From: Amycolatopsis balhimycina FH 1894
GTDB lineage: Bacteria > Actinomycetota > Actinomycetes > Mycobacteriales > Pseudonocardiaceae
Assembly (NCBI RefSeq): GCF_000384295.1
Contig: NZ_KB913037.1
Coordinates: 5,514,822-5,578,821, forward strand
DNA length: 64,000 nucleotides
Reading direction: 5' to 3'
The notes below the pieces were generated by a model. That model searched no databases. It was not told the DNA's origin and saw nothing but the letters and a program-made list of their open reading frames with translations. The number at the start of each line of letters is the position of its first letter. Position 1 is the stretch's first letter. Made by a program: the position numbers and the translations under genes. This document shows, in pieces, positions 1-64,000 of this stretch.

Positions 1-2
1 CG

Positions 3-1160
3 CTGGGTGACGGCTGGATTCACTTCGACGGCCTCCCCGGAATGCTGGTACCGGAACAGGTCGCTTCGGCCGTTTCCACGGCGATGCGCGCACCGGTGTC
101 CGGGCCGGGCGGAGCGTTTCCGGCCTCACAACGTGCGGAAAGCATCGTGACCGCGGCCCGCCGGGCCGTGGCCGACCTGGTCGGGGCCGACCCGGCTGCC
201 GTCGTGCTCGGGCCGAGCGCGCCGGTGATGCTGCGCCGGCTCGTCGACGCGCTCGCCGAGCGCTGGACCATCGGCGACGAGCTCGTCGTGTCGAGGCTCG
301 ACGAGCAGGCCAACCTGGCGCCGTGGCAGCGCGCCGCGAAGCGCGTCGGCGCCGTCGTGCGCTGGGGCGAGATCGACATCGAGACCTGCGAGCTGCCCGC
401 GTGGCAGTACGAGCAGCTCGTGTCGGCGCGCACCAAGGCCGTCGCGGTCACGCTCGCGTCCGGTTCCGTCGGGACCCGGCCGGACGTGCCGACGATCATC
501 GAGTTCGCCAAGCGGGTCGGCGCGCTCGTCGTCGTCGACGCCACCTACGCCGCGCCGTTCCTGCCGCTGGACATCAACGCCCTCGGTGCCGACGTCATGG
601 TCGTGTCCGCGCAGGCCTGGGGCGGTCCCTCGGTGGGCGCCCTGGTCTTCCGCGACCCCGAGCTGATCGAGCGGATCCAGCCGGCGTCGCTCGACCCGAT
701 GGCCCGTGGTGCCGCGCGTCTGGAGCTCGGCCCGCACGCCTACCCGCTGCTGGCCGGGCTGATCGCGTCGATCGACTACCTCGCGGGCCTCGACGACGCC
801 GCCAGCGGCTCGCGGCGTGAACGCCTGGTCACCTCGCTCGGCTCCGCGAAGTCGTACCACGCCGGGCTGCTCGCGCAGCTGTCGACGGAACTGCTGTCGC
901 TGCGCCACATCATGGTCATCGGCAACGCCATGCGCCGCATCCCCGCGCTGGCCTTCGCCGTCGCCGGCAAGAAGGCGCCCGAGGTCGCCGAGTACCTGGC
1001 GACGCAAGGGCTGTGCGCCTTCGCCGATGACGGCACGAGCGGTGTCTTCGCGTCACTGGGTGTCGGAGAAGTGGGCGGCGCCGTGCGGATCGGGCTCGCC
1101 CACTACTCCAACGTCTTCGAGATCAACCAGCTCGTGCGGGTTCTCGACGAACTCCGCTAA
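3..1160 (+). CDS. Class-V aminotransferase/cysteine-desulfurase-like protein, left end cut off, PLP lysine missing
   Basis: The reading frame is open from base 3, so the start lies outside the window; an internal ATG at 42 would give 372 residues. The fold is that of the class-V aminotransferase and NifS/SufS family: the aspartate that stacks on PLP is seen in VVVDATYAAPFLPLD, and the strand that normally carries SxHKxxGPxGxG follows. Here that segment reads VVSAQAWGGPSVGALVF, with Q-A in place of H-K, so the lysine that binds PLP is absent. A desulfurase or transaminase reaction is therefore doubtful and a non-catalytic or PLP-independent role is more likely. It converges on and overlaps by 4 bp the quinone oxidoreductase gene. 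From memory, M. tuberculosis Rv3778c/Rv3777 shows a similar pairing. Confidence 0.75.
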   Translation: MGDGWIHFDGLPGMLVPEQVASAVSTAMRAPVSGPGGAFPASQRAESIVTAARRAVADLVGADPAAVVLGPSAPVMLRRLVDALAERWTIGDELVVSRLDEQANLAPWQRAAKRVGAVVRWGEIDIETCELPAWQYEQLVSARTKAVAVTLASGSVGTRPDVPTIIEFAKRVGALVVVDATYAAPFLPLDINALGADVMVVSAQAWGGPSVGALVFRDPELIERIQPASLDPMARGAARLELGPHAYPLLAGLIASIDYLAGLDDAASGSRRERLVTSLGSAKSYHAGLLAQLSTELLSLRHIMVIGNAMRRIPALAFAVAGKKAPEVAEYLATQGLCAFADDGTSGVFASLGVGEVGGAVRIGLAHYSNVFEINQLVRVLDELR

Positions 1161-2143
1161 GACTTCGCCGCCAGCAGGACCTTGCCGAACACACTGCCCT
1201 CTTCCAGGATCCGGTGCGCGGACGCGGCTTCGGCCATCGGCACGACCTGGCCGACGATCGGCTTGACCGAGCCCTGCTCGACCAGCGGCCACAGGCGCTC
1301 GCGGACGTCGGCGACGATCGCCGCCTTCTGGGCCGGCGGGCGGAACCGCAGGCCCGCGGCGAACACGCTGGCCCGCTTGCCGAGCAGCGTGCCGACGTTC
1401 AGCTCACCCTTGACCCCGCCCTGCATGCCGATGATGACGAGCCGGCCGTCCTGCTGCAGCGCGTCGACGTTGCGGCCCAGGTAGGACGCGCCCATGTTGT
1501 CGAGGATGACGTTCGCGCCGCCGGTCTCCTCGCGGAGCACCTTGACGAAGTCGTCTTCCTTGTAGTTGATCGTGACGTCGGCGCCGAGCTGGCGGCAGCT
1601 CTCGAGCCGGTCGGCCGAGCCCGCGGTGACGGCGACGGTGGCGCCGAGCGCCTTCCCGACCTGGATGGCGTGCGTGCCGATCCCGCCGGCGCCGCCGTGG
1701 ACCAGCAGCACCTCGCCTTCGGCGAGCTTCGCGTGCATCACGACGTTCGCCCACACCGTGCAGGCCACCTCGGGCAGCGCGGCCGCGGTGAGCAGGTCGA
1801 TCTCGGCCGGCACCGGCAGCAGCTGCCCGGCCGGGACAACGGCCTTCTCCGCGTAGCCACCGCCGGAGAGCAGCGCGCAGACTTCGTCGCCGACTTTCCA
1901 GCCTGCAGTGTCTTCCAAGCCCTCGCCGAGTTCGGCGATCGTGCCGGAACACTCCAGGCCGAGGGTTTCGCTGGCTCCGGGCGGCGGCGGGTAGTGGCCC
2001 TGGCGTTGCAGCAGATCCGCACGGTTCACCGCGCTCGCCGCGACGTCCAGCAGCACTTCGCCGGGGCCGGGACGCGGGTCCGCGACTTCCGCCCACTCGA
2101 GAACGTCCGGGTCACCTGGTTCACGGATGGTGATCGCGTACAT
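1157..2143 (-). CDS. NAD(P)H:quinone oxidoreductase, zinc-free MDR family (PIG3/QorA-like)
   Basis: This 328-residue protein belongs to the medium-chain dehydrogenase/reductase superfamily. The N-terminal GroES-like half contains the quinone-reductase signature SAVNRADLLQRQGHYPPPPG (residues 37-56). The Rossmann nucleotide site is VHGGAGGIGTHAIQ near residue 150. The cysteine and histidine ligands for catalytic and structural zinc are missing, as in NADPH quinone reductases rather than alcohol dehydrogenases. It probably reduces quinones or enals with NADPH in the cytoplasm. The start is the ATG at 2143. The gene converges on the preceding aminotransferase-like gene and overlaps its stop codon. 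Confidence 0.9.
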   Translation of the reverse strand: MYAITIREPGDPDVLEWAEVADPRPGPGEVLLDVAASAVNRADLLQRQGHYPPPPGASETLGLECSGTIAELGEGLEDTAGWKVGDEVCALLSGGGYAEKAVVPAGQLLPVPAEIDLLTAAALPEVACTVWANVVMHAKLAEGEVLLVHGGAGGIGTHAIQVGKALGATVAVTAGSADRLESCRQLGADVTINYKEDDFVKVLREETGGANVILDNMGASYLGRNVDALQQDGRLVIIGMQGGVKGELNVGTLLGKRASVFAAGLRFRPPAQKAAIVADVRERLWPLVEQGSVKPIVGQVVPMAEAASAHRILEEGSVFGKVLLAAKS

Positions 2144-2225
2144 GTGTCGACTGTATACCGGTGAGTGAATCTCCCGCCGAATGACGCATTGACGAAGTTC
2201 TCATTCGGAACAAAGGTGAGCAACC

Positions 2226-3758
2226 ATGTCACTCTTCCGCAAGAGATTCCTCCCGCCGGTGGCTCTGGCCGCCGGCGCGACGCTGGTGCTCGGCCTCACC
2301 CCGGCCGCCGCCGCGACGACCGTCCCCGCCCTGGCGAAGCAGCTCGTCAAGAAGGTCGACGTCAACGGTGTCAACCGGCACCTGATCGCCCTCCAGCGCA
2401 TCGCCGACACCAACGGCGGCACCCGGGCGGCGAGCACCGAGGGCCACAAGAAGTCCGCCGAGTACATCGCGACCAAGCTCGAGGCGGCCGGCTTCCAGGT
2501 GACGCGCCAAGAGTTCCCGTTCACCTATTCGCAAACCCTGGCCGAGAAGCTGACCGCGGGCGGCGCGAACGTCCCGGTCATCGCCATGGAGTACACGGTT
2601 TCGACGCCGGTCGGCGGCATCACCGCGCCGCTCTCCGTGGTCGCCGTCGACGCCACCAGCGGCTGCGAGGCCACCGACTACACCGCGGACGTCGCGGGCA
2701 AGATCGCGCTGATCAAGCGCGGCGGCTGCTCGTTCGCGCAGAAGCAGCAGACCGCCGCGGCCGTGGGGGCGGTCGGCGCGATCGTCTACAACAACGCCGA
2801 CGGCGCCCTGAACGGGACACTCGGCGGCCCGGAGAACGCGAAGATCCCGACCGGGGGCGTGACGGCGGCCGCGGGGGCGCAGCTGGCCACGCTCGGCGGG
2901 CAGAACGTGACGCTCGAGCTGCGCGCCTTCCAGGAAGCGCGGACCAGCTACAACGTCATCGCCGAGACCAAGACCGGGCGCAAGGACAACGTCGTGATGC
3001 TCGGGTCGCACCTCGACAGCGTCCCGGCGGGCCCGGGCATCAACGACAACGGCACCGGCTCGGCGACCCTGCTCGAGACCGCGCTGCAGCTGGGGAGCAG
3101 CCCGAAGATCAACAACGGCGTCCGCTTCGGCTTCTGGAGCGCGGAGGAGTTCGGCCTGATCGGCTCGACCCACTACGTCGACCAGCTGACCTTCGAGCAG
3201 CAGCTCGACATCGCGCTGTACCTGAACTTCGACATGATCGGCTCGCCCAACGCCGGGTACTTCGCCTACGACGGCGACAACTCCGACGGTGTCGGCGCGG
3301 GCGCCGGCCCCTACGGCTCGGCGCAGATCGAGAAGACCTTCGTCGACTTCATGCAGGCCGCGCGGGGCGTGTCCCTCGAGGGCACCGACTTCACCGGGCG
3401 CTCGGACTACGGCGAGTTCATCGCCGTCGGCATCCCGGCCGGCGGCCTGGACACCGGCGCCGAGGTGCTGAAGACCCCGGCGCAGGCGGCGAAGTGGGGC
3501 GGCACGGCCGGCGTCGCGTTCGACCCGTGCTACCACCAGGCCTGTGACAACCTGGGCAACATCGACCGGGTCGCGCTGGACCGCAACGCGGACGGCGTCG
3601 CCTGGGCCCTCGGCGTCTACGCGACGAGTACCGAGAGCGTCAACGGCGTCCAGCCCGGCAAGGCCAAGGCGGCCAAGCAGAAGGCCGCCGAGCGCGGTGC
3701 GCAGCGGAACTTCTCCGCCCGCGCCGTGGCCGGTGACCCGCACGCGCTGACTGCCTGA
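2226..3758 (+). CDS. Secreted M28-family zinc aminopeptidase with inserted PA domain
   Basis: This 510-residue protein opens with a signal peptide (MSLFRKRF, a hydrophobic stretch, then PAAAATT), so it is exported. A PA domain lies around residues 140-235 and the M28 peptidase domain follows. The co-catalytic zinc site is visible in order: HLDSVPAGPGINDNGTGSA (His and bridging Asp), SAEEFGLIGS (catalytic Glu and Glu ligand), NFDMIGS (Asp ligand) and CYHQACDN (His ligand). The layout is that of Streptomyces griseus aminopeptidase and yeast aminopeptidase Y, enzymes that release hydrophobic N-terminal residues. A GGTGAG-type ribosome site precedes the ATG. A short Lys/Ala-rich tail follows the catalytic domain. 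A hairpin terminator lies 10 bp after the stop. Confidence 0.93.
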   Translation: MSLFRKRFLPPVALAAGATLVLGLTPAAAATTVPALAKQLVKKVDVNGVNRHLIALQRIADTNGGTRAASTEGHKKSAEYIATKLEAAGFQVTRQEFPFTYSQTLAEKLTAGGANVPVIAMEYTVSTPVGGITAPLSVVAVDATSGCEATDYTADVAGKIALIKRGGCSFAQKQQTAAAVGAVGAIVYNNADGALNGTLGGPENAKIPTGGVTAAAGAQLATLGGQNVTLELRAFQEARTSYNVIAETKTGRKDNVVMLGSHLDSVPAGPGINDNGTGSATLLETALQLGSSPKINNGVRFGFWSAEEFGLIGSTHYVDQLTFEQQLDIALYLNFDMIGSPNAGYFAYDGDNSDGVGAGAGPYGSAQIEKTFVDFMQAARGVSLEGTDFTGRSDYGEFIAVGIPAGGLDTGAEVLKTPAQAAKWGGTAGVAFDPCYHQACDNLGNIDRVALDRNADGVAWALGVYATSTESVNGVQPGKAKAAKQKAAERGAQRNFSARAVAGDPHALTA

Positions 3759-3767
3759 TGACAGACC

Positions 3768-3803
3768 GAAGGGGCCGGCCCGCTGCCGGGACGGCCCCTT
3801 CGT
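3768..3803 (+). terminator. Hairpin terminator after the M28 peptidase
   Basis: The outer arms gaaggggcc and ggccccttc pair around a GC-rich loop directly between the convergent peptidase and metallopeptidase genes. It could serve both strands. No T-run follows, which is usual in this GC-rich DNA. Confidence 0.65.
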
Positions 3804-3810
3804 CATGCGT

Positions 3811-4737
3811 CTAGCCCAGGTTGTTCGTGCCGAAGGTGTCGCAGCGGGGCGGTTCGCCGGTCTGGAAGCCGGTGGTGAACCACTTCTTGCGCTGCGCGGA
3901 CGTGCCGTGGGTGAACTTCGAGCGGTCGACCTGGCCGCCGCCGAGCTTCTCCTGGATGTAGTCGTCGCCGATGCGGGACGCGGTGTCCAGCGCGGAGGCG
4001 ATGTCGTCCTGGGTGACGTCGGTGATCAGCGGCTTGCCGCTCTCGGTCGGCGTCGTCGAGGCGTGGTTGGCCCAGACGCCGGCGTAGCAGTCGGCCTGCA
4101 GCTCGAGGCGCACCGAACCGGACGTCGGACCGGTGCCGGTGCCCTTCTTCGACGTGCCGAGGAGGTTCTGCACGTGGTGGCCGTACTCATGGGCGAGCAC
4201 GTACGCCTCGGTGAAGAGACCGCCCTGCGCGCCGAAGCGGGTCTTCAGCTCGTCGAAGAAGGAGAGGTCGATGTAGACGTCGGAGTCGGCCGGGCAGTAG
4301 AACGGGCCGGTGTCGGAGGTGGCGCTGCCGCAGCCGGTGCGCACGCCACCGTTGAAGAACTTGGTCGGCGCCTTCTGGTAGGTCGTGCCGGAGCGCGCGA
4401 ACTGCTGCGTCCAGTAGTCCTGGACGGAGTTGACGATCGCGACGATGGCGCAGTCGTGGTTCTTGTTGGCGTCCGCGCCGGTCTTGCACTCACTGGCGAG
4501 CTTGGAGTTGTCGACCTGCTGACCGGACCCGACGCTGCCGAGCCCGCCGCTCAGGCCGCTCCCGCCCGGCACGCTGACCCCGCCGAGCTGGGAGAGGACG
4601 AAGTAGATGATCAGCCCGACGACGCCGAGTCCACCGCCGCCGAGCGCCACGCGGCCGCCGATCCCGCCGCCACCACCGCTTCCGCGCAGGTCCTGGACCT
4701 CGGAGGCGTCCAGGCCGGCGTCGTCGTCGAATCTCAC
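3811..4737 (-). CDS. Membrane-anchored neutral zinc metallopeptidase (YpfJ family)
   Basis: The 308-residue product has a short acidic N-terminus, a glycine-rich stretch, one membrane segment (LGVVGLIIYFVLSQLGG, about residues 37-55) and an extracellular domain. That domain carries the zincin motif HEYGHHVQNLLG around residue 188, followed by ELQADCYAGVWANH with the third-ligand glutamate. This is the signature of the putative neutral zinc metallopeptidase family (PF04228), whose physiological substrates are poorly known. Four well-spaced cysteines suggest disulphides outside the cell. Translation starts at GTG 4737. The gene converges on the M28 aminopeptidase. Confidence 0.9.
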   Translation of the reverse strand: MRFDDDAGLDASEVQDLRGSGGGGGIGGRVALGGGGLGVVGLIIYFVLSQLGGVSVPGGSGLSGGLGSVGSGQQVDNSKLASECKTGADANKNHDCAIVAIVNSVQDYWTQQFARSGTTYQKAPTKFFNGGVRTGCGSATSDTGPFYCPADSDVYIDLSFFDELKTRFGAQGGLFTEAYVLAHEYGHHVQNLLGTSKKGTGTGPTSGSVRLELQADCYAGVWANHASTTPTESGKPLITDVTQDDIASALDTASRIGDDYIQEKLGGGQVDRSKFTHGTSAQRKKWFTTGFQTGEPPRCDTFGTNNLG

Positions 4738-5261
4738 CCGGGAATCGTAACGAGCCTGGGTGCGGCCGTCGCGCTGACGGGCGCACCCAGGCTTGTACCG
4801 AGGTATGTCTTTGCTGAGCGGCTGGCCGCTTCCGGGGCCGGCGTTCAGGCGCTGTCGTCACGGCTTCCGAGGCCGTGACCGGATCCAGGCCCGACCGACG
4901 CCGTATGCGTGAACGCATGGAAACCCGCTCTGATGCTGTTCGCAATCACGACCGAATCGGTAGATTTCCGTGCCGGTCGTGGGGACGCAGCTGGCGGTCA
5001 ACCGCGAGAATCACCCGTCACACAACCACCTGACCTCTCCTGGCGTGGAGCCGGGCCGGCACGTCGCCGTCGTCGCGCCGTTTACCCTGGCCGACCGTCC
5101 GCCACAAGCAGAATGCGCCTTTCCCGGCCGAGTCTCAACCTTTTCGTAACCCCACCTTCGGGCGATGTTGCGACGGTGTTTTCACCGGCACCCGGATCGG
5201 ACTCGGACCGCGCGGTCCCTTGATCAACGTTCTACGCTGCCTTATGACCGAGGAGCGACCT
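4738..5261. other. Intergenic region with one hairpin; no gene seen
   Basis: The 524 bp between two divergently read genes contain no convincing coding frame; the longest frames have no family resemblance, ribosome site or plausible start. A 12-bp-arm inverted repeat lies at 4753-4793. The rest should hold the promoters of the metallopeptidase and MarR genes, but no clear boxes were recognised. Confidence 0.5.
4753..4793 (-). other. Leader hairpin upstream of the zinc metallopeptidase
   Basis: Arms agcctgggtgcg and cgcacccaggct match perfectly over 12 bp around a 17-nt loop. The hairpin begins 16 bp before the GTG of the metallopeptidase and would lie in its mRNA leader. Attenuation, mRNA stabilisation or a protein site are all possible. 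Confidence 0.4.
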
Positions 5262-5756
5262 GTGCGGTGGTTGAACGAAGCCGAGATGGCGGCGTGGCGC
5301 TCCTACATCGTGGCGACCCTCCTGCTGCGGCAGCGGCTGCACCGCGAGCTGTCCGACCGCCACGAAGTGTCGCTGACCGATTACGAAGTGCTCGTCTGCT
5401 TGGAAAGCTCGCCCGGCCACCGGATGCGGATGTCGGAGCTGGCGGTCTACATGGGATCGACGAAGAGCAAGCTTTCGCACCAGGTCGGCCGGCTGGAGGC
5501 GGCGGGCCTGGTCCGCCGGGCCCGCGACTCCGACGACAAGCGCGGGGTGATCACGGAGCTGACCGCCGACGGGCAGACGCTGCTGACGACGGCGGCGCCG
5601 ACCCACGTGGAAGGCGTGCGCGAGCACCTCATCGATCTGTTGAGCCCCGAGGAGCAGGCGACGATCGCCGCGGCGTTCGAGCGCGTGCTGGACCACCTGT
5701 CGGAGGCCGAAAAGCTGAACCCGGGCGCGGCCGCGCCCGGGTTCTCAGAGCGGTAG
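5262..5756 (+). CDS. MarR-family transcriptional regulator
   Basis: This winged-helix regulator has 164 residues when started at GTG 5262. That start was chosen because AGGAG at 5251-5255 sits 6 nt before it and because MRWLNEAEMAAWRSYI is a typical beginning for this subfamily; an ATG at 5244 is the alternative. The DNA-binding helices lie around MSELAVYMGSTKSKLSHQVGRL, followed by the wing RARDSDDKRGVITELT with the conserved D-x-R. MarR proteins bind palindromes as dimers and usually answer small phenolic ligands or oxidants. The final codons contain a 28-bp palindrome, and the TAG stop lies inside the tRNA-Ser gene on the other strand. Confidence 0.88.
   Translation: MRWLNEAEMAAWRSYIVATLLLRQRLHRELSDRHEVSLTDYEVLVCLESSPGHRMRMSELAVYMGSTKSKLSHQVGRLEAAGLVRRARDSDDKRGVITELTADGQTLLTTAAPTHVEGVREHLIDLLSPEEQATIAAAFERVLDHLSEAEKLNPGAAAPGFSER
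5717..5744 (-). terminator. Perfect 28-bp palindrome: likely terminator of tRNA-Ser, inside the MarR gene
   Basis: The two 14-nt arms are fully complementary and centred between 5730 and 5731. On the minus strand the palindrome starts 6 nt after the tRNA 3' end and is followed by CAGCTTTT, so it fits an intrinsic terminator for the tRNA. On the plus strand it encodes the final residues of the MarR protein and could also end that transcript. Confidence 0.6.
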
Positions 5757-5837
5757 CGGTGGGATTCGAACCCACGGAGAGGTTGCCCCCTCGCATGTTT
5801 TCAAGACATGTTCCTTCGGCCGCTCGGACACGCTACC
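5751..5837 (-). tRNA. tRNA-Ser (anticodon UGA)
   Basis: Read on the minus strand, the acceptor arms GGTAGCG and CGCTACC pair over 7 bp with discriminator G. The anticodon loop is CTTGAAA with anticodon TGA, there is the long variable arm of a class-II tRNA, and the T arm contains GGTTCGAATCC. CCA is not encoded. Its 3' end overlaps the last bases of the MarR gene by 6 nt. Confidence 0.97.
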
Positions 5838-5901
5838 TCGCTCCACGAGGGTAGCCGACGGTCCCGGGCAACCCGGGGCGTGCCTCCGGCGTGCTCACCA
5901 C

Positions 5902-6381
5902 ATGAAGACGCGGTGGGATCCGGACGGCCCCGGATGGCAGCCGGACGCCCCGGGCGCGCCGGTGACGCCGTTCTCGATGGCTTGCCTGGCGATCGCGCTG
6001 GTGTCCTTCGTCGGCCTGATGTTCCTCGGGGTCACCCTCCGGGACCGGGCCGGCTCGGTGGTGGCTCCGGCGACCGTGGAGCGGGTGCTCGACCTGGACC
6101 GGGTCGTCGCGCGGGTGGACGGACCCGCCGGCCGGTCGATGGACGTGCGGACCCCTACGAGCTACGACCGGCACACCAGGATCCGGACCGGTCGCGGTTA
6201 CCTCCGGGGCAGCCGCATCGAGGTGCGCTACTGGCCCGGCAAGTCCGAGGACGCGACCGACACCGCCGGCGAAGTCCGGCTGCCCGGCAACTGGATCTTC
6301 GCGGTCGCGGGCGGCGGGCTGCTGCTCGGGATCGCCGGCCTGCTGGTGCCGACCTGGCCGCTCAAGCCCAGGTCAAAGTGA
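5902..6381 (+). CDS. DUF3592-like membrane protein
   Basis: The 159-residue protein has two predicted membrane segments (about residues 22-44 and 131-151) flanking a soluble loop of about 85 residues. The loop is rich in beta-strand pattern (VERVLDLDRVVARVDG, then IEVRYWPGKSEDA). This two-helix plus extracytoplasmic-loop layout, with a YWPG-type turn, resembles actinobacterial DUF3592 proteins of unknown function. It begins at ATG 5902 soon after the tRNA-Ser gene on the other strand and stands alone. Confidence 0.6.
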   Translation: MKTRWDPDGPGWQPDAPGAPVTPFSMACLAIALVSFVGLMFLGVTLRDRAGSVVAPATVERVLDLDRVVARVDGPAGRSMDVRTPTSYDRHTRIRTGRGYLRGSRIEVRYWPGKSEDATDTAGEVRLPGNWIFAVAGGGLLLGIAGLLVPTWPLKPRSK

Positions 6382-6474
6382 ATGCCGCGCCCTGTCCGCC
6401 CAGGTGATCACCCTATCGGGACTGGGAAAACTCCCCGCCGGGATTTACCCTCCTGCTCGGCGAGAGGGGCGGCG

Positions 6475-6645
6475 ATGACCGCGAAGATCGAGGGTTTCCA
6501 CCACGTCAAGTTCCCCGTGCGCGACCTGGCGCGCAGCCGCGAGTGGTACGAGCGCGCGCTGGGGCTCGAGGTCACTCACGAGTTCCCGGACGACGACGGC
6601 GTCGACCACACCGGCGAGCGGGGCTACGCGCGGCCCGTGCGCTGA
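6475..6645 (+). pseudogene. Truncated glyoxalase/VOC-domain gene
   Basis: The 56-residue frame begins IEGFHHVKFPVRDLARSREW, a textbook start of a vicinal-oxygen-chelate domain that includes the first metal-ligand histidine. It then stops after the first beta-alpha-beta module (YERALGLEVTHEFPDDDGV). VOC proteins normally have 115-140 residues. The last residues, GERGYARPVR, look like the usual C-terminus, so an internal deletion is the simplest explanation. A GAGAGGGG ribosome site before ATG 6475 is still present. A functional half-domain that pairs with another protein is possible but unlikely. Confidence 0.6.
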
Positions 6646-6646
6646 C

Positions 6647-6928
6647 TCACGGCTGTTGCAGGGCTTTCGCGGCGATCCGTGCCTGCACCTCGGGGCGCCG
6701 CAGCGGTGGCACGGTCGCCGGGGGCTGACGGCGTTCGGGCAGCTGCTCCAGCAGCCGGGTGGTGATCTCGGCGATTTCGGCCACCGCGGCCTCGAACGGC
6801 TCGCGCGTGGCGTCCGAAAGCGACTGGACGCCGGTCACCTTGCGGACGTACTGGCGGGCCGCGGCCTCGATCTCCTCGCCCGTCGCGGCCGGCTGGAGCC
6901 CCCGGAGGGTGGTGATGTTTCGGCACAT
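6647..6928 (-). CDS. DUF2277 family protein
   Basis: The 93-residue protein starts MCRNITTLRGLQP and continues with EEIEAAARQYVRKVTGV, the hallmark of the DUF2277 family, whose members begin MCR-x-I-x-x-L. The first 60 residues are the conserved helical domain; the rest is a Pro/Arg-rich tail. The function is unknown. A TACCCT box lies 7 nt before ATG 6928, which fits a leaderless transcript. The stop lies 1 bp from that of the VOC remnant. Confidence 0.85.
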   Translation of the reverse strand: MCRNITTLRGLQPAATGEEIEAAARQYVRKVTGVQSLSDATREPFEAAVAEIAEITTRLLEQLPERRQPPATVPPLRRPEVQARIAAKALQQP

Positions 6929-7029
6929 GCCGCCCAGGGTACGACTCTCCGGACCCATCGATCACACGGTCGGGTAGGCCCGGCCCCACCTCGTTGACGC
7001 CCGTACCCGCGCTGGGCAATGTCGGGTAA

Positions 7030-7971
7030 GTGCCTCTCAGACCGCGTCCCTTCCGCTCCGCCCGCCCCGGACCCGTGATCGCCGAAGAAGAAACGCCGGA
7101 CACCCCGATCCCGGAACAGGCCTGGCCGCGCGTGCGGGCCGACGAACTGGTCACCCTCGTGGCACACGTCTTCGCCGCCCACGGCCTCCCCGAAGCGCGG
7201 GCCCGCATGGCGGCCGAGGCGCTCTGCCACGGCGACCTGACCGGCTCGCCGGAAACCGGCGTCGCCGACCTGACCCGCGTCCACCTGCCGCTGCTGAAGG
7301 ACGGGCTCGTCGTGCCGCACGCCGAGCCGCTGATGATCGCCGACCGCGGCGCCGCCGCGTTGATCGACTACCGCCGCGGGCCCGGGCTCTGGGCCGTGGG
7401 CGACGCGATGGACCGGGCGGTGACCCGGGCCGGCCGCTTCGGCGTCGGGCTCGTGTCGATGCGGGGCGCCGGGCCGTTCGGGCGGGCCGGGCACCACGCC
7501 GCGCGCGCCCTGCCGCACGCGATGATCGGGCTGGTGCTCGCCGCGGGCGGCGAACCCGGCCAGCCGCTGAACCCGCTGGGCATGGCCGCCCCGGGCGGCG
7601 CGTACCCCGAGTTCGTCTTCGACCTGGACCGGCCGGGCTCGGAAGCCGCCGGGCTGACGCTGCTGGTCGAAGTCCTCGCCGGGGTGCTTTCCGGCGTCGC
7701 CGACCACGAACACGACACCGGCCTGCTGGTGCTGGCGATCGCACCGACGACGCTGCGCAGCGCCGACGGCTTCTACCGCGCCGCGAGCGCGCTCTTCGGC
7801 AGCATGCTCGGCTGGGACGGCAGCACGCCGATCCGCTACCCCGGCTGCCGCGAGGCCCAGCACCTGGAGCAGTGCCGGGCCCTCGGCGTGCCACTGGCCG
7901 GGCCGGTGCGCCGTGAGCTGGACGCGCTCGCCGCGTCGATCGGCCTCCCACCACTGACCAGCGTCGGCTAG
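7030..7971 (+). CDS. Ldh2/YbiC-family (malate/L-sulfolactate dehydrogenase type) homologue lacking catalytic motif
   Basis: The 313-residue protein aligns in outline with NAD(P)-dependent Ldh2-family oxidoreductases: an N-terminal helical part (VRADELVTLVAHVFAAHGLPEARARMAAEAL), then a long central domain with NPLGMAAPGG. Two signature segments have decayed. The usual DLRGHDSHGVxRL reads GDLTGSPETGVADL, so the catalytic His is missing, and the NSNHFG segment reads RGAGPFG. The protein is also shorter than the usual 330-350 residues. It may bind a nucleotide or dicarboxylate without the classical reaction. GTG 7030 was taken as start; GTG 7075 is an alternative. Confidence 0.65.
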   Translation: MPLRPRPFRSARPGPVIAEEETPDTPIPEQAWPRVRADELVTLVAHVFAAHGLPEARARMAAEALCHGDLTGSPETGVADLTRVHLPLLKDGLVVPHAEPLMIADRGAAALIDYRRGPGLWAVGDAMDRAVTRAGRFGVGLVSMRGAGPFGRAGHHAARALPHAMIGLVLAAGGEPGQPLNPLGMAAPGGAYPEFVFDLDRPGSEAAGLTLLVEVLAGVLSGVADHEHDTGLLVLAIAPTTLRSADGFYRAASALFGSMLGWDGSTPIRYPGCREAQHLEQCRALGVPLAGPVRRELDALAASIGLPPLTSVG

Positions 7972-8192
7972 TGGACCAGGATGACCTTGCCGCGGTCGGG
8001 GCCGACCGCCACGACGTCGCCGTCGGTCAGCTGGCGGCCGCGGCGGGTCTCCACCTCGCCGTTGACCGTGACCTCCTCGGCGTCGATCAGGTCTTTGGCG
8101 TGGGAGCCGTCCTCGGCGAGGCCGGCCAGCTTGAGGAACTGGCCGAGCCGGATCGGCTCGCCGGTGATGGGTACGTCGACGGGGTCGCTCAT
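7968..8192 (-). CDS. S4-domain RNA-binding protein (YbcJ/RlbA-like)
   Basis: The 74-residue protein is almost entirely one S4 domain: IRLGQFLKLAGLAEDGSHAK, DLIDAEEVTVNGEVETRRGR and DGDVVAV. S4 domains bind structured RNA, and stand-alone copies of this size are linked to ribosome or rRNA metabolism, though the target here is unknown. It starts at ATG 8192 and overlaps the Ldh2-like gene tail to tail by 4 bp. Confidence 0.88.
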   Translation of the reverse strand: MSDPVDVPITGEPIRLGQFLKLAGLAEDGSHAKDLIDAEEVTVNGEVETRRGRQLTDGDVVAVGPDRGKVILVH

Positions 8193-8209
8193 ACCCGCAT
8201 CATGCCGCC

Positions 8210-9001
8210 TCAGGTGCGGGCGGTCGTCTGCCGGTAGAGCGCCAGGACGTCCTTGTCGAAGTAGCTCGAGTAAGACGTGTCGGGGTCGTCGCCGCCGTAC
8301 TCGAACCCGCCGATGACGCCGATCACCGTGCCGAGCCGGGTCCGCGGGTTCTGCCCGGTGACCCACGGCCCGCCGCTGGTGCCGGTCGGGAAGCCCGCGC
8401 AGTTCACTTTCAGCTGGAAAGTGTCCTGCTGGCTGGTGGTGTTCTGGCAGACGGCGGCGATCTCGGAGTCGTCCGGGTAGCCGGTGAGCGTGATGGCCTG
8501 TTCGAACGCGGTGCCGGTGGCGAGGACGTTCGCGCCGACGAGGCTCTCCAGCGTCTTGGTCGTGCCGACCTGGTGCGCGGTCGCGAAGCCGACGTCGAGA
8601 TCCGGGTCCGACGACGCGCTCCAGCCGGGCGCGACGAGCTCGTCGGACACCGCCCAGTAGCCGAACGGCGCGATGCCGTCGTGGAAAGCGGGCGCGAACG
8701 TGACGTTGGTCAGGTAGCCGCCGCCCTCGCCTTCGTGGAGGCAGTGGGCCGCCGTCAGCAGCACGTTGCCCTGCTCGCTGTGCACGACGCTGGCCGTGCA
8801 GTAGTGCGACCCCTCCTGGAACAGCGCGCCGACCGCGGGACTCGACACCGCGGGCAGGGCGGGGGAGGTCGCCGGTGCCGCTTCGATCGTGCCGACGTCC
8901 GGTGACGCGCCGGCGAACGGCTGACCGCGGGCGATCACCACGAGAGCCGCGCCGAGCAGGGCGACCGCAGCCAGGATGAACAGGACGGCTGGCCGCCGCA
9001 C
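8210..9001 (-). CDS. Membrane-anchored trypsin-like serine protease
   Basis: The 263-residue product (start GTG 9001, with GGGAGG 9 nt upstream) begins with a short basic stretch and one membrane helix (AVLFILAAVALLGAALVVIA). A Pro/Ala-rich stalk and a chymotrypsin-fold domain follow. The triad is visible: His in NVLLTAAHC, Asp in DPDLDVGFA, Ser in PTGTSGGPW. Four further cysteines can form two disulphides. It should act outside the membrane on secreted or cell-wall proteins. A more upstream GTG at 9088 is in frame but has no good ribosome site. Confidence 0.87.
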   Translation of the reverse strand: MRRPAVLFILAAVALLGAALVVIARGQPFAGASPDVGTIEAAPATSPALPAVSSPAVGALFQEGSHYCTASVVHSEQGNVLLTAAHCLHEGEGGGYLTNVTFAPAFHDGIAPFGYWAVSDELVAPGWSASSDPDLDVGFATAHQVGTTKTLESLVGANVLATGTAFEQAITLTGYPDDSEIAAVCQNTTSQQDTFQLKVNCAGFPTGTSGGPWVTGQNPRTRLGTVIGVIGGFEYGGDDPDTSYSSYFDKDVLALYRQTTART

Positions 9002-9105
9002 AGTGCATCGCCTCCCTCGTCCGTCCGGTCCGGTACCTGTCGACCCCACCACTTTAGGACGACGCACCGACACAATCAGCACACCCACAGCAAGCTCACA
9101 GGCGC

Positions 9106-9129
9106 TAGTATCCGTAACTCGCGAGTAAC
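9106..9129 (+). promoter_or_regulatory. Probable -10 box plus palindromic operator of the SDR gene
   Basis: TAGTAT (9106-9111) is a good -10 box. It is followed at once by the 10-bp perfect palindrome ACTCGCGAGT (9117-9126) within GTAACTCGCGAGTAAC. A repressor bound there would cover the transcription start. The palindrome style is that of TetR-family operators, but no TetR gene is adjacent. Confidence 0.45.
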
Positions 9130-9150
9130 ACCTGACGGGCGGGAGTGCCG

Positions 9151-9957
9151 ATGAAGCAGTTCACGGACAAGGTCGTGGTGGTCACCGGGGCGGGTTCGGG
9201 CATCGGCCGCGCCCTGGCGTGCGAGTTCGCCCGGCGCGGCGCGCGGGTCGCGCTTTCCGACGTCGACACCGCGAACGCGGAGGAGACGGCGAAGCTGGCC
9301 GGCGGCGACGCCCGCGCGTACACACTGGACGTTTCCGACCGCAGTGCCGTGCTCGCGCACGCCGAAGACGTCGCCGACGAGTTCGGCGGTGTCAACGTCA
9401 TCGTGAACAACGCCGGGGTGGCGCTCGGCGCGACCGTCGAGGAAATGACGTTCGAGGACTACGACTGGCTGATGGGCGTCAACCTCGGTGGGGTCGTGAA
9501 CGGGACGAAAGCGTTCCTGCCGCACCTGATCGCTTCCGGCGAAGGGCACGTCGTCAACATTTCCAGCGTGTTCGGCTTCGTCGGCGTGCCGACGCAGAGC
9601 GCGTACAACGCGGCCAAGTTCGCGGTGCGCGGGTTCACCGAAGCGCTGCGCGAGGAAATGCTGCTCGCGCGCCGCCCGGTCGCGGTGAGCTGCGTGCACC
9701 CCGGCGGGATCAAGACCAACATCGTGCGCAACTCCCGCGGCGGCGCCGACGACCAGGAGAAGGCCGCGCAGGGTTTCGAGCGGATCGCCCGCACGACACC
9801 GGAGAAGGCGGCGCAGACGATCCTGCGCGGGATCGAGCGCAAGTCGGCGCGGATCCTCATCGGACCGGACGCCTACGTGATCGACGCCATCCCGCGCGTC
9901 CTCGGCTCGGCCTACCAGCGGCCGCTGGCGGCGCTCGCGCGGCTCGGGCTCAAGTAG
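9151..9957 (+). CDS. Short-chain dehydrogenase/reductase
   Basis: The 268-residue protein is a classical SDR: TGAGSGIG (NAD(P) binding) near residue 12, LDVSD, NNAG near residue 90, catalytic Ser in VVNISSVFG, and YNAAK with the catalytic Tyr and Lys near residue 155. A hydrophobic C-terminus follows. It reduces or oxidises a carbonyl or hydroxyl group; the substrate cannot be read from the sequence. ATG 9151 with GGGAG 5 nt upstream was chosen over GTG 9145. The promoter just upstream carries a palindromic operator. Confidence 0.88.
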   Translation: MKQFTDKVVVVTGAGSGIGRALACEFARRGARVALSDVDTANAEETAKLAGGDARAYTLDVSDRSAVLAHAEDVADEFGGVNVIVNNAGVALGATVEEMTFEDYDWLMGVNLGGVVNGTKAFLPHLIASGEGHVVNISSVFGFVGVPTQSAYNAAKFAVRGFTEALREEMLLARRPVAVSCVHPGGIKTNIVRNSRGGADDQEKAAQGFERIARTTPEKAAQTILRGIERKSARILIGPDAYVIDAIPRVLGSAYQRPLAALARLGLK

Positions 9958-10077
9958 TCCGAAAACTGAATCCTTTTTCCGGCTGTCTTGTCACTCAATG
10001 GAGTTGCGTTTCTGACAGGACCGTCCGAAATGGTCCAGAATGCGGGGGGTCCGCGAGCCCCGTACCGGAGGTCCCCG

Positions 10078-10695
10078 ATGCTTCGCACCGCACAACGCAG
10101 TGCGACCCGTCCGTCCAGCGACCGCACCGCGGGGGAGTTGCTGGATCGCACCGGCATCGTCGCGGCGAGCCTGCCCCGGCGCCGCCGCACCGACGACGAG
10201 GTCACCGCGGCTGAGCCGATCTTCACCCGGCCGCCGGTGTGCGACCGGGACCTGCGCCCGAAGTCGGTGGTGATCCGGCGCCGGGCCCGCGGCTGGCTCG
10301 GCGGTGGTGCCGCGGTGCTGCTCGTCGCGGCCGGCTGGCTGGGTGGCGGGCTGTTCACCGGCGGCCTCTTCACGCCCGCGACATCCGATGACGTGGCGCA
10401 GGTGGATCCGCGCCCGGCCGTGGCCACGGCAGCCGTCCCGGAGCCGGCGGCCCCGCAGGCGCCGGTCGTCGTCACGCCGCCGCCGAAGACCGTGTACGTG
10501 CCGGCGCCCGCGAAGCAGGCGCCGAAACAGGTGCAGGCACAAGCGAAACCGCAGCCGAAGAAGACGACGCCGGCGGAGGACGAGGCCCGGGTCGACCTGC
10601 CGGCGTCGTCGGCCAAGCCGCCGCCTGCCACCGACCCCGTCCAGGTGTGGTTCGACGTCGCCCAGAGCATGGTGCGGCGCTACGGCGGACGCTGA
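10078..10695 (+). CDS. Single-pass membrane protein with long Pro/Ala/Lys-rich tail, function unknown
   Basis: Not recognised. The 205-residue product (ATG 10078, GGAGG 7 nt upstream) has a basic cytoplasmic N-terminus of about 75 residues. One glycine-rich membrane segment (GGGAAVLLVAAGWLGGGLF) is followed by a low-complexity outer part rich in Pro, Ala, Val and Lys (APKQVQAQAKPQPKKTTP). It ends with a short helix, VQVWFDVAQSMVRRY. The proline-rich region looks like a spacer through the cell wall. The gene converges on the CitB-like regulator, whose stop is 1 bp away. Confidence 0.6.
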   Translation: MLRTAQRSATRPSSDRTAGELLDRTGIVAASLPRRRRTDDEVTAAEPIFTRPPVCDRDLRPKSVVIRRRARGWLGGGAAVLLVAAGWLGGGLFTGGLFTPATSDDVAQVDPRPAVATAAVPEPAAPQAPVVVTPPPKTVYVPAPAKQAPKQVQAQAKPQPKKTTPAEDEARVDLPASSAKPPPATDPVQVWFDVAQSMVRRYGGR

Positions 10696-10696
10696 G

Positions 10697-11356
10697 TCAG
10701 GCGCCGGTCCAGCGGTATTCGTGCTCGGGGCGGCCGGTGGCGCCGTAGCGCAGGCGCATCTGGACCGTCCCGGACTCCGCGAGCGCGGTGAGGTACCGCT
10801 GCGCCGTCGCCCGCGCCATGCCGAGTTCCCCGGCGACCTCCGCGGCCGACAGCGGTCGGCCCGCCTTGCGCAGCTGCTCCGAAACCAGCCGCGACGTCGC
10901 CGTCGACTGGCCCTTCGGCGCGGACGTGCGGTCCTGGTCGTGCAGCACGCGGTAGGCGCGGTCGACGTCGTCCTGGGCCAGGGCCCGCTCTTCGGCGAGC
11001 AGGGCGCGGAAGCGCGCGTAGGACGTCAGCCGTTCAGCGAGCTGGCGCGTGGTGAACGGCTTGATCAGGTAGTTCAGCGCGCCGGCCCGGATCGCCGCGG
11101 CCACCGACGCGCTGTCGGTCGCCGCGGACAGCACGATCGTGTCGGTCTGCAGTTCCGGGAGCACGGCGAGACCGGACTCGTCGGGCAGGTAGACGTCGAG
11201 CAGGATCAGGTCCGGCGAGAGCTCCCGGACGCGGGCGCGCGCCTCGGCGGCGGTGTGCGCGGTGCCGACCACCGCGAAGCCTTCGACCTCCTCGACGAAC
11301 CCGGCGTGCACGCCGGCGACCCGGAAGTCGTCGTCGACGATCAGCGTGCGGATCAT
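10697..11356 (-). CDS. CitB/DcuR-type response regulator
   Basis: The 219-residue protein has a receiver domain with the acidic pocket (VDDD near residue 7), phospho-acceptor Asp in LILLDVYLPD, Thr/Ser in IVLSAATD and Lys in LIKPFTT. A C-terminal helix-turn-helix of the CitB family follows (SAAEVAGELGMARATAQRYLTAL). Regulators of this class control uptake genes for C4-dicarboxylates, citrate or similar anions. It overlaps the sensor kinase gene by 4 bp (kinase first), so the two are translated together. The divergent ABC importer is the obvious target. Confidence 0.92.
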   Translation of the reverse strand: MIRTLIVDDDFRVAGVHAGFVEEVEGFAVVGTAHTAAEARARVRELSPDLILLDVYLPDESGLAVLPELQTDTIVLSAATDSASVAAAIRAGALNYLIKPFTTRQLAERLTSYARFRALLAEERALAQDDVDRAYRVLHDQDRTSAPKGQSTATSRLVSEQLRKAGRPLSAAEVAGELGMARATAQRYLTALAESGTVQMRLRYGATGRPEHEYRWTGA

Positions 11357-12957
11357 CCGTCCTCCGTCAGCATTCCGGGCAGTTTGGCGACGAACAGGGC
11401 CCCCGTCTCGTCTTCGGCGGGGTCGGCCAGCCAGACGTCGCCGCCGTGGGCGCGGGCGGCCTGCCGGGCGAGCGCGAGGCCGAGGCCGTGGCCGGGTGCG
11501 ATCTTCGTCGAGACGCCTTCGTCGAACAACGTCCGCCGCAGGTCCGCGGGCACACCCGGCCCACTGTCCACAACGGACACGTGCAGGGTGGTGCCGTCGG
11601 CGAACAGGCCGATCTCGACGGCCGCCGGCCGCCGCGGACCCATCCGCGCGGCGTGCAGGGCGTTGTCGACGAGGTTGCCGATCACGGTGTTGGCGGCGAT
11701 CGGGTCGGTCACCGTCGCCGGCACCCAGCTGTCCTCGGCGAGCTTCAGGCTGAGGCCTTTTTCCTGCGCCTGCTCGGTTTTCGCGACGAGCAGCGCCTGC
11801 AGGTACGGGTCGGCGACCGCGTCGCCCAGCTCGCTCGGCCGCGCCGACGACGAGTCCGTCAGCGTCTGCAGGTACTCGACGGCCTCGCCGTGGTGGCCGA
11901 GCTGGAGCAGCCCGTAGAGCGTGTGCAGGCGGTTGGCGAACTCGTGCCGCTGGGCGCGCAGGCCGTCGGACAGCGCACGGATGCCGTCGAGCTCGCGGGT
12001 GAGCGTGTCGAGGTCGGTGCGGTCGCGGAAGGTGAGCACGGTGCCGATCGGGCGGTCGTCGAGCCGCACAGCACGGGAATTGATCACCAGCACGCGGTTC
12101 CCGGCCACCGCGAGGAGGTTGTCGACCGGACGTCCTTCGGCGACGGCCTTGTGCAGCCGCGGGCTGAGCTCGAGCTCGGCCATCGACGCGCCGATCGGCA
12201 GTTCGGTACCGAGCAGGCGTTCGGCTTCGTCGTTGCGCACCGACACGCGGTTCGCCTCGTCGACGGCGAGCACGCCTTCGCCGATCCCGTGCAGCACGGC
12301 TTCCCGTTCGTAGAGCAGCTCGGTCAGTTCGTGCGGTTCGAGGCCGTGGGTGACGCGCCGCAGCCGCCGGTTCAGCAGCGCCGACGCGCCCGCACCGAGC
12401 AGCAACGCGCCGCCGGCGAACAACAGCGTGATCGTCAGCAGCCGGTTGAAGTCGCCGGTCGGGTCGCCGACCTCGAAGCCGACGCTGACCTCGCCGACCA
12501 CGCGCGGGCCCTGCCAGATCGGCGTCTTGCTGCGCACGGACAGGCCGAGTGTCCCGCTCTGCACCGCGCTGACCTCGTCGCCGCCGGCGAGGGCCACGTC
12601 CGGAGGGGTGCTCACCCGCTGGCCGATCAGGCTCTCCGTCGGGTGGGCCAGCCGGATGCCCTTGTCGTCGGTGATCACGACGAACAAGGCCTCGTTGACC
12701 TTCGTGACGGCGAGGACGCGTTCTTCGAGGGGCCCGCCGGGGAGCTTCGCGGCGGCGTTCGCGACGACGACCGGATCCGCGGCGACGGACTTCGCGATGG
12801 CCAGCGCGCGGCGGCCGTACTGGTCGGTGAGCGTGTGGCTCAGCAGCACGCTGACCAGCGCGACGCCGATCCCGACGACGAGGAGCACCACGCCGATCTG
12901 CAGCAGCAGCACCTGCCTGCTGAACCGCATGCGCGGGAAGAGCGCCCACTTTGGCAT
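11353..12957 (-). CDS. CitA/DcuS-type membrane sensor histidine kinase
   Basis: The 534-residue kinase has an N-terminal membrane helix (about residues 14-38), an extracytoplasmic sensor domain of about 130 residues (PAS/PDC type, with SLIGQRVSTPPD and KTPIWQGPRVVGEVSVGFEV), and a second helix (ITLLFAGGALLLGAGASALL). A cytoplasmic PAS domain (VLHGIGEGVLAVDEANRVSV) precedes the phospho-acceptor helix RAQRHEFANRLHTLYGLLQL, typical of the CitA family. The ATPase boxes are NLVDNALHAA (N), DSGPGV (G1) and GHGLGLALARQ (G2). The partner regulator follows. The ligand is unknown; the divergent importer suggests the same compound is sensed and taken up. ATG 12930 is an alternative start. Confidence 0.92.
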   Translation of the reverse strand: MPKWALFPRMRFSRQVLLLQIGVVLLVVGIGVALVSVLLSHTLTDQYGRRALAIAKSVAADPVVVANAAAKLPGGPLEERVLAVTKVNEALFVVITDDKGIRLAHPTESLIGQRVSTPPDVALAGGDEVSAVQSGTLGLSVRSKTPIWQGPRVVGEVSVGFEVGDPTGDFNRLLTITLLFAGGALLLGAGASALLNRRLRRVTHGLEPHELTELLYEREAVLHGIGEGVLAVDEANRVSVRNDEAERLLGTELPIGASMAELELSPRLHKAVAEGRPVDNLLAVAGNRVLVINSRAVRLDDRPIGTVLTFRDRTDLDTLTRELDGIRALSDGLRAQRHEFANRLHTLYGLLQLGHHGEAVEYLQTLTDSSSARPSELGDAVADPYLQALLVAKTEQAQEKGLSLKLAEDSWVPATVTDPIAANTVIGNLVDNALHAARMGPRRPAAVEIGLFADGTTLHVSVVDSGPGVPADLRRTLFDEGVSTKIAPGHGLGLALARQAARAHGGDVWLADPAEDETGALFVAKLPGMLTEDG

Positions 12958-13122
12958 GGCTCGGAACCATACCCCCAGGTCAAGGCCGTGCGCTAAATGT
13001 GCAAAACATTCAGAACGCGCAGCTGCGACGCAGAACGTCGACAAGCTTCACGCGGGCGCCACACGTACTTAACGTCGTTCCCCAACGTGACCCCCACCAC
13101 GTGACAAAGGAGTCACCTCCCC

Positions 13123-13929
13123 ATGGTTCCCCCACTGATCGAACTCACCGGAGCCACCAAAAGGTTCCCGAGCGGGTCCGGTTCCGTGCACACGGCCGTC
13201 CGCGATCTGACCATGACCGTCCAGCCCGGCGAGTTCGTCGCGGTCGTCGGCCCGACGGGCTGCGGCAAGTCGACGACGCTCTCGCTGGTCTCCGGGCTGC
13301 AGCCGCCGTCCGCCGGCCGGGTGCGGGTGAACGGCGAGGACGTGACGTCCATTCCGGACGGCGTCGGCTACATGTTCCAGACCGACGCCGTGATGCCGTG
13401 GCGTTCGGTGCTCGACAACGTCGCCTCCGGCCCGCGCTTCCGCGGCGTGCCGAAGGCCGAGGCCCGCGCCCAGGCCGTCGACTGGATCGGCCGGGTCGGG
13501 CTCGCCGGGTTCGAGAAGTACTACCCGCACCAGCTCTCCGGCGGGATGCGCAAGCGCGTCGCGCTGGCCCAGACGCTGGTCACCAAGCCGAAGATCATGC
13601 TGATGGACGAGCCGTTCTCGGCACTGGACGTCCAGACGCGGGCGCTGATGCAGGACGAGCTGCTGCGGCTGTGGTCCGGTTCGGGTGCCGCGGTCATCTT
13701 CGTGACGCACGACCTCGACGAGGCGATCGCGCTGTCGGACAAGGTCGTCGTGCTGACCTCGTCGCCGGCCACCGTGAAGGACGTCTTCGAGATTCCCCTG
13801 GAGCGGCCGCGAAAGGTGGAGGACCTGCGGCTCACCGAAGACTTCCGCAAGCTCTACGCCGACATCTGGGAATCGCTGCGCAGCGAGGTCGACAAGGCCC
13901 GCCAGAAGGGAGCGACCAATGTCGCTTGA
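13123..13929 (+). CDS. NitT/TauT-type ABC importer, ATP-binding subunit
   Basis: The 268-residue ATPase has Walker A VGPTGCGKST, the Q-loop GYMFQTDAVMPWR, ABC signature QLSGGMRKRVALAQ, Walker B KIMLMDEPFSALD and H-loop IFVTHDLDEAI. The Q-loop and the MPWR sequence are typical of nitrate/sulfonate/taurine/thiamine-precursor importers. It works with the permease (11-bp overlap) and the lipoprotein receptor that follow. AAGGAG precedes ATG 13123. The cluster diverges from the CitA/CitB genes. Confidence 0.94.
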   Translation: MVPPLIELTGATKRFPSGSGSVHTAVRDLTMTVQPGEFVAVVGPTGCGKSTTLSLVSGLQPPSAGRVRVNGEDVTSIPDGVGYMFQTDAVMPWRSVLDNVASGPRFRGVPKAEARAQAVDWIGRVGLAGFEKYYPHQLSGGMRKRVALAQTLVTKPKIMLMDEPFSALDVQTRALMQDELLRLWSGSGAAVIFVTHDLDEAIALSDKVVVLTSSPATVKDVFEIPLERPRKVEDLRLTEDFRKLYADIWESLRSEVDKARQKGATNVA

Positions 13930-14803
13930 GACCCCCGCGGCTCCGGCCACCACCCTGCCGGTGCTGGAAACCGAGCAGGACATCCTCACGAAGGCGAAGC
14001 GCGCGTCGTCGCGGCGCAAGCGCAACACCTGGCTGCTGCGGCTGGCACTGGTCGTCGTGTGGCTCGGCAGCTGGGAACTGACCGCGACCTACTGGATCGA
14101 CCCGTTCTTCTACTCGAAGCCGTCCCGCATCTGGCTGCGGCTGGTCGAGTGGATCACCAGCGGCACCGACTTCGGCTCGCTCTGGTACCAGCTGTGGGTC
14201 ACCGTCGAAGAGGCACTGGTCGGCTTCGCGATCGGTGCGGTGGCCGGCGTCATCTTCGGCGTGATCCTGGGCCGCAGCCAGTACCTGGCCGACGTGCTCG
14301 CGCCGTTCATCAAGGCCGCCAACGCGGTGCCGCGCATCGTGCTCGCGTCGCTGTTCGTCATCTGGTTCGGGCTGGGGCTGGCGTCCAAGGTCGCCACGGT
14401 CGTCGTGCTGGTGTTCTTCGTCGTGTTCTTCAACGCCTTCACCGGCGCCCGCGAGGTGGACCGCAACCTGATCGACAACGCGCGCATCCTCGGCGCGGGC
14501 CGGATGCAGGTGATCAAGGCGATCGTGCTGCCGAGCGCGACGTCGTGGATCCTGTCCTCGCTGCACACCGCGTTCGGCTTCGCGCTGATCGGCGCGGTCG
14601 TCGGCGAGTACGCCGGGTCCAAGGCGGGCATCGGCTTCCTGATTTCGAACGCACAAGGCACGTTCGACTCCGCGGGCATCTACGCCGCGATGATCATCAT
14701 CACCGTCGTCGCCCTCGTCGCCGAGTGGGGCATCGGGAACCTCGAGAACCGGCTGCTGCGGTGGCGGCCCTCGATGTCCGCCTCCAGCCAGACCGTCATC
14801 TGA
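13919..14803 (+). CDS. NitT/TauT-type ABC importer, permease subunit
   Basis: The 294-residue protein has six predicted membrane helices and the BPD_transp_1 (SsuC/TauC) architecture. The EAA loop that docks on the ATPase reads ARILGAGRMQVIKAIVLPSA (about residues 190-209). It starts at ATG 13919, inside the end of the ATPase gene, so translational coupling is likely. A long N-terminal cytoplasmic extension of about 40 residues precedes the first helix. The membrane domain should form a homodimer. Confidence 0.93.
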   Translation: MSLETPAAPATTLPVLETEQDILTKAKRASSRRKRNTWLLRLALVVVWLGSWELTATYWIDPFFYSKPSRIWLRLVEWITSGTDFGSLWYQLWVTVEEALVGFAIGAVAGVIFGVILGRSQYLADVLAPFIKAANAVPRIVLASLFVIWFGLGLASKVATVVVLVFFVVFFNAFTGAREVDRNLIDNARILGAGRMQVIKAIVLPSATSWILSSLHTAFGFALIGAVVGEYAGSKAGIGFLISNAQGTFDSAGIYAAMIIITVVALVAEWGIGNLENRLLRWRPSMSASSQTVI

Positions 14804-14816
14804 AAGGAACGAATCG

Positions 14817-15866
14817 ATGAGGATTCGCCGAATCGCCGGCGCGGTGACCGCGCTGACCGTGGTGGCGGCGCTGACCACCGCCTGCCAGGACTCCCGCGTC
14901 GCCGCGACGGGGGAGGGCGGCAAGCCCAAGGTCACGATCATGGTCGGCGGCCTGGAAAAGGTCATCTACCTGCCCGCCATGCTCACCCAGCAGCTGGGGA
15001 ACTTCGCCGCCCAGGGCATCGACGTCGAGCTGCAGAGCGAGCAGTCGGGCGCCAACGCCGAGACCGCGCTAGTCGCCGGTCAGGTGCAGGGCGTGGTCGG
15101 GTTCTACGACCACACGATCGACCTGCAGGCCAAGGACCAGTGCATCAAGAGCGTGGTGCAGCTGGCCAACATCCCCGGTGAGGCCGAGGTCGTCGGCACC
15201 AAGCAGGCCGATCAGATCAAGAGCTCGGCCGACTTCAAGGGCAAGAAGCTGGGCGTGACGTCGCTCGGGTCGTCCACCGACTTCCTCACGAAGGCGCTGG
15301 CGGCCAAGGCGGGCGTCGGGGCCGACCAGTACACGCCGGTCAAGGTCGGCGCCGGGCAGACGTTCATCGCGAGCCTGGACAACGGCGGCATCGACGGCGG
15401 CATGACCACCGACCCGACCATCGCGCAGCTGACCAACACCGGCAAGGCGAAGGTGCTCTACGACCTGCGGACGGTCGAAGGCACGAAGGCCGCGCTGGGC
15501 GGGCTGTACCCGGCGTCGTCGCTGTACATGAGCTGTGACTTCGTCGACCGGAACAAGGACGCGGTGCAGAAGCTGGCCAACGCCTTCGTCGCCACGCTGA
15601 AGTGGATCGATCAGCACAGCCCCGAGGAGATCGCGGCGAAGATGCCGCCGTCCTACAGCGGCGGTGACAAGGCGCTGTACGTCAAGTCCATCAAGGACAG
15701 CATCGGGATGTTCAACGGTGACGGCAAGATGGACGCCGACGGTGCGAAGAACGTGCTCGAGGTGCTTTCGAGCTTCTCGAAGAACGTGAAGCCGAAGAAG
15801 GACTCGATCGACCTGTCGAAGACCTACACGACGGAGTTCGTCGACGCGGCCGCGAAACAAGGCTGA
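14817..15866 (+). CDS. ABC importer substrate-binding lipoprotein (NMT1/THI5-like)
   Basis: The 349-residue protein has a lipoprotein signal: MRIRRIAGAVTALTVVAAL followed by the lipobox LTTAC, giving a lipid-anchored Cys23. The mature part is a type-2 periplasmic-binding fold of the NMT1/SsuA class (KPKVTIMVGG, YLPAMLTQQLGNFAAQGIDVEL, GANAETALVAGQVQGVVGF). Family members bind sulfonates, nitrate, pyrimidine precursors of thiamine or aromatic acids; nothing here decides among them. It is the last gene of the importer operon and is followed by a strong hairpin terminator. Confidence 0.92.
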   Translation: MRIRRIAGAVTALTVVAALTTACQDSRVAATGEGGKPKVTIMVGGLEKVIYLPAMLTQQLGNFAAQGIDVELQSEQSGANAETALVAGQVQGVVGFYDHTIDLQAKDQCIKSVVQLANIPGEAEVVGTKQADQIKSSADFKGKKLGVTSLGSSTDFLTKALAAKAGVGADQYTPVKVGAGQTFIASLDNGGIDGGMTTDPTIAQLTNTGKAKVLYDLRTVEGTKAALGGLYPASSLYMSCDFVDRNKDAVQKLANAFVATLKWIDQHSPEEIAAKMPPSYSGGDKALYVKSIKDSIGMFNGDGKMDADGAKNVLEVLSSFSKNVKPKKDSIDLSKTYTTEFVDAAAKQG

Positions 15867-15905
15867 AGCCCCGCTCACCTGACCGGGCGGTAGGTGAGCG
15901 ACATG

Positions 15906-15950
15906 GACCCGTGAAGGTCTCTCCCCCGCGGAGGCCTTCACGGGTCTTTT
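15906..15950 (+). terminator. Rho-independent terminator of the ABC importer operon (TGAANGNCNC family)
   Basis: The arms gacccgtgaagg (15906-15917) and ccttcacgggtc (15935-15946) pair over 12 bp and are followed by TTTT. Both arms start with the motif TGAAGG(T/C)CTC that recurs in other long hairpins of this window. Confidence 0.85.
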
Positions 15951-16094
15951 CGTTCAATACGACGTAAATCCGGCAAATGGTGAGTCTTTCCCGGAATGTG
16001 AAGACCCTTCGAAAGTAGCTACCTTCCCGGCGGCGCGAATCCAACACTTGGACACACGGCTTTCCCGGTCCCCCTCGGTGAACGGAGTCCCCGA

Positions 16095-16805
16095 ATGTCC
16101 AAATTCCTCTCGTCGCGCACTGTCCGCGTGCTCACGGCGGCCGCGGCTGCCGCCGCCGGCCTCGCCGTCTCGGGCACGGCCCACGCTGCGGTCCAGTACG
16201 GTGCTCACTTCCACGGTCACCAGTTCGCGGGTGGCAACTGGGGTGGTTACGTCAGTTTCGGCAGCTTCACCACGGCGACGGCGAGCTGGACCGAACCCTC
16301 GGTGACCTGCAACTCCACCGACGACCTGTTCGCGCCGTGGGTCGGCATCGACGGCGACGGATCGTCCACAGTGGAACAGACCGGCGTCGAGACCGACTGC
16401 TCCAGCGGGCGGGCGGTGTACTCGGCCTGGTACGAGATGTACCCGGCCGCGCCGGTGTACTACAGCGTGTCGGTCAGCGCGGGCGACCACATCACCGCGA
16501 CGGTGACGCGCACCGCCACCAACACCTACCGGCTGGACCTGTCCGACACCACCAAGGGCTGGTCGAAGTCCACCACGAAGTCGCTGACGTCGAAGCACGC
16601 GTCGGCCGAGGCGATCATCGAGTCGCCGACGGACTCCTACCCGAGCATTTCGGGCGGGGTCAAGTTCACCGGCGTCAAGTTCAACGGGACGAACCTGGCC
16701 TCGACGAGCCCGTCCGGTCTCGACGCCGACGACCGCGGCACCAACACGTGGATCCCGGGCGCCATCGGCTCGGACGGCCAGAGCTTCACCATTTCGCGTC
16801 ACTGA
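16095..16805 (+). CDS. Secreted glutamic endopeptidase (G1/eqolisin family)
   Basis: The 236-residue product has a signal peptide (basic start, Ala-rich core, cleavage near GTAHA-AV) and a beta-sandwich protease domain of about 200 residues. Family landmarks are GGNWGGYVSFG, WVGIDGDG, the catalytic Gln in VEQTGVETDC, AWYEMYP, and the catalytic Glu region SAEAIIESP, which matches the AEWIVE segment of scytalidoglutamic peptidase. Such peptidases act at acidic pH and are best known from fungi; bacterial members are less studied. The start is ATG 16095 with GGAG 7 nt upstream. It converges on the channel-like gene. Confidence 0.85.
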   Translation: MSKFLSSRTVRVLTAAAAAAAGLAVSGTAHAAVQYGAHFHGHQFAGGNWGGYVSFGSFTTATASWTEPSVTCNSTDDLFAPWVGIDGDGSSTVEQTGVETDCSSGRAVYSAWYEMYPAAPVYYSVSVSAGDHITATVTRTATNTYRLDLSDTTKGWSKSTTKSLTSKHASAEAIIESPTDSYPSISGGVKFTGVKFNGTNLASTSPSGLDADDRGTNTWIPGAIGSDGQSFTISRH

Positions 16806-16806
16806 G

Positions 16807-17478
16807 CTACTTCAGGTTGTTGATCGCCCAGGCGACCACCAGCACCGCCAGCACCAGCGAGACGAAGGCCTGCAGCATCATCGTCATCTTCGCCCAGATC
16901 CGCAGGGGCATGACGTCGGTGGGGCTGAAGGCGGCCGCGTTGGTGAAGGAGAAGTACAGGTAGTCCAAATAGGACGGTTCCCAGTCCTGGTCCGCCAGGC
17001 CCGGGTCGGCCATCTGCGGGAACTGCAGGTCGGGGTACCGCGCCCGGCCTGCAGCCCGCTTGCCGGGGCCGCCGCGGTCGAACTCCCAGTACCAGAGCGA
17101 GAAGGCGACGATGTTCGTCCAGTAGACGATCACGCCGGTGACCAGGACGGCGCCGGCGCGGTCGCCGATCGAGCCGGTGGCGATGCCGTAGACGAGCTGG
17201 CCCGCCGACGCGCCGTTCACCGCGGTCACGGCGGCGACCAGCAGCAGCGAGATGGTCCGCTCGACGGCACTGAACTGCGTCATCCGGCCCGGGTTGGCGA
17301 GCAGGAGCGCGACGACGAGCAGCCCCGAGACGGCGGGCAGCAGCCACCACGGGTGCAGCGCCATGTCCTCGGGCAGGGCGACCTGCAGCACCAGGGTGGC
17401 GACCACGACAGCCATCGCGGGCCAGCGCGTCTCGCCGGTGGTCCGCCGGCGCCAGGCGGGAAGAGCCTCTTCTGTCAC
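16807..17478 (-). CDS. Channel-like membrane protein (DUF1345 type) with altered filter
   Basis: The 223-residue protein has about six hydrophobic segments. The final two flank a pore-loop-like region, LDYLYFSFTNAAAFSPTDVM, followed by a long helix. This matches the layout of two-helix potassium channels (SFxTLTTVGYGDxxP), but the selectivity filter TVGYGD is replaced by AAFSPTD, so K+ selectivity is unlikely. Related actinobacterial proteins are called DUF1345 and have no known function. It starts at GTG 17478 and converges on the G1 peptidase (1 bp apart). Confidence 0.7.
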   Translation of the reverse strand: MTEEALPAWRRRTTGETRWPAMAVVVATLVLQVALPEDMALHPWWLLPAVSGLLVVALLLANPGRMTQFSAVERTISLLLVAAVTAVNGASAGQLVYGIATGSIGDRAGAVLVTGVIVYWTNIVAFSLWYWEFDRGGPGKRAAGRARYPDLQFPQMADPGLADQDWEPSYLDYLYFSFTNAAAFSPTDVMPLRIWAKMTMMLQAFVSLVLAVLVVAWAINNLK

Positions 17479-17531
17479 CGGCTCACGTTAGGTCGCCACC
17501 GCTCACCCCGCCAACGCACGCCCGGCCCGAT

Positions 17532-17584
17532 GCCGTGAACGACTCTTTCCTGTCGTCAGATGACAGGAAAGAGTCGTTCACGGC
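17532..17584 (-). terminator. Perfect 23-bp hairpin after the LuxR-type gene (TGAANGNCNC family)
   Basis: Two 23-nt arms match perfectly around a 7-nt loop (gtcagat). The outer part of each arm reads TGAACGACTC. It lies 17 bp after the stop of the large LuxR-type regulator and just upstream of the channel-like gene, so it could stop transcription of the former. Confidence 0.7.
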
Positions 17585-17600
17585 GTTTGGGGCGTGGCGG

Positions 17601-20501
17601 TCAGCCGGCCGGGGCGGTGGTGACCGTGCCGGGGAGCTTGCGGGCGACGTCCGTGCGTGAGCGGGCTCCGAGTTTGCGAAGCACCTTCGCGACGTGCTGC
17701 TCCACCGTTCGCGGCGAGAGGAACAGCCCGTCCGCGATCTCCCGGTTCGTTCTTCCCTCCGCGAGCATCCGCGCCACTTCGCGTTCCCGCGGCGACAGCT
17801 CGCTCCCGTACCCGCGCCGCCCGCGTTGCGAAGGTGCCCACGCGCCGTGCTCGCGCAGCTGGTGACGGCACCGGCCGGCGTCCCGGGTGGCACCGAGCCG
17901 TTCGTACGCCTCGGCCGCCGCGGTCAGTTCTTCGACGGCTTCGCGGTTGCCCGCGGCGAGCCGGCACATCGCGGCCCGCTCCCGCATCGCCGTCGCCGGA
18001 TAGGGCATCGGCAGGCCCGCGTACCCCGACGCGGCTTCGTCGAACAGCGTCGCCGCGGCCAGGTGCTTCGCGCGGGCCTCCAGCAGCACCGCCCGCCCGG
18101 CCACCACCGCGGCCGCGGCCACCGGCGCGTCACGGCCCTCGATCCCGCGCGCGAACGCCTCGACCACGCTGTCGGCCTCCGGCCAGCGCCCGGCGCGGGC
18201 GTACGCCTGGGCCGCTGCCGGGACGAGCGCGGCCGCCCAGATCCAGACGTCCTTGCGCCGGGCCGCGGCCACCGCGGTGTCCGCCGCCGCGCACGCGGCG
18301 TCGACGTCGTCGGTCGCCAGCAGCACGGAGATCAGGACCCCGGCCGCCGACAGCACCACCGGGATGGGACCGCAGTCCGGCGCGTGCACGCTCGCCGCGG
18401 TCAGGTGCCGTCGCGCGGCGGCGAACTCCCCGCGCACGGCCGCGAGCCCGCCGAGGACCAGCGACGACTCCATGACGATCGGGCCGAGCTCCGGGTAGCT
18501 GTCCCGCAGCTGCTCGGCGGCTTCGGCGAGCCCGGTCCAGCGGCCGCGCACCCAGTCCAGCCGGACGCGGGTGCCCTGGATCAGGCCGATCGCGTACAAC
18601 GCGCCGGCGTCGGTCGCGCGCCGGACGCCCTCGGTCACCAGCCGCTCCGCCCGGTCGAGGTGGCCCGCCCAGGACTGGCCGTCGGCGAGGTTGCACCACA
18701 GCCGGGCCAGCTGGACGCGCTCGGCGACCGTGCCGACGGTGTCCGACAGCGCTTCGAACTCCGTCCACGCCGAGCCGTCGCCGACGTGCGACGCGGCCGC
18801 GATGCGGTCGGCGGTCAGGGCGAGCCGCAGCTCGGGGTCGTCGAGCCGCTCGTACACCTCGCCCGCGCGGGCACGCCAGGATTCGTGCCACGACAACGGC
18901 GTCAGCCCGTCGATCGGCTGGGCGAGCAGCGTGATCCCGCGCGCGGCGAGGTCGGGGCGGTCGGTCAGCTCGCCGACCGCGCGCTCGACCTCCAGCCGGC
19001 CGCGGCCGAGCCCGCCGATGGTCCGGACCAGCAGCATGCCGAGGCTCAGCCGGATCGAGCCGCGGACCGACGGCGGCAGCGTCACCTCTTCGAGGACGCG
19101 CTCCAGCGTGCCGATGACGTCGGGGCGGAACCCCCGCAGCGCGACCTGGCTCAGCTTGCCGGCCACGCGCCCGATGTCCGGCTGCGACGGACCGGGTTCG
19201 GCGAGCACCGACTGCAGGAGATCGATCGCGCGGGACGTCTCGCCGCGGGTGATCGCCTCGTCGGCGGCCGCTTCGGCGTAGTGCCGCCACTGGTCGACGC
19301 GGCCGGCCGCACGAGAGTGCCGGGCCAGCAGCGTGAGCGGCGGTGACGGCTGGGCGGCGAGCACCCGGATCGCCTGCGCGTGCAGCAACGCGCGTTCCGG
19401 CCCGCTCACCGTGTCGTAGACCGCCTTGCGCGCCAGCGGGTGCCGGAAGCCGTACTTGCCGTCGCCGGCTTCGCCGAGCACACCGGCGGACAACGCCGCG
19501 AGCAGCGCGGTGCGGAGGGCGTCGCCGGTCAGCCCGGCCAGTTCGCCGAGGACGGCGGCCTCGGCGCCGACACCGAGGACCGCGGCCGCCCCGGCGAGGC
19601 GCACGGCGTGCTCGGGCAGCGCGGAAAGCCGTTCGGTGACGGCGTCCCGCAGCAACGCGGGGACTTCGAGGTTCTCCAGCAGCCGGTCGGAGAGGACCTC
19701 GCCGACCGGGAGCCGCTCGGCCGCTTCCTTCAGCGCCCGCAGGGTTTCTTCGGCCACGAACGGGATCCCGGCCGTGCACTCGTGCAGCTTCGCCGCGAAT
19801 TCGTCGGTGACGCGCGGAAGTTCGAGGATTTCGACCGCGAGCTCGCGCACCGCGGAGACGTCGAGCGCGCCCAGCGCGACGCGCGCCGAGCAGACGGCCG
19901 GGGCGGTCCTGAACGGCGTGGCGCAGCCGGCTTCGGCCGTGGAGCGGTAGGCGGCGACCACGGCCAGTTCCGGCGGCATCGCGCCGGCGAGGAACCGCAG
20001 GAGGTCACGGGTGTCCTCGTCGGCCCACTGGAGGTCGTCGATCAGCACGAGCGTCGGCCCGCAGGCCTGCAGCAGCTCCCGCACCGCGCGGAACACGCGG
20101 TGGCGTTCGGCGACCGGGTCGGCGAGGGGATCCGGGCGCGGAGGAAGCGCTTCCGCAAGCTCCGGGAGCAACGGGAGCAGCACGCCGGCGACCGGGCTGA
20201 GCGGGCCGAGCGGCGCGTCGCCGACCGAACGAAGCGCTTCCAGGATGGGCCCGTACGGGAAGGGTTCCCGCAGTGGCTGACAGGCGCCGGTGAGCACGCG
20301 GCCGCCGTCGAACTCCTTGCGCCGCCCGATCTCCGCGAGCAGGCGGGTCCGGCCCATGCCCGCCTCGCCTTCGACGAGCACCGCGGCGGGCCGCCGCCGG
20401 AGCACGTCGACGATCGCGTCGAGCTCGGCGTCGCGGCCCGTGAGCTTCGCCGGTCCGGAGCGGATGGAGACCGAGGTGGGGCGGGGGGCGGTCAGCCACA
20501 T
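17601..20501 (-). CDS. LAL-type LuxR regulator with AAA ATPase domain
   Basis: The 966-residue protein has the build of large ATP-binding LuxR regulators (MalT/PikD type). An N-terminal ATPase contains a Walker-A-like GEAGMGRT (about residue 46), Walker B TLVLIDDLQWADEDT (about residue 150) and DALRTALL-type sensor helices. A long helical middle region follows, and a C-terminal LuxR helix-turn-helix (LSPREREVARMLAEGRTNRE, then VEQHVAKVLRKL). The Walker A lysine is replaced by arginine, which may weaken ATP hydrolysis. Proteins of this class often activate secondary-metabolite or sugar genes. Targets are not evident; the divergent neighbour is a secreted protease. The start is ATG 20501. Confidence 0.9.
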   Translation of the reverse strand: MWLTAPRPTSVSIRSGPAKLTGRDAELDAIVDVLRRRPAAVLVEGEAGMGRTRLLAEIGRRKEFDGGRVLTGACQPLREPFPYGPILEALRSVGDAPLGPLSPVAGVLLPLLPELAEALPPRPDPLADPVAERHRVFRAVRELLQACGPTLVLIDDLQWADEDTRDLLRFLAGAMPPELAVVAAYRSTAEAGCATPFRTAPAVCSARVALGALDVSAVRELAVEILELPRVTDEFAAKLHECTAGIPFVAEETLRALKEAAERLPVGEVLSDRLLENLEVPALLRDAVTERLSALPEHAVRLAGAAAVLGVGAEAAVLGELAGLTGDALRTALLAALSAGVLGEAGDGKYGFRHPLARKAVYDTVSGPERALLHAQAIRVLAAQPSPPLTLLARHSRAAGRVDQWRHYAEAAADEAITRGETSRAIDLLQSVLAEPGPSQPDIGRVAGKLSQVALRGFRPDVIGTLERVLEEVTLPPSVRGSIRLSLGMLLVRTIGGLGRGRLEVERAVGELTDRPDLAARGITLLAQPIDGLTPLSWHESWRARAGEVYERLDDPELRLALTADRIAAASHVGDGSAWTEFEALSDTVGTVAERVQLARLWCNLADGQSWAGHLDRAERLVTEGVRRATDAGALYAIGLIQGTRVRLDWVRGRWTGLAEAAEQLRDSYPELGPIVMESSLVLGGLAAVRGEFAAARRHLTAASVHAPDCGPIPVVLSAAGVLISVLLATDDVDAACAAADTAVAAARRKDVWIWAAALVPAAAQAYARAGRWPEADSVVEAFARGIEGRDAPVAAAAVVAGRAVLLEARAKHLAAATLFDEAASGYAGLPMPYPATAMRERAAMCRLAAGNREAVEELTAAAEAYERLGATRDAGRCRHQLREHGAWAPSQRGRRGYGSELSPREREVARMLAEGRTNREIADGLFLSPRTVEQHVAKVLRKLGARSRTDVARKLPGTVTTAPAG

Positions 20502-20946
20502 TTGACCCTCCTCGACGCACCGGGACTTGTCCGCGGGAGCCTAAGCAGCGCCGATCCGTCCGTAAACCTTTCACCGAATACGTGGCCGATGCCGTTCTCA
20601 CGCGTCCGCTCACCGGCCGTCACCGGGTTGCCGCGGGAACCGGCGGCGAAGGGTGACCCCGCGTCCGAAACTTCGGGTGATCGCACGATCGAACGTCGCT
20701 TAACGCGTCCGTGTGCTCTGCGTGACTACTGAAAGTAATTCACAGAAACCCTACTTACGGACCTGTCCGACCGGGTGACAGCACGGCCTGAGTCCGGCTG
20801 GAGCAGGGGATTCGTCCGCGGCGAATGCGTATACCCATTCGCCGCTCGCCCGGATTGCACCGTAACGCCCACTGCGGGGACGCTCACTCGGGGGAGTACC
20901 ACTGCGTGGCCGGTGTGGAGCCGCGCGTAACCATCTAGGGAGAAGC
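20502..20946. other. Divergent intergenic region between the LuxR regulator and the S1 protease
   Basis: No believable gene is seen in these 445 bp. One inverted repeat stands out at 20818-20845. The region must hold the promoters of both divergent genes, but no clear -35/-10 pair was recognised. Confidence 0.5.
20818..20845. promoter_or_regulatory. 10-bp-arm inverted repeat upstream of the S1 protease
   Basis: The arms GCGGCGAATG and CATTCGCCGC are perfectly complementary around the 8-nt centre CGTATACC. It lies about 100 bp before the protease ATG. It could be a binding site for the divergent LuxR-type protein or another regulator, or a leader hairpin. Confidence 0.4.
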
Positions 20947-22050
20947 ATGAAGATCGCGAGACTTCTCGGTGCCGCTGCCACCGCGGTCATGGCGACGGGC
21001 GCGCTCGCCGCGACCGCCGTCCCCGCGTCGGGCCAGGACCTGCTGAACCCGGACATGGTGCCCGCCATGCAGCGGGACCTCGGTTTGACCCACGACCAGG
21101 CGCTGACGCGGCTGAAGAGCGAGGACGTCGCGAACAAGGTCGCCGAAGGCCTCGGCGCGGCGCTCGGCGACGCGTTCGGCGGCGCGACCTACAACGCCGC
21201 CACGGGCAAGGCGCACGTCGAGACGACGAACGCCGCGCTCGCCGGCAAGATCCGTGAAGCCGGCGCGGAAGCGGAGGTCGTGAAGTTCAGCGCCCGCCAG
21301 CTCGACTCCACCGTCGGTGCCCTGAACGCCAGTGAGAAGGCCGCGCCCGCGGCGATCACCGGCTGGGGCGTGAACTCCGCGACCAACCGCGTCACGCTTT
21401 CCGTGCTGCAGGGCCAGCGCGGGGCCGCCGACGCGTTCCTCGGCAAGTCCGGTGTGGACAAATCGGCGGTGACGGTCGTCGAGACGGCGGCCCAGCCGTC
21501 CGTGTACGCCAACGTCCGCGGTGGCGACGCCTACTACATCGGCGGGAACGCCCGCTGCTCGGTCGGCTTCTCCACGACCACCGGCTTCCTCAGCGCCGGC
21601 CACTGCGCGGCGCTGACCGGCGCCGGCGCGCTGACCGGGTCGAACGGCGCTTCGCTCGGTTCGTGGGGCCGGTACAGCTTCCCGACCAACGACTACTCGG
21701 CGGTCCGGACCAACAGCAACTGGACCCCGCTCGCGCAGATGAACAACGGCACCGCGGTGCGTGGCTCGTCCAACGCCGCGACCGGCACGTCGGTCTGCAA
21801 GGCCGGCTCGACCACCGGCTGGACCTGCGGCACCATCGGCGCCAAGAACCAGACCGTCCGCTACTCCGAGGGCACGGTCTACGGGATGACCGCGACCAAC
21901 GTCCGCTCGGCGGCGGGCGACTCGGGCGGCGGCTTCATCGCCGGCAACTCGGCGCAGGGCCTGCTGTCCGGCGGCAACACGTCCGTGACGTACTTCTTCC
22001 CGATCGGCGCCGCGCTTTCGGGCACCGGCACCACGCTGAAGACCAGCTGA
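20947..22050 (+). CDS. Secreted S1 serine protease with alpha-lytic-protease prodomain (streptogrisin type)
   Basis: This 367-residue preproprotein has a signal peptide (residues 1-29), a prodomain of about 155 residues that acts as folding chaperone (NAALAGKIREAGAEAEVVKF is typical), and a mature chymotrypsin-fold domain starting near ANVRGGDAYY. The triad is His in SAGHC, Asp in TNDYSAV and Ser in GDSGGGF, with Cys pairs as in streptogrisins. The protease should be released after autocatalytic removal of the prodomain. GGGAGA lies 5 nt before ATG 20947. A 16-bp hairpin follows the stop. Confidence 0.95.
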   Translation: MKIARLLGAAATAVMATGALAATAVPASGQDLLNPDMVPAMQRDLGLTHDQALTRLKSEDVANKVAEGLGAALGDAFGGATYNAATGKAHVETTNAALAGKIREAGAEAEVVKFSARQLDSTVGALNASEKAAPAAITGWGVNSATNRVTLSVLQGQRGAADAFLGKSGVDKSAVTVVETAAQPSVYANVRGGDAYYIGGNARCSVGFSTTTGFLSAGHCAALTGAGALTGSNGASLGSWGRYSFPTNDYSAVRTNSNWTPLAQMNNGTAVRGSSNAATGTSVCKAGSTTGWTCGTIGAKNQTVRYSEGTVYGMTATNVRSAAGDSGGGFIAGNSAQGLLSGGNTSVTYFFPIGAALSGTGTTLKTS

Positions 22051-22078
22051 GCTCCGGCTGACTCACACTGAAACGACG

Positions 22079-22125
22079 GAAGGGCGGGTTTCGGGCGCCT
22101 CCAGCGCGTCCGAAACCCGCCCTTC
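22079..22125 (+). terminator. Terminator between the S1 protease and the SsgA-like gene
   Basis: The arms at 22079-22094 and 22110-22125 pair over 16 bp (core aagggcgggtttcgg). They lie between convergent genes, so the hairpin can serve both. Confidence 0.75.
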
Positions 22126-22157
22126 GTTCCTCGCCGCGGGAATGGGAGGCTCAGGGG

Positions 22158-22562
22158 TCAGACGTTGCTGATCTCCTCGATCAGCCCGTCGACGTCGAAG
22201 TGCGCGCTCTCTTCGCCGAGCGGCACGAGTTCGTAGGACGCCTCGAGGAACGTCCGGATGTCCTCGATCTCCAGCTCGAACGACGCATAGCCGTCCGGTG
22301 ACTCGATTTCCAGGGTGAGAAAGTCTTCGTCGTCGGACAGGTCCGGGCGGATCCGGACGTCACCGAGACCGGCCGGCTCGTCGAGGCCGGACACGAGGAG
22401 GTCACGCGCGAAGGTCCACTCGATCCACCGGCCGCGCTCGGTCCGGAAGGCCACGGTCACCGCGAAGGGCTCGTCGGAGTGGTAGGACAGGCGCGACAGG
22501 ACGGGCGTGGTGCTCTCGTTCAGCAGCACGAACTGGCTCTGGTGTACGGCGTCGGTGTGCAC
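22158..22562 (-). CDS. SsgA-like sporulation/cell-division protein
   Basis: The 134-residue protein matches the SsgA-like family, which is limited to morphologically complex actinomycetes and helps place division septa and control peptidoglycan synthesis. The family pattern is clear: LSYHSDEPFAVTVAFRTERG, WIEWTFARDLLVSGLDEPAG, GDVRIRPDLSDDEDFLTLEI, SFELEIEDIRTFLEASYELV and the acidic C-terminus HFDVDGLIEEI. The start is GTG 22562 with AGGAGG 5 nt upstream. It appears to be a single gene. Confidence 0.88.
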   Translation of the reverse strand: MHTDAVHQSQFVLLNESTTPVLSRLSYHSDEPFAVTVAFRTERGRWIEWTFARDLLVSGLDEPAGLGDVRIRPDLSDDEDFLTLEIESPDGYASFELEIEDIRTFLEASYELVPLGEESAHFDVDGLIEEISNV

Positions 22563-22716
22563 GGCCCCTCCTGGAGTCTCGCGGTGGTTCGCGCGGCGCG
22601 AACTGTTCGGCAAGGAGATGACCAGGGCCTTCGGTCATGACGGAGAAACTCTCACGTTCACTTGATCGGTTGCATCCGTCCATTGTGGTGTAACACCGGG
22701 CACATACCCCTTGCGC

Positions 22717-23949
22717 TCAGGCGGCGACAGCTGGTGACGGCTCCCGCAGGGCCGCCGGCAGTTTCTTCCGCAGCACGAGCAGCGCGGGGACGGCGGACGC
22801 GCAGGTCAGCGCCAGGATCGACCAGGTCAGCGCGTTGCTCGCGCTGAGCAGGACGGCCAGCAGGCCCGGCGCGAGCGCGATGGGCAGGCCCCAGGAAAGC
22901 TGGAAGATCGCGCTGGCGCGGCCTTCGGCGCCGGGCGGAGCGGCCGCGGCCGCCGCCGCGGTGGCCGTCGGGCCGAACATCGCCTCCGCGACCGAGAACC
23001 CGAGACTGGTCAAGAGGATCACCACCGTGGCCACCGGCAGCGAGACGGCCGCCAGCGGGATCAGCAGCGCGAAGCAGAGCGCGAACAGCGCCGCGGCGCC
23101 GATCAGTCCCGTCGTCCTGCTGCGCCGCGCCAGCAGCGAGACGATCGGGCGCTGTGCGGTGACGACGACCACCGTGCCGAGCGTGATCGCGGTCCCGGCG
23201 ATCCACTGTGGACCATGCAGGAGGTCCCGCACGACGATCGGCAGCACGGAGAACTTGCTGGCGCTGGCGAGGGTGAAGGCCATGTGGGTGACGCAGAACC
23301 CGGTGAACGGCCGATCCCCGAGCACGGCCCGCCAGCTCCCGGAGGGCGCCACTTTCACGTGAAAGTGGCGCCTTCGGCCTGGAGCGAGGACGTAGCTTTC
23401 ACGTGAAAGTGGCGGGAGCAGCCGGATCAGCACCGCCGCCACCGCGAAGCTCGCCGCGTTGGCGTACGCCAGCAGGTGGAACGCCCACGGGCTGGTGATC
23501 GTCGGCAGCACGGCCATCGCCACCGCCCCGAGGCCCGCCCCCGCGAACCGGGCCGTCGTCTGGGTCGCCAGGACCCGATCCGTGTCGGCACCGGTGGTCA
23601 GCCGGGCGACCATCGGCGCGTTGCACGTCCAGAACAGCCGGTCGCCGAAACCGGCCACCGCCGACACCACGACCACCTGCCAGCTCGTGTGCGCCAGCGG
23701 GTAGGCCGCGAAGGCGGCGAGCCGCACCAGGTTGCCCGCGATGAGCAGGGCGCGCGGGCCGAAGCGGTCCATCGCCGCTCCGGTGGCCGGGCCCGTGACG
23801 AGAGCCAGCAGGGCGCCGGTGGTCAGCGACGCGCCCGCGTCGACCAGGCTCATGCCCTGCCCGTGCACCAGGAACAACAGGGCGAACGGGACCCACAGCC
23901 CGCTCCCCAGCGCGTCGATCAGCGTTGCGGCCAGAAAGATCCGAAGCAT
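22717..23949 (-). CDS. MFS transporter carrying a palindromic insertion
   Basis: The 410-residue product has twelve predicted membrane helices and the MFS pattern of drug-efflux-type proteins (VDAGASLTTG near the first loop, DRLFWTCNAPMVARL, and DLLHGPQWIAGTAITLGTVV in the second half). In the central loop the residues ESYVLAPGRRRHFHVKVA are encoded by a repeat with two palindromes (23345-23414), which looks like an in-frame insertion at the linker between the two six-helix halves. Start ATG 23949 has GGGGGAAGG directly upstream. The Lrp regulator gene lies 30 bp upstream on the same strand, so the two may form an operon. Confidence 0.88.
   Translation of the reverse strand: MLRIFLAATLIDALGSGLWVPFALLFLVHGQGMSLVDAGASLTTGALLALVTGPATGAAMDRFGPRALLIAGNLVRLAAFAAYPLAHTSWQVVVVSAVAGFGDRLFWTCNAPMVARLTTGADTDRVLATQTTARFAGAGLGAVAMAVLPTITSPWAFHLLAYANAASFAVAAVLIRLLPPLSRESYVLAPGRRRHFHVKVAPSGSWRAVLGDRPFTGFCVTHMAFTLASASKFSVLPIVVRDLLHGPQWIAGTAITLGTVVVVTAQRPIVSLLARRSRTTGLIGAAALFALCFALLIPLAAVSLPVATVVILLTSLGFSVAEAMFGPTATAAAAAAAPPGAEGRASAIFQLSWGLPIALAPGLLAVLLSASNALTWSILALTCASAVPALLVLRKKLPAALREPSPAVAA
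23345..23414. repeat. Palindromic repeat element inserted in the MFS gene
   Basis: A perfect 28-bp palindrome (23345-23372) and a 14-bp palindrome CTTTCACGTGAAAG (23396-23409) share this core. The 19-bp sequence ctttcacgtgaaagtggcg occurs as a direct repeat at 23352-23370 and 23396-23414. The element preserves the reading frame and adds about 20 residues to a cytoplasmic loop. It resembles REP- or MITE-like intragenic insertions. Confidence 0.75.
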
Positions 23950-23979
23950 GCCTTCCCCCCAGTTGGGCAGCACTCCAGC

Positions 23980-24453
23980 TTACGGGTCGAGCGGCAGGGT
24001 CAGCCCCACCTTTACGCGATCCATCGCGACGCTCGTGGTGAAGTGCCGGACGTTCGGGTTGTCGAAGAACATCCGCCGGGTGAACGCCTCGAAGACCGTC
24101 ATGTCCGGGCACGTCACGATCAGCACGAAGTCCGCGTTGCCGGTGACGTAGTAGCACTGCTGCACGCAGTCGTCGGCGAGGACCTGGCGGCGGAACCCGT
24201 CGATGACCTCGAGGTTCTCCCGCTCCATCTCGACCATGACCACGAACGTCATGCTCAGGCCGAGCGCGGCGGGCGACAGCACCGCCACCTCGCGTTCGAT
24301 GACGCCCGCTTCGCGCAGCCGCTTGATCCGCCGCTGCACCGCCGCGGCCGAGAGCCCGACCTTCGCGCCGATGGTCTCGGCGATGGTGCGGGCGTCCGCT
24401 TGGAGGCAGGCGAGGATGGCGATGTCGAGCTGGTCGAGGTCGGGTGTCTGCAC
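23980..24453 (-). CDS. Lrp/AsnC-family transcriptional regulator
   Basis: The 157-residue protein has an N-terminal helix-turn-helix (LDIAILACLQADARTIAETIGAKVGLSAAAVQRRIKRLREAGVI, about residues 8-51) and a C-terminal RAM domain (ligand-binding, alpha-beta sandwich) with YYVTGNADFVLIV. Family members form octamers and sense amino acids or related metabolites. GTG 24453 is the start. It lies just before the MFS transporter gene on the same strand, which is the likely target, perhaps an amino-acid or metabolite exporter. Confidence 0.92.
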   Translation of the reverse strand: MQTPDLDQLDIAILACLQADARTIAETIGAKVGLSAAAVQRRIKRLREAGVIEREVAVLSPAALGLSMTFVVMVEMERENLEVIDGFRRQVLADDCVQQCYYVTGNADFVLIVTCPDMTVFEAFTRRMFFDNPNVRHFTTSVAMDRVKVGLTLPLDP

Positions 24454-24666
24454 CTCAGCAGGCTAACGGGGACCCCCGGCAATCCGCTGGTGATCACTCC
24501 CGGCACACCCCGGTCGTGACGGCGCTCACTACTCCGTCCGGGATGAAGATGAAACAACTTTTTAAGTGAGCTGGAACACAACTGACCGGTCTACCAGGGG
24601 GTAGCCCATAGAAGTGGAAGACCAGCCGGTCGCTCCGCCAACCCGCCGGCGTGGGGAGGCTCTCCC

Positions 24667-25656
24667 GTGCTCGCACCTGCCGCCGTGCTGACCGGCCTCG
24701 GTTCGTGGTTGCCGACGAAAGTCCTGGACAACCACGAAATCGCCGCCCGGCTCGACACCTCGGACGAATGGATCCGGACCCGTACCGGGATCCGCGAGCG
24801 CCGCGTCGCCGGACCCGGCGAGTCCACTGTGGACCTCGCGGTCGGGGCCGGGCGCGAAGCCCTCGGGGGCGGTTCCGCCGACGCCGTCGTCCTCGCCACC
24901 TCCACCCCCGACCAGCCCTGTCCGGCCAGCGCCCCGCAGGTCGCCGCCCGGCTCGGGCTCGGCACGGCCGCCGCGTTCGACGTCAACGCCGTGTGCAGCG
25001 GGTTCGTCTACGCGCTGGCCACGGCCGCCGGTTTCATCGCGGGCGGGCTGGCCGAGCGCGTGCTCGTGATCGGCGCCGACACCTTCACGACGCTCATCGA
25101 CCCCGCCGACCGCACCACCGTCCCGATCTTCGGCGACGGCGCCGGCGCGGTGGTCCTGCGCGCGGGCGACGCCGGCGAGCCGGGCGCGTTGGGGCCGTTC
25201 GACCTGCACAGCGAGGGGGAGCACGCCGAACTGCTGTGGGTCGAGGCCGGCGGCGCCCGGAAGCGGCTTTCGGACACCCCGGCCGACCGCTTCCTCGCCA
25301 TGCAGGGCACCGCGGTCTTCCGGCACGCCTGCGCGCGGATGGCCGAGTCGTCGCGGACGGTCCTGGAGCGCGCGGGCTGGATGGTCGGCGACGTCGACCG
25401 CTTCGTCGGGCACCAGGCGAACATCCGGATCCTCCAGGCGACGGCGAAGCAGCTCGGCATGCCGGCCGACGCCGTCGTCGCCAACATCGACCGGGTCGGC
25501 AACACCAGCGCCGCGTCCATCCCGCTCGCCCTGGCCGACGCCCGCGCCGACGGCACCCTCGTGCCCGGCCACCGCGTCCTGCTCAGCGCGTTCGGGGCGG
25601 GCCTGACCTGGGGCTCGACGGTGTTGCGCTGGCCCGACCTGGATCAGCCGTCCTGA
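24667..25656 (+). CDS. Beta-ketoacyl-ACP synthase III (FabH-like)
   Basis: The 329-residue protein is a KAS III of the thiolase superfamily. The Cys-His-Asn triad is in NAVCSGF (near residue 114), GHQANIRI (near 247) and NIDRVGNTSAAS (near 278). The N-terminal signature SDEWIRTRTGIRERR is complete. It condenses an acyl-CoA starter with malonyl-ACP. No other fatty-acid or polyketide gene is next to it, so it may be a paralogue supplying a special starter rather than the housekeeping FabH. Start GTG 24667 has GGGGAGG upstream. It overlaps the cyclase gene tail to tail by 13 bp. Confidence 0.9.
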   Translation: MLAPAAVLTGLGSWLPTKVLDNHEIAARLDTSDEWIRTRTGIRERRVAGPGESTVDLAVGAGREALGGGSADAVVLATSTPDQPCPASAPQVAARLGLGTAAAFDVNAVCSGFVYALATAAGFIAGGLAERVLVIGADTFTTLIDPADRTTVPIFGDGAGAVVLRAGDAGEPGALGPFDLHSEGEHAELLWVEAGGARKRLSDTPADRFLAMQGTAVFRHACARMAESSRTVLERAGWMVGDVDRFVGHQANIRILQATAKQLGMPADAVVANIDRVGNTSAASIPLALADARADGTLVPGHRVLLSAFGAGLTWGSTVLRWPDLDQPS

Positions 25657-27209
25657 GGTCCGGCGGCGGTCGTCCAGGTCGGCGTCGCCTCCTGGCGGCC
25701 GCGCAGCTCCAGCTCCCCGTGCTTCTCCCAGTGCGCGGCTTCGCCGGGCAGGGCCACGGAGACGACGGCGTCGCTGGCGAGAATCCGTGACGGGACCGTC
25801 TTGGCGAGTTCGGTCAGCCGCGCGGCCTCGTTGACCGCGTCGCCGATCACGGTGTACTCGAGCCGGCTGCTGGCGCCGAGCTGCCCGGCGAACACCGGGC
25901 CGCTCGAGACGCCGACGCCGAGGTCGAGCTCGCCGTCCGCGCGGACCGCGTCCCGGATCGCGCGGGCCGCGGCCAGTGCGGCGGTCGGCGCGTCCGCCAA
26001 CCGGGTCGGGGCGCCGAAGATGCACAACGCGGCGTCGCCCTGGAACTTGTTGACCAGGCCGCCGCGGGCGTTCACCGCGGAGACGACCGCGGCGAACAGC
26101 CGGTTCAGCTTCCTGACCAGCTCCTCGGGCGGCGTCCGGTAGGCCAGCGCGGTCGAATCGACGACGTCGACGAACAACGCCGTGACCTCGCGGACGTCAC
26201 CCGACAGCGACGCGCCGTACTCCAGCGCGTGCCGGGCGACGTCGGCACCGACGTGCCTGCCGAACAGGTCCCGCATCCGCGCCTGCTCGCGCAGGCCGGC
26301 GGCGAGCTGGTTCACCGACGTCTGGAGCAGGCCGATCTCACTGGAGTCGTCGACGTCGACCGCGACCTCGGTGTTGCCGCGGGCGATCTCGTCGAGCGCC
26401 ACGCGCAGCCGGTGCAGGGGCGCCGCGACCGCTCTGGCCAGTAGCGCCGTCCCGATCGCGCCGACGCCGAGGCCGGTCACCGACAACGTGATCAGGGTCG
26501 CGGTGTGGTCGCCCGAGCCCAGGTCCGGCGGCGTGGCGATGAGCAGCACGCCCACGAACGGGACGCCGCTGGCCAGCGCCCAGGTGACGATCAGCCGGGT
26601 GAGCACGGTGACCGGCAGCGAACGGCGCGGCGGCAGGACGTCCAGCGCGATCGTCATCACCGGCCGCGCCACCCACTCGGCGGCGAGGTAGGTGAGCCCG
26701 ACGGTGGTGAGGCCGCCCAGCCCGATCACCGTCACCAGGCCGAGGGCGTCGCCGGCCGAGCCCAGCACCCCGGCGAGCACGCTGAGGGCGACGGTGCCGA
26801 GCAGCCAGAGCGTGCCGCTGACCACCGCCATGTCGACCGGCAGCCGCAGCGCGCGCCGCGCCTCGCTCTCCGACGGCGGGCGGCCGAGCACGAACCAGAT
26901 CGCGGTGCGGCGTTGCAGCCACGCCGTCCACAGTGTCCCGGCGAGCAGGGCCGCGGCGACGATGCCGGCCGCGGTCAGCCCGAGCATCCAGCCGTGGTCG
27001 CCGACGTCCTTCGGCAGGCCCTGCAGCACCAGCAGCAGGGCGACCACACCGGACCCGGCGACGCTCGAGCCGACGCCCAGCCCGGCGAAGCCCAGGCTGG
27101 TGCGCAACACCACCCGGAAGTTCCCCACGGCGATCCTGCGCACGGCGTTGATCGTACGGCCGAAAATGCGTCGCCACCGCCCGTGGCCGGTGGTTACCGT
27201 GCCGATCAT
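25644..27209 (-). CDS. Membrane class-III adenylate/guanylate cyclase with HAMP domain
   Basis: The 521-residue protein (from ATG 27209) has six predicted membrane helices, a HAMP domain (APLHRLRVALDEIARGNTEV, about residues 252-300) and a class-III cyclase domain. That domain has metal-binding Asp in ALFVDVVDST, a Lys-containing strand GLVNKFQGDAALCIFG with the second Asp, and the Asn/Arg transition-state pair in GDAVNEAARLTELA. The layout matches mycobacterial Rv1318c-Rv1320c and Rv3645, which make cAMP. The ATG overlaps the divergent ATG of the FBP gene. GTG 27143, 7 nt after TACGAT, is a good leaderless alternative. Confidence 0.9.
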   Translation of the reverse strand: MIGTVTTGHGRWRRIFGRTINAVRRIAVGNFRVVLRTSLGFAGLGVGSSVAGSGVVALLLVLQGLPKDVGDHGWMLGLTAAGIVAAALLAGTLWTAWLQRRTAIWFVLGRPPSESEARRALRLPVDMAVVSGTLWLLGTVALSVLAGVLGSAGDALGLVTVIGLGGLTTVGLTYLAAEWVARPVMTIALDVLPPRRSLPVTVLTRLIVTWALASGVPFVGVLLIATPPDLGSGDHTATLITLSVTGLGVGAIGTALLARAVAAPLHRLRVALDEIARGNTEVAVDVDDSSEIGLLQTSVNQLAAGLREQARMRDLFGRHVGADVARHALEYGASLSGDVREVTALFVDVVDSTALAYRTPPEELVRKLNRLFAAVVSAVNARGGLVNKFQGDAALCIFGAPTRLADAPTAALAAARAIRDAVRADGELDLGVGVSSGPVFAGQLGASSRLEYTVIGDAVNEAARLTELAKTVPSRILASDAVVSVALPGEAAHWEKHGELELRGRQEATPTWTTAAGPQDG

Positions 27210-27705
27210 GGAGCCACTCGGCCAGGACGAAATCCGGGCCTCGTTCGTCAACTGCACCCGCGGCGAAGCCAAGGGCGTGACGCTGCCCGCCCGGCCCGAA
27301 GAAATCCCGTGGGACCGGCGGGAGTTCCTCGGCTGGCGTGACCCGAAGGCGCCGGCGCGCGCCTATCTCGTGCTGCCCTACGGCGGTGAGGTGATCGGGC
27401 TCGCCCTGCGCGCGGCGGCGCCCCCGAAGTCACGGCTGCGCAGCAACATCTGCGGTTTCTGCACGACGACCCACGGGCTCGCCGACATCACGCTGTTCTC
27501 CGGCAAGCGCGCCGGGAAGGCCGGTCGCGACGGCAACACGCTGGGCACCTACGCCTGCGGCAACCTGGGCTGCTGCCAGTACGTCCGCGGTGAGCTGAAG
27601 TCCGACGTGCCCCAGCCGCACGAGACGCTGACCGTGGCGGACCGCCTCGTGCGGATGGAGGAGAAGCTGCACAAGTTCGTGGCACGCGTGCTGGAGTCCC
27701 GTTAG
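27208..27705 (+). CDS. FBP-domain (EF-G-binding type) treble-clef zinc-finger protein
   Basis: The 165-residue protein resembles actinobacterial proteins with the FBP C-terminal treble-clef zinc finger: SNICGFCTTTHG supplies the first Cys pair and YACGNLGCCQYVRG the second. Proteins of this group (FusB/FusC in staphylococci) bind elongation factor G on the ribosome and can protect it from fusidic acid; whether the actinobacterial members do so is unknown. TACCGT 6-7 nt before ATG 27208 fits a leaderless transcript. The gene diverges from the cyclase with overlapping start codons and overlaps the methyltransferase by 4 bp at its end. Confidence 0.8.
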   Translation: MEPLGQDEIRASFVNCTRGEAKGVTLPARPEEIPWDRREFLGWRDPKAPARAYLVLPYGGEVIGLALRAAAPPKSRLRSNICGFCTTTHGLADITLFSGKRAGKAGRDGNTLGTYACGNLGCCQYVRGELKSDVPQPHETLTVADRLVRMEEKLHKFVARVLESR

Positions 27706-28514
27706 AACCGGTACCGCACGATGTGCGCCGTCCGGGCCAGGGCCGGGAAGACCTTCAGCATGCGCAGCTGGAACCGGGTGAAGGGCCCCAGCCTGGCCAG
27801 CACCTCCGGTGTCGCCCAGTGGGCGGCGTCCAATGAGGACTCAAGGGTGAGGCCGCAGCGCTCGAGCTCGCGCGGGTCGTCGACGCCCCAGTACAGCGTC
27901 GCGCCCGCCTTCCGCACCGGCGCGTTGAGCTTCTGGATCCTGATGGCGGTCCGGTTGAAGAGGTCGCAGATCAGGCCGCCCGACGGGAACTTCTCGACCA
28001 GCCGGCGGAAGAGTTCGGTGCCGGTCTCGGGTTTCAGGTACATCGTGAGACCTTCGGCGACGATCAGCGCCGGCCGGTCCGACGGCACCTGGTCGAGCCA
28101 CCCGAAGTCGGTCACCGACGAGCCGATGTGCGTCTGGTTCGGCGCCCGGTCGTAGAGCTTTTCGCGCAGCTCGATGACTTCGGGGTAGTCGACGTCGTAC
28201 CAGTGGACGGTCTCCGGCGGCGCGAGGCGCTGGAACCGCGTGTCCATGCCGCAGCCCAGGTGCAGCACGATCGCGTCCGGGTGTTCGCGCAGGTACTCGG
28301 CGGTCCAGTCGTCGATCGGCTTCGCCCGCAGGACGACCGACACCGCCCGGTCGGGGGAGATGCCGATCTTGGTGAAGTCGTAGTCGATCCGGCGGACGGC
28401 GTCGTCCGCGGCCTTGTCGCCGAGGATCGGGTGGGCACTGCGGTAGTCGAGCGCGCGGCCGTACAGCGTGGCCAGGTTGGTGGCCTTTTCTTCGGTGAAG
28501 TGGACCTTCTCCAT
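27702..28514 (-). CDS. SAM-dependent methyltransferase (LCMT/TcmP-like)
   Basis: The 270-residue protein is a class-I methyltransferase of the leucine-carboxyl-methyltransferase-like group: motif I DAIVLHLGCGMDTRFQRL (about residues 80-97), VHWYDVDYPEVIELREKL, and ALIVAEGLTMYL. In actinomycetes this group includes O-methyltransferases acting on polyketide carboxyl or phenol groups (TcmP). The substrate is unknown. The start is ATG 28514 with GGGGG 5-6 nt upstream; an in-frame ATG at 28535 would overlap the palindromic operator 16 bp upstream. Confidence 0.87.
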   Translation of the reverse strand: MEKVHFTEEKATNLATLYGRALDYRSAHPILGDKAADDAVRRIDYDFTKIGISPDRAVSVVLRAKPIDDWTAEYLREHPDAIVLHLGCGMDTRFQRLAPPETVHWYDVDYPEVIELREKLYDRAPNQTHIGSSVTDFGWLDQVPSDRPALIVAEGLTMYLKPETGTELFRRLVEKFPSGGLICDLFNRTAIRIQKLNAPVRKAGATLYWGVDDPRELERCGLTLESSLDAAHWATPEVLARLGPFTRFQLRMLKVFPALARTAHIVRYRF

Positions 28515-28529
28515 CACAACCCCCAGAAG

Positions 28530-28547
28530 TTTCACAATGTTGTGAAA
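28530..28547. promoter_or_regulatory. Palindromic operator between the GntR and methyltransferase genes
   Basis: TTTCACAATGTTGTGAAA has 8-bp perfect arms around TG. It lies 16 bp upstream of the methyltransferase ATG and 3 bp from the GntR stop. It stands out as AT-rich in GC-rich DNA and is a likely repressor site. Confidence 0.5.
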
Positions 28548-28550
28548 AGT

Positions 28551-29240
28551 CTAGCGCTCTTCGGGGTGCGCGGCGAAGTCGTGGGCGTAGGTTTTGGCGT
28601 CGACCAGGTGCTTGAGGGTCAGCGCGCGGGCGGCGGCCGGGTCGGACCGGCGCACGGCGTCGAGGATGGCGCGGTGGTCGTCGACGGCCTTCCGGATCTG
28701 CCCGGGCAGCCGCAGCGCGGCCCGCCGCTCCTCGCCGACGAGGGCGAGCACGGACCGCAGCAGCCCGGCGACGTCGTCGTTGCCGGCGTTCTGCGCGATC
28801 ACCCAGTGGAACTCGGCGTCGGTGGCGATGACGCGCAGCATGTCCCCGTCCTCGGCGGCCCGCGCCATCTCGGCGACGTTGTCCTCGAGCCGGCTCACGG
28901 TTTTCGCTCCTGCGTGCCGGGCCAGCCGTTCGGCGAGCGTCGGCTCGACGGTCGCACGCAGGTCGAAGAGCTTCTCGACGAGCTGGTCGTGCTCGGTGAA
29001 CCAGGAGCGCAGCGGCTGTTCCTGCTGCTCACGGACGTAGGTACCGGAGCCGGCGCGGATCTGCACGTATCCGATGGAGGCGAGCACGCGCAGCGCCTGC
29101 CGAAGCGAGCCGCGGCTGATCCCGAGCTCTTCGCAGAGCACGCGTTCGGCGGGCAGCCGCGAGCCCGGCGGCAGGTCGCCGGAGTCGATCCGCGACCGCA
29201 GCCGGTCGACGGTCGCGCTCCAGACCTGCTCGGTGTCCAC
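28551..29240 (-). CDS. FadR-subfamily GntR transcriptional regulator
   Basis: The 229-residue protein has an N-terminal winged helix (LPPGSRLPAERVLCEELGIS, then RGSLRQALRVLASIGYVQIR, about residues 23-63) and an all-helical FCD ligand domain. The FCD metal-site residues are Asp and His in TDAEFHWVIA and His in VDDHRAIL and LTLKHLVDA. Such regulators sense carboxylates and usually repress neighbouring catabolic or transport genes. Candidates here are the methyltransferase downstream (a palindrome lies in between) and the TauE permease upstream. The start is GTG 29240. Confidence 0.9.
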   Translation of the reverse strand: MDTEQVWSATVDRLRSRIDSGDLPPGSRLPAERVLCEELGISRGSLRQALRVLASIGYVQIRAGSGTYVREQQEQPLRSWFTEHDQLVEKLFDLRATVEPTLAERLARHAGAKTVSRLEDNVAEMARAAEDGDMLRVIATDAEFHWVIAQNAGNDDVAGLLRSVLALVGEERRAALRLPGQIRKAVDDHRAILDAVRRSDPAAARALTLKHLVDAKTYAHDFAAHPEER

Positions 29241-29260
29241 GGGCTCATCCTCCCAGCCCG

Positions 29261-29313
29261 GTCATGAAGGGCACCCTCATGGACATAAAAGCCATGAGGG
29301 TGCCCTTCATGAC
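29261..29313. repeat. Perfect 22-bp hairpin between divergent genes (TGAANGNCNC family)
   Basis: The arms at 29261-29282 and 29292-29313 pair perfectly around a 9-nt AT-rich loop. The arms begin with TGAAGGGCAC near the outer edge. Unlike the other members it lies between two divergent genes, not after a gene, so it cannot be an ordinary terminator for either neighbour. Confidence 0.75.
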
Positions 29314-29431
29314 ATTCCGGCTGAGCGCCGCCGGCTAGAGGGTCAGGCCCGGATCCCGCGCCAGGGTCGCGAGCTGCTCGGCGGAGTGTCTGACCAGACA
29401 CATCCACGTCGCGGGAGCGCGCCACGATGCT

Positions 29432-29458
29432 TAGGCTCCGCACGTGAATGCTTCATGA
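29432..29458 (+). promoter_or_regulatory. -10 box and leaderless four-codon upstream ORF coupled to the TauE gene
   Basis: TAGGCT (29432-29437) lies 6 nt before GTG 29444. That GTG opens the frame GTG AAT GCT TCA TGA, whose stop overlaps the ATG at 29455 of the permease gene (ATGA). This arrangement fits a leaderless transcript with termination-reinitiation. The same TAGGCT-N6-GTG layout precedes the acetoacetyl-CoA synthetase gene. Confidence 0.45.
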
Positions 29459-30225
29459 CGTGGTGGCACGCGGTGATCGTCGTGGTCGCCGGCATCTGGG
29501 CGGGCACCATCAACGCCGTCGTCGGGTCGGGAACGCTGGTGACGTTCCCCGTGCTCGTCGCGCTGGGCTATCCGCCGGTGACGGCGACGACGTCCAACGC
29601 GATCGGCCTCGCGCCCGGGACGCTCAGCGGCGCCTGGGGCTACCGGCACGAGCTCAAGGGCTACTGGCCGCGGGTCGCCCAGTTCGCCGTCGCTTCCTTC
29701 CTCGGCGCCATCGGCGGCACCATCCTGCTGCTCTCCCTGCCGAAGGACGCCTTCGAAGCTGTCGTCCCGGTGCTCGTCGGGCTGGCCGTGATCCTCGTGA
29801 TCGTCCAGCCGAAGGTGTCGAAGTGGGTCGCCCAGCGGCGCGAAGAGAACGGCAAGGAGCACAAGCCGGGCCCCCTGCTGATGTTCTTCATCTTCCTCAT
29901 CGGCATCTACGGCGGGTACTTCACCGCCGCGCAGGGCGTGATGCTCATGGCCGTGATGGGGATGCTGCTGTCCGAGCCGCTGCAGAAGCTCAACGGCGTG
30001 AAGAACGTCCTCGCCGCCGTCGTCAACATCGTCGCCGGGGTGATCTACGCGTTCGTCGCGCCGATCAGCTGGCCGGTCGTGCTGTGGCTGGCCGTCGGCT
30101 CCACCGCCGGTGGCTTCCTCGGGGCGAAGATCGGCCGGAAGCTGCCGCCGGCGGTGCTGCGCGGCGTGATCGTGGTGATCGGTGTCGCCGCCGTCGTCCA
30201 GCTGGTGGTCAAGCAGTTCAGCTGA
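29455..30225 (+). CDS. TauE/SafE-family membrane permease
   Basis: The 256-residue protein has about eight membrane helices and the TauE/SafE repeat, with GTINAVVGSGTLVTFPVL in the first half and YGGYFTAAQGVMLMAVMGML in the second. The central cytoplasmic loop is basic (KWVAQRREENGKEHKPG). Members are thought to export sulfite, sulfoacetate or other organosulfonates, but few are characterised. No sulfur gene is adjacent. ATG 29455 overlaps the stop of a possible four-codon leader. The 3' end overlaps the DUF397 gene on the other strand by 8 bp. Confidence 0.88.
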   Translation: MTWWHAVIVVVAGIWAGTINAVVGSGTLVTFPVLVALGYPPVTATTSNAIGLAPGTLSGAWGYRHELKGYWPRVAQFAVASFLGAIGGTILLLSLPKDAFEAVVPVLVGLAVILVIVQPKVSKWVAQRREENGKEHKPGPLLMFFIFLIGIYGGYFTAAQGVMLMAVMGMLLSEPLQKLNGVKNVLAAVVNIVAGVIYAFVAPISWPVVLWLAVGSTAGGFLGAKIGRKLPPAVLRGVIVVIGVAAVVQLVVKQFS

Positions 30226-30397
30226 GCTTGCGCAGGAACGTCGTCCACGCCGCGGACGGGACCGCCAGCTCCCCGGACGCCGGTGCCTTCGAGTCCCGGA
30301 CACCGACCAGCTCGGTGTTCAGCGCGACCTCGACACAGTCTCCGTTGCCGCCGCCGCTGTAGCTGCTCTTGCGCCAGACCCGGTCGTGGGAGGTCAT
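30218..30397 (-). CDS. DUF397 protein (partner of the XRE regulator)
   Basis: The 59-residue product MTSHDRVWRKSSYSGG... shows the DUF397 hallmark: W-x-K-S-S-Y-S near the N-terminus, CVEVA in the middle, VRDSK, then a C-terminal W-x-x-F. DUF397 proteins are nearly always encoded beside Scr1-like XRE regulators in actinomycetes and act as their small partners, in toxin-antitoxin-like or developmental (WhiJ-type) switches. Its ATG overlaps the XRE stop by 4 bp. A CTTGCC-N5-GGCAAG box lies 31 bp upstream of the start. Confidence 0.9.
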   Translation of the reverse strand: MTSHDRVWRKSSYSGGGNGDCVEVALNTELVGVRDSKAPASGELAVPSAAWTTFLRKLS

Positions 30398-30954
30398 CGC
30401 GTGTCGTCCTTCGCTTGCTCGTATTCACTTGCCAAGGCGGCAAGCCACTCCCGGGATTGTCCTCCATCCAGGGCAAGATCGGCCACTCGCTTGAGCCGGG
30501 CTTTGACCCGGTCAGCGATGCCGTTTTCGTCGAACTGGCCGTACCACCGGAAAACCGCCCGTGCGTAGTCCTCGATCTGCAGAATGCCCGGGATGATCTG
30601 GGGCTCGAACTCGATGATGGAACTGGCCAGCGTCTCGGCCACGATCAACGACCGCAGCTCGTCCGGCAGTTTCTCGCGGTGCGGCCGGACGCGATAGCCG
30701 TCTGCCTGCTCACGAACCAGATCGAGCATCCGCACCACGTCCTCGCGCGAGGCGCGGCAGCTCGCGAGGTACATCGTCACGTCCAGCTCGGAGTAACCGC
30801 GGACCCCGCTCTCCATCCGCGAGATCTTGCTGGCCGAGCAGCCGAGCATGTCCGCGAGATCCGCAGCCAAGAGCCCGGCGCCGACGCGAAACCGCTTCAG
30901 CTCGTCGCCGATTTCGCGGCCGGTCGCCGACGAATCGCGGTCTCGCTCGCTCAT
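30394..30954 (-). CDS. XRE (Scr1-like) regulator with shortened DUF5753 domain
   Basis: The 186-residue protein has an N-terminal Xre helix-turn-helix (LKRFRVGAGLLAADLADMLG, then SASKISRMESGVRGYSELDV, about residues 19-60) and the beginning of a DUF5753 ligand-like domain (SSIIEFEPQIIPGILQIEDYARAVF). Family members usually have 270-290 residues; here the second half of DUF5753 is missing, so the protein is either truncated or a short variant. It is the immediate partner of DUF397. Identical-arm operators lie 73 bp upstream of its own start and inside its 3' end, before the DUF397 start. Confidence 0.88.
   Translation of the reverse strand: MSERDRDSSATGREIGDELKRFRVGAGLLAADLADMLGCSASKISRMESGVRGYSELDVTMYLASCRASREDVVRMLDLVREQADGYRVRPHREKLPDELRSLIVAETLASSIIEFEPQIIPGILQIEDYARAVFRWYGQFDENGIADRVKARLKRVADLALDGGQSREWLAALASEYEQAKDDTR
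30428..30444. promoter_or_regulatory. CTTGCC-N5-GGCAAG box upstream of the DUF397 gene
   Basis: The inverted repeat has 6-bp arms around aaggc and lies 31 bp upstream of the DUF397 ATG, inside the XRE coding region. The same arms recur at 31027. Confidence 0.5.
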
Positions 30955-31026
30955 GCGTGGAAAGCTAGGCCGTTCCGGGTGGGGAACGGCTCAGCGCCAC
31001 GGCAAGATCAACCCATCGGACGCCGC

Positions 31027-31043
31027 CTTGCCACCGCGGCAAG
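31027..31043. promoter_or_regulatory. CTTGCC-N5-GGCAAG box upstream of the XRE gene
   Basis: The same 6-bp arms as at 30428 surround accgc. The box is 73 bp upstream of the XRE start and directly beyond the HisC stop. Two identical-arm sites, each before one gene of the pair, suggest autoregulation. Confidence 0.55.
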
Positions 31044-32099
31044 CTACCCGCGGAACTCGCGCGCCGCGGCCAGGAACAGGTCGTTCTCCTCGCGGGTCCC
31101 GATGGTCACGCGGACGCCTTCGCCGGCGAACGGGCGCACCACCAGCTTGCGGTCCAGCGCGTGCTCGGCGAACGGGACGGCCTGGTCACCGAGCGGCAGC
31201 CAGACGAAGTTCGCCTGCGTCTCCGGCACCCGGTAACCCGCCTCCAGCAGCGCTTCCCGCACCCGCCCGCGCTCGACGACGATCTCCTGGCAGCGGGCCA
31301 GCAGCTCGTCGGCCGCGTCGAGCGACGCCAGCGCGGCCACCTGGGCGAGCATGTTGACCGAGAAGGCCACGTACACCTGGCGAAGCGCGTCCGCGATCGG
31401 CGTCGGCGCGACGGCGTAACCAACGCGAAGGCCCGCGAGGCCGTACGCCTTGGAGAAGGTGCGAAGCACCATCACGTTCGACCGGCTACGGGTGTACTCG
31501 ACGCCGTCGGGCACCTCGGGGTCGGTGACGAACTCCTTGTACGCCTCGTCCAGCACGATCAGCACGTGCTCGGGCACGGCGGCCATGAACCGCTCCAGCT
31601 CCGCGCGGCGCACGGCCGTTCCGGTGGGGTTGTTCGGGTTGCAGACGAAGATCACGCGCGTTCGGTCGGTGATCGCCGCGAGCATCGCGTCGAGGTCGAG
31701 CTCCTGGCCCTCGGTGATCGGGACCTTCACCGAGACAGCGTTCGCGACCTGCGTGACGATCGGGTACGCCTCGAAGGAGCGCCAGCCGAAGATGGCCTCG
31801 TCGCCGGGCGCGCACACCGCCTGGACCGTCTGCTGGCACAGCGACACCGATCCGCAGCCGATGGCGACCTGCTCGACCGGCACGTCCAGCTCGCGCGCCA
31901 GCCGCTCGCGCAGTGCCTGCGAGCCGGTGTCGGGGTAGCGGTTGATGCCCGCCGCGGCCTCGGCGATCGCCTGCGCGACGCTCGGCAGCGCGCCGCCGGG
32001 CACCTCGTTGCTCGCCAGCTTGACCGCGCCTTCGATCGTCCGGCCGGGGACGTATTTCGGCAACGATTCGAGATCGGCACGCGGGGACACGGACGGCAT
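31044..32099 (-). CDS. hisC: Histidinol-phosphate / aromatic amino-acid aminotransferase
   Basis: The 351-residue class-I PLP enzyme shows VKLASNE near the N-terminus, NPNNPTGT, DEAYKEF, the PLP lysine in TFSKAYGLAGLRVGY (about residue 218) and a C-terminal Arg region VRVTIGTREEN. It belongs to the HisC family, which includes HisC and the aromatic aminotransferase Pat of mycobacteria. No other his genes are adjacent, so the Pat-like role (phenylalanine and tyrosine transamination) is quite possible. The start is ATG 32099 with AGGAG 8 nt upstream. Confidence 0.9.
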   Translation of the reverse strand: MPSVSPRADLESLPKYVPGRTIEGAVKLASNEVPGGALPSVAQAIAEAAAGINRYPDTGSQALRERLARELDVPVEQVAIGCGSVSLCQQTVQAVCAPGDEAIFGWRSFEAYPIVTQVANAVSVKVPITEGQELDLDAMLAAITDRTRVIFVCNPNNPTGTAVRRAELERFMAAVPEHVLIVLDEAYKEFVTDPEVPDGVEYTRSRSNVMVLRTFSKAYGLAGLRVGYAVAPTPIADALRQVYVAFSVNMLAQVAALASLDAADELLARCQEIVVERGRVREALLEAGYRVPETQANFVWLPLGDQAVPFAEHALDRKLVVRPFAGEGVRVTIGTREENDLFLAAAREFRG

Positions 32100-32185
32100 C
32101 TTCGGCGCTCCTGGAAATCGGCGGGACGATCCGCTCACCGTATCTTTTCCGCCCGCCACCCCGCGACTGCCTTCAGACGGTAACC

Positions 32186-32203
32186 GTCGCAGTGACCTGC
32201 GAC
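32186..32203. promoter_or_regulatory. Inverted repeat in the HisC/hydrolase intergenic region
   Basis: GTCGCAG and CTGCGAC pair perfectly around TGAC. The repeat lies about 45 bp upstream of the dienelactone-hydrolase-like gene and 87 bp from the divergent HisC start. Confidence 0.4.
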
Positions 32204-32219
32204 ACTGAGTTCCTTCCGT

Positions 32220-32233
32220 TCACTTCGAAGTGA
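32220..32233. promoter_or_regulatory. 14-bp palindrome just upstream of the hydrolase gene
   Basis: TCACTTCGAAGTGA is a perfect palindrome 12 bp before ATG 32246. It would overlap the ribosome-binding or transcription-start zone, as a repressor operator would. Confidence 0.4.
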
Positions 32234-32245
32234 TTGGGTGACGTA

Positions 32246-32875
32246 ATGACGTCGACCAGCACCGTGGACTACCAGCGCACCGACGGCGGCACCCTGCGCC
32301 TGACCTTCTCGGAACCCGAGGGTGCGCTACGCGGTGGATTGGTCGTGCTGCACGAAGCGGACGGTGTCACCGACGGCGTGAAGCTGCTGCTCGCCAGCCT
32401 CGCCACGGAAGGCTGGCTGACCGTCACCCCGCACCTGGAAAACGAGGAGCTCACGCAGCAGGACCTGCTCGACGCCACCGACCTCACCCTCGCCTGGCTC
32501 GTCGAGCGCGGTGTCCAGGCCGACCTGCTCGGCGTGATGGGCTTCGACCTCGGCGGCACCGCGGCCCTCGTCGTCGCCTCGCACCGCAGGCTCGGTGCGG
32601 CGGTCAGCGTCGGCGGGCAGCAGACCGCCGAACTGCCCGCGCTGGTCGAGATCGCCGGGCGGCTCACCAGCCCGTGGCTCGGCATGTACGGCGACGCCGG
32701 CGACGAGGCGGGCGGCGCCGAAGTGGCGCGTCTGCGTGACGCCGCCGCGTCGGCGAAGGTCGCCACGAACGTCGTCCACTACCCGGGCGCGAACCACCGC
32801 TTCGACGCCGACCCCGGCGCGGCCGCGGAGGCCTGGCAGCGCACGCTCAGCTGGTTCGACGCGCACCTGCGGTAG
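32246..32875 (+). CDS. Dienelactone-hydrolase-family protein with altered nucleophile
   Basis: The 209-residue alpha/beta-hydrolase follows the DLH pattern: GGLVVLHEADGVTDGVK, the nucleophile elbow GVMGFDLGGTAA, acidic residue in MYGDAGDEAG and His in GANHRFDADP with a C-terminal SWFDAHLR. In dienelactone hydrolases the elbow is G-x-C-x-G-G; here the nucleophile position holds Asp. An Asp nucleophile is known from haloalkane dehalogenases, so a different reaction or loss of activity are both possible. The upstream region has two palindromes. The start ATG 32246 is preferred over TTG 32234. Confidence 0.8.
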   Translation: MTSTSTVDYQRTDGGTLRLTFSEPEGALRGGLVVLHEADGVTDGVKLLLASLATEGWLTVTPHLENEELTQQDLLDATDLTLAWLVERGVQADLLGVMGFDLGGTAALVVASHRRLGAAVSVGGQQTAELPALVEIAGRLTSPWLGMYGDAGDEAGGAEVARLRDAAASAKVATNVVHYPGANHRFDADPGAAAEAWQRTLSWFDAHLR

Positions 32876-32948
32876 GTGTGGGCGGCCACCACCATCACCT
32901 CGCGTTCCATGGCGGTTCCGACTACGGTGACTTCCTGATCGCAGGGAT

Positions 32949-32954
32949 TAGGCT
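32949..32954 (+). promoter_or_regulatory. -10 box for a leaderless acetoacetyl-CoA synthetase transcript
   Basis: TAGGCT lies 6 nt before GTG 32961, the spacing expected when transcription starts at the first codon. No ribosome site is present between them apart from cggagc. Confidence 0.45.
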
Positions 32955-32960
32955 CGGAGC

Positions 32961-34940
32961 GTGACGCACACCGCCGACGCCCCCGAAGTGCTCTGGCGCC
33001 CCGAGCCGGGCCACGTTGCCGACACCAAGATCGTAGCCTTCCGCCGGTGGCTGCGCGCCGAGCGCGGCGTCGAGGTGGACGACTACCGCTCGCTGTGGGA
33101 GTTCTCGGTCGAGCGCGGCCCGGACTTCTGGGCGGCGGTCGCGGACTTCCTCGGCGTCCGCTGGCACGACCAGCCCGGTGAAGTGCTGTCGGGCGAGATG
33201 CCGGACGCCGTCTGGTTCGACGGCGGCACGCTCAACTACGCCGAGCACGCGCTCACTCCGGGCGTCGCGGGTGCCGCGAAGGGCGACGACGAGACGGCGG
33301 TGATCTTCCACCGCGAAGACGGCCTCGCGAGCCACCTGACGTACGGGCAGTTGCGCGCGCAGGTCGCCGCGGCCCGGGCGGCCTTCCTCGAACTGGGCGT
33401 CGGCAAGGGTGACCGGGTCGTCGCGCTGGCGCCGAACTGCCCGCAGACGCTGGTCGCGTTCCTCGCCGCGGCGAGCATCGGGGCGATCTGGTCGTCGTGC
33501 TCGCCGGACTTCGGCGTCCGCGCGGTCGCGGACAGGTTCGTCCAGATCGAGCCGAAGGTGCTCTTCGCGGTCAACGCCTACGCGTACAACGGCCGCCAGT
33601 TCGACATCCGGACGACGGTTGCCGACCTGCAGGCGAAGCTGCCATCGCCGGCCGCGACCGTGCTGGTCGAGTACGTCGGCGAGGGCCGGATGGACGGCGC
33701 CCTCGACTGGGCCGAGCTGCTCGCGAAGCACGAGGGCGCGCCGCTGCTGTTCGAGCCGGTCGAGTTCGCGCACCCGTTGTGGGTCCTGTACTCCTCGGGC
33801 ACGACCGGCCTGCCGAAGGGCATCGTGCACGGCCACGGCGGCATCACGCTGGAGCACCTCAAGGCCCTCGCGCTGCAGACCGACCTCGGGCCCGGCGACC
33901 GGTTCTTCTGGTACAGCACCACCGGCTGGATGATGTGGAACTTCCTCATCTCCGGCCTGCTGGTCGGCACCACGATCGTGCTCTACGACGGCAGCCCGGG
34001 GTACCCGGACCTGAACGCGCTCTGGCACCTGGCCGAACAGCACCGCGTCACGTACTTCGGCACGTCGGCGCCGTTCATCCAGAGCTGCCTCAAGGCCGGG
34101 ATCAAGCCCGCCGAGCGCTACGACCTGACGGCGTTGCGCGCGCTCGGCTCGACCGGCGCGCCGCTGAGTGTCGAGGGCTTCCGGTGGATCGTGAACGAGG
34201 TCGGGAAGAACGTACAGATCTGCTCGGTCTCCGGCGGGACCGACCTGTGCGCGGCGTTCGTCGCGTCGGCGCCCGACGTGCCGGTCTGGCTGGGGGAGTT
34301 GTCGTGCCCGGCACTGGGCGCCGCGGTCACCGCGTTCGACGAGGCCGGCCACGCCGTCGTCGAGGAGGTCGGCGAGCTGGTCATCACGAAGCCGATGCCG
34401 TCGATGCCGGTGTTCTTCTGGAACGACCCCGACGGCTCGCGGCTGCGGGAGGCGTACTTCGAGATGTACCCCGGGCTGTGGCGCCACGGGGACTGGATCC
34501 GGATCACGAACCGCGGCTCGGCGGTGATCTACGGCCGCAGCGACTCGACGCTCAACCGCGGCGGCGTCCGGATGGGCACGGCGGAGTTCTACCGGGTCGT
34601 CGAGGGCTACGACGAGATCGCGGACTCCCTGGTCGTGGACACCTCGGCCGCCGGGAACGAAGATGGTCAGCTGATCTGTTTCGTGGTGCTCGCAGGCGGC
34701 GTCGACCTCGAAGCCGTCGAACCGGCGCTGCGGAAGGAGCTCCGTAGCGCGCTGTCACCGCGGCATGTACCCGATCGGTTCGTCGTGGTTTCCGAGATAC
34801 CTCGTACCTTGAACGGTAAGAAGTGTGAGGTACCGGTGAAGAAGATCCTCGCCGGTGTGGCTCCTGACCGGGCCGTCAGCCGCGACGCGCTGGCCAACCC
34901 GGCGGCGCTGACGCCGTTCGTGGAGCTCGCCGGGGGGTAG
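32961..34940 (+). CDS. aacS: Acetoacetyl-CoA synthetase
   Basis: The 659-residue ANL-family ligase activates acetoacetate with ATP and CoA in the cytoplasm, recovering ketone-body or polyhydroxyalkanoate carbon. The N-terminus (VLWRPEPGHVADTKIVAFRR, then a W-x-FSVE block) is that of acetoacetate-CoA ligases rather than acetyl-CoA synthetases. Motifs: YSSGTTGLPKGIVHGHGG (P-loop, about residue 277), GDWIRI, GRSDSTLNRGGVRMGTAEFY, and the catalytic lysine in RTLNGKKCEVPVKK. The length matches the family. The gene stands upstream of the LysX/MprF-like gene (37 bp gap). Confidence 0.93.
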   Translation: MTHTADAPEVLWRPEPGHVADTKIVAFRRWLRAERGVEVDDYRSLWEFSVERGPDFWAAVADFLGVRWHDQPGEVLSGEMPDAVWFDGGTLNYAEHALTPGVAGAAKGDDETAVIFHREDGLASHLTYGQLRAQVAAARAAFLELGVGKGDRVVALAPNCPQTLVAFLAAASIGAIWSSCSPDFGVRAVADRFVQIEPKVLFAVNAYAYNGRQFDIRTTVADLQAKLPSPAATVLVEYVGEGRMDGALDWAELLAKHEGAPLLFEPVEFAHPLWVLYSSGTTGLPKGIVHGHGGITLEHLKALALQTDLGPGDRFFWYSTTGWMMWNFLISGLLVGTTIVLYDGSPGYPDLNALWHLAEQHRVTYFGTSAPFIQSCLKAGIKPAERYDLTALRALGSTGAPLSVEGFRWIVNEVGKNVQICSVSGGTDLCAAFVASAPDVPVWLGELSCPALGAAVTAFDEAGHAVVEEVGELVITKPMPSMPVFFWNDPDGSRLREAYFEMYPGLWRHGDWIRITNRGSAVIYGRSDSTLNRGGVRMGTAEFYRVVEGYDEIADSLVVDTSAAGNEDGQLICFVVLAGGVDLEAVEPALRKELRSALSPRHVPDRFVVVSEIPRTLNGKKCEVPVKKILAGVAPDRAVSRDALANPAALTPFVELAGG

Positions 34941-34977
34941 ATGGGGGAAGCATGATCATCCACCGCGGGTTGCACAG

Positions 34978-36693
34978 GTGGTGACGGGGACACGCGCGCA
35001 GATCACCTGGAAGGTGGCGGGAGCCACCACCGTGGGGGTGATCACCTGGGTGACCCGTCTGGCCGGGCTGATGACGCTGGGGTCGATCCTGGTGCCGGCC
35101 GGGCGCCGCAGCCTGCGTGGGCACCTGGCCGAATGGCTCGAGCTGCCGCAGGAGGCGACGGTCGCGGCGGCGACCGTGGCGCTGGCCATGGGCGTCCTGC
35201 TGGTGATGCTGGCCGCGGGGCTCCGGCGCCGCAAGCGCCGGGCCTGGCAGCTGGCGGTCGGCGCGACGGTGCTGCTCACGATGTCGCACCTCGGGCTGAA
35301 GCACGTCTTCGGCGCCGGCGTGGTGTCGGTGGTGCTGCTGGTGGGCTTGATCGCGAGCCGGCGGTACTTCGTGGCGAAGCCGGACCCGGTGGTCGGGCGC
35401 TGGCAGGCGATGCGTGTGTTCGTCCAGCTGGCGATGGCCGGGTTCGTGATCAACCTCATCCTGCTGTCCGTGGCGTCGCGGGCGGTGCTGGAGCCGACGA
35501 GCTTCCCGGACCGGATCGCCGAGTCCGCGCTCGCGCTGGCCGGCGTCAGCGGGCCCGCGGTCTTCCGGCAGATGTGGCTGGAGGACATGACGGCGGCCGT
35601 CGGCCTGCTGTTCGGCCTCGCCGCGGTCCTGGTCGCGGCGTACTTCCTGCTGCGGTCGGCCGAGCCGGCCCCGCGCCTGACCGACGACGAGGTCGCCCGT
35701 CTCCGCAAGCTGCTGGACGAGCACGGCGAGCGGGACTCGCTCGGCTACTTCGCGTTGCGCCGGGACAAGTTCGCGGTGTTTTCGAAGACGGGCAAGGCCG
35801 CGGTCACCTACCGCGTGATCGCCGGGGTGGCGCTGTGCTCGGCCGACCCGCTCGGCGACCACGAGGCGTGGCCGGGCGCGATCGAGGAGTACCTGGACAT
35901 CTGCCGCCGCAACGGCTGGACCCCGGCGGCGATGGGCGTCTCCGAGCTGGGCGCGACGGTCTGGGCCCGGTTCGGCCTGGAGGTCCTGGAAATCGGCGAC
36001 GAAGCGGTCGTCGACGTCGACGGCTTCACCCTGGACGGCCGCGTGATGCGCGGCGTCCGCCAGGCCGCGGCCCGCACCAAGCGCGCGGGCTACAAGGTGC
36101 TGGTGCGCCGGGCCGAGGACCTGCGTCCCGGTGAACTGGCCGAGCTGGAGGTCCTGGCCGCGAACTGGCGCGGCACGGACACCGAGCGCGGCTTCTCGAT
36201 GGCGCTGGGCCGCATGGGCGACCCCGGATCGGTGCTGGTGACGGCCGAACAGGGCGGCCGGGTCCGCGGGGTGCTCCAGTTCGTCCCGTGGGGCGCGACG
36301 GGCCTCTCCCTGGACGTGATGCGCCGCGACCGCACGGCCGACAACGGCGTCAACGAGCTGATGATCTCGGAGCTCCTCCTGGCGGCGGACCGCCACGGCG
36401 TCTCGCAGGTGTCGCTGAACTTCGCCGCGTTCCGCGCGTTGATGGAGCAAGGACAGCGCATCGGCGCCGGCCCGGTCGCCAAGTCGGCGGCGAAGGTGCT
36501 GCACTTCTTCTCGCGCTGGATCCAGATCGAGACGCTCTACCGCTTCAACGCGAAGTTCCAGCCACGCTGGGTGCCGAGGTACTTGGTGTACCCGGCGGTC
36601 CGCGAACTCCCTCGCGTCGGCATCGCGACGTTCGAGGCGGAGGGACTCGGAGGACGATCCCCGCGCCTGCTCAGACTGCTCCGGCGTGCGTGA
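34978..36693 (+). CDS. LysX/MprF-like membrane protein with DUF2156 (aminoacyl-phosphatidylglycerol synthase) domain
   Basis: The 571-residue protein has an N-terminal block of about six membrane helices and a C-terminal cytoplasmic DUF2156 domain (about residues 245-560). The domain is recognisable by YFALRRDKFAVFS, GVALCSADPLGD, AARTKRAGYKVLVRR and SLNFAAFRALMEQG. This is the transferase fold of MprF and of the N-terminal part of mycobacterial LysX, which move lysine or alanine from charged tRNA to phosphatidylglycerol and so reduce surface charge. No fused lysyl-tRNA synthetase is present. The start is GTG 34978; the next codon pair GTG-GTG leaves a 3-nt ambiguity. Confidence 0.87.
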   Translation: MVTGTRAQITWKVAGATTVGVITWVTRLAGLMTLGSILVPAGRRSLRGHLAEWLELPQEATVAAATVALAMGVLLVMLAAGLRRRKRRAWQLAVGATVLLTMSHLGLKHVFGAGVVSVVLLVGLIASRRYFVAKPDPVVGRWQAMRVFVQLAMAGFVINLILLSVASRAVLEPTSFPDRIAESALALAGVSGPAVFRQMWLEDMTAAVGLLFGLAAVLVAAYFLLRSAEPAPRLTDDEVARLRKLLDEHGERDSLGYFALRRDKFAVFSKTGKAAVTYRVIAGVALCSADPLGDHEAWPGAIEEYLDICRRNGWTPAAMGVSELGATVWARFGLEVLEIGDEAVVDVDGFTLDGRVMRGVRQAAARTKRAGYKVLVRRAEDLRPGELAELEVLAANWRGTDTERGFSMALGRMGDPGSVLVTAEQGGRVRGVLQFVPWGATGLSLDVMRRDRTADNGVNELMISELLLAADRHGVSQVSLNFAAFRALMEQGQRIGAGPVAKSAAKVLHFFSRWIQIETLYRFNAKFQPRWVPRYLVYPAVRELPRVGIATFEAEGLGGRSPRLLRLLRRA

Positions 36694-36758
36694 GGGGGGT
36701 GCCGTTCCGGGGTGATCGGAGGGTGTGTAACCTATCTGAGCAGTGGTCGTTGGGCCCA

Positions 36759-36848
36759 GGAGGCTTCGCCTAGTCTGGTCTATGGCGCCGCACTGCTAAT
36801 GCGGTTGGGGGTAACCCCCCCTCCCGGGTTCAAATCCCGGAGCCTCCG
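36759..36848 (+). tRNA. tRNA-Ser (anticodon GCU)
   Basis: Acceptor arms GGAGGCT and AGCCTCC pair perfectly, with discriminator G. The anticodon stem-loop CGCACTGCTAATGCG contains GCT. A long variable arm and the T loop GGTTCAAATCC complete a class-II tRNA. CCA is not encoded. Confidence 0.97.
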
Positions 36849-36894
36849 CTGGTACCCGGTTCGCCGGGTGCTAGGTTAGAGAACAACTGAACAC

Positions 36895-36968
36895 GCGCCC
36901 GTAGCTCAGCTGGATAGAGCATCTGACTACGGATCAGAAGGTCAGGGGTTCGAATCCCTTCGGGCGCA
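36895..36968 (+). tRNA. tRNA-Arg (anticodon ACG)
   Basis: Acceptor arms GCGCCCG and CGGGCGC pair perfectly with discriminator A. The anticodon stem-loop TCTGACTACGGATCAGA contains ACG, and the T loop is GGTTCGAATCC. The 74-nt length is normal. It lies 46 bp after tRNA-Ser(GCU), so the two may be co-transcribed and end at the hairpin at 36986. Confidence 0.97.
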
Positions 36969-36985
36969 CGTCTGGTTGAGACGGC

Positions 36986-37019
36986 AAGAGGCCCCTCCGG
37001 TTCGCCGGAGGGGCCTCTT
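36986..37019 (+). terminator. Terminator of the tRNA-Ser/tRNA-Arg unit
   Basis: A 15-bp perfect stem (aagaggcccctccgg with its complement) is closed by the stable TTCG tetraloop and lies 17 bp after tRNA-Arg. The same loop design recurs at 39820. Confidence 0.85.
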
Positions 37020-37263
37020 CTCTGTTCGCGGGCCGGTTGCTCTCACCGGCTCCTCCGGGTGGGCCACCGCACGGCCCCCGGATCTCCGGCGAACCGCAAC
37101 GGTGATCGATTATCGGTTTCTCCCATTTCCCCGTCGAATTCCCGGCGTGGCGGAATCGGGACCTTCTCGACTGCAACACCGTCGCTCTCCGGCACGACTT
37201 GCTCTCTTGACGTGGCACGACGCCGCGGCGCAGAGGCTCGTTTCCGGAGGAGGCTCGAATACC

Positions 37264-37977
37264 ATGCCTGGTTTCGATACCGGTCGCGATTTGTCCCGTG
37301 GGCCGGGTGAAACGGCGAATGGGGACGTGCACCTGCCCTTCCTGCACCGGCTCCCGCCGCCACTCCGGCGTGCCCTGGAACGCGTGGGCAGTGACCAGAA
37401 GTTCGCCGCCGGGGCCGACCTGATGCGAGCCGGCCACGCGACGAACTGGATCGGCGTCATCACCCGCGGGGTCGTCCGGGTCTGCGGGCACGACATCGCT
37501 TCGCAGCGGGTCATCGCGCACCGCCGCGACGGCGACCTGATCGGCGAGCTCGCCGCTTTCGGCCTGCAGCGGCGGTCCGCCACCGTGACCGCCGTGACGC
37601 CCGTGAGCGCACTGATCCTGCACCCGGCGCAGCTCGACCAGCTCATGAGCCGGTTCCCCGCGTTCCTCACCTTCGTGATCGGTGTGGTCGCCGAGCGGAT
37701 GGTCGAGTCCGACCGCTACCGGATCGAGAGCGACACCGCGCCGGTGGTCAAGGTCGCCAGGGCGCTCGTCGGCGCGGCGCGCGAAAACGCTGCCGGCGCC
37801 GCGACCGTCCACATCGTGTCCCAAGAGGACTTCGGCTCGATCATCGGCACGTCCCGCAAGACCGTCGGCCGGGTGCTGGCGGACCTCCGCCGGAAGGAGC
37901 TGATCAGCACCCGCCGGGGTGTCGTCCAGCTCCACGACGTCCCGAAGCTCCGGGAGCTCGCTCGGCTGGATCACTAA
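37264..37977 (+). CDS. Crp/Fnr-family transcriptional regulator
   Basis: The 237-residue protein has an N-terminal cyclic-nucleotide-binding beta-roll and a C-terminal winged helix. The phosphate-binding cassette is intact: GDLIGELAAFGLQRRSATVTA matches GEL-A-x5-R-x-A-x-V. The recognition helix is SRKTVGRVLADLRRKEL; the position that is Glu in E. coli CRP (RETVGR) is Lys here, so the DNA site should differ from TGTGA-N6-TCACA. GGAGG precedes ATG 37264. It lies 101 bp before the motif-bearing membrane protein and the cyclase-homology gene, on the same strand, which suggests a nucleotide-signalling unit. Confidence 0.92.
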   Translation: MPGFDTGRDLSRGPGETANGDVHLPFLHRLPPPLRRALERVGSDQKFAAGADLMRAGHATNWIGVITRGVVRVCGHDIASQRVIAHRRDGDLIGELAAFGLQRRSATVTAVTPVSALILHPAQLDQLMSRFPAFLTFVIGVVAERMVESDRYRIESDTAPVVKVARALVGAARENAAGAATVHIVSQEDFGSIIGTSRKTVGRVLADLRRKELISTRRGVVQLHDVPKLRELARLDH

Positions 37978-38078
37978 ACCGGCGTCTTGTGGGACACCGG
38001 AGGCACAAGCCCTTCGGCCGCATCGCCTCCCCGTGGTCGACTCCTCGGCGCCCGAACGGACGCAGCGAAGGAGACCCA

Positions 38079-38732
38079 GTGGACCAGTACCGAACGGAGC
38101 AGGTGGAGGACGACGAGCCCCCGGTGGGCGTACGCCTCGACGCCGGGGGCAACCAGACTGTTTCGAACTCCCAGCTCGCGGGCCGCGACATCACCAACGA
38201 CCACAGCACCACGCACAACGACAATTCACGGCGGATGCGGATCGGCTTGGGCGGCCTGGTCCTGGTCCTGCTGTTCGGCGGGGGCGTCTTCGCCTACAAC
38301 GCGCTCACCGGACCCGACGGAGCCATGTACGAGAAGGGGCTCGCCGGCGCGCAGCACACCGCCGAGCAGCTCCGGCAGGCGGAGATCGACCGCGATTCGG
38401 CGAACTGGTGCCTGCTCGCGTCGTCGAACGACTCGAAGACCTGCCACACCATGATGGGCCTGGCCTTCGCCTCCGGGAACTCGCTGCGCGCCAAGCTGAC
38501 GGACGTCCGGCTCGGCACCGCGACCGGCGACGGCAACACCGCGTCGATCCCGATCTCGGCCGGTGGCTCGCAGCTCGGCATCGTGCCGATGCGGTGGGAC
38601 GGGAAGCGGTGGGAACTGAACCCCGCCGCCTACGCGCTGATGCTGAACAACGGCGGCATGGCGATGTCCGCGCTCGAAACCCAGCATGGCTGCGGCGCGC
38701 TCGGCGGCTTCACGATCGGCTGCAAGAAGTGA
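38079..38732 (+). CDS. Single-pass membrane protein with N-terminal homotypic motif GGNQTVSNSQLAGRDIT
   Basis: Not a recognised family. The 217-residue protein (GTG 38079, AAGGAG 5 nt upstream) has a cytoplasmic N-terminus of about 50 residues. Residues 23-39 read GGNQTVSNSQLAGRDIT, followed by an Asn/His/Thr-rich stretch. One membrane helix (about residues 56-75) follows, then an outer domain of about 140 residues with four cysteines (NWCLLAS, DSKTCHTMM, HGCGALGGFTIGCKK) suited to disulphides. The motif returns at the C-terminus of the next gene, which overlaps this one by 4 bp (GTGA). An outside sensor that passes a signal to the cyclase-like partner through like-with-like motif contact is a reasonable inference. 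Confidence 0.75.
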   Translation: MDQYRTEQVEDDEPPVGVRLDAGGNQTVSNSQLAGRDITNDHSTTHNDNSRRMRIGLGGLVLVLLFGGGVFAYNALTGPDGAMYEKGLAGAQHTAEQLRQAEIDRDSANWCLLASSNDSKTCHTMMGLAFASGNSLRAKLTDVRLGTATGDGNTASIPISAGGSQLGIVPMRWDGKRWELNPAAYALMLNNGGMAMSALETQHGCGALGGFTIGCKK

Positions 38733-39439
38733 CCGCCGGCCAGTACCCCCTGCCCGCGACGCTGCTGGTCGCCGACCTGCGCGGGTTCGGGTCGCTGACC
38801 AATCCCGAGCAGCTGGCGGCCCGGTCCGCGCTCTACTCGCGGCTCGCCGTCTCCTTCGACGAAGGCGGCGTGCCGTGGGACGGGTGCGCGCACGAGGACC
38901 GGGGTGACGGCGTGCTCGTCGTCGTCCCGCCGGAGGTGCCGAAGCCCGTCCTGCTCGGGCCCGTGCTCGACCGGCTCGTCGACGCCCGCCGTTCCTGGCC
39001 GCGGCCCGTGCGGATCGCCGTGCACGCCGGCGATCTCCACCACGACGGGCTCGGGTTCGTCGGGAGCGACGTCAACCACGTCTTCCGGCTCGTCGAGGCG
39101 ACGCCGCTGCGGGAGGCGCTCACCACGTCCGGGGCTCCGGCCGCCGTCCTGATCTCCGACGAGCTCTACCGCGGGACCGCCCGGCACGGCTACGGGCCGG
39201 GGCCGGCTCGCGGCTACTTCCCGGTGCCCGTCGCGGAGAAGGAAACCCGGGTGACGGCGTGGCTCACCATCCCCGGCGCCGACGCCGCCGCCGAGCGGAT
39301 CGCCGAGCGGGCGCGGGCACCGCGGCGCCCGGCGCGGCCGGCCGGAGGCGTGGCGCTTTCGGCCGGCGGCGACCAGCACGTCACGAACTCGCTGCTGGCG
39401 GGGCGCTCGGTCACCGGCGCCCGCCGCCGTCGGCACTGA
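38729..39439 (+). CDS. Nucleotide-cyclase-homology protein with C-terminal homotypic motif
   Basis: The 236-residue soluble protein starts at GTG 38729, overlapping the preceding stop. Residues 10-185 resemble a class-III cyclase domain: first metal Asp in LLVADLRGFGS, second Asp in EDRGDGVLVVVP, and the Asn/Arg pair in GSDVNHVFRLVEA, so the catalytic residues appear present. The purine-selecting Lys before the second Asp is not obvious (CAHEDRGD). The C-terminus (about 212-229) is AGGDQHVTNSLLAGRSVT plus a basic tail, the same motif as in the upstream membrane protein. It may make a cyclic nucleotide sensed by the adjacent Crp-type regulator. Confidence 0.75.
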   Translation: MTAGQYPLPATLLVADLRGFGSLTNPEQLAARSALYSRLAVSFDEGGVPWDGCAHEDRGDGVLVVVPPEVPKPVLLGPVLDRLVDARRSWPRPVRIAVHAGDLHHDGLGFVGSDVNHVFRLVEATPLREALTTSGAPAAVLISDELYRGTARHGYGPGPARGYFPVPVAEKETRVTAWLTIPGADAAAERIAERARAPRRPARPAGGVALSAGGDQHVTNSLLAGRSVTGARRRRH

Positions 39440-39466
39440 ACCCCTTCCGGCAGAAAGGCCACGACC

Positions 39467-39808
39467 ATGTCCACGACCTACCGCGGATCTCTCGCCCTGC
39501 GCATCCTTTCCGGTGTCCTCGCCGTCCTCCTGGCCCTCGCCGGCCTGGTGACGCGGGTGGTGACGAACACCGGCCTGCGCGTCTGCAACACCGTGATCGG
39601 CCAGATCGGCACCGAGCTCACGCATTCGACCCTGTGCGCCAAGGCCGAAACCTGGCACACCGTCGGCACCGTGGCGATGTGGGGCGGTGTCGCGCTCCTG
39701 GTGGGCACGCTGTTCTACGCCTACGTCCGGCCCCGGTCTTCCGCGAAGCCGGGCGGCGTCCCGCGTCAGGTGCGCCCCGGGCCCGACAAGGTGCTGCCCG
39801 GCTCCTGA
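39467..39808 (+). CDS. Small two-helix membrane protein of the Crp/cyclase cassette
   Basis: The 113-residue protein has two membrane helices (about residues 10-30 and 66-88) enclosing an outer loop with two cysteines (LRVCNTV and STLCAK), and a basic, proline-rich cytoplasmic tail. No family was recognised. It begins at ATG 39467 with AGAAAGG upstream, 27 bp after the cyclase-homology gene, and is followed by a strong terminator, so it is the last gene of this unit. Its shape (small membrane protein beside a nucleotide-signalling enzyme) would suit a sensor or an effector. Confidence 0.65.
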   Translation: MSTTYRGSLALRILSGVLAVLLALAGLVTRVVTNTGLRVCNTVIGQIGTELTHSTLCAKAETWHTVGTVAMWGGVALLVGTLFYAYVRPRSSAKPGGVPRQVRPGPDKVLPGS

Positions 39809-39819
39809 GCGATCGAACC

Positions 39820-39857
39820 CCGAGAGGCCCTTCCGGTTCGCCGGAAGGGCCTCTCGG
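39820..39857 (+). terminator. Terminator of the Crp/cyclase cassette
   Basis: A 17-bp perfect stem (ccgagaggcccttccgg and complement) is closed by TTCG, 11 bp after the last gene of the cassette. Confidence 0.85.
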
Positions 39858-39873
39858 CCGGTGCCGGAGCGTA

Positions 39874-39889
39874 ACTGGACTGGACCAGC
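39874..39889. promoter_or_regulatory. DasR-like (dre) box 1 upstream of the chitinases
   Basis: ACTGGACTGGACCAGC agrees with the DasR consensus ACTGGTCTAGACCAGT in 13 of 16 positions, as recalled for Streptomyces. Confidence 0.5.
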
Positions 39890-39907
39890 CCGGGCCCCAT
39901 GCCGAGC

Positions 39908-39923
39908 AGTGGTCTTGACCATT
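39908..39923. promoter_or_regulatory. DasR-like (dre) box 2 upstream of the chitinases
   Basis: AGTGGTCTTGACCATT agrees with the consensus AGTGGTCTAGACCACT in 14 of 16 positions, the best of the three boxes. Confidence 0.6.
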
Positions 39924-39951
39924 GATCACTCTTCGTGGTGACACTTCCCTC

Positions 39952-39967
39952 ATTGGTCTGGACCACG
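39952..39967. promoter_or_regulatory. DasR-like (dre) box 3 upstream of the chitinases
   Basis: ATTGGTCTGGACCACG contains the palindromic core TGGTCT-G-GACCA. It lies about 90 bp before the first chitinase ATG. Confidence 0.55.
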
Positions 39968-40057
39968 TACCGTTTGCGCAAACGGCGCAAAACACCGCCC
40001 TGGTCCCCGCCGGTGGTGTGGGTTTCCGCCGTCCGATACCTGGCTCAAAGGAGAGCG

Positions 40058-41673
<1,616 letters not shown>

Positions 41674-41677
<4 letters not shown>

Positions 41678-43023
41678 GGCGCGGGTGGCTGCCCGCACTC
41701 GGGCTGGCGGCCGCGGCCGCCACGATCGGCGCGATGCTCGTGATCGCCCCGGCCAGCGCGGCCGGCGGGGTCTCGGCGACCTTCAGCAAGGGCTCCGACT
41801 GGGGCACCGGCTACGAGGGCAAGTACACGATCGCCAACGGCTCGGGTTCGACGTTGCCCAGTTGGACGGTCGAATTCGATCTGCCGAGCGGCGCGAAGAT
41901 CTCGTCGCTGTGGGACGGCAGCTACACGGCGTCCGGTCAGCACGTCACCGTCAAGAACACGTGGAACGGCAACGTCGCCAACGGCGGTAGCGCGAACTTC
42001 GGGTTCAACGTGGCGTACTCCGGTTCGTACGTCGCGCCGTCGAACTGCAAGCTCAACGGTGGGTCGTGTGCGGCCGGGGGGACACCTCCGACCACGACCA
42101 CGCCGCCTGTGACGACGACGCCGCCGACCACGACGACACCGCCTCCGGCGGGTGGCCGCGGTGCGCCGTACCTGTACCTGGGCTGGGGCAACCCGCCGAA
42201 CCCGCAGACGGTGATGAACGCGACCGGGATCAAGTGGTTCACCATGGCGTTCGTCAACGCCTCAGGTGGCTGCAACCCGGCGTGGGACAGCAGCCGTCCG
42301 CTGTCGGGCAGCGCGGACGCGAACGCGATCGCGCAGATCAAGGCGGCGGGTGGCCAGGTCATCCCGTCGTTCGGCGGCTGGAGCGGCACCAAGCTCGGCC
42401 CGGCCTGCTCGACGTCCGCCGCGCTCGCCGGTGCCTACCAGCAGGTGATCAACGCGTACGGGCTCAAGGCGATCGACATCGACATCGAGAACTCCGACGA
42501 GTTCGAGAACGAGGCCGTGCAGGACCGCATCCTGGGCGCGCTGAAGATCGTCAAGCAGAACAACCCGGGTATCCAGACGATCCTGACGTTCGGCACGTCG
42601 ACGACCGGCCCGAACTACTACGGCAACCGGCTCATCGACCAGTCGAAGGCGCTGGGTGCCAACGTGGACATCTACACGATCATGCCGTTCGACTTCGGCG
42701 GCGGCGCGGACATGTACGCGAGCACGGTGAGCGCCGCGAACGGCCTGCGGGACAAGCTGAAATCGACGTTCGGGTGGAGCGACGCCACGGCGTACGGCCA
42801 CCTGGGCATCTCGGGCATGAACGGCCTGTCCGACCAGCAGGAGCTGACGAGCTTGCCGGCCTGGACCCAGATCACGAACTGGGCCAAGACGAACAAGCTC
42901 GCCCGCCTGGCGTTCTGGTCGGTCAACCGCGACCGCGGCTGCCCCGGCGGCGGCGTGCAGTCGACCTGCAGTGGCATCGCGCAGAACGACTGGGACTTCA
43001 CAAAGGTGACAGCAGGCTTCTGA
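41674..43023 (+). CDS. Second secreted chitinase: CBM2 plus short GH18 domain
   Basis: The 449-residue protein has a signal peptide, a CBM2 almost identical to that of the preceding chitinase, a short Thr/Pro linker and a GH18 domain of about 290 residues. The catalytic segment is LKAIDIDIENSDEF (about residue 265), which keeps the D-x-D-x-E core. The domain lacks the large insertion of the neighbour and resembles endo-acting short GH18 chitinases (KWFTMAFVNASGGCNPAW, FGGWSGTKLG). The two enzymes would complement each other in chitin breakdown. ATG 41674 overlaps the stop of the first gene, so they are co-translated. Confidence 0.93.
41758..42069 (+). repeat. CBM2-coding duplicate, copy 2
   Basis: This is the gap-free counterpart of 40142-40453 in the second chitinase. 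Identical runs of about 50 bp include silent positions, pointing to recent duplication or gene conversion. Confidence 0.85.
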
Positions 43024-43047
43024 CTGGGCTTCTGACGTAGTCGAATG

Positions 43048-43088
43048 AAGGCCTCCTTGCCGGCTCCCCGGGCCGGCAAGGAGGCCTT
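43048..43088. terminator. Hairpin between the convergent chitinase and decarboxylase genes (TGAANGNCNC family)
   Basis: A 17-bp perfect stem (43048-43064 with 43072-43088) has the outer motif TGAAGGCCTC and lies 25 bp after the chitinase stop and 9 bp before the end of the opposite gene. It should stop both transcripts. Confidence 0.8.
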
Positions 43089-43096
43089 TCGCGTCG

Positions 43097-46653
<3,557 letters not shown>

Positions 46654-47297
46654 GGCCGTCGCCGCGCGTCGCGCTGACCGGGAGGATCGCCGCTGAAGGG
46701 TTGACCCGCCGCGTGTCCCGCTCGAACTCGGCGACGTCGAAGTCGACGTACGGCAGCAGGTCGACCTTGTTCAGCAGCACGAGGTCCGTCGCGGCGAACA
46801 TGTGCGGGTACTTCAGGGGCTTCCCGGGCCCCTCGGTCACCGAAAGGACCACGACCCGGGCCGCCTCGCCGAGGTCGAACAACGCCGGGCAGACCAGGTT
46901 GCCGACGTTCTCGATGAACAGCGTCGAGCCGCGTGCGGGCGCCAGCGAATGCAGCGCCCGGTGCAGCATGGACGCGTCCAGGTGACAGCCCGCGCCGGTG
47001 TTGATCTGCACGACCGGCGCGCCGGTGGCCTTGATCCGCTCGGCGTCGAGCAGCGTCTCCTGGTCGCCTTCGATCACCGCGCAGGGCGTGCCCAGGAACC
47101 GGATGGTCCGCTCCAGCAGGGTCGTCTTCCCGGCGCCGGGCGAACTCATCAGGTTGATCGCGAAGACCTCCGATTCACGCAGGTGCGTGCGGTTGTGCGA
47201 CGCGAGTTCGTCGTTCTTCGCCAGGATGTCCTGCTCCATGACCACCGTGTGCGCGTGGTCGGTGATCCGGACGTCCGAATCCGAGCAGCCGCAGGTG

Positions 47298-47633
47298 TCA
47301 CACATGGCCGACCTCCACCGAGGTGATGCGCAGTTCGCGTCCCGCGAGCACCGCGACGTCGGCGCTGCCGCAGGGGCACAGCAGGATGAAGTCGTCGAGC
47401 GTGAACTCGTCGCCGCAGTCGCGGCAGCGCGCCTGGCCCGGCGGCTCGGCGATGTCCAGCCGGGCGCCTTCGAGGGACGTCCCCGCGCAGAGGACGTCGA
47501 AGCAGAACCGGACGCTGTCCGGCACCACGCCGGACAGCCGGCCGATCTCGAGCCGGACGCACGAAACCGCCGCCTCGCCGAGGCGGGCGACGATCGCGTC
47601 GACGACCGACTGCGTGATCGCCATTTCGTGCAC
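47298..47633 (-). CDS. hypA: Hydrogenase nickel chaperone HypA
   Basis: The 111-residue protein has the invariant [14 protein letters not shown] start, in which the N-terminal amine, His2 and neighbours bind nickel. The zinc site is made of [10 protein letters not shown] and LCPCGSADV. It passes nickel to the hydrogenase precursor together with HypB. The GTG start at 47633 shares its first base with the last base of the hypE stop codon. Confidence 0.96.
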
Positions 47634-48709
47634 TAGCAGATCCTCGGCAGCGGGTCCCCGACCAGCAGGTCCACGATCCGGGTGCCACCGAACGCGGTGT
47701 TCAGCAGCACGATCCCCGGCGGGTCGACGGCGACGCGCCCGATCACGGCGGCGTCCGCGCCGAGCGGGTGCGAGCGCAACGCGGTCAGCGCGTCGTCAGT
47801 CTGCGAGCCGTCGACGACGACCACGATCCGGCCTTCGCAAGCGACGTACAGCGGGTCGATGCCGAGCAGCTCCGACGCGCCGCGGACCTCCTCGCGCACC
47901 GGGACGGCCTTCTCGTCGACGACCACAGCGACCTCCGCCGCCTTCGCGATCTCGTTGAGGATGGTGGCGACGCCGCCGCGGGTCGCGTCCCGCATCGCGC
48001 GCACGCCGGGCACCGCGGCCAGCAGCCCGGCCACCAGTTCGTGCACCGGCGCGGTGTCGGACTCGAGGTCGGCGTCGATGTCGAGTTCACCGCGGGCCAG
48101 CATGATCGTGACGCCGTGGTCGCCGATCGGCCCGGAGACGAGGACGGCGTCTCCGGGCTTCGCGGTGGCGACGCCGAGCCCGGTGTGCATGAGCACGCCG
48201 ACCCCCGCGGTGTTGATGTAGACGCCGTCGGCCTTGCCGCGCTGCACGACCTTCGTGTCGCCGGTGACGATCTGGACGCCGGCCGCTTCGGCGGCGGTCT
48301 TCATCGACTCGACGATCTTCAGCAGGTCCTCGACGGGAAAGCCCTCTTCGAGGATGAATCCCGCGGTCAGGTACAGCGGTCGCGCGCCGGACACGGCGAG
48401 GTCGTTGACCGTGCCGTTGACCGCGAGGTCGCCGATGTTCCCGCCGGGGAAGAACAGCGGCGAGACGACGTAGGAGTCCGTGGTCAGGGCCAGGCGAGCG
48501 TCGCCGATGGTCAGCGACGCCGCGTCCTCCAGCGGCTCGAGCAACGGGTTGCGGAACGCGTCGAGGAACACGGCCTCGATCAGCGTGTGCGTCGACTTGC
48601 CGCCCGCGCCGTGCGACAGCGTGATGCGCTCTTCTCGCACCTTCGCGCGCCGCCGCCGCGCTCGTTCGATGCGGTCGAGGACCTGCTGCTCGCGTTCGGT
48701 GGTGGTCAT
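47633..48709 (-). CDS. hypE: Hydrogenase maturation protein HypE
   Basis: The 358-residue ATP-dependent dehydratase turns the carbamoyl group from HypF into a C-terminal thiocyanate that becomes CN. The C-terminus is LPRIC, with the essential last Cys. The PurM-like ATP domain shows HGAGGKSTHTLIEAVF, NGTVNDLAVSGARPLYLTAG and TGDTKVV. The first 35 residues (MTTTEREQQVLDRIERARRR) are an unusual Arg/Glu-rich helical extension. ATG 48709 overlaps the hypD stop by 4 bp. Confidence 0.96.
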   Translation of the reverse strand: MTTTEREQQVLDRIERARRRRAKVREERITLSHGAGGKSTHTLIEAVFLDAFRNPLLEPLEDAASLTIGDARLALTTDSYVVSPLFFPGGNIGDLAVNGTVNDLAVSGARPLYLTAGFILEEGFPVEDLLKIVESMKTAAEAAGVQIVTGDTKVVQRGKADGVYINTAGVGVLMHTGLGVATAKPGDAVLVSGPIGDHGVTIMLARGELDIDADLESDTAPVHELVAGLLAAVPGVRAMRDATRGGVATILNEIAKAAEVAVVVDEKAVPVREEVRGASELLGIDPLYVACEGRIVVVVDGSQTDDALTALRSHPLGADAAVIGRVAVDPPGIVLLNTAFGGTRIVDLLVGDPLPRIC

Positions 48710-49833
48710 GCGCGGCTCGCCTCCCGGACGCGCTGACGGCTGAACCGGCCGAAGTTGTAGTACGCCGCGCAGGCGCCTTCGGGTGAGACCATGCACGTCC
48801 CGATCGGCGTCTCCGGGGTGCACGCGGTGCCGAACACCTTGCACTCCCACGGCTTCAGCACGCCCTTGAGCACCTCGCCGCACTGGCACGCCTTCGGGTC
48901 CGCGACGCGCAGGCCGGGGATCTCGAAGATCCGCTCGGCGTCGAAGGCGGCGTACTTCTCGCGGATCGCCATCGCCGAGTGCGTGATGAACCCGAGGCCG
49001 CGCCACTCGAAGTACGGCCGCAGCTGCATGACCTCGTTGATCACCTTCAACGCGACGATGTTCCCGTTCCACGGCACGACCCGCGAGTACTGGTTCTCGA
49101 CCTCCGACCTCCCGGTGGACAGCTGCAGCATCAACATGTAGATCGACTGCAGGATGTCCAGGGGCTCGAACCCGGCGACGACGACGGGCTTGCCGTAGTC
49201 GCGCGCGATGAACTCGTACGGACGGCAGCCGATCACCGTGGAGACGTGCCCCGGGCCGATGAAGCCGTCGAGCCGCAGGTCGGGGGAGTCGAGGATGGCC
49301 TTGATCGCCGGGATGATCGTGACGTGGTTGCCGAACACCGAGAAGTTCTCGATGCCCTCGGCGGCCGCGCGCAGCAGCGTCATCGCGGTCGACGGCGTGG
49401 TCGTCTCGAACCCGATGGCCATGAACACCACGCGCAGGTCCGGGTTCTGCCGCGCGATCTTCAGCGAGTCGAGCGGCGAGTAGACCATCCGGATGTTGGT
49501 GCCCTCGGCGTTGGAGTCGAAGAAGTTCCCGCCGGACCCGGGCACGCGCATCATGTCGCCGAACGACGTCATGAGCACGCCGGGCTGCCGGGCGATGTGG
49601 ATGGCGTCGTCGACGCGGCCCATCGGGATCACGCACACCGGGCAGCCGGGCCCGTGCACCAGCGTGATGCTCTCGGGCAGGTAGTCCTCGAGGCCGTGCT
49701 TGTAGATGGTGTGCGTGTGCCCGCCGCAGACCTCCATGAACTTGTAGTGGCGGCCCGGCTCGCACAGCGACGTGATCTTCGCGGACAGCGCCCGCGCCTT
49801 CTCCGCGTCGCGGAACTCGTCGACGAAACGCAT
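48706..49833 (-). CDS. hypD: Hydrogenase maturation scaffold HypD
   Basis: The 375-residue iron-sulfur protein forms, with HypC, the scaffold on which Fe(CN)2CO is built. Conserved segments: FMEVCGGHTHTIYKHGLEDY, HGPGCPVCVIPMGRVD, GFETTTPSTAMTLL and the C-terminal [4Fe-4S] cysteines (ADPKACQCGEVLKGV, FGTACTPETPIGTCMVSPEG). It follows hypC by 8 bp, starting at ATG 49833. Confidence 0.96.
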   Translation of the reverse strand: MRFVDEFRDAEKARALSAKITSLCEPGRHYKFMEVCGGHTHTIYKHGLEDYLPESITLVHGPGCPVCVIPMGRVDDAIHIARQPGVLMTSFGDMMRVPGSGGNFFDSNAEGTNIRMVYSPLDSLKIARQNPDLRVVFMAIGFETTTPSTAMTLLRAAAEGIENFSVFGNHVTIIPAIKAILDSPDLRLDGFIGPGHVSTVIGCRPYEFIARDYGKPVVVAGFEPLDILQSIYMLMLQLSTGRSEVENQYSRVVPWNGNIVALKVINEVMQLRPYFEWRGLGFITHSAMAIREKYAAFDAERIFEIPGLRVADPKACQCGEVLKGVLKPWECKVFGTACTPETPIGTCMVSPEGACAAYYNFGRFSRQRVREASRA

Positions 49834-49841
49834 GACGACTC

Positions 49842-50114
49842 CTACTCGATCCGGGATTCCAGAAGAGCGGCCATTTCGTCCTCGTACGCCTTGCCGATGC
49901 TCTCGAGGAACTCCAGCGCGGCCGCGGCCTCAGCTTCGTCTATTTTGGACAGTGCGAAGCCGACGTGGATGAGGATCCACTCGCCCGGCGCGGGCGGGTC
50001 GTCGGCCAGCAGCCCGATGTTGATGGTGCGCTTGACACCGCTCACGGACACCTTCGCGAGGTCCGGTCGCTCCTCGCTGATTTCGATGATCTCGCCCGGG
50101 ATCCCGAGGCACAC
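49842..50114 (-). CDS. hypC: Hydrogenase maturation chaperone HypC
   Basis: The 90-residue protein has the canonical MCLGIPGEI start, whose Cys2 binds the Fe(CN)2CO unit after removal of Met, then a beta-barrel (VSVSGVKRTINIGLLADD, GEWILIHVGFALSKID). It moves the iron unit between HypD and the large subunit. The C-terminal helix is longer than usual (AALEFLESIGKAYEDEMAAL). The start is GTG 50114. Confidence 0.96.
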   Translation of the reverse strand: MCLGIPGEIIEISEERPDLAKVSVSGVKRTINIGLLADDPPAPGEWILIHVGFALSKIDEAEAAAALEFLESIGKAYEDEMAALLESRIE

Positions 50115-50119
50115 GGCCG

Positions 50120-50224
50120 TTACATCCGGCTCATCTCGAGGTACCGCCGGATGTCGGGCTCGAACTGCTTGGCCAGCCAGGTCGCGCCGCCGAGCAGCAC
50201 GGCGAGGAACAGCAGACGCTTCAT
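50120..50224 (-). CDS. 34-residue membrane peptide within the hydrogenase operon (DUF6893-like)
   Basis: ATG 50224 to TAA 50120 gives a 34-residue peptide: a basic start (MKRLL), one hydrophobic helix (FLAVLLGGATWLAKQ) and the tail EPDIRRYLEMSRM. The tail W-x-x-x-QFEPDIRRYLEM-x-RM is reminiscent of the short DUF6893 proteins of actinomycetes, as recalled. It has a GGAGG site before its ATG, lies 1 bp after the protease gene and 5 bp before hypC, and is thus part of the transcript. It could anchor the otherwise soluble hydrogenase to the membrane or join electron transfer; no role has been established to my knowledge. Confidence 0.75.
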   Translation of the reverse strand: MKRLLFLAVLLGGATWLAKQFEPDIRRYLEMSRM

Positions 50225-50225
50225 C

Positions 50226-50723
50226 TCAGACCTCCGTCTTCTCCTTGAGCGGCAGCTCGGGACTGGTTCCCCAGGCGAGCTCGGTGACGGCGCGGACCGC
50301 GGCCGGAATGGCCGCTGTCACCTCGGGCGACAGCCCGATCCCTTCGTCGAGGCAAGCCGGTTCGCAGCCGACGACGAGCACGCGCCCGGCGTCGCCGCCG
50401 AGCAGGCGCAACAGCCGGAACACCGCGTCCGGCTGCATGCCGTGCGCGTCGATCGACGCCGCGGCCGCGAGGTCTTCGGTATCGGCCTCGATGAGCGACA
50501 GCGTGCCGGGCGGGCGGCCGTGCGGGGTCGCGTCGAGCAGGATCGTCGTGTCGTAGCCGCCCATCAGGTCGTAGGCGAGGTGCATGCCGGCGATGCCGTA
50601 GTCGGCGATCTGCACCCAGGGCGGCAGGTCGGTGCCCTCCAGCTCCTTGATGACTTCGACACCGAAGCCGTCGTCGCGCAGGAAGATGTTGCCGATGCCG
50701 GCGACCAGGACTCGTGGCCTCAT
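50226..50723 (-). CDS. Hydrogenase maturation endopeptidase (HyaD/HycI family)
   Basis: The 165-residue protease trims the C-terminal tail of the large subunit after nickel insertion. The first motif GIGNIFLRDDGFGVEV holds the nickel-sensing Asp, DYGIAGMHLAYDL follows, and LLDATPHGRPPG and DAHGMQPDAVFRLL give the remaining Asp and His ligands. Its likely target is the 22-residue tail after DPCLPCGVH of the large subunit in the same operon. ATG 50723 overlaps the preceding gene by 4 bp. Confidence 0.93.
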   Translation of the reverse strand: MRPRVLVAGIGNIFLRDDGFGVEVIKELEGTDLPPWVQIADYGIAGMHLAYDLMGGYDTTILLDATPHGRPPGTLSLIEADTEDLAAAASIDAHGMQPDAVFRLLRLLGGDAGRVLVVGCEPACLDEGIGLSPEVTAAIPAAVRAVTELAWGTSPELPLKEKTEV

Positions 50724-51874
50724 TCCGCGACCTCCAGGGGTTCGATCTCGTCGGGGGAGAAGTAGCGGTACCGGCCGTGCGCGTGCTGCAGGTCGGCGCC
50801 GGGATCGTCGTCGAGGGTCACCGCGACGTGCGTTGCACCGTCCACATCGGACAACACGGCCCGGACGGTGGCGGTCTTGCCGGTGAGGAACATGTCCTGG
50901 GCGTCCGCGCCACGGAGGTTCGGCCGCAGGCGTACGCGAGACCCTTCGGCGACGCGGACACCGGCGACGATCACCGAAGGCTCGACCGGTTGCACGGACC
51001 GGATCGCGCCGTGCAGCCGCTCCAGCAGCTCGGGCGGCATCGTGTCGACGCGGTCGACGATGGCCGCCGCCCGAGGGTCGGTGGCCCTGGCCTCGCGTTT
51101 CTCCTCGTCGGTCAGCGTCATCGTGCGCAGCGTGAGGATCTCGTCGATCTCGGTGCCGTCGAAGAGGTCACCCGGGCTTTCCGGCGCGATCGCCGGGGCG
51201 TCGTAGAGGATGATCGGCGACGCGAGCATCACCGTGCTGCGCGAGGTGTCGCCGATCAGCACCGGCCACAGCCGCTCCTGCCGGCAGGCTTCGACGGCCG
51301 GTTTCGCCCACTCCGGCGGGTCCAGCATCGACAGGAAGTGGCCGGCGCCGACGCTGAGCACGAGGTGGGCGGCGAGCAGCGCGTGCCGCAGGGCGTGCGC
51401 GCGGACACCGTCGGACGGCCACGACGTTGTGTTGTGCAGGTCGAGCCGCAGCCGGGCGCCACCGAAGGGCCCGTCGAGCGGGTCGACCCGCGCGGTGAGG
51501 ACGCCGGACAGCTCGTGCGTCCGCTGCCCGTCGCCCGGCACGGGGAACGGCGTCTCGACCGGGAGTTCCGCAAGCGGCAGCTCGAAGTCGATCTCGTGCT
51601 CGACGGCTTCGTCCCACGTGGAGCCGGGCCGCGTTCGCGCCTGGAGGAACCGCAGCTTGACGTGCAGGATCGTGTGGTCCGCCGGTTCGACGAGACACTC
51701 GACGCGGGCGGAGGAGTGCTCGCCGATCTCGGCCGACGCGTACGACGGCGGCATCAGCACGCCCCACTGCCAGCGCACGCGGTTCTTCCCCGCCGACGCC
51801 CGGTACGGGTAGAGGAGGTAGCCCTCGTAGAGCACGGCGTCGCCGACCGCGCGGGCCTGCTCGAGGATGTTCAC
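50720..51874 (-). CDS. Unnamed hydrogenase-operon protein, 384 residues
   Basis: No family was recognised. The start GTG 51874 overlaps the DUF6084-like gene by 4 bp, and the stop overlaps the protease gene by 4 bp, so it is firmly inside the operon. Features: YEGYLLYPYRASAGKNRVRWQWGVLMPPSY near the N-terminus, a beta-rich first half (HTILHVKLRFLQ, EIDFELPLAELPV), a helical centre (RHALLAAHLVLSVGAGHFLSML), and a C-terminal part with a small barrel (RVRLRPNLRGADAQDMFLTG, ATVRAVLSDVDGATHVAVTL). There are very few cysteines, so it is unlikely to carry a cluster. A maturation or assembly role is inferred from position only. Confidence 0.75.
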   Translation of the reverse strand: MNILEQARAVGDAVLYEGYLLYPYRASAGKNRVRWQWGVLMPPSYASAEIGEHSSARVECLVEPADHTILHVKLRFLQARTRPGSTWDEAVEHEIDFELPLAELPVETPFPVPGDGQRTHELSGVLTARVDPLDGPFGGARLRLDLHNTTSWPSDGVRAHALRHALLAAHLVLSVGAGHFLSMLDPPEWAKPAVEACRQERLWPVLIGDTSRSTVMLASPIILYDAPAIAPESPGDLFDGTEIDEILTLRTMTLTDEEKREARATDPRAAAIVDRVDTMPPELLERLHGAIRSVQPVEPSVIVAGVRVAEGSRVRLRPNLRGADAQDMFLTGKTATVRAVLSDVDGATHVAVTLDDDPGADLQHAHGRYRYFSPDEIEPLEVAE

Positions 51875-52500
51875 GGCCCACCGGCCAGCAGCTGCTCGAC
51901 CGCGGCTTCCCAGGTCGGGATCGCGTGCCGGGCCTTGTACTTGAGCAGCGCGTCCACCGTCTCCCGCGGCAGCTTGATCCACGCGACGTTCGGGAAGTAG
52001 CGGGACATCAGCTCGTCCCAGACGGCCACCGGCATCCGGCACTCGGCTTGGGTGTGCCACGGCACCTGCTCGACCCAGAACCCCGGGCCGCCCTTGCCGA
52101 ACACGGTGCCACTGAACAGCAGCACCATCGGCACGACGCCCTCGGTCAGCGCGTGGAAGTACTTGCCGGCCGCGACTTCGAGGTCGTAGGTGCACGGCAC
52201 CTCGACGTCGACCTCGGTGGCACCGGCGAACCCGGGCACGGTCACCGACACGGAAGTGAACTGGAACGGCTTCAGCGTCTCGCCCCACCGGGACCGCTCG
52301 CCGAAGAGGTGGGTGAGCAGCTCCGACTCGTCGTCGGCGTACCGGCGGCGCTGCGGCTCGATGCGGATCTGGACGCGCAGCACCATCGCGTGCACGGGCT
52401 GCCCGGTCAGCTCGGAGATCCGCAGCTTGAACGCCAGCGTCGGGGAGGCCGCGTACTTCAGCGGCCGGACGTCGATGCAGTCGAAGGTCAGCTCAGCCAT
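51871..52500 (-). CDS. DUF6084-like hydrogenase-operon protein
   Basis: The 209-residue protein is mainly beta-strand (LTFDCIDVRPLKYAASPTLA, HAMVLRVQIRIEPQRRRY, FTSVSVTVPGFAGATEVDVE). A helical end (LPRETVDALLKYKARHAIPT) follows. I believe this corresponds to the DUF6084 family, found in actinobacterial group-1h hydrogenase clusters; the function is unknown. The fold could suit a chaperone for the small or large subunit. It overlaps its neighbours by 8 and 4 bp. Confidence 0.75.
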   Translation of the reverse strand: MAELTFDCIDVRPLKYAASPTLAFKLRISELTGQPVHAMVLRVQIRIEPQRRRYADDESELLTHLFGERSRWGETLKPFQFTSVSVTVPGFAGATEVDVEVPCTYDLEVAAGKYFHALTEGVVPMVLLFSGTVFGKGGPGFWVEQVPWHTQAECRMPVAVWDELMSRYFPNVAWIKLPRETVDALLKYKARHAIPTWEAAVEQLLAGGP

Positions 52501-53110
52501 CGGCCACGACCTCGCTGCGCTCCCGCAGGCGCGCGAAGAACCCGTCGATGGCCTCGTGCGCCTCGGTGCCGCCGTCGAAGCCCCGCCAGGTCGACCGGAC
52601 CAGCCCGACGAGCTCGTAGCAGACGTCGATCGGCACCAGGAAGCACTCGAAGCCGAGGTCGAGCCGGTTCAGCAGCAGGGCTTCGACGTCGTCGGCGATG
52701 TCGGCGAACGCGGGCGTGTCCGCCAGCAGCTCGTCCCACGTGCCCAGCGGCAGCAGCGACTCGGTCGCGCCCGCCGGGCTCGGGTAGAACGCGACCGGGC
52801 GCTCCTGCACCGAGTTGCGGAACAGGAACGCTGTCTTCACCGGGATCCCGGCCGACTCCCACAACGCCGTGCCCGGCCCGAACCGCGGCGCGTGCCGGAA
52901 CCGGTCCGGCACCGCCCGGTGCCGCTTCCCGCCCGCCCCGCGGTGGGTGAAGAGCAGGTAGCAGCCCCGGCAGGTGCACAGGATCGTCCGGGACTCGAGG
53001 TCGATGACGTGCCCGTGCTCCGCGCCGACCGGTTCCGCGCACATCTCGCACCGCTCGCCCGGCGCGGCGCGCGGGGCGAGGGTGCGGAACCTGCGCAGGC
53101 CGCCCGTCAC
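52493..53110 (-). CDS. DUF5947-like hydrogenase-operon protein with zinc-ribbon start
   Basis: The 205-residue protein begins at GTG 53110 (GTGA overlap with the NifU-like gene). Residues 1-55 include CEMCAEPVGAEHGHVIDLES and CTCRGCYLLF, a four-cysteine treble-clef or zinc-ribbon. The rest is mixed alpha/beta (PVAFYPSPAGATESLLPLGT, RLDLGFECFLVPIDVCYELV). It fits the DUF5947 proteins that accompany actinobacterial hydrogenases. The metal site and the position next to NifU suggest metal-cofactor assembly, but this is not proven. Confidence 0.78.
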   Translation of the reverse strand: MTGGLRRFRTLAPRAAPGERCEMCAEPVGAEHGHVIDLESRTILCTCRGCYLLFTHRGAGGKRHRAVPDRFRHAPRFGPGTALWESAGIPVKTAFLFRNSVQERPVAFYPSPAGATESLLPLGTWDELLADTPAFADIADDVEALLLNRLDLGFECFLVPIDVCYELVGLVRSTWRGFDGGTEAHEAIDGFFARLRERSEVVADG

Positions 53111-53631
53111 GGAACCTCCACGGGACACGGGACCAGCGGCAGCAGCGGCCGCCCGCCCGGACCGGTCTCTTCCGGCACGACCCCGTCGACGACGACGTCG
53201 GAGATCTCCGGCGCCACCTCCCGGACCATGCGTTCGATGGCGTACTTCGCGGTGACCGTCGACGACGGGCAGCCGTCGCAGGTGCCCCGCAGCCGCAGCC
53301 GCAGGACACCGTCGTCGATCCCGACGAACTCGACGTCGCCGGCGTGCGAACCCAGGTACGGCCGGACCTTGTCGAGCGCCTCGGCGACCCGCTCGTGCGT
53401 CGACCGGGGATGCAGGTCGTGCAGCACGAGCAGGCCGCGGACGTGGTCGTCCTCGGCGAGGCGGTCCAGCAGCGCACGATCCGAGCCGACGACCTCGACG
53501 ATCCGGGCCAGGCCGGCGCCGTAGAACTCGAGCAGCGTGTGGACGAGCTCCTCGGCGAGTTCGGCGTCTTCGCCGGAGAACCTGCCCAGCAGCCGCTCGA
53601 TGCGCTCGCCGACCCGGTCGACGTCGGTCAT
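53107..53631 (-). CDS. NifU-domain protein of the hydrogenase operon
   Basis: The 174-residue protein has a helical first half (about 80 residues, DAELAEELVHTLLEFYGAGL) and a NifU C-terminal-type domain: VEFVGIDDGVLRLRLRGTC, then DGCPSSTVTAKYAIERMVRE with the C-x-x-C that binds transient iron-sulfur clusters. It may deliver clusters to the small subunit. ATG 53631 shares one base with the stop of the large-subunit gene (TGATG). Confidence 0.87.
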   Translation of the reverse strand: MTDVDRVGERIERLLGRFSGEDAELAEELVHTLLEFYGAGLARIVEVVGSDRALLDRLAEDDHVRGLLVLHDLHPRSTHERVAEALDKVRPYLGSHAGDVEFVGIDDGVLRLRLRGTCDGCPSSTVTAKYAIERMVREVAPEISDVVVDGVVPEETGPGGRPLLPLVPCPVEVP

Positions 53632-55427
53632 CAGCCGAGCTCCCCACCGAACGCGTGCGGGGTGTGCAGGCGTTCGATCACCTTGCCGGACCCGGTGTAC
53701 ATGTGGACGCCGCAGGGCAGGCACGGGTCGAAGCTGCGGACCGCGCGCATGATGTCGATGCCCTTGAAGTTCTCCTGCGTGTTCTCCTCGAAGATCGGCG
53801 TGTTCTGCACGGCGTCCTCGTACGGCCCCGGCGTGCCGAAGCTGTCGCGGACGCTGCCGTTCCACGGCGTCGGCGGGTACGGGTGGTAGTTCGCGATCTT
53901 GCCGCCCTTGATCACCATGTGGTGCGAGAGCACGCCACGGACCGCTTCGGTGAAGCCGCAGCTCACGCCTTCGTCGGGGACCTTGAACGGCTCCCATGTC
54001 TTGGTGTTGCCCTTGCGGACCTCACCGAGGGCCTGGTCGGCGAAGTGCAGCGCAAGCGCGGCCGCGTACGCCTGGAAGTACGTCCGGGCGCGGTTGCGCT
54101 CCAGCGCGTTGCTCCACTTCGGGATCTTCCACTCGAAGGTGACCTCGGGTTTGGTCGCCGTGCGCGGCAGGTTGATCACGACGCTGTGGCCCGTCGACTT
54201 CAGGTACGGCGTGTCGACGAGCCCGGCCAGCGCGGTCACCCACAGCCGGGCGATCGGGCCGCCGCCGGTGTCGAGGGCCAGGTGGTCCTTGCCGTCGAAC
54301 CAGCGCGGCGACATCGTCCACGAGTACTTGCCGTCGAAGTCGCGCTTCGCCGGCCGCGGGATGGTGTGCTGGTTCCACGGGTGGCGCTGGTCGACGGGGT
54401 TGCCGAGCGGGTCCTGCGTGACGAACATCGGCTGGTCGGCCCAGTCCTCGTAGAACGAGCTGCCGAGCAGGATCCGGATGCCGAGGTTGATGTCGAGCAG
54501 GCTGGTCGTGACGAGCTTGCCGTCGACGACCACGCCCGGCGTCACGTACATCTTCCGGCCCCAGGACTCCATGTTCCGGTAGGTGAAGTCGCAGTACTCC
54601 GGGTTGTTCAGGCTGCCCCAGCAGCCGAGCAGGATCCGCCGCCGCCCGACTTCTTCGTAGCCGGGCAGGGCTTCGTAGAAGAAGTCGAAGAGGTCGTCGT
54701 GCATCGGCAGGCAGCGCTTCATGAACTCGACGTAGCGCATCAGCCGGGTCAGGTAGTCGGTGAACAACTGCACGGTCGCGACCGTGCCGACGCCGCCCGG
54801 GTACAAAGTGGACGGATGGACGTGCCTGCCCTCCATCAGGCAGAACATCTCGCGCGTGCTCCGGGAAACCTGCAGGGCCTCCCGGTAGAACTCGCCTTCC
54901 AGCGGGTTGAGCGAGCGCATGATGTCGCCGATGGTCTTGTACCCGTGGTCACGTGCGTGCGGTGCCTCGGTGCGGTTGGCCAGCTCCAGGACGCCGGGGT
55001 TGGTCTCGGCGACCATCCGTTCGCAGTAGTCGACCCCGACCAGGTTCTCCTGGAAGATGTTGTGGTCGAACATGTACTCGGCGGCCTCGCCGAGGTTGAT
55101 GATCCACTCGCCGAGGTGCGGCGGGCGGACGCCGTAGGCCATGTTCTGGTTGTAGACCGAGCACGTCGCGTGGTTGTCGCCGCAGATCCCGCAGATCCGG
55201 CTGGTGATGAAGTGCGCGTCGCGCGGGTCCTTGCCCTTCATGAAGATGCTGTAGCCGCGGAAGACCGAGGACGTGCTGTGGCACTCGACGACCTTCTTCT
55301 GCGCCCAGTCGATCTTCGTGTAGATCCCGAGGCTGCCGACGATCCGGGTGATCGGGTCCCACGCCATTTCGACGAGTTCGGTCTTGCCCTTGGTGCTGAT
55401 GCCCTTGCCGGTTTCCGTCTGCGTCAT
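53631..55427 (-). CDS. hhyL: Group 1h [NiFe] hydrogenase large subunit
   Basis: The 598-residue catalytic subunit binds the NiFe(CN)2CO centre. The N-terminal ligand motif is SRICGICGDNHATCS (Cys79, Cys82) and the C-terminal one is DPCLPCGVH (Cys570, Cys573). The 22 residues after His576 are the tail removed by the maturation protease. EAPHARDHGY and GTVATVQLFTDYL are typical of the actinobacterial high-affinity, oxygen-tolerant type that oxidises atmospheric H2 (Hhy, formerly group 5; R. eutropha AH, M. smegmatis Hyd2). AAGGGG lies before ATG 55427, 13 bp after the small-subunit gene. Confidence 0.95.
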   Translation of the reverse strand: MTQTETGKGISTKGKTELVEMAWDPITRIVGSLGIYTKIDWAQKKVVECHSTSSVFRGYSIFMKGKDPRDAHFITSRICGICGDNHATCSVYNQNMAYGVRPPHLGEWIINLGEAAEYMFDHNIFQENLVGVDYCERMVAETNPGVLELANRTEAPHARDHGYKTIGDIMRSLNPLEGEFYREALQVSRSTREMFCLMEGRHVHPSTLYPGGVGTVATVQLFTDYLTRLMRYVEFMKRCLPMHDDLFDFFYEALPGYEEVGRRRILLGCWGSLNNPEYCDFTYRNMESWGRKMYVTPGVVVDGKLVTTSLLDINLGIRILLGSSFYEDWADQPMFVTQDPLGNPVDQRHPWNQHTIPRPAKRDFDGKYSWTMSPRWFDGKDHLALDTGGGPIARLWVTALAGLVDTPYLKSTGHSVVINLPRTATKPEVTFEWKIPKWSNALERNRARTYFQAYAAALALHFADQALGEVRKGNTKTWEPFKVPDEGVSCGFTEAVRGVLSHHMVIKGGKIANYHPYPPTPWNGSVRDSFGTPGPYEDAVQNTPIFEENTQENFKGIDIMRAVRSFDPCLPCGVHMYTGSGKVIERLHTPHAFGGELG

Positions 55428-55440
55428 GACCGAGCCCCTT

Positions 55441-56498
<1,058 letters not shown>

Positions 56499-56502
<4 letters not shown>

Positions 56503-57182
56503 GGCTGATCACCCTTGGCGAGGTCGTCGAGCGCGCCGAGGGTCAGCTCCCACAGCGCGTGGTAAAGGGTCGTCTGGGCTTCCTGGATGCGGTGCACGGA
56601 CGGTGACGGGACGACGAAGAGGTGGTCGATGCTGTCGAGCTCGGCCATCTTTCCCCCGTCGTAGCCGGCGATGCCGACGGTCACCAGGCCGCGCCGGGCG
56701 GCTTCGTCGAAAGCGCGCACCAGGTTCGCGGAGTTCCCGCTGGTGGACAGGCCCACCGCGATGTCGCCGGGGCGCCCGAACGCACCGATCTGCCGGGCGA
56801 ACACGACGTCGAACCCGATGTCGTTGGAGAGTGCGGTCACCACCGCGATGTCGTTCGTCAGCCCGAAGGCGGGCAACGGTTTCGCGTCGCCCGCCGGGCT
56901 GAGGAACAGGCTGGCGAGGTCCTGCGCGTCGGTCGAGCTTCCGCCGTTGCCGAAGGCGAGCAGCCGGCCGCCGCCGCGGAACGCGCGCGCGAGGTCCTGC
57001 GCGCACGCGAACAGGCGGTCGCGGTCGGCCGCGAGGACGTCGCCGCGCAGGGCGACGATCTCGTGCACCTTGTCCACAGTGGACTGTTCCACCTGGCGGA
57101 GGACGGCGTCGAGGTCACTGGTGCCCGAGTAGAGGAACGGGTACAGCTCTTCGAGACCGTCGACCGGGCGTTCCCGGGTCAT
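56499..57182 (-). CDS. SIS-domain phosphosugar isomerase-like protein (GmhA type), copy 2
   Basis: The 227-residue protein has one SIS domain of the GmhA (sedoheptulose-7-phosphate isomerase) type: GGGRLLAFGNGGSSTDAQDL (phosphate-binding Ser/Thr), VVTALSNDIGFDVVFARQIG and VGLSTSGNSANLVRAF. ATG 57182 was chosen, with GGGAG upstream. It lies between the HypC-like gene and the small subunit with tight overlaps, so a hydrogenase-linked role is likely although no sugar pathway is nearby. SIS proteins recur in group-1h clusters, as recalled. Confidence 0.88.
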
Positions 57183-57202
57183 CCGGCGCTCAACTCCCGC
57201 GG

Positions 57203-57439
57203 CTAGGACTTCTCCAGGCGTGCGATGGCTTCTCCGGCGTGCACGAGGACGCGGTCGCCGACGCCGGCCTCGACCAGCGCGACACTGACCTCTTCCCGGG
57301 TGCTTCCGGTGTCGACGACAGCGAGCTCGTGTTCGAGGAGCTCGACCACGGTCACCTCGACCGCGGTGTCGGAGCAGGTGATGCAAACCCCGTCGTGGCA
57401 GACGGGGCCGGCTTCTCTGTCGGCGTCACGGGCGCTCAC
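57203..57439 (-). CDS. Second HypC-like protein without the N-terminal MCxxxPG
   Basis: The 78-residue protein has a HypC/HupF-type barrel (AVEVTVVELLEHELAVVDTG, EAGVGDRVLVHAGEAIARLE) but lacks the canonical Met-Cys start. It has a 13-residue leader and a Cys-rich segment CHDGVCITCSD. It may be a specialised chaperone that carries a metal or the iron unit in another way, or protects the large subunit. GTG 57439 overlaps the preceding SIS gene by 4 bp (GTGA), and 20 bp separate it from the next SIS gene. Confidence 0.8.
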   Translation of the reverse strand: MSARDADREAGPVCHDGVCITCSDTAVEVTVVELLEHELAVVDTGSTREEVSVALVEAGVGDRVLVHAGEAIARLEKS

Positions 57440-58056
57440 GACGCCACCTCCGGAGTCAGCACACCGGGTTGCTCGAAGAAGACGTGCACCAGCTCCCACA
57501 GCACGTGGTAGGTGGTCACGTGGACCTCCTTGACGACGCGCGGGTCGGCCGAGCGGGCGACGAGGACGTGGTCGAGCCCGGGCGTCGCGGCGATCGCCCC
57601 GCCGTCGCCGCCGGTCAGCGCGATGGTGAGCATGCCGGCGTCCCGGGCCGTTTCGAGGCCGCGGCGGACGTTGGCGCAGCCGCCGTCGGCCGAGATGCCC
57701 AGCGCGATGTCGGCCGGCTCGCCGATGATCCGCAGCTGGTGGGCGAAGACGTCTTCGAGGCCGACGCGGTTGGCGACGCCGGTGACCGTCGCGACGTCGG
57801 CGGTCAGCGACAGCGCCGGCAGCGCGCGCTTGCCGACGATCACCGGGTGGACGAACTCGACCGCGACGTGCTGGGCGTCGGTGCTGGGGCCGCCGTTGCC
57901 GAACACCACGAGCTTGCCGCCGCGGTGGAAGCGCCGCGCCATGCCGTGGCACGCCTCGGCCACCGTCCTGGCGTCGTCGGCCAGGGCGAGCACGGGTGCC
58001 CTGCGGCGCTCGAAAAGAGCGTCGACGGAGTCCGGGTGATTCGGTGACCACGACAT
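57436..58056 (-). CDS. SIS-domain phosphosugar isomerase-like protein (GmhA type), copy 1; first gene of the hydrogenase operon
   Basis: The 206-residue SIS protein shows GGKLVVFGNGGPSTDAQHVA, VATVTGVANRVGLEDVFAHQ and LGISADGGCANVRRGLETA. It is a paralogue of the copy at 56499; the phosphate-binding Ser is partly changed (GNGGPST versus GNGGSST), and SADGG replaces STSGNS, so catalytic ability is less certain. ATG 58056 has GAGGAAG upstream. It is the first gene after the putative Crp box and promoter at 58115-58130. Confidence 0.86.
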   Translation of the reverse strand: MSWSPNHPDSVDALFERRRAPVLALADDARTVAEACHGMARRFHRGGKLVVFGNGGPSTDAQHVAVEFVHPVIVGKRALPALSLTADVATVTGVANRVGLEDVFAHQLRIIGEPADIALGISADGGCANVRRGLETARDAGMLTIALTGGDGGAIAATPGLDHVLVARSADPRVVKEVHVTTYHVLWELVHVFFEQPGVLTPEVAS

Positions 58057-58114
58057 CGCGGCACTTCCTCGAGGGCTGCTACTCGGCGGTGAGAGTCCCA
58101 TCCCAGGCTAGAAC

Positions 58115-58130
58115 TGTGAGTTGGATCACA
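58115..58130. promoter_or_regulatory. Crp-type box TGTGA-N6-TCACA upstream of the hydrogenase operon
   Basis: TGTGAGTTGGATCACA is a perfect copy of the Crp/GlxR consensus. Its centre lies 66 bp before the first operon ATG. On the minus strand TTGTGT-N17-TAGCCT could be the -35/-10 pair and overlaps the box, so repression or a shifted start with activation are both conceivable. Confidence 0.6.
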
Positions 58131-58179
58131 CAATAGATCGATGGGGTCTGTGCTCCCCCGGGTGAGTCCGATCAGCCGC

Positions 58180-59223
58180 TCAGAATTGGTGCTCGCGGTC
58201 GTCCTGGACGTGCTCCGCGCGGGCGAGCCAGTGTTCGGCCTCATGCGCCGACCCCCGGGCCCGCAGCATGCGCGCCAGGCTGAGCATCCCCTGGACGTCG
58301 CCCGTCTCGGCCGCCCGGCGGAACCACTGCTCGGCCTGGGCCAGGTCCTCGCGGTGCTCGGCGAGGTGGCCCAGGTTGGTGAGCGCCGGGACGCTGCCGT
58401 GCTCGGCGGCCTTGCGGTACCAGGCCGCCGCTTCGCCCTCGTCGCCGCGGTTGCGGGCCAGCACACCCAGGTTGGTCATCGCCGCCGGGTCGCCGCGCTC
58501 GGCCGCGTCGAGGTAGCAGCGCTCGGCCTCTTCCAGGTCGCCGCGGCGGTGCAGGAGGAGCCCCAGCCGGACGATCGCCTCCAAGTGGCCGCCGCTCGCG
58601 CCCTGGCGGTACCACGACTCCGCGTCGCCCGGCCTGCCGTTGCGCTCGGCCTGCCTGCCGAGCGGGCAGGTCGCCGCGTAGTCGCCGGCCAGGACCGCCG
58701 ACCGCCACCAGCGGGCCGCCTCCGCGGCCTGGCCGCGGTCGCGCAGCATCAGCCCCAGGTCGATCATCGCGCCGGTGAGGCCGGCGTCGGCGGCCTGGCG
58801 CAGCCACGGCTCGGCCTCTTCGGGTTGACCCTGTTCCCGCAGCAGGTGCCCCAGCGCGGCCATCGAGGGCAGGTCGCCGGCGTCGGCCGCCTCGCCGTAC
58901 CAGTGCTGGGCCTCTTCGCGCTTCCCCCGCCGCTCGTACGCCCGGGCCAGGTTCAGCATCCCGTGGGGCTCGCCGGCCAGCGCCGCTTCGTGGTACCAGC
59001 GCTCGGCCTCGTCCCGGACGCCGCGGTCGGCCAGGAGGTGGGCCAGCGCCGTCATCGAGACGCGGTCGCCGCCCATGGCGGCCTTCCGGTACCAGGCTTC
59101 GGCTTCGGCGAGTTCTCCGCGCTCGCGCATCGCCGCGCCCATCCGGGCCATGGCGACGACGTTGCCGCCCTCGGCGGCCTTGCGCTGGAAGAACTCGTCG
59201 AACTTCTTGAGCCGACCGGGCAT
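58180..59223 (-). CDS. Sel1/TPR-repeat protein
   Basis: The 347-residue protein consists of about nine tandem helix-hairpin units of about 36 residues, each of the pattern A-x-x-x-G-x-x-x-A-x-x-x-L-G-x-L-x-x-x-R-G-x-x-x-E-A-x-x-W-Y-x-x-A (for example YRKAAMGGDRVSMTALAHLL). Such solenoids bind partner proteins. It is encoded upstream of the hydrogenase operon on the same strand with a 123-bp gap that holds the Crp box. It may be separate, or be read through into the operon. Start ATG 59223 has GGGAGG 9 nt upstream. Confidence 0.88.
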   Translation of the reverse strand: MPGRLKKFDEFFQRKAAEGGNVVAMARMGAAMRERGELAEAEAWYRKAAMGGDRVSMTALAHLLADRGVRDEAERWYHEAALAGEPHGMLNLARAYERRGKREEAQHWYGEAADAGDLPSMAALGHLLREQGQPEEAEPWLRQAADAGLTGAMIDLGLMLRDRGQAAEAARWWRSAVLAGDYAATCPLGRQAERNGRPGDAESWYRQGASGGHLEAIVRLGLLLHRRGDLEEAERCYLDAAERGDPAAMTNLGVLARNRGDEGEAAAWYRKAAEHGSVPALTNLGHLAEHREDLAQAEQWFRRAAETGDVQGMLSLARMLRARGSAHEAEHWLARAEHVQDDREHQF

Positions 59224-59403
59224 CGGCTGCTCCCTCCCGGATGGGTCCTGCTCCGGTAGTCGCAGAGGATCGGCTCGGTGTGACAGGTCCCGCTGGGGGT
59301 GTGCGAGGTCACATTCGCGCCAGGTCGTCGTGTCGGCGCGATTTTCCCGCACCGGCAGAGGTGACACTACGCCGCGCGCACGCGCAGGTGAGAGGAGAAA
59401 ATC

Positions 59404-60078
59404 GTGGCGGCCCGAAGCTTTCGGCTGAGCGTGACGCACCGGATCCTGCTGGTAGTCGCCGTCCTGGCGGTGGCCCTCTTCGGCTACTGGGCGACGAGCA
59501 GGGGCGCGGGCGCGACGCCGCCGACGTCCGGGGCGCCGGTTCCGGTCGGCGCGGCCGACGCGCAGAAGCAGCTCGACGAGCTGACCATCGCCGCGCGGAC
59601 GTCGATGGACGGCTACTCGCGCGAGAAGTTCCCGCACTGGGACAGCCAGGGCTCCGGCTGCGACACCCGCGAAGTCGTGCTCAAGCGCGACGGCAAGGAC
59701 GTCAAGACCGACAAGGACTGCAAGCCGACGTCCGGGACCTGGACCAGCGTCTACGACGAGGAGACCTGGACGAAGGCCACCGACGTCGACATCGACCACA
59801 TGGTCCCGCTCGGGCAGGCATGGGCCAGCGGCGCGAAGTCGTGGACGACCGAGAAACGCGAGCAGTTCGCCAACGACCTGACCCGGCCGCAGCTGTTCGC
59901 CGTGACCGACAACGTCAACCAGCAGAAGAGCGACAAGGCGCCCGACCAGTGGAAGCCGCCGCTCGTGGCGTTCTGGTGCACCTACGCGACCGACTGGATC
60001 GTCGTGAAGCACTACTACGGGCTCACCATCACGCAGGCCGAGAAAACCGCCTTGACCGACATGCTCCGCCGCTGCTGA
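59404..60078 (+). CDS. Exported HNH-family nuclease (DUF1524/GmrSD-like)
   Basis: The 224-residue product has a signal anchor (HRILLVVAVLAVALFGYWAT, residues 12-31) followed by an extracellular domain with DVDIDHMVPLGQAWASGA. The Asp-His-x-Val-Pro segment is the catalytic core of HNH nucleases of the DUF1524 type. The later DNVNQQKSDKAPDQWKPP provides the Asn and Lys. Three cysteines in GCDTREV, KDCKP and FWCTY suggest disulphides. Actinomycetes secrete such nucleases for phosphate scavenging or lysis of DNA at development. GAGGAG lies before GTG 59404. Confidence 0.85.
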   Translation: MAARSFRLSVTHRILLVVAVLAVALFGYWATSRGAGATPPTSGAPVPVGAADAQKQLDELTIAARTSMDGYSREKFPHWDSQGSGCDTREVVLKRDGKDVKTDKDCKPTSGTWTSVYDEETWTKATDVDIDHMVPLGQAWASGAKSWTTEKREQFANDLTRPQLFAVTDNVNQQKSDKAPDQWKPPLVAFWCTYATDWIVVKHYYGLTITQAEKTALTDMLRRC

Positions 60079-60097
60079 GCCGGCTACCCCAGCCCCC

Positions 60098-60156
60098 AAG
60101 TCCGTGAATGGCACATTGAGGGACTTCAAGTCCCTCAATGTGCCATTCACGGACTT
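60098..60156. terminator. Perfect 29-bp-arm palindrome between convergent genes (TGAANGNCNC family)
   Basis: The arms at 60098-60126 and 60128-60156 pair without a mismatch around a single central C, with outer motif TGAATGGCAC. It lies between the nuclease and nitroreductase genes; its last base is the first base of the nitroreductase stop codon. Transcripts from either side would form a very stable hairpin. Confidence 0.8.
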
Positions 60157-60794
60157 CACCAGCGGTCGAGGTGCAGGACCTCGTCCAGGGGTTGTCGGGC
60201 GGCGGGCTTGAACGTCTCGCCCGTGTAGAACGCCGTCGGGATCAGCGCCGCCTGGTGCACGTTCTTCGGCAGCTCCAGCACCTCCGCCGCCTCCTGCTCG
60301 TACTTCAGGTGCAGCGTCGTCCACGCCGTGCCCAGCGTCACCGAGCGCGCCGCCAGCATGTAGCTCCACACCGCCGGCAGCAGCGACGCCCACAGCCCCG
60401 CCTGGTTGCCCGCCGGCAGTTCCGCCGACTCCGTCTCCAGGCAGGGGACGACCAGCACCGGCACGTCACCCATGCGGTCCGCCAGGTACGCCACGCTGTC
60501 GCCGACCCGCTGCTGCACCGGGGCCCGCGCCGGGTCGTCGGCGAAGAGCTTGCCCGCCGCCCGGTCGGACGAGAGGTACTCCTGGCACGCCTTGCGGTAG
60601 ATGCGCCCGAGCGCGGCGCGCTGGTCCGCGTCCGTGACCACCAGCCACTGCCACCGCTGCGTGTTCGAGCCGCTCGGCGCCTGCAGTGCCACGTGCACGC
60701 AGTGTTTCACCAGTTCGAGTGGCACGTGCCGGTCCAGGTCGAGCCGCTTCCGCACGGTCCTCGTGGTGGTCAGGAGCTCTTCGGGCGTCATCAT
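60156..60794 (-). CDS. Nitroreductase-family flavoprotein
   Basis: The 212-residue protein has the FMN-binding nitroreductase fold: RTVRKRLDLDRHVP (phosphate-binding Arg residues), LQAPSGSNTQRWQWLVVTD, and a C-terminal LGTAWTTLHLKYEQEAAEVL with HQAALIPTAFYTGE. It should reduce nitroaromatics, quinones or an enone with NAD(P)H. It starts at ATG 60794 and lies 18 bp after the aldo/keto reductase gene on the same strand, so the two redox enzymes are probably co-transcribed. Confidence 0.88.
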   Translation of the reverse strand: MMTPEELLTTTRTVRKRLDLDRHVPLELVKHCVHVALQAPSGSNTQRWQWLVVTDADQRAALGRIYRKACQEYLSSDRAAGKLFADDPARAPVQQRVGDSVAYLADRMGDVPVLVVPCLETESAELPAGNQAGLWASLLPAVWSYMLAARSVTLGTAWTTLHLKYEQEAAEVLELPKNVHQAALIPTAFYTGETFKPAARQPLDEVLHLDRW

Positions 60795-60812
60795 CGGCCC
60801 ATCATGCCGGGC

Positions 60813-61799
60813 CTACCAGCGGTCGTGCACCAGCGGCCGGATCAGCTCGTCGTACGTCTCGCGAACGCCCGCCAGCGCCTCCGAAGACGACACAGACAAC
60901 GGCGGAAGCAAAGCCGCCGCCGTGTTCGCCGAAGCCTGCGAAGCGTTCCGCGCGCCCGGGATGACCGTGCTCACGCCCGGCTGGTCGATGATCCACCGCA
61001 ACGCGAACTGCGCGAGCGTCTGCTCGGCGGGCACGAGCCCGCGCAGCCGCTCGACGGCCTCGAGCCCGGCCTCGTACGGCACGCCGGAGAACGTCTCGCC
61101 GACGTCGAACGCCTCGCCGTGGCGGTTGTAGTTGCGGTGGTCGTTCTCGGCGAACGTCGTCTCCGCCGTGTAGCGGCCGGACAGCAGGCCCGACGCCAGC
61201 GGCACCCGCGCGATGATCCCGGCGCCCGCCTCCGCCGCCGCGGGCAGCACGCGCTCCAGCGGCTTGAGCCGGAGGCAGTTCAGGATGATCTGCACCGAGG
61301 CGACGTTCGGCCGCGCCAGCGCGGTCAGCGCTTCCTCGCACGTCTCGACGCTCACGCCGTACGCCTTGATCCGGCCTTCGTCGACCATCGCGTCGAGCGC
61401 GTCGTACACCGCGTCGGAGGAGTACACCGGCGTGGGCGGGCAGTGCAGCTGGACCAGGTCGAGGGTGTCCACGCCGAGGTTGCGGCGCGACCGGTCGTTC
61501 CACTCGCGGAAGTTCGCGGCGACGTAGTTCTCCGGCACCTGCTCGGCCCGGCGGCCCATCTTGGTCGCCACGAAGACGTCCCCGCGCTCGGCGAGGAACC
61601 GGCCGACCAGCCGCTCGCTGCGGCCGTCGCCGTAGACGTCCGCGGTGTCGAAGAAGGTGACGCCGGCGTCCGCCGCGGCGTGCAGCACGGCCAGGGCGTC
61701 GTGCTCGTCGACCTCGCCCCAGTCCGCCCCGAGCTGCCAGCAGCCGAGCCCGACGACGGACACCTCGCGGCCCAGGCGGGCGATCTTCCGGTTCTCCAT
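60813..61799 (-). CDS. Aldo/keto reductase
   Basis: The 328-residue protein is an (alpha/beta)8 oxidoreductase. Catalytic Asp and Tyr are in FFDTADVYGDGRSE (near residue 55), Lys in FVATKMGRR and His in LVQLHCPPTP. The NADP-binding end reads VSTVIPGARNASQASANT. It reduces aldehydes or ketones with NADPH. The start is ATG 61799. The divergent MarR gene 42 bp away is the likely regulator. Confidence 0.92.
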   Translation of the reverse strand: MENRKIARLGREVSVVGLGCWQLGADWGEVDEHDALAVLHAAADAGVTFFDTADVYGDGRSERLVGRFLAERGDVFVATKMGRRAEQVPENYVAANFREWNDRSRRNLGVDTLDLVQLHCPPTPVYSSDAVYDALDAMVDEGRIKAYGVSVETCEEALTALARPNVASVQIILNCLRLKPLERVLPAAAEAGAGIIARVPLASGLLSGRYTAETTFAENDHRNYNRHGEAFDVGETFSGVPYEAGLEAVERLRGLVPAEQTLAQFALRWIIDQPGVSTVIPGARNASQASANTAAALLPPLSVSSSEALAGVRETYDELIRPLVHDRW

Positions 61800-61827
61800 G
61801 TCGCGATCCAAGCACACGACCGGCGCC

Positions 61828-61833
61828 TATGAT
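61828..61833 (+). promoter_or_regulatory. -10 box for a leaderless MarR transcript
   Basis: TATGAT ends 8 nt before ATG 61842 in a 42-bp divergent intergenic region, which leaves no room for a leader with a ribosome site. Confidence 0.5.
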
Positions 61834-61841
61834 CGGCCGTC

Positions 61842-62327
61842 ATGGCCATGAGTTCGGGTCCGGAAGGGCTGGGGACCCGGATGCGGCACGTCCTCGAGAT
61901 CCTCGACGGCGACGTCGCGAGGTTCCTCGCCGACATCGGCCTCGACGGCTACCGGCCGCGGTACTCGCCGGTGGTGCGGGCGCTGCTCGCGCGCGGCCCG
62001 CTGGCCATCCGCGACCTCGCCGAAGAGATGCGCGTGACGCACTCGGCGGCCAGCCAGACCGTCGCGCAGATGAGCCGCGCCGGTTTCGTGCACCTCGAGC
62101 CGGGTGCCGACGCCCGGCAGCGGATCGTCTCGCTCACCGCGAAGACGCGCGACCTGCTGCCGCTGATCGAGGCGGAGTGGACGGCGACGACCGAGGCGAC
62201 GGCGGCATTGGAAGCGGAGCTGCCGTACTCGCTGCGCGCCCTGCTGGACGCGATCATGGAAGCCTTGGAGCGCAAGCCGTTCCGCCGGCGGATCGAGGAG
62301 ACCGTGGCCGCCCGGGAACTGCGCTGA
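61842..62327 (+). CDS. MarR-family regulator divergent from the aldo/keto reductase
   Basis: The 161-residue winged-helix protein has LAIRDLAEEMRVTHSAASQT (recognition helix) and the wing VHLEPGADARQRIVSLTAK, with the D-x-R pattern typical of MarR. A helical dimer arm follows. It lies back to back with the aldo/keto reductase and nitroreductase genes and probably controls them in response to an electrophile or oxidant. ATG 61842 is used; ATG 61848 is a nearby alternative. Confidence 0.9.
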   Translation: MAMSSGPEGLGTRMRHVLEILDGDVARFLADIGLDGYRPRYSPVVRALLARGPLAIRDLAEEMRVTHSAASQTVAQMSRAGFVHLEPGADARQRIVSLTAKTRDLLPLIEAEWTATTEATAALEAELPYSLRALLDAIMEALERKPFRRRIEETVAARELR

Positions 62328-62738
62328 TCAAAGCGGGAAGACCGCCCAGACGTACTTGCCGCCGGGGCAGCGTTCGAAGCCCCAGGCCAGGGACAGCGCC
62401 TGGACCAGGACGAGCCCGCGGCTGCGGGCCTCGGCCGGGGACGGCGCCCGCAGCTCGGGCAGCATCCGGCCGGTGTCGTGCACCCGCAACGTCAGCCGCC
62501 CGTCGCGGTACTCCAGCTCCAGCCGCTGGGGCCGTTCGCCGTGCTCGAAGGCGTTCGTGACCAGCTCAGACGTCGCCAGCAGGACGTCGTCCAGCCGGTC
62601 CTCGCGCACGCCGAAGCGCAGCATCGCCATCCGGACCTCGTGCCGGGCCAGCGCCGGGGCCGTGACGTCGGCCGGGAGGAGCACCCTCACCCGGGCGGCT
62701 GCCGGAGCCGTGCGCTGCGGCAGTCTCGACGTCGTCAT
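62328..62738 (-). CDS. RsbW-like ATP-binding (anti-sigma/regulatory) protein
   Basis: The 136-residue protein has a stand-alone HATPase_c domain of the serine-kinase anti-sigma type: VLLATSELVTNAFEHGERP (N box), LTLRVHDTGRMLPE (G1) and SRGLVLVQALSLAWGFE (G2). The C-terminus GGKYVWAVFPL is typical of the many Streptomyces RsbW-like proteins. It begins at ATG 62738, downstream of the SigF-like gene on the same strand, with a 61-bp gap; a role in the same stress circuit is plausible but not shown. Confidence 0.87.
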   Translation of the reverse strand: MTTSRLPQRTAPAAARVRVLLPADVTAPALARHEVRMAMLRFGVREDRLDDVLLATSELVTNAFEHGERPQRLELEYRDGRLTLRVHDTGRMLPELRAPSPAEARSRGLVLVQALSLAWGFERCPGGKYVWAVFPL

Positions 62739-62799
62739 CGGGTCCCCCTCCCAGTGAGTTCGGTCCGCCCGCGAAGTACCCAAGCGGGGGTGCGGCTAA

Positions 62800-63579
62800 T
62801 CAGGTGCCCTCCGCCAGCTCGGATTCGTCCAGGCCCGAACGCAGCTTCTTCAGCGTCGCAGCCAGCAACCGCGATACCTGCATCTGGGACACCCCGACAC
62901 GGCGTGCGATGTCCGACTGGCTCATCCCCGAGCCGAACCGCAGCGCGACGATCTTGCGCTCCCGCTCCGGCAGGCTCTCGAGCATCGGCCGCAGCGCCTC
63001 GCGGAGCTCGGCCTGGCCGAGCTCGGCGTCCGGCGCCCCGAACCGGGTGTGCGCCGCGTTCTCGAGCAGGTGGTCCAGCGACGCGCCGTAGCGGCCCTGA
63101 CCAGCGCGAAGGCCCTCGTAGACGTCTTCGATGGGCACGCCGAGCCGCGCGGCGATCTCACTCGGCTTCGGCGCGCGGGAAAGCTGCACGGTGAGCTCTT
63201 CGCGCGCGCCGGAGATGTTCGCGTTCAGCTCCTTGAGCCGCCGCGGCACCCGTACCGACCAGCTGTTGTCCCGGAAGTGGTGCCGCAGCTCCCCGGAGAT
63301 GGTGGGCACCGCGAAGGCGAGGAAATCCGTTCCCTGTCCGGGGTCGAACCGGTCGACGGCGTGGATCAGCCCGACCGTGGCGATCTGGACCAGGTCCTCC
63401 ATCGCCTCGTCGCGGTTGCGGAACTTCCGGGCCAGGTTGCGCGCCAGCTCCAGGTGCGCGCGCACGAGGGTGTCGCGGATGCGGTCGCGCTCCGGCGAGT
63501 CCGCCGGCAGGGCAGCGAGTTGGGTGAACAGCGCGCCGACGTCGAGGTCGTTCCCGCTGCTCCCGGCGGGTTCGGTCAC
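62800..63579 (-). CDS. SigF/SigB-family RNA polymerase sigma factor
   Basis: The 259-residue sigma factor has region 2 (RDTLVRAHLELARNLARKFR, NRDEAMEDLVQIATVGLIHA, VDRFDPGQGTDFLAFAVPTI), region 3 (RVPRRLKELNANISGAREEL) and region 4 (LPERERKIVALRFGSGMSQS, then DIARRVGVSQMQVSRLLAAT). No region 1.1 is present. This is the SigB/F/G subfamily that governs stress and differentiation in actinomycetes. GTG 63579 overlaps the stop of the upstream RsbW-type anti-sigma gene by 4 bp. Confidence 0.94.
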   Translation of the reverse strand: MTEPAGSSGNDLDVGALFTQLAALPADSPERDRIRDTLVRAHLELARNLARKFRNRDEAMEDLVQIATVGLIHAVDRFDPGQGTDFLAFAVPTISGELRHHFRDNSWSVRVPRRLKELNANISGAREELTVQLSRAPKPSEIAARLGVPIEDVYEGLRAGQGRYGASLDHLLENAAHTRFGAPDAELGQAELREALRPMLESLPERERKIVALRFGSGMSQSDIARRVGVSQMQVSRLLAATLKKLRSGLDESELAEGT

Positions 63580-63992
63580 GAGTCCGTCGCCTGGCTCTCC
63601 CGCACGAGGTCGACCCGGGAGAGGTAGCGGCCGTTCTCCGGGGTGACCGTGCGCTGCGCGCTCGTCGCGAGCGCGGTCAGCAGCTGCCACGACAGGCCGG
63701 CGTCGTCCTCGTGCTCGGCGCTGTCCGCCAGCACCGACACCGAGACCTCGATGCGCGGCCCGCTCCAGGAGAAGACGCAGGTCAGCCGGCCGTCCGAGCT
63801 GGCGGGAAGCAGCAGCGAGCAGGCCTCGTCCACCGCCATCCGGAGGTCTTCGACGGCGTCGAGGTCGAAGTCCTGACGCATCGCGATGTCGGCCACGATG
63901 GTCCGCAGGGTGGGTACGACGTGCGGGATCGCTGCTGTCCGCACCTCGATGACCTGTGCGCCTTCCGGGACGAGCGGGGCGTTGTCCTCCAC
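63576..63992 (-). CDS. RsbW/UsfX-type anti-sigma factor
   Basis: The 138-residue protein is a serine-kinase-type ATPase domain. The N box reads DLDAVEDLRMAVDEACSLLL, while the G1 and G2 boxes are weakly conserved (LSWQLLTALATSAQ), as in UsfX of mycobacteria. It precedes and overlaps the sigma-factor gene, the standard layout of anti-sigma/sigma pairs. The start is taken as GTG 63992, only 8 bp from the window edge; a more upstream start cannot be excluded. Confidence 0.88.
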   Translation of the reverse strand: MEDNAPLVPEGAQVIEVRTAAIPHVVPTLRTIVADIAMRQDFDLDAVEDLRMAVDEACSLLLPASSDGRLTCVFSWSGPRIEVSVSVLADSAEHEDDAGLSWQLLTALATSAQRTVTPENGRYLSRVDLVRESQATDS

Positions 63993-64000
63993 GTTTGTTC

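What the first reader, a model, noticed from the sequence alone, without database searches (positions are those of the whole stretch)
38079..39439. Adjacent membrane protein and cyclase-homology protein share a homotypic motif, one at the N-terminus, one at the C-terminus
The membrane protein has GGNQTVSNSQLAGRDIT at residues 23-39 and the overlapping next gene ends in GGDQHVTNSLLAGRSVT. Both motifs are on the cytoplasmic side. In known bacterial amyloid-signalling (BASS) and effector-associated systems, a receptor carries the motif at its N-terminus and the neighbouring effector at its C-terminus, and contact between like motifs passes the signal. Here the receptor would be a small Cys-rich membrane protein and the effector a class-III cyclase-like enzyme. 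I know of no described system with this composition. The motif similarity is seen directly; the signalling role is inference.
Basis: partly seen in the sequence, partly recalled or inferred. Interest (0 to 1): 0.82.

Follow-up and report, generated by a model that had tools for sequence, protein, structure and literature searches.

The report
Receptor-cyclase pair sharing a matching motif
Two overlapping actinobacterial genes, a one-pass membrane protein and a likely cyclic-nucleotide-making enzyme, carry the same short motif on facing ends, and related gene pairs in other bacteria carry differing but matched motifs, which suggests a way of switching on a second messenger by contact between like motifs.

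Summary
Observation confirmed. Membrane protein A (38079-38732) has GVRLDAGGNQTVSNSQLAGRDI before its one membrane helix; cyclase B (38729-39439, 4-bp overlap) has GVALSAGGDQHVTNSLLAGRSV near its C-terminus. No shuffle of 2000 reaches the A x B score. In the 10.9-Mb own genome the only tail match that B finds is A. A profile of B tails alone, run on 1177 genes of held loci, hits 22 B, 11 A and no other at E<=0.1. The pair recurs in Amycolatopsis, Actinocrispum, Streptomyces and Streptantibioticus, with a CRP-type regulator beside it in 13 of 14 rows. Motifs match more within than between loci: 11 membrane-receptor pairs p 2.5e-4; 35 other cyclase/neighbour pairs p 5e-5; ten controls not significant. 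Fused cyclase-motif-TM proteins exist. B has a class III cyclase fold with metal and arginine residues kept. Best reading: an outside signal clusters A, like motifs gather and dimerise B, cNMP is made, CRP responds. Amyloid nature, nucleotide and signal are untested. A new variant of BASS-like motif signalling.

The parts
37327..37977 (+). CRP/FNR-type regulator (cNMP-binding domain plus Crp-type HTH); ORF open from TTG 36976, likely start about 37327
   Evidence: Pfam cNMP_binding and HTH_Crp_2; aligns with E. coli CRP over the GEL...RSA cassette; a CRP-type gene is next to the pair in 13 of 14 located rows
38079..38732 (+). Gene A: N-terminal motif, one TM helix (res. 55-73), Cys-containing domain with NTF2-like fold (res. 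85-217), predicted outside
38145..38195 (+). Motif in A, GGNQTVSNSQLAGRDIT (res. 23-39); similarity extends from res. 17
38729..39439 (+). Gene B: class III nucleotidyl cyclase domain plus low-confidence tail (res. 201-236) with C-terminal motif; GTG start overlaps the stop of A
39365..39415 (+). Motif in B, GGDQHVTNSLLAGRSVT (res. 213-229)
39467..39808 (+). Gene C: small protein with two TM helices and two Cys between them; possible accessory part, 27 bp downstream
   Evidence: kept in A. vastitatis (L027); only weak similarity to a small 2-TM protein of L048

Best explanation
A and B form a two-gene, membrane-sited second-messenger switch. A senses something outside the membrane through its NTF2-like domain and gathers in the membrane. 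Its cytoplasmic beta-type motif binds and co-assembles with the like motif in the tail of B. Class III cyclases form their active site at a dimer interface (recalled knowledge), so gathering B turns it on. The cyclic nucleotide made is read by the neighbouring CRP-type regulator, which changes transcription. Shown: the motifs, the overlapping genes, recurrence, locus-specific matching over the whole set, a cyclase fold and conserved catalytic residues. Inferred: membrane sensing, motif contact, proximity activation, the CRP as reader. An ordered amyloid-like co-polymer is the likeliest physical form of the contact, but that step is the least certain.
For: Recurring cassette with CRP next door. 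Reciprocal and only tail match in the own genome. B-only motif profile finds A N-termini and no other gene type among 1177 at E<=0.1, and 17 of 20 A-family proteins at E<0.01. Within-locus matching beats between-locus matching: membrane set n=11 p 2.5e-4, other set n=35 p 5e-5 (floor); ten controls p 0.069-0.9; Streptomycetaceae alone n=11 p 0.003. Other cyclases of the family pair the same way with large proteins: Actinomadura L081 has a 1441-aa NB-ARC/TPR protein with YFHGPVNVGGNIVIGGSAA near its N-terminus, overlapping a cyclase with tail HFHGQVHVSGDLVVGTKAA. Fusions cyclase-motif-TM-outer domain join both functions in one protein (P0010, P0012, L187, L190). Class III cyclase fold; D16, D60, R95, R120 invariant in 30 of 30. 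CRP genes lie within two genes of 32 of 58 cyclases of 210-330 aa against 3 of 62 longer ones (Fisher p 7e-10).
Against: Within the four pairs of the window's own group matching is not locus-specific (p 0.29). Only 3 of 11 membrane pairs have their own partner ranked first, 6 of 11 in the top three, and L029, L031, L033 rank 7th to 9th; 17 of 35 in the other set do not rank first. Asn116 is kept in 26 of 30 (67 of 157 over all loci), so some relatives may be inactive. AlphaFold gives the motif regions low confidence, which says nothing either way. No amyloid predictor or assay was available. L037 has no recognised CRP neighbour. Full-length A was found in only 3 of 390 family genomes.
Confidence: 0.6

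Rival explanations
1. The motif is a non-amyloid beta-solenoid or strand-swap assembly element that holds A and B in a constant complex; the switch is then allosteric (the membrane protein moves the cyclase), not recruitment by polymerisation.
For: Fused forms keep a motif between cyclase and TM helix, as a linker would. Several A-family N-termini show extra Gly-Asp repeats (P0055, P0064, P0070), as solenoids do.
Against: Separate genes keep both copies, and pairs with quite different motif sequences still match, as expected for self-recognition between like strands. In BASS systems the same N-/C-terminal layout goes with amyloid motifs (PMC7889193, passages).
Confidence: 0.27
2. A is the effector, not the receptor: B makes a nucleotide or senses something, and A damages the membrane or stops growth, as in Pycsar and in BASS/Bell pairs.
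For: A cyclase next to a TM protein recalls Pycsar. The CRP-type neighbour hits PADLOC's PycTIR (E 3e-13) and PycC (E 1.5e-8) models through its cNMP-binding domain. A patchy spread (3 of 390; 1 of 199) is usual for defence genes.
Against: A has no cNMP-binding domain (0 Pfam hits; one PADLOC hit at E 0.024 to another family). Its conserved part is an NTF2-like domain predicted outside. B has no PADLOC hit. The cNMP-binding neighbour also carries a Crp-type HTH. Flanking genes beyond these four were not scanned for defence.
Confidence: 0.1
3. The likeness is a by-product: Gly/Asp-rich composition, or a recent duplication or gene split, with no joint function.
For: Both segments are Gly-rich; A and B could come from a fused ancestor; the shuffled-tail control of the other set is near significance (p 0.069).
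Against: Shuffled tails of the same composition lose nearly all of the effect (28.9 against 49.1). Gene order A-B is the reverse of the order in the fusions (cyclase before TM), so a simple split does not give it. Matching is kept across diverged loci.
Confidence: 0.04

Closest known systems
BASS (bacterial amyloid signalling sequences) of Bell/NLR gene pairs (PMC7889193, PMC8086366, PMC12261475: passages seen; defining paper not held)
   Same: Adjacent or overlapping genes; like motif at the C-terminus of the effector and the N-terminus of the receptor; actinobacteria; several unrelated motif families.
   Different: Effectors named in the passages are Bell, CHAT and TIR and receptors are NLRs; here the effector is a class III cyclase and the receptor a single-pass membrane protein. 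The word cyclase has 0 occurrences in these three papers and in PMC9815663. Fit to the ten BASS profiles could not be tested.
cNMP cyclases in VMAP/vWA and EAD conflict systems (PMC7159879, PMC8195603: passages seen)
   Same: Cyclases of this fold coupled to NTPase switches, sometimes with CRP-like regulators; relative P0037 of B carries EAD2.
   Different: Coupling in the passages is by EADs, bDLD3 or direct fusion; no short matched motif and no A-like membrane partner appears in them; 'amyloid' has 0 occurrences in PMC7159879.
Pycsar (PycC with PycTM or PycTIR; PMC11224242: passages seen)
   Same: Class III-fold cyclase next to a membrane protein and a cNMP-binding protein.
   Different: In Pycsar the receptor of the nucleotide is the effector itself; here the cNMP-binding domain sits in a protein with a Crp-type HTH and the membrane protein has none.
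Fungal NLR amyloid signalosomes (PMC9815663: passages seen; NWD2/HET-S details recalled)
   Same: Receptor N-terminal and effector C-terminal like motifs.
   Different: Effectors there are HeLo-like, PNP_UDP and similar domains, not cyclases (0 occurrences of the word).

Membership tests
Class III nucleotidyl cyclase | Cyclase fold | tested here: met
   AF2 model pLDDT 87.6; Foldseek best Cya2 2w01 E 9.7e-9; Ma1120 TM-score 0.74 by target, 0.53 by query. Pfam itself gives no cyclase hit
Class III nucleotidyl cyclase | Two metal Asp and transition-state Arg | tested here: met
   D16, D60, R120 in 30 of 30; roles assigned by my alignment to known cyclases
Class III nucleotidyl cyclase | Ribose Asn | tested here: inconclusive
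   N116 in B; 26 of 30 close relatives; 67 of 157 overall
Guanylyl-type substrate set | Glu and Gly at the two base sites, aromatic before Arg | tested here: inconclusive
   E56, G109, F119 in 30 of 30, in line with CYG12 (Glu) and the Ma1120 EGY mutant; substrate untested
BASS-type amyloid signalling pair | Adjacent or overlapping genes | tested here: met
   4-bp overlap
BASS-type amyloid signalling pair | Like motif at effector C-terminus and receptor N-terminus | tested here: met
BASS-type amyloid signalling pair | Receptor is an NLR | tested here: not met
   A has no Pfam hit at E<=10; relative L081 does pair with a NB-ARC/TPR protein
BASS-type amyloid signalling pair | Effector is Bell, CHAT or TIR | tested here: not met
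   effector has a cyclase fold
BASS-type amyloid signalling pair | Match to one of the ten BASS profiles | not testable with these tools
   profiles not held
BASS-type amyloid signalling pair | Motif forms amyloid | not testable with these tools
   no assay or predictor
Pycsar | PycC-type cyclase | tested here: not met
   B has no PADLOC match; only the CRP-type neighbour touches a PycC model, through its cNMP domain
Pycsar | Effector with cNMP-binding domain joined to TM or TIR | tested here: not met
   A has none; the cNMP domain is in a protein with Crp-type HTH
EAD-coupled conflict system | EAD shared by the two genes | tested here: not met
   no EAD hit in A or B; EAD2 in relative P0037
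CRP/FNR regulator (neighbour) | cNMP-binding domain, phosphate cassette and HTH | tested here: met
   ligand untested

The most novel reading that the evidence does not exclude
There is a broad, undescribed class of actinobacterial signalling cassettes in which a class III cyclase with a C-terminal homotypic beta (amyloid-like) motif is recruited by a partner with the matching N-terminal motif, either a NB-ARC/STAND-type NTPase or, as in the window, a single-pass membrane receptor, and reports through a linked CRP-type transcription factor. It would join amyloid-type signalling to cyclic-nucleotide control of transcription and extend it to signals from outside the cell.
Probability: 0.55. Interest if true: 0.87.

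Novelty: new variant of a known kind. Interest (0 to 1): 0.77.

Why it matters
Known bacterial amyloid-type motif pairs are thought to trigger death effectors. Here like motifs would turn on a second-messenger enzyme linked to a transcription factor and, in this variant, to a membrane receptor. It also offers a testable answer to how stand-alone actinobacterial class III cyclases are regulated: by matched-motif recruitment of an enzyme that must dimerise to work.

Tried and rejected

In the other set some first-ranked matches are probably not motif pairs: L134 aligns in what looks like a helical, EAD-like region, L086 and L128 score only 40-41, L111 aligns mostly in Pro/Gly-rich sequence; by eye 14 of the 18 are clear or likely motif pairs. 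L094's visible match is with the second gene downstream, not the one tested; L186 looked matched by eye, but its counterpart L114 ranked 20 of 35; L119 (counterpart of L183) ranked 8; L159, L166, L175, L141 and L112 did not match.

Dropped before counts: 35 of 94 stand-alone cyclases as near-identical tails; 13 of the remaining 48 non-membrane ones, without a same-strand, non-CRP neighbour of at least 250 aa within 400 bp. The window's own pair is represented in the permutation tests by its 97%-identical relative L027. One search kept the best 80 of 168 relatives; searches scored only the 7999 and 7995 candidates sharing most words. In one search, three genes with CRP and cyclase in one protein count as having no CRP neighbour unless another lies near.

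Literature: all 10 searches used. I saw no title or abstract start about a cyclase/amyloid-motif pair in the listings shown, which are capped; most subscription papers and all preprints of the library's second part are not held. PMC2447327 (survey of actinobacterial cyclases) was looked into, but only its abstract and references seem to be held.

Full report
Observation. The similarity spans 22 residues without gaps (A 17-38, B 207-228), and the A x B score of 79 is not reached in 2000 shuffles. In the own genome, B finds 12 places at E<=10; apart from itself ten match its cyclase domain and one, E 0.027, is A's N-terminus. An A-family profile finds there only A and B's tail at E<=0.01.

Source. 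A same-genus genome (G162) has a contig of the same length (243,378) as the Amycolatopsis vastitatis contig of L027, whose flanking genes match the window's, so the window is probably Amycolatopsis.

Conservation. A has four full-length relatives in a single-sequence search of 5.8 billion proteins, all four with the motif; a profile search gives 21 proteins, the named ones from Streptomyces, Actinocrispum and Lentzea. B has 48 hits, one of them itself. In the alignment of the next 29 the C-terminal motif is recognisable throughout, in two of them before a TM helix; the last 18 gave no match to a rough motif expression, which also misses some true ones. A profile made only from the 30 B tails, run on 1177 genes called in held loci, hits at i-Evalue<=0.1 22 B genes, 11 A genes and no other; some are repeats of one locus; at <=1 three other genes appear. 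On 20 A-family proteins the same profile hits 17 at E<0.01; P0067 lacks its N-terminus, P0057 hits weakly (0.19), P0054 not at the cut-off of 10, although both have a Gly/Asp-rich stretch there.

Layout. A scan of one genome for each of 84,980 species with the B alignment gave 168 relatives, of which 80 were kept. Fourteen of these rows, in twelve species, have an A-family gene directly upstream of B; in 13 of the 14 a CRP-type gene flanks the pair, co-directional in Amycolatopsis and Actinocrispum, divergent in Streptomyces and Streptantibioticus. Downstream, several Streptomyces loci carry a small lipoprotein-like protein; the window carries a small 2-TM protein. A was found full length in 3 of 390 family genomes (17 with any match at E<=0.01) and in 1 of 199 Streptomyces-group genomes; both searches rest on a loose first look and may miss members.

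Wider family. Of 128 non-redundant cyclase genes well inside their loci, 58 are 210-330 aa long; 32 of these have a CRP gene within two genes, against 2 of 36 (331-599 aa), 1 of 26 (600 aa or more) and 2 of 8 (under 210 aa). Many of the 210-330 aa ones have a tail motif of their own and an adjacent large downstream gene whose N-terminus matches it. Examples: L181 tail HHGISGGTFHGDVTIGGD, partner HHGISGGHFTGSVHLGS; L184 RARKVVGGDEINY / VAGKVVGGDEITY; L067 TISGDDSQNAFGNTVGGD / TISGDETQNAFGNTVSRD; L123 GGASHRADGHGIVNAPGRDQ / GGASHRATDGGTVNAAGRDQ; L171 and L172. L081's partner, upstream, is a clear NB-ARC/TPR protein. Of eight partners scanned, four have only sub-threshold nSTAND3 matches (L181, L197, L067, L182) and four no such match, and L043's partner has no Pfam hit, so STAND-like is a tentative label.

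Matching test. I scored each B tail (75 aa) against the N-terminus (130 aa plus possible upstream extension) of every partner and permuted partners. Membrane set, n=11: own 56.6, other 44.4, own partner first in 3 and top three in 6, p 3e-4 and 2.5e-4 in two runs. Other set, n=35: own 49.1, other 29.1, first in 18, p 5e-5, the floor of 20,000 permutations. Controls with other parts of B, other parts of the partner, and shuffled tails: p 0.27-0.79 in the membrane set, 0.069-0.9 in the other set. Within Streptomycetaceae p 0.003 (n=11); within the four pairs of the window's group p 0.29, so there matching is not shown to be locus-specific.

Fusions. L187's outer part was found by the A profile (E 3.8e-9); L190 has a long outer domain that looks propeller-like by eye. 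This links the functions of A and B independently of the matching test. The order is the reverse of the gene order A-B.

Enzyme. Pfam gives no cyclase hit for B, but the family profile matches solved class III cyclases weakly (3et6 E 4e-4, 5d0g 1.5e-3) and the AlphaFold model matches many of them. D16, E56, D60, R95, G109, F119 and R120 are invariant in 30 of 30; N116 in 26. By my reading of the alignments, Glu at the first base site lines up with the guanylyl cyclase CYG12 and Glu-Gly-aromatic with the Ma1120 KDA-to-EGY mutant, which suggests, but does not show, GTP as substrate.

Mechanism and rivals. The layout is that of BASS pairs (PMC7889193). Dimerisation is reported to activate isolated adenylate and guanylate cyclases (PMC11224242 discussion passage). 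I therefore favour recruitment-driven dimerisation, at 0.6, with amyloid as the likeliest but unproven form of the contact. A constant solenoid-type complex is the main rival.

Known or new. cNMP cyclases in conflict systems with EADs, and a CRP-like neighbour in some, are described (PMC7159879, PMC8195603; passages). BASS effectors named in the passages seen are Bell, CHAT and TIR. I found no report of a cyclase as a matched-motif effector in the ten searches listed under Tried and rejected. I file this as a new variant of a known kind.

Noticed in passing
L081 (Actinomadura barringtoniae) 619-5678: NB-ARC/TPR protein overlapping a cyclase whose tail repeats the motif near the protein's N-terminus: a direct NLR counterpart of the window pair.
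   Followed up: yes
L096, L099, L100, L105: CRP-type regulator and cyclase appear as one 432-474 aa protein, which supports a CRP-cyclase functional link.
   Followed up: no
L181, L182, L184, L197, L200, downstream of the large partner: A further gene with a shared look by eye (VF.TP.G...YEVD) follows cyclase and partner in several loci; the one scanned (L181) has no Pfam hit above threshold. It may be a third component.
   Followed up: partly
L041, L045, L068 and other genes of 600 aa or more: Cyclase domain at the N-terminus of long proteins whose next stretch (FVGRE..L) looks by eye like the start of a P-loop NTPase; 26 of 128 non-redundant genes are 600 aa or longer.
   Followed up: no
window 40058-43023: Two tandem secreted proteins, chitinase-like by eye, share an almost identical N-terminal region (score 731 between neighbours).
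   Followed up: no
L094 (Actinomadura kijaniata) 4995-8162: Neighbouring genes (a 296-aa and a 147-aa membrane protein and a reversed 224-aa one) carry SSAH- or AGRD-type motifs next to a cyclase ending in SSAYVRVDGDSNEINTAGGDMYR: possibly several partners for one motif.
   Followed up: partly
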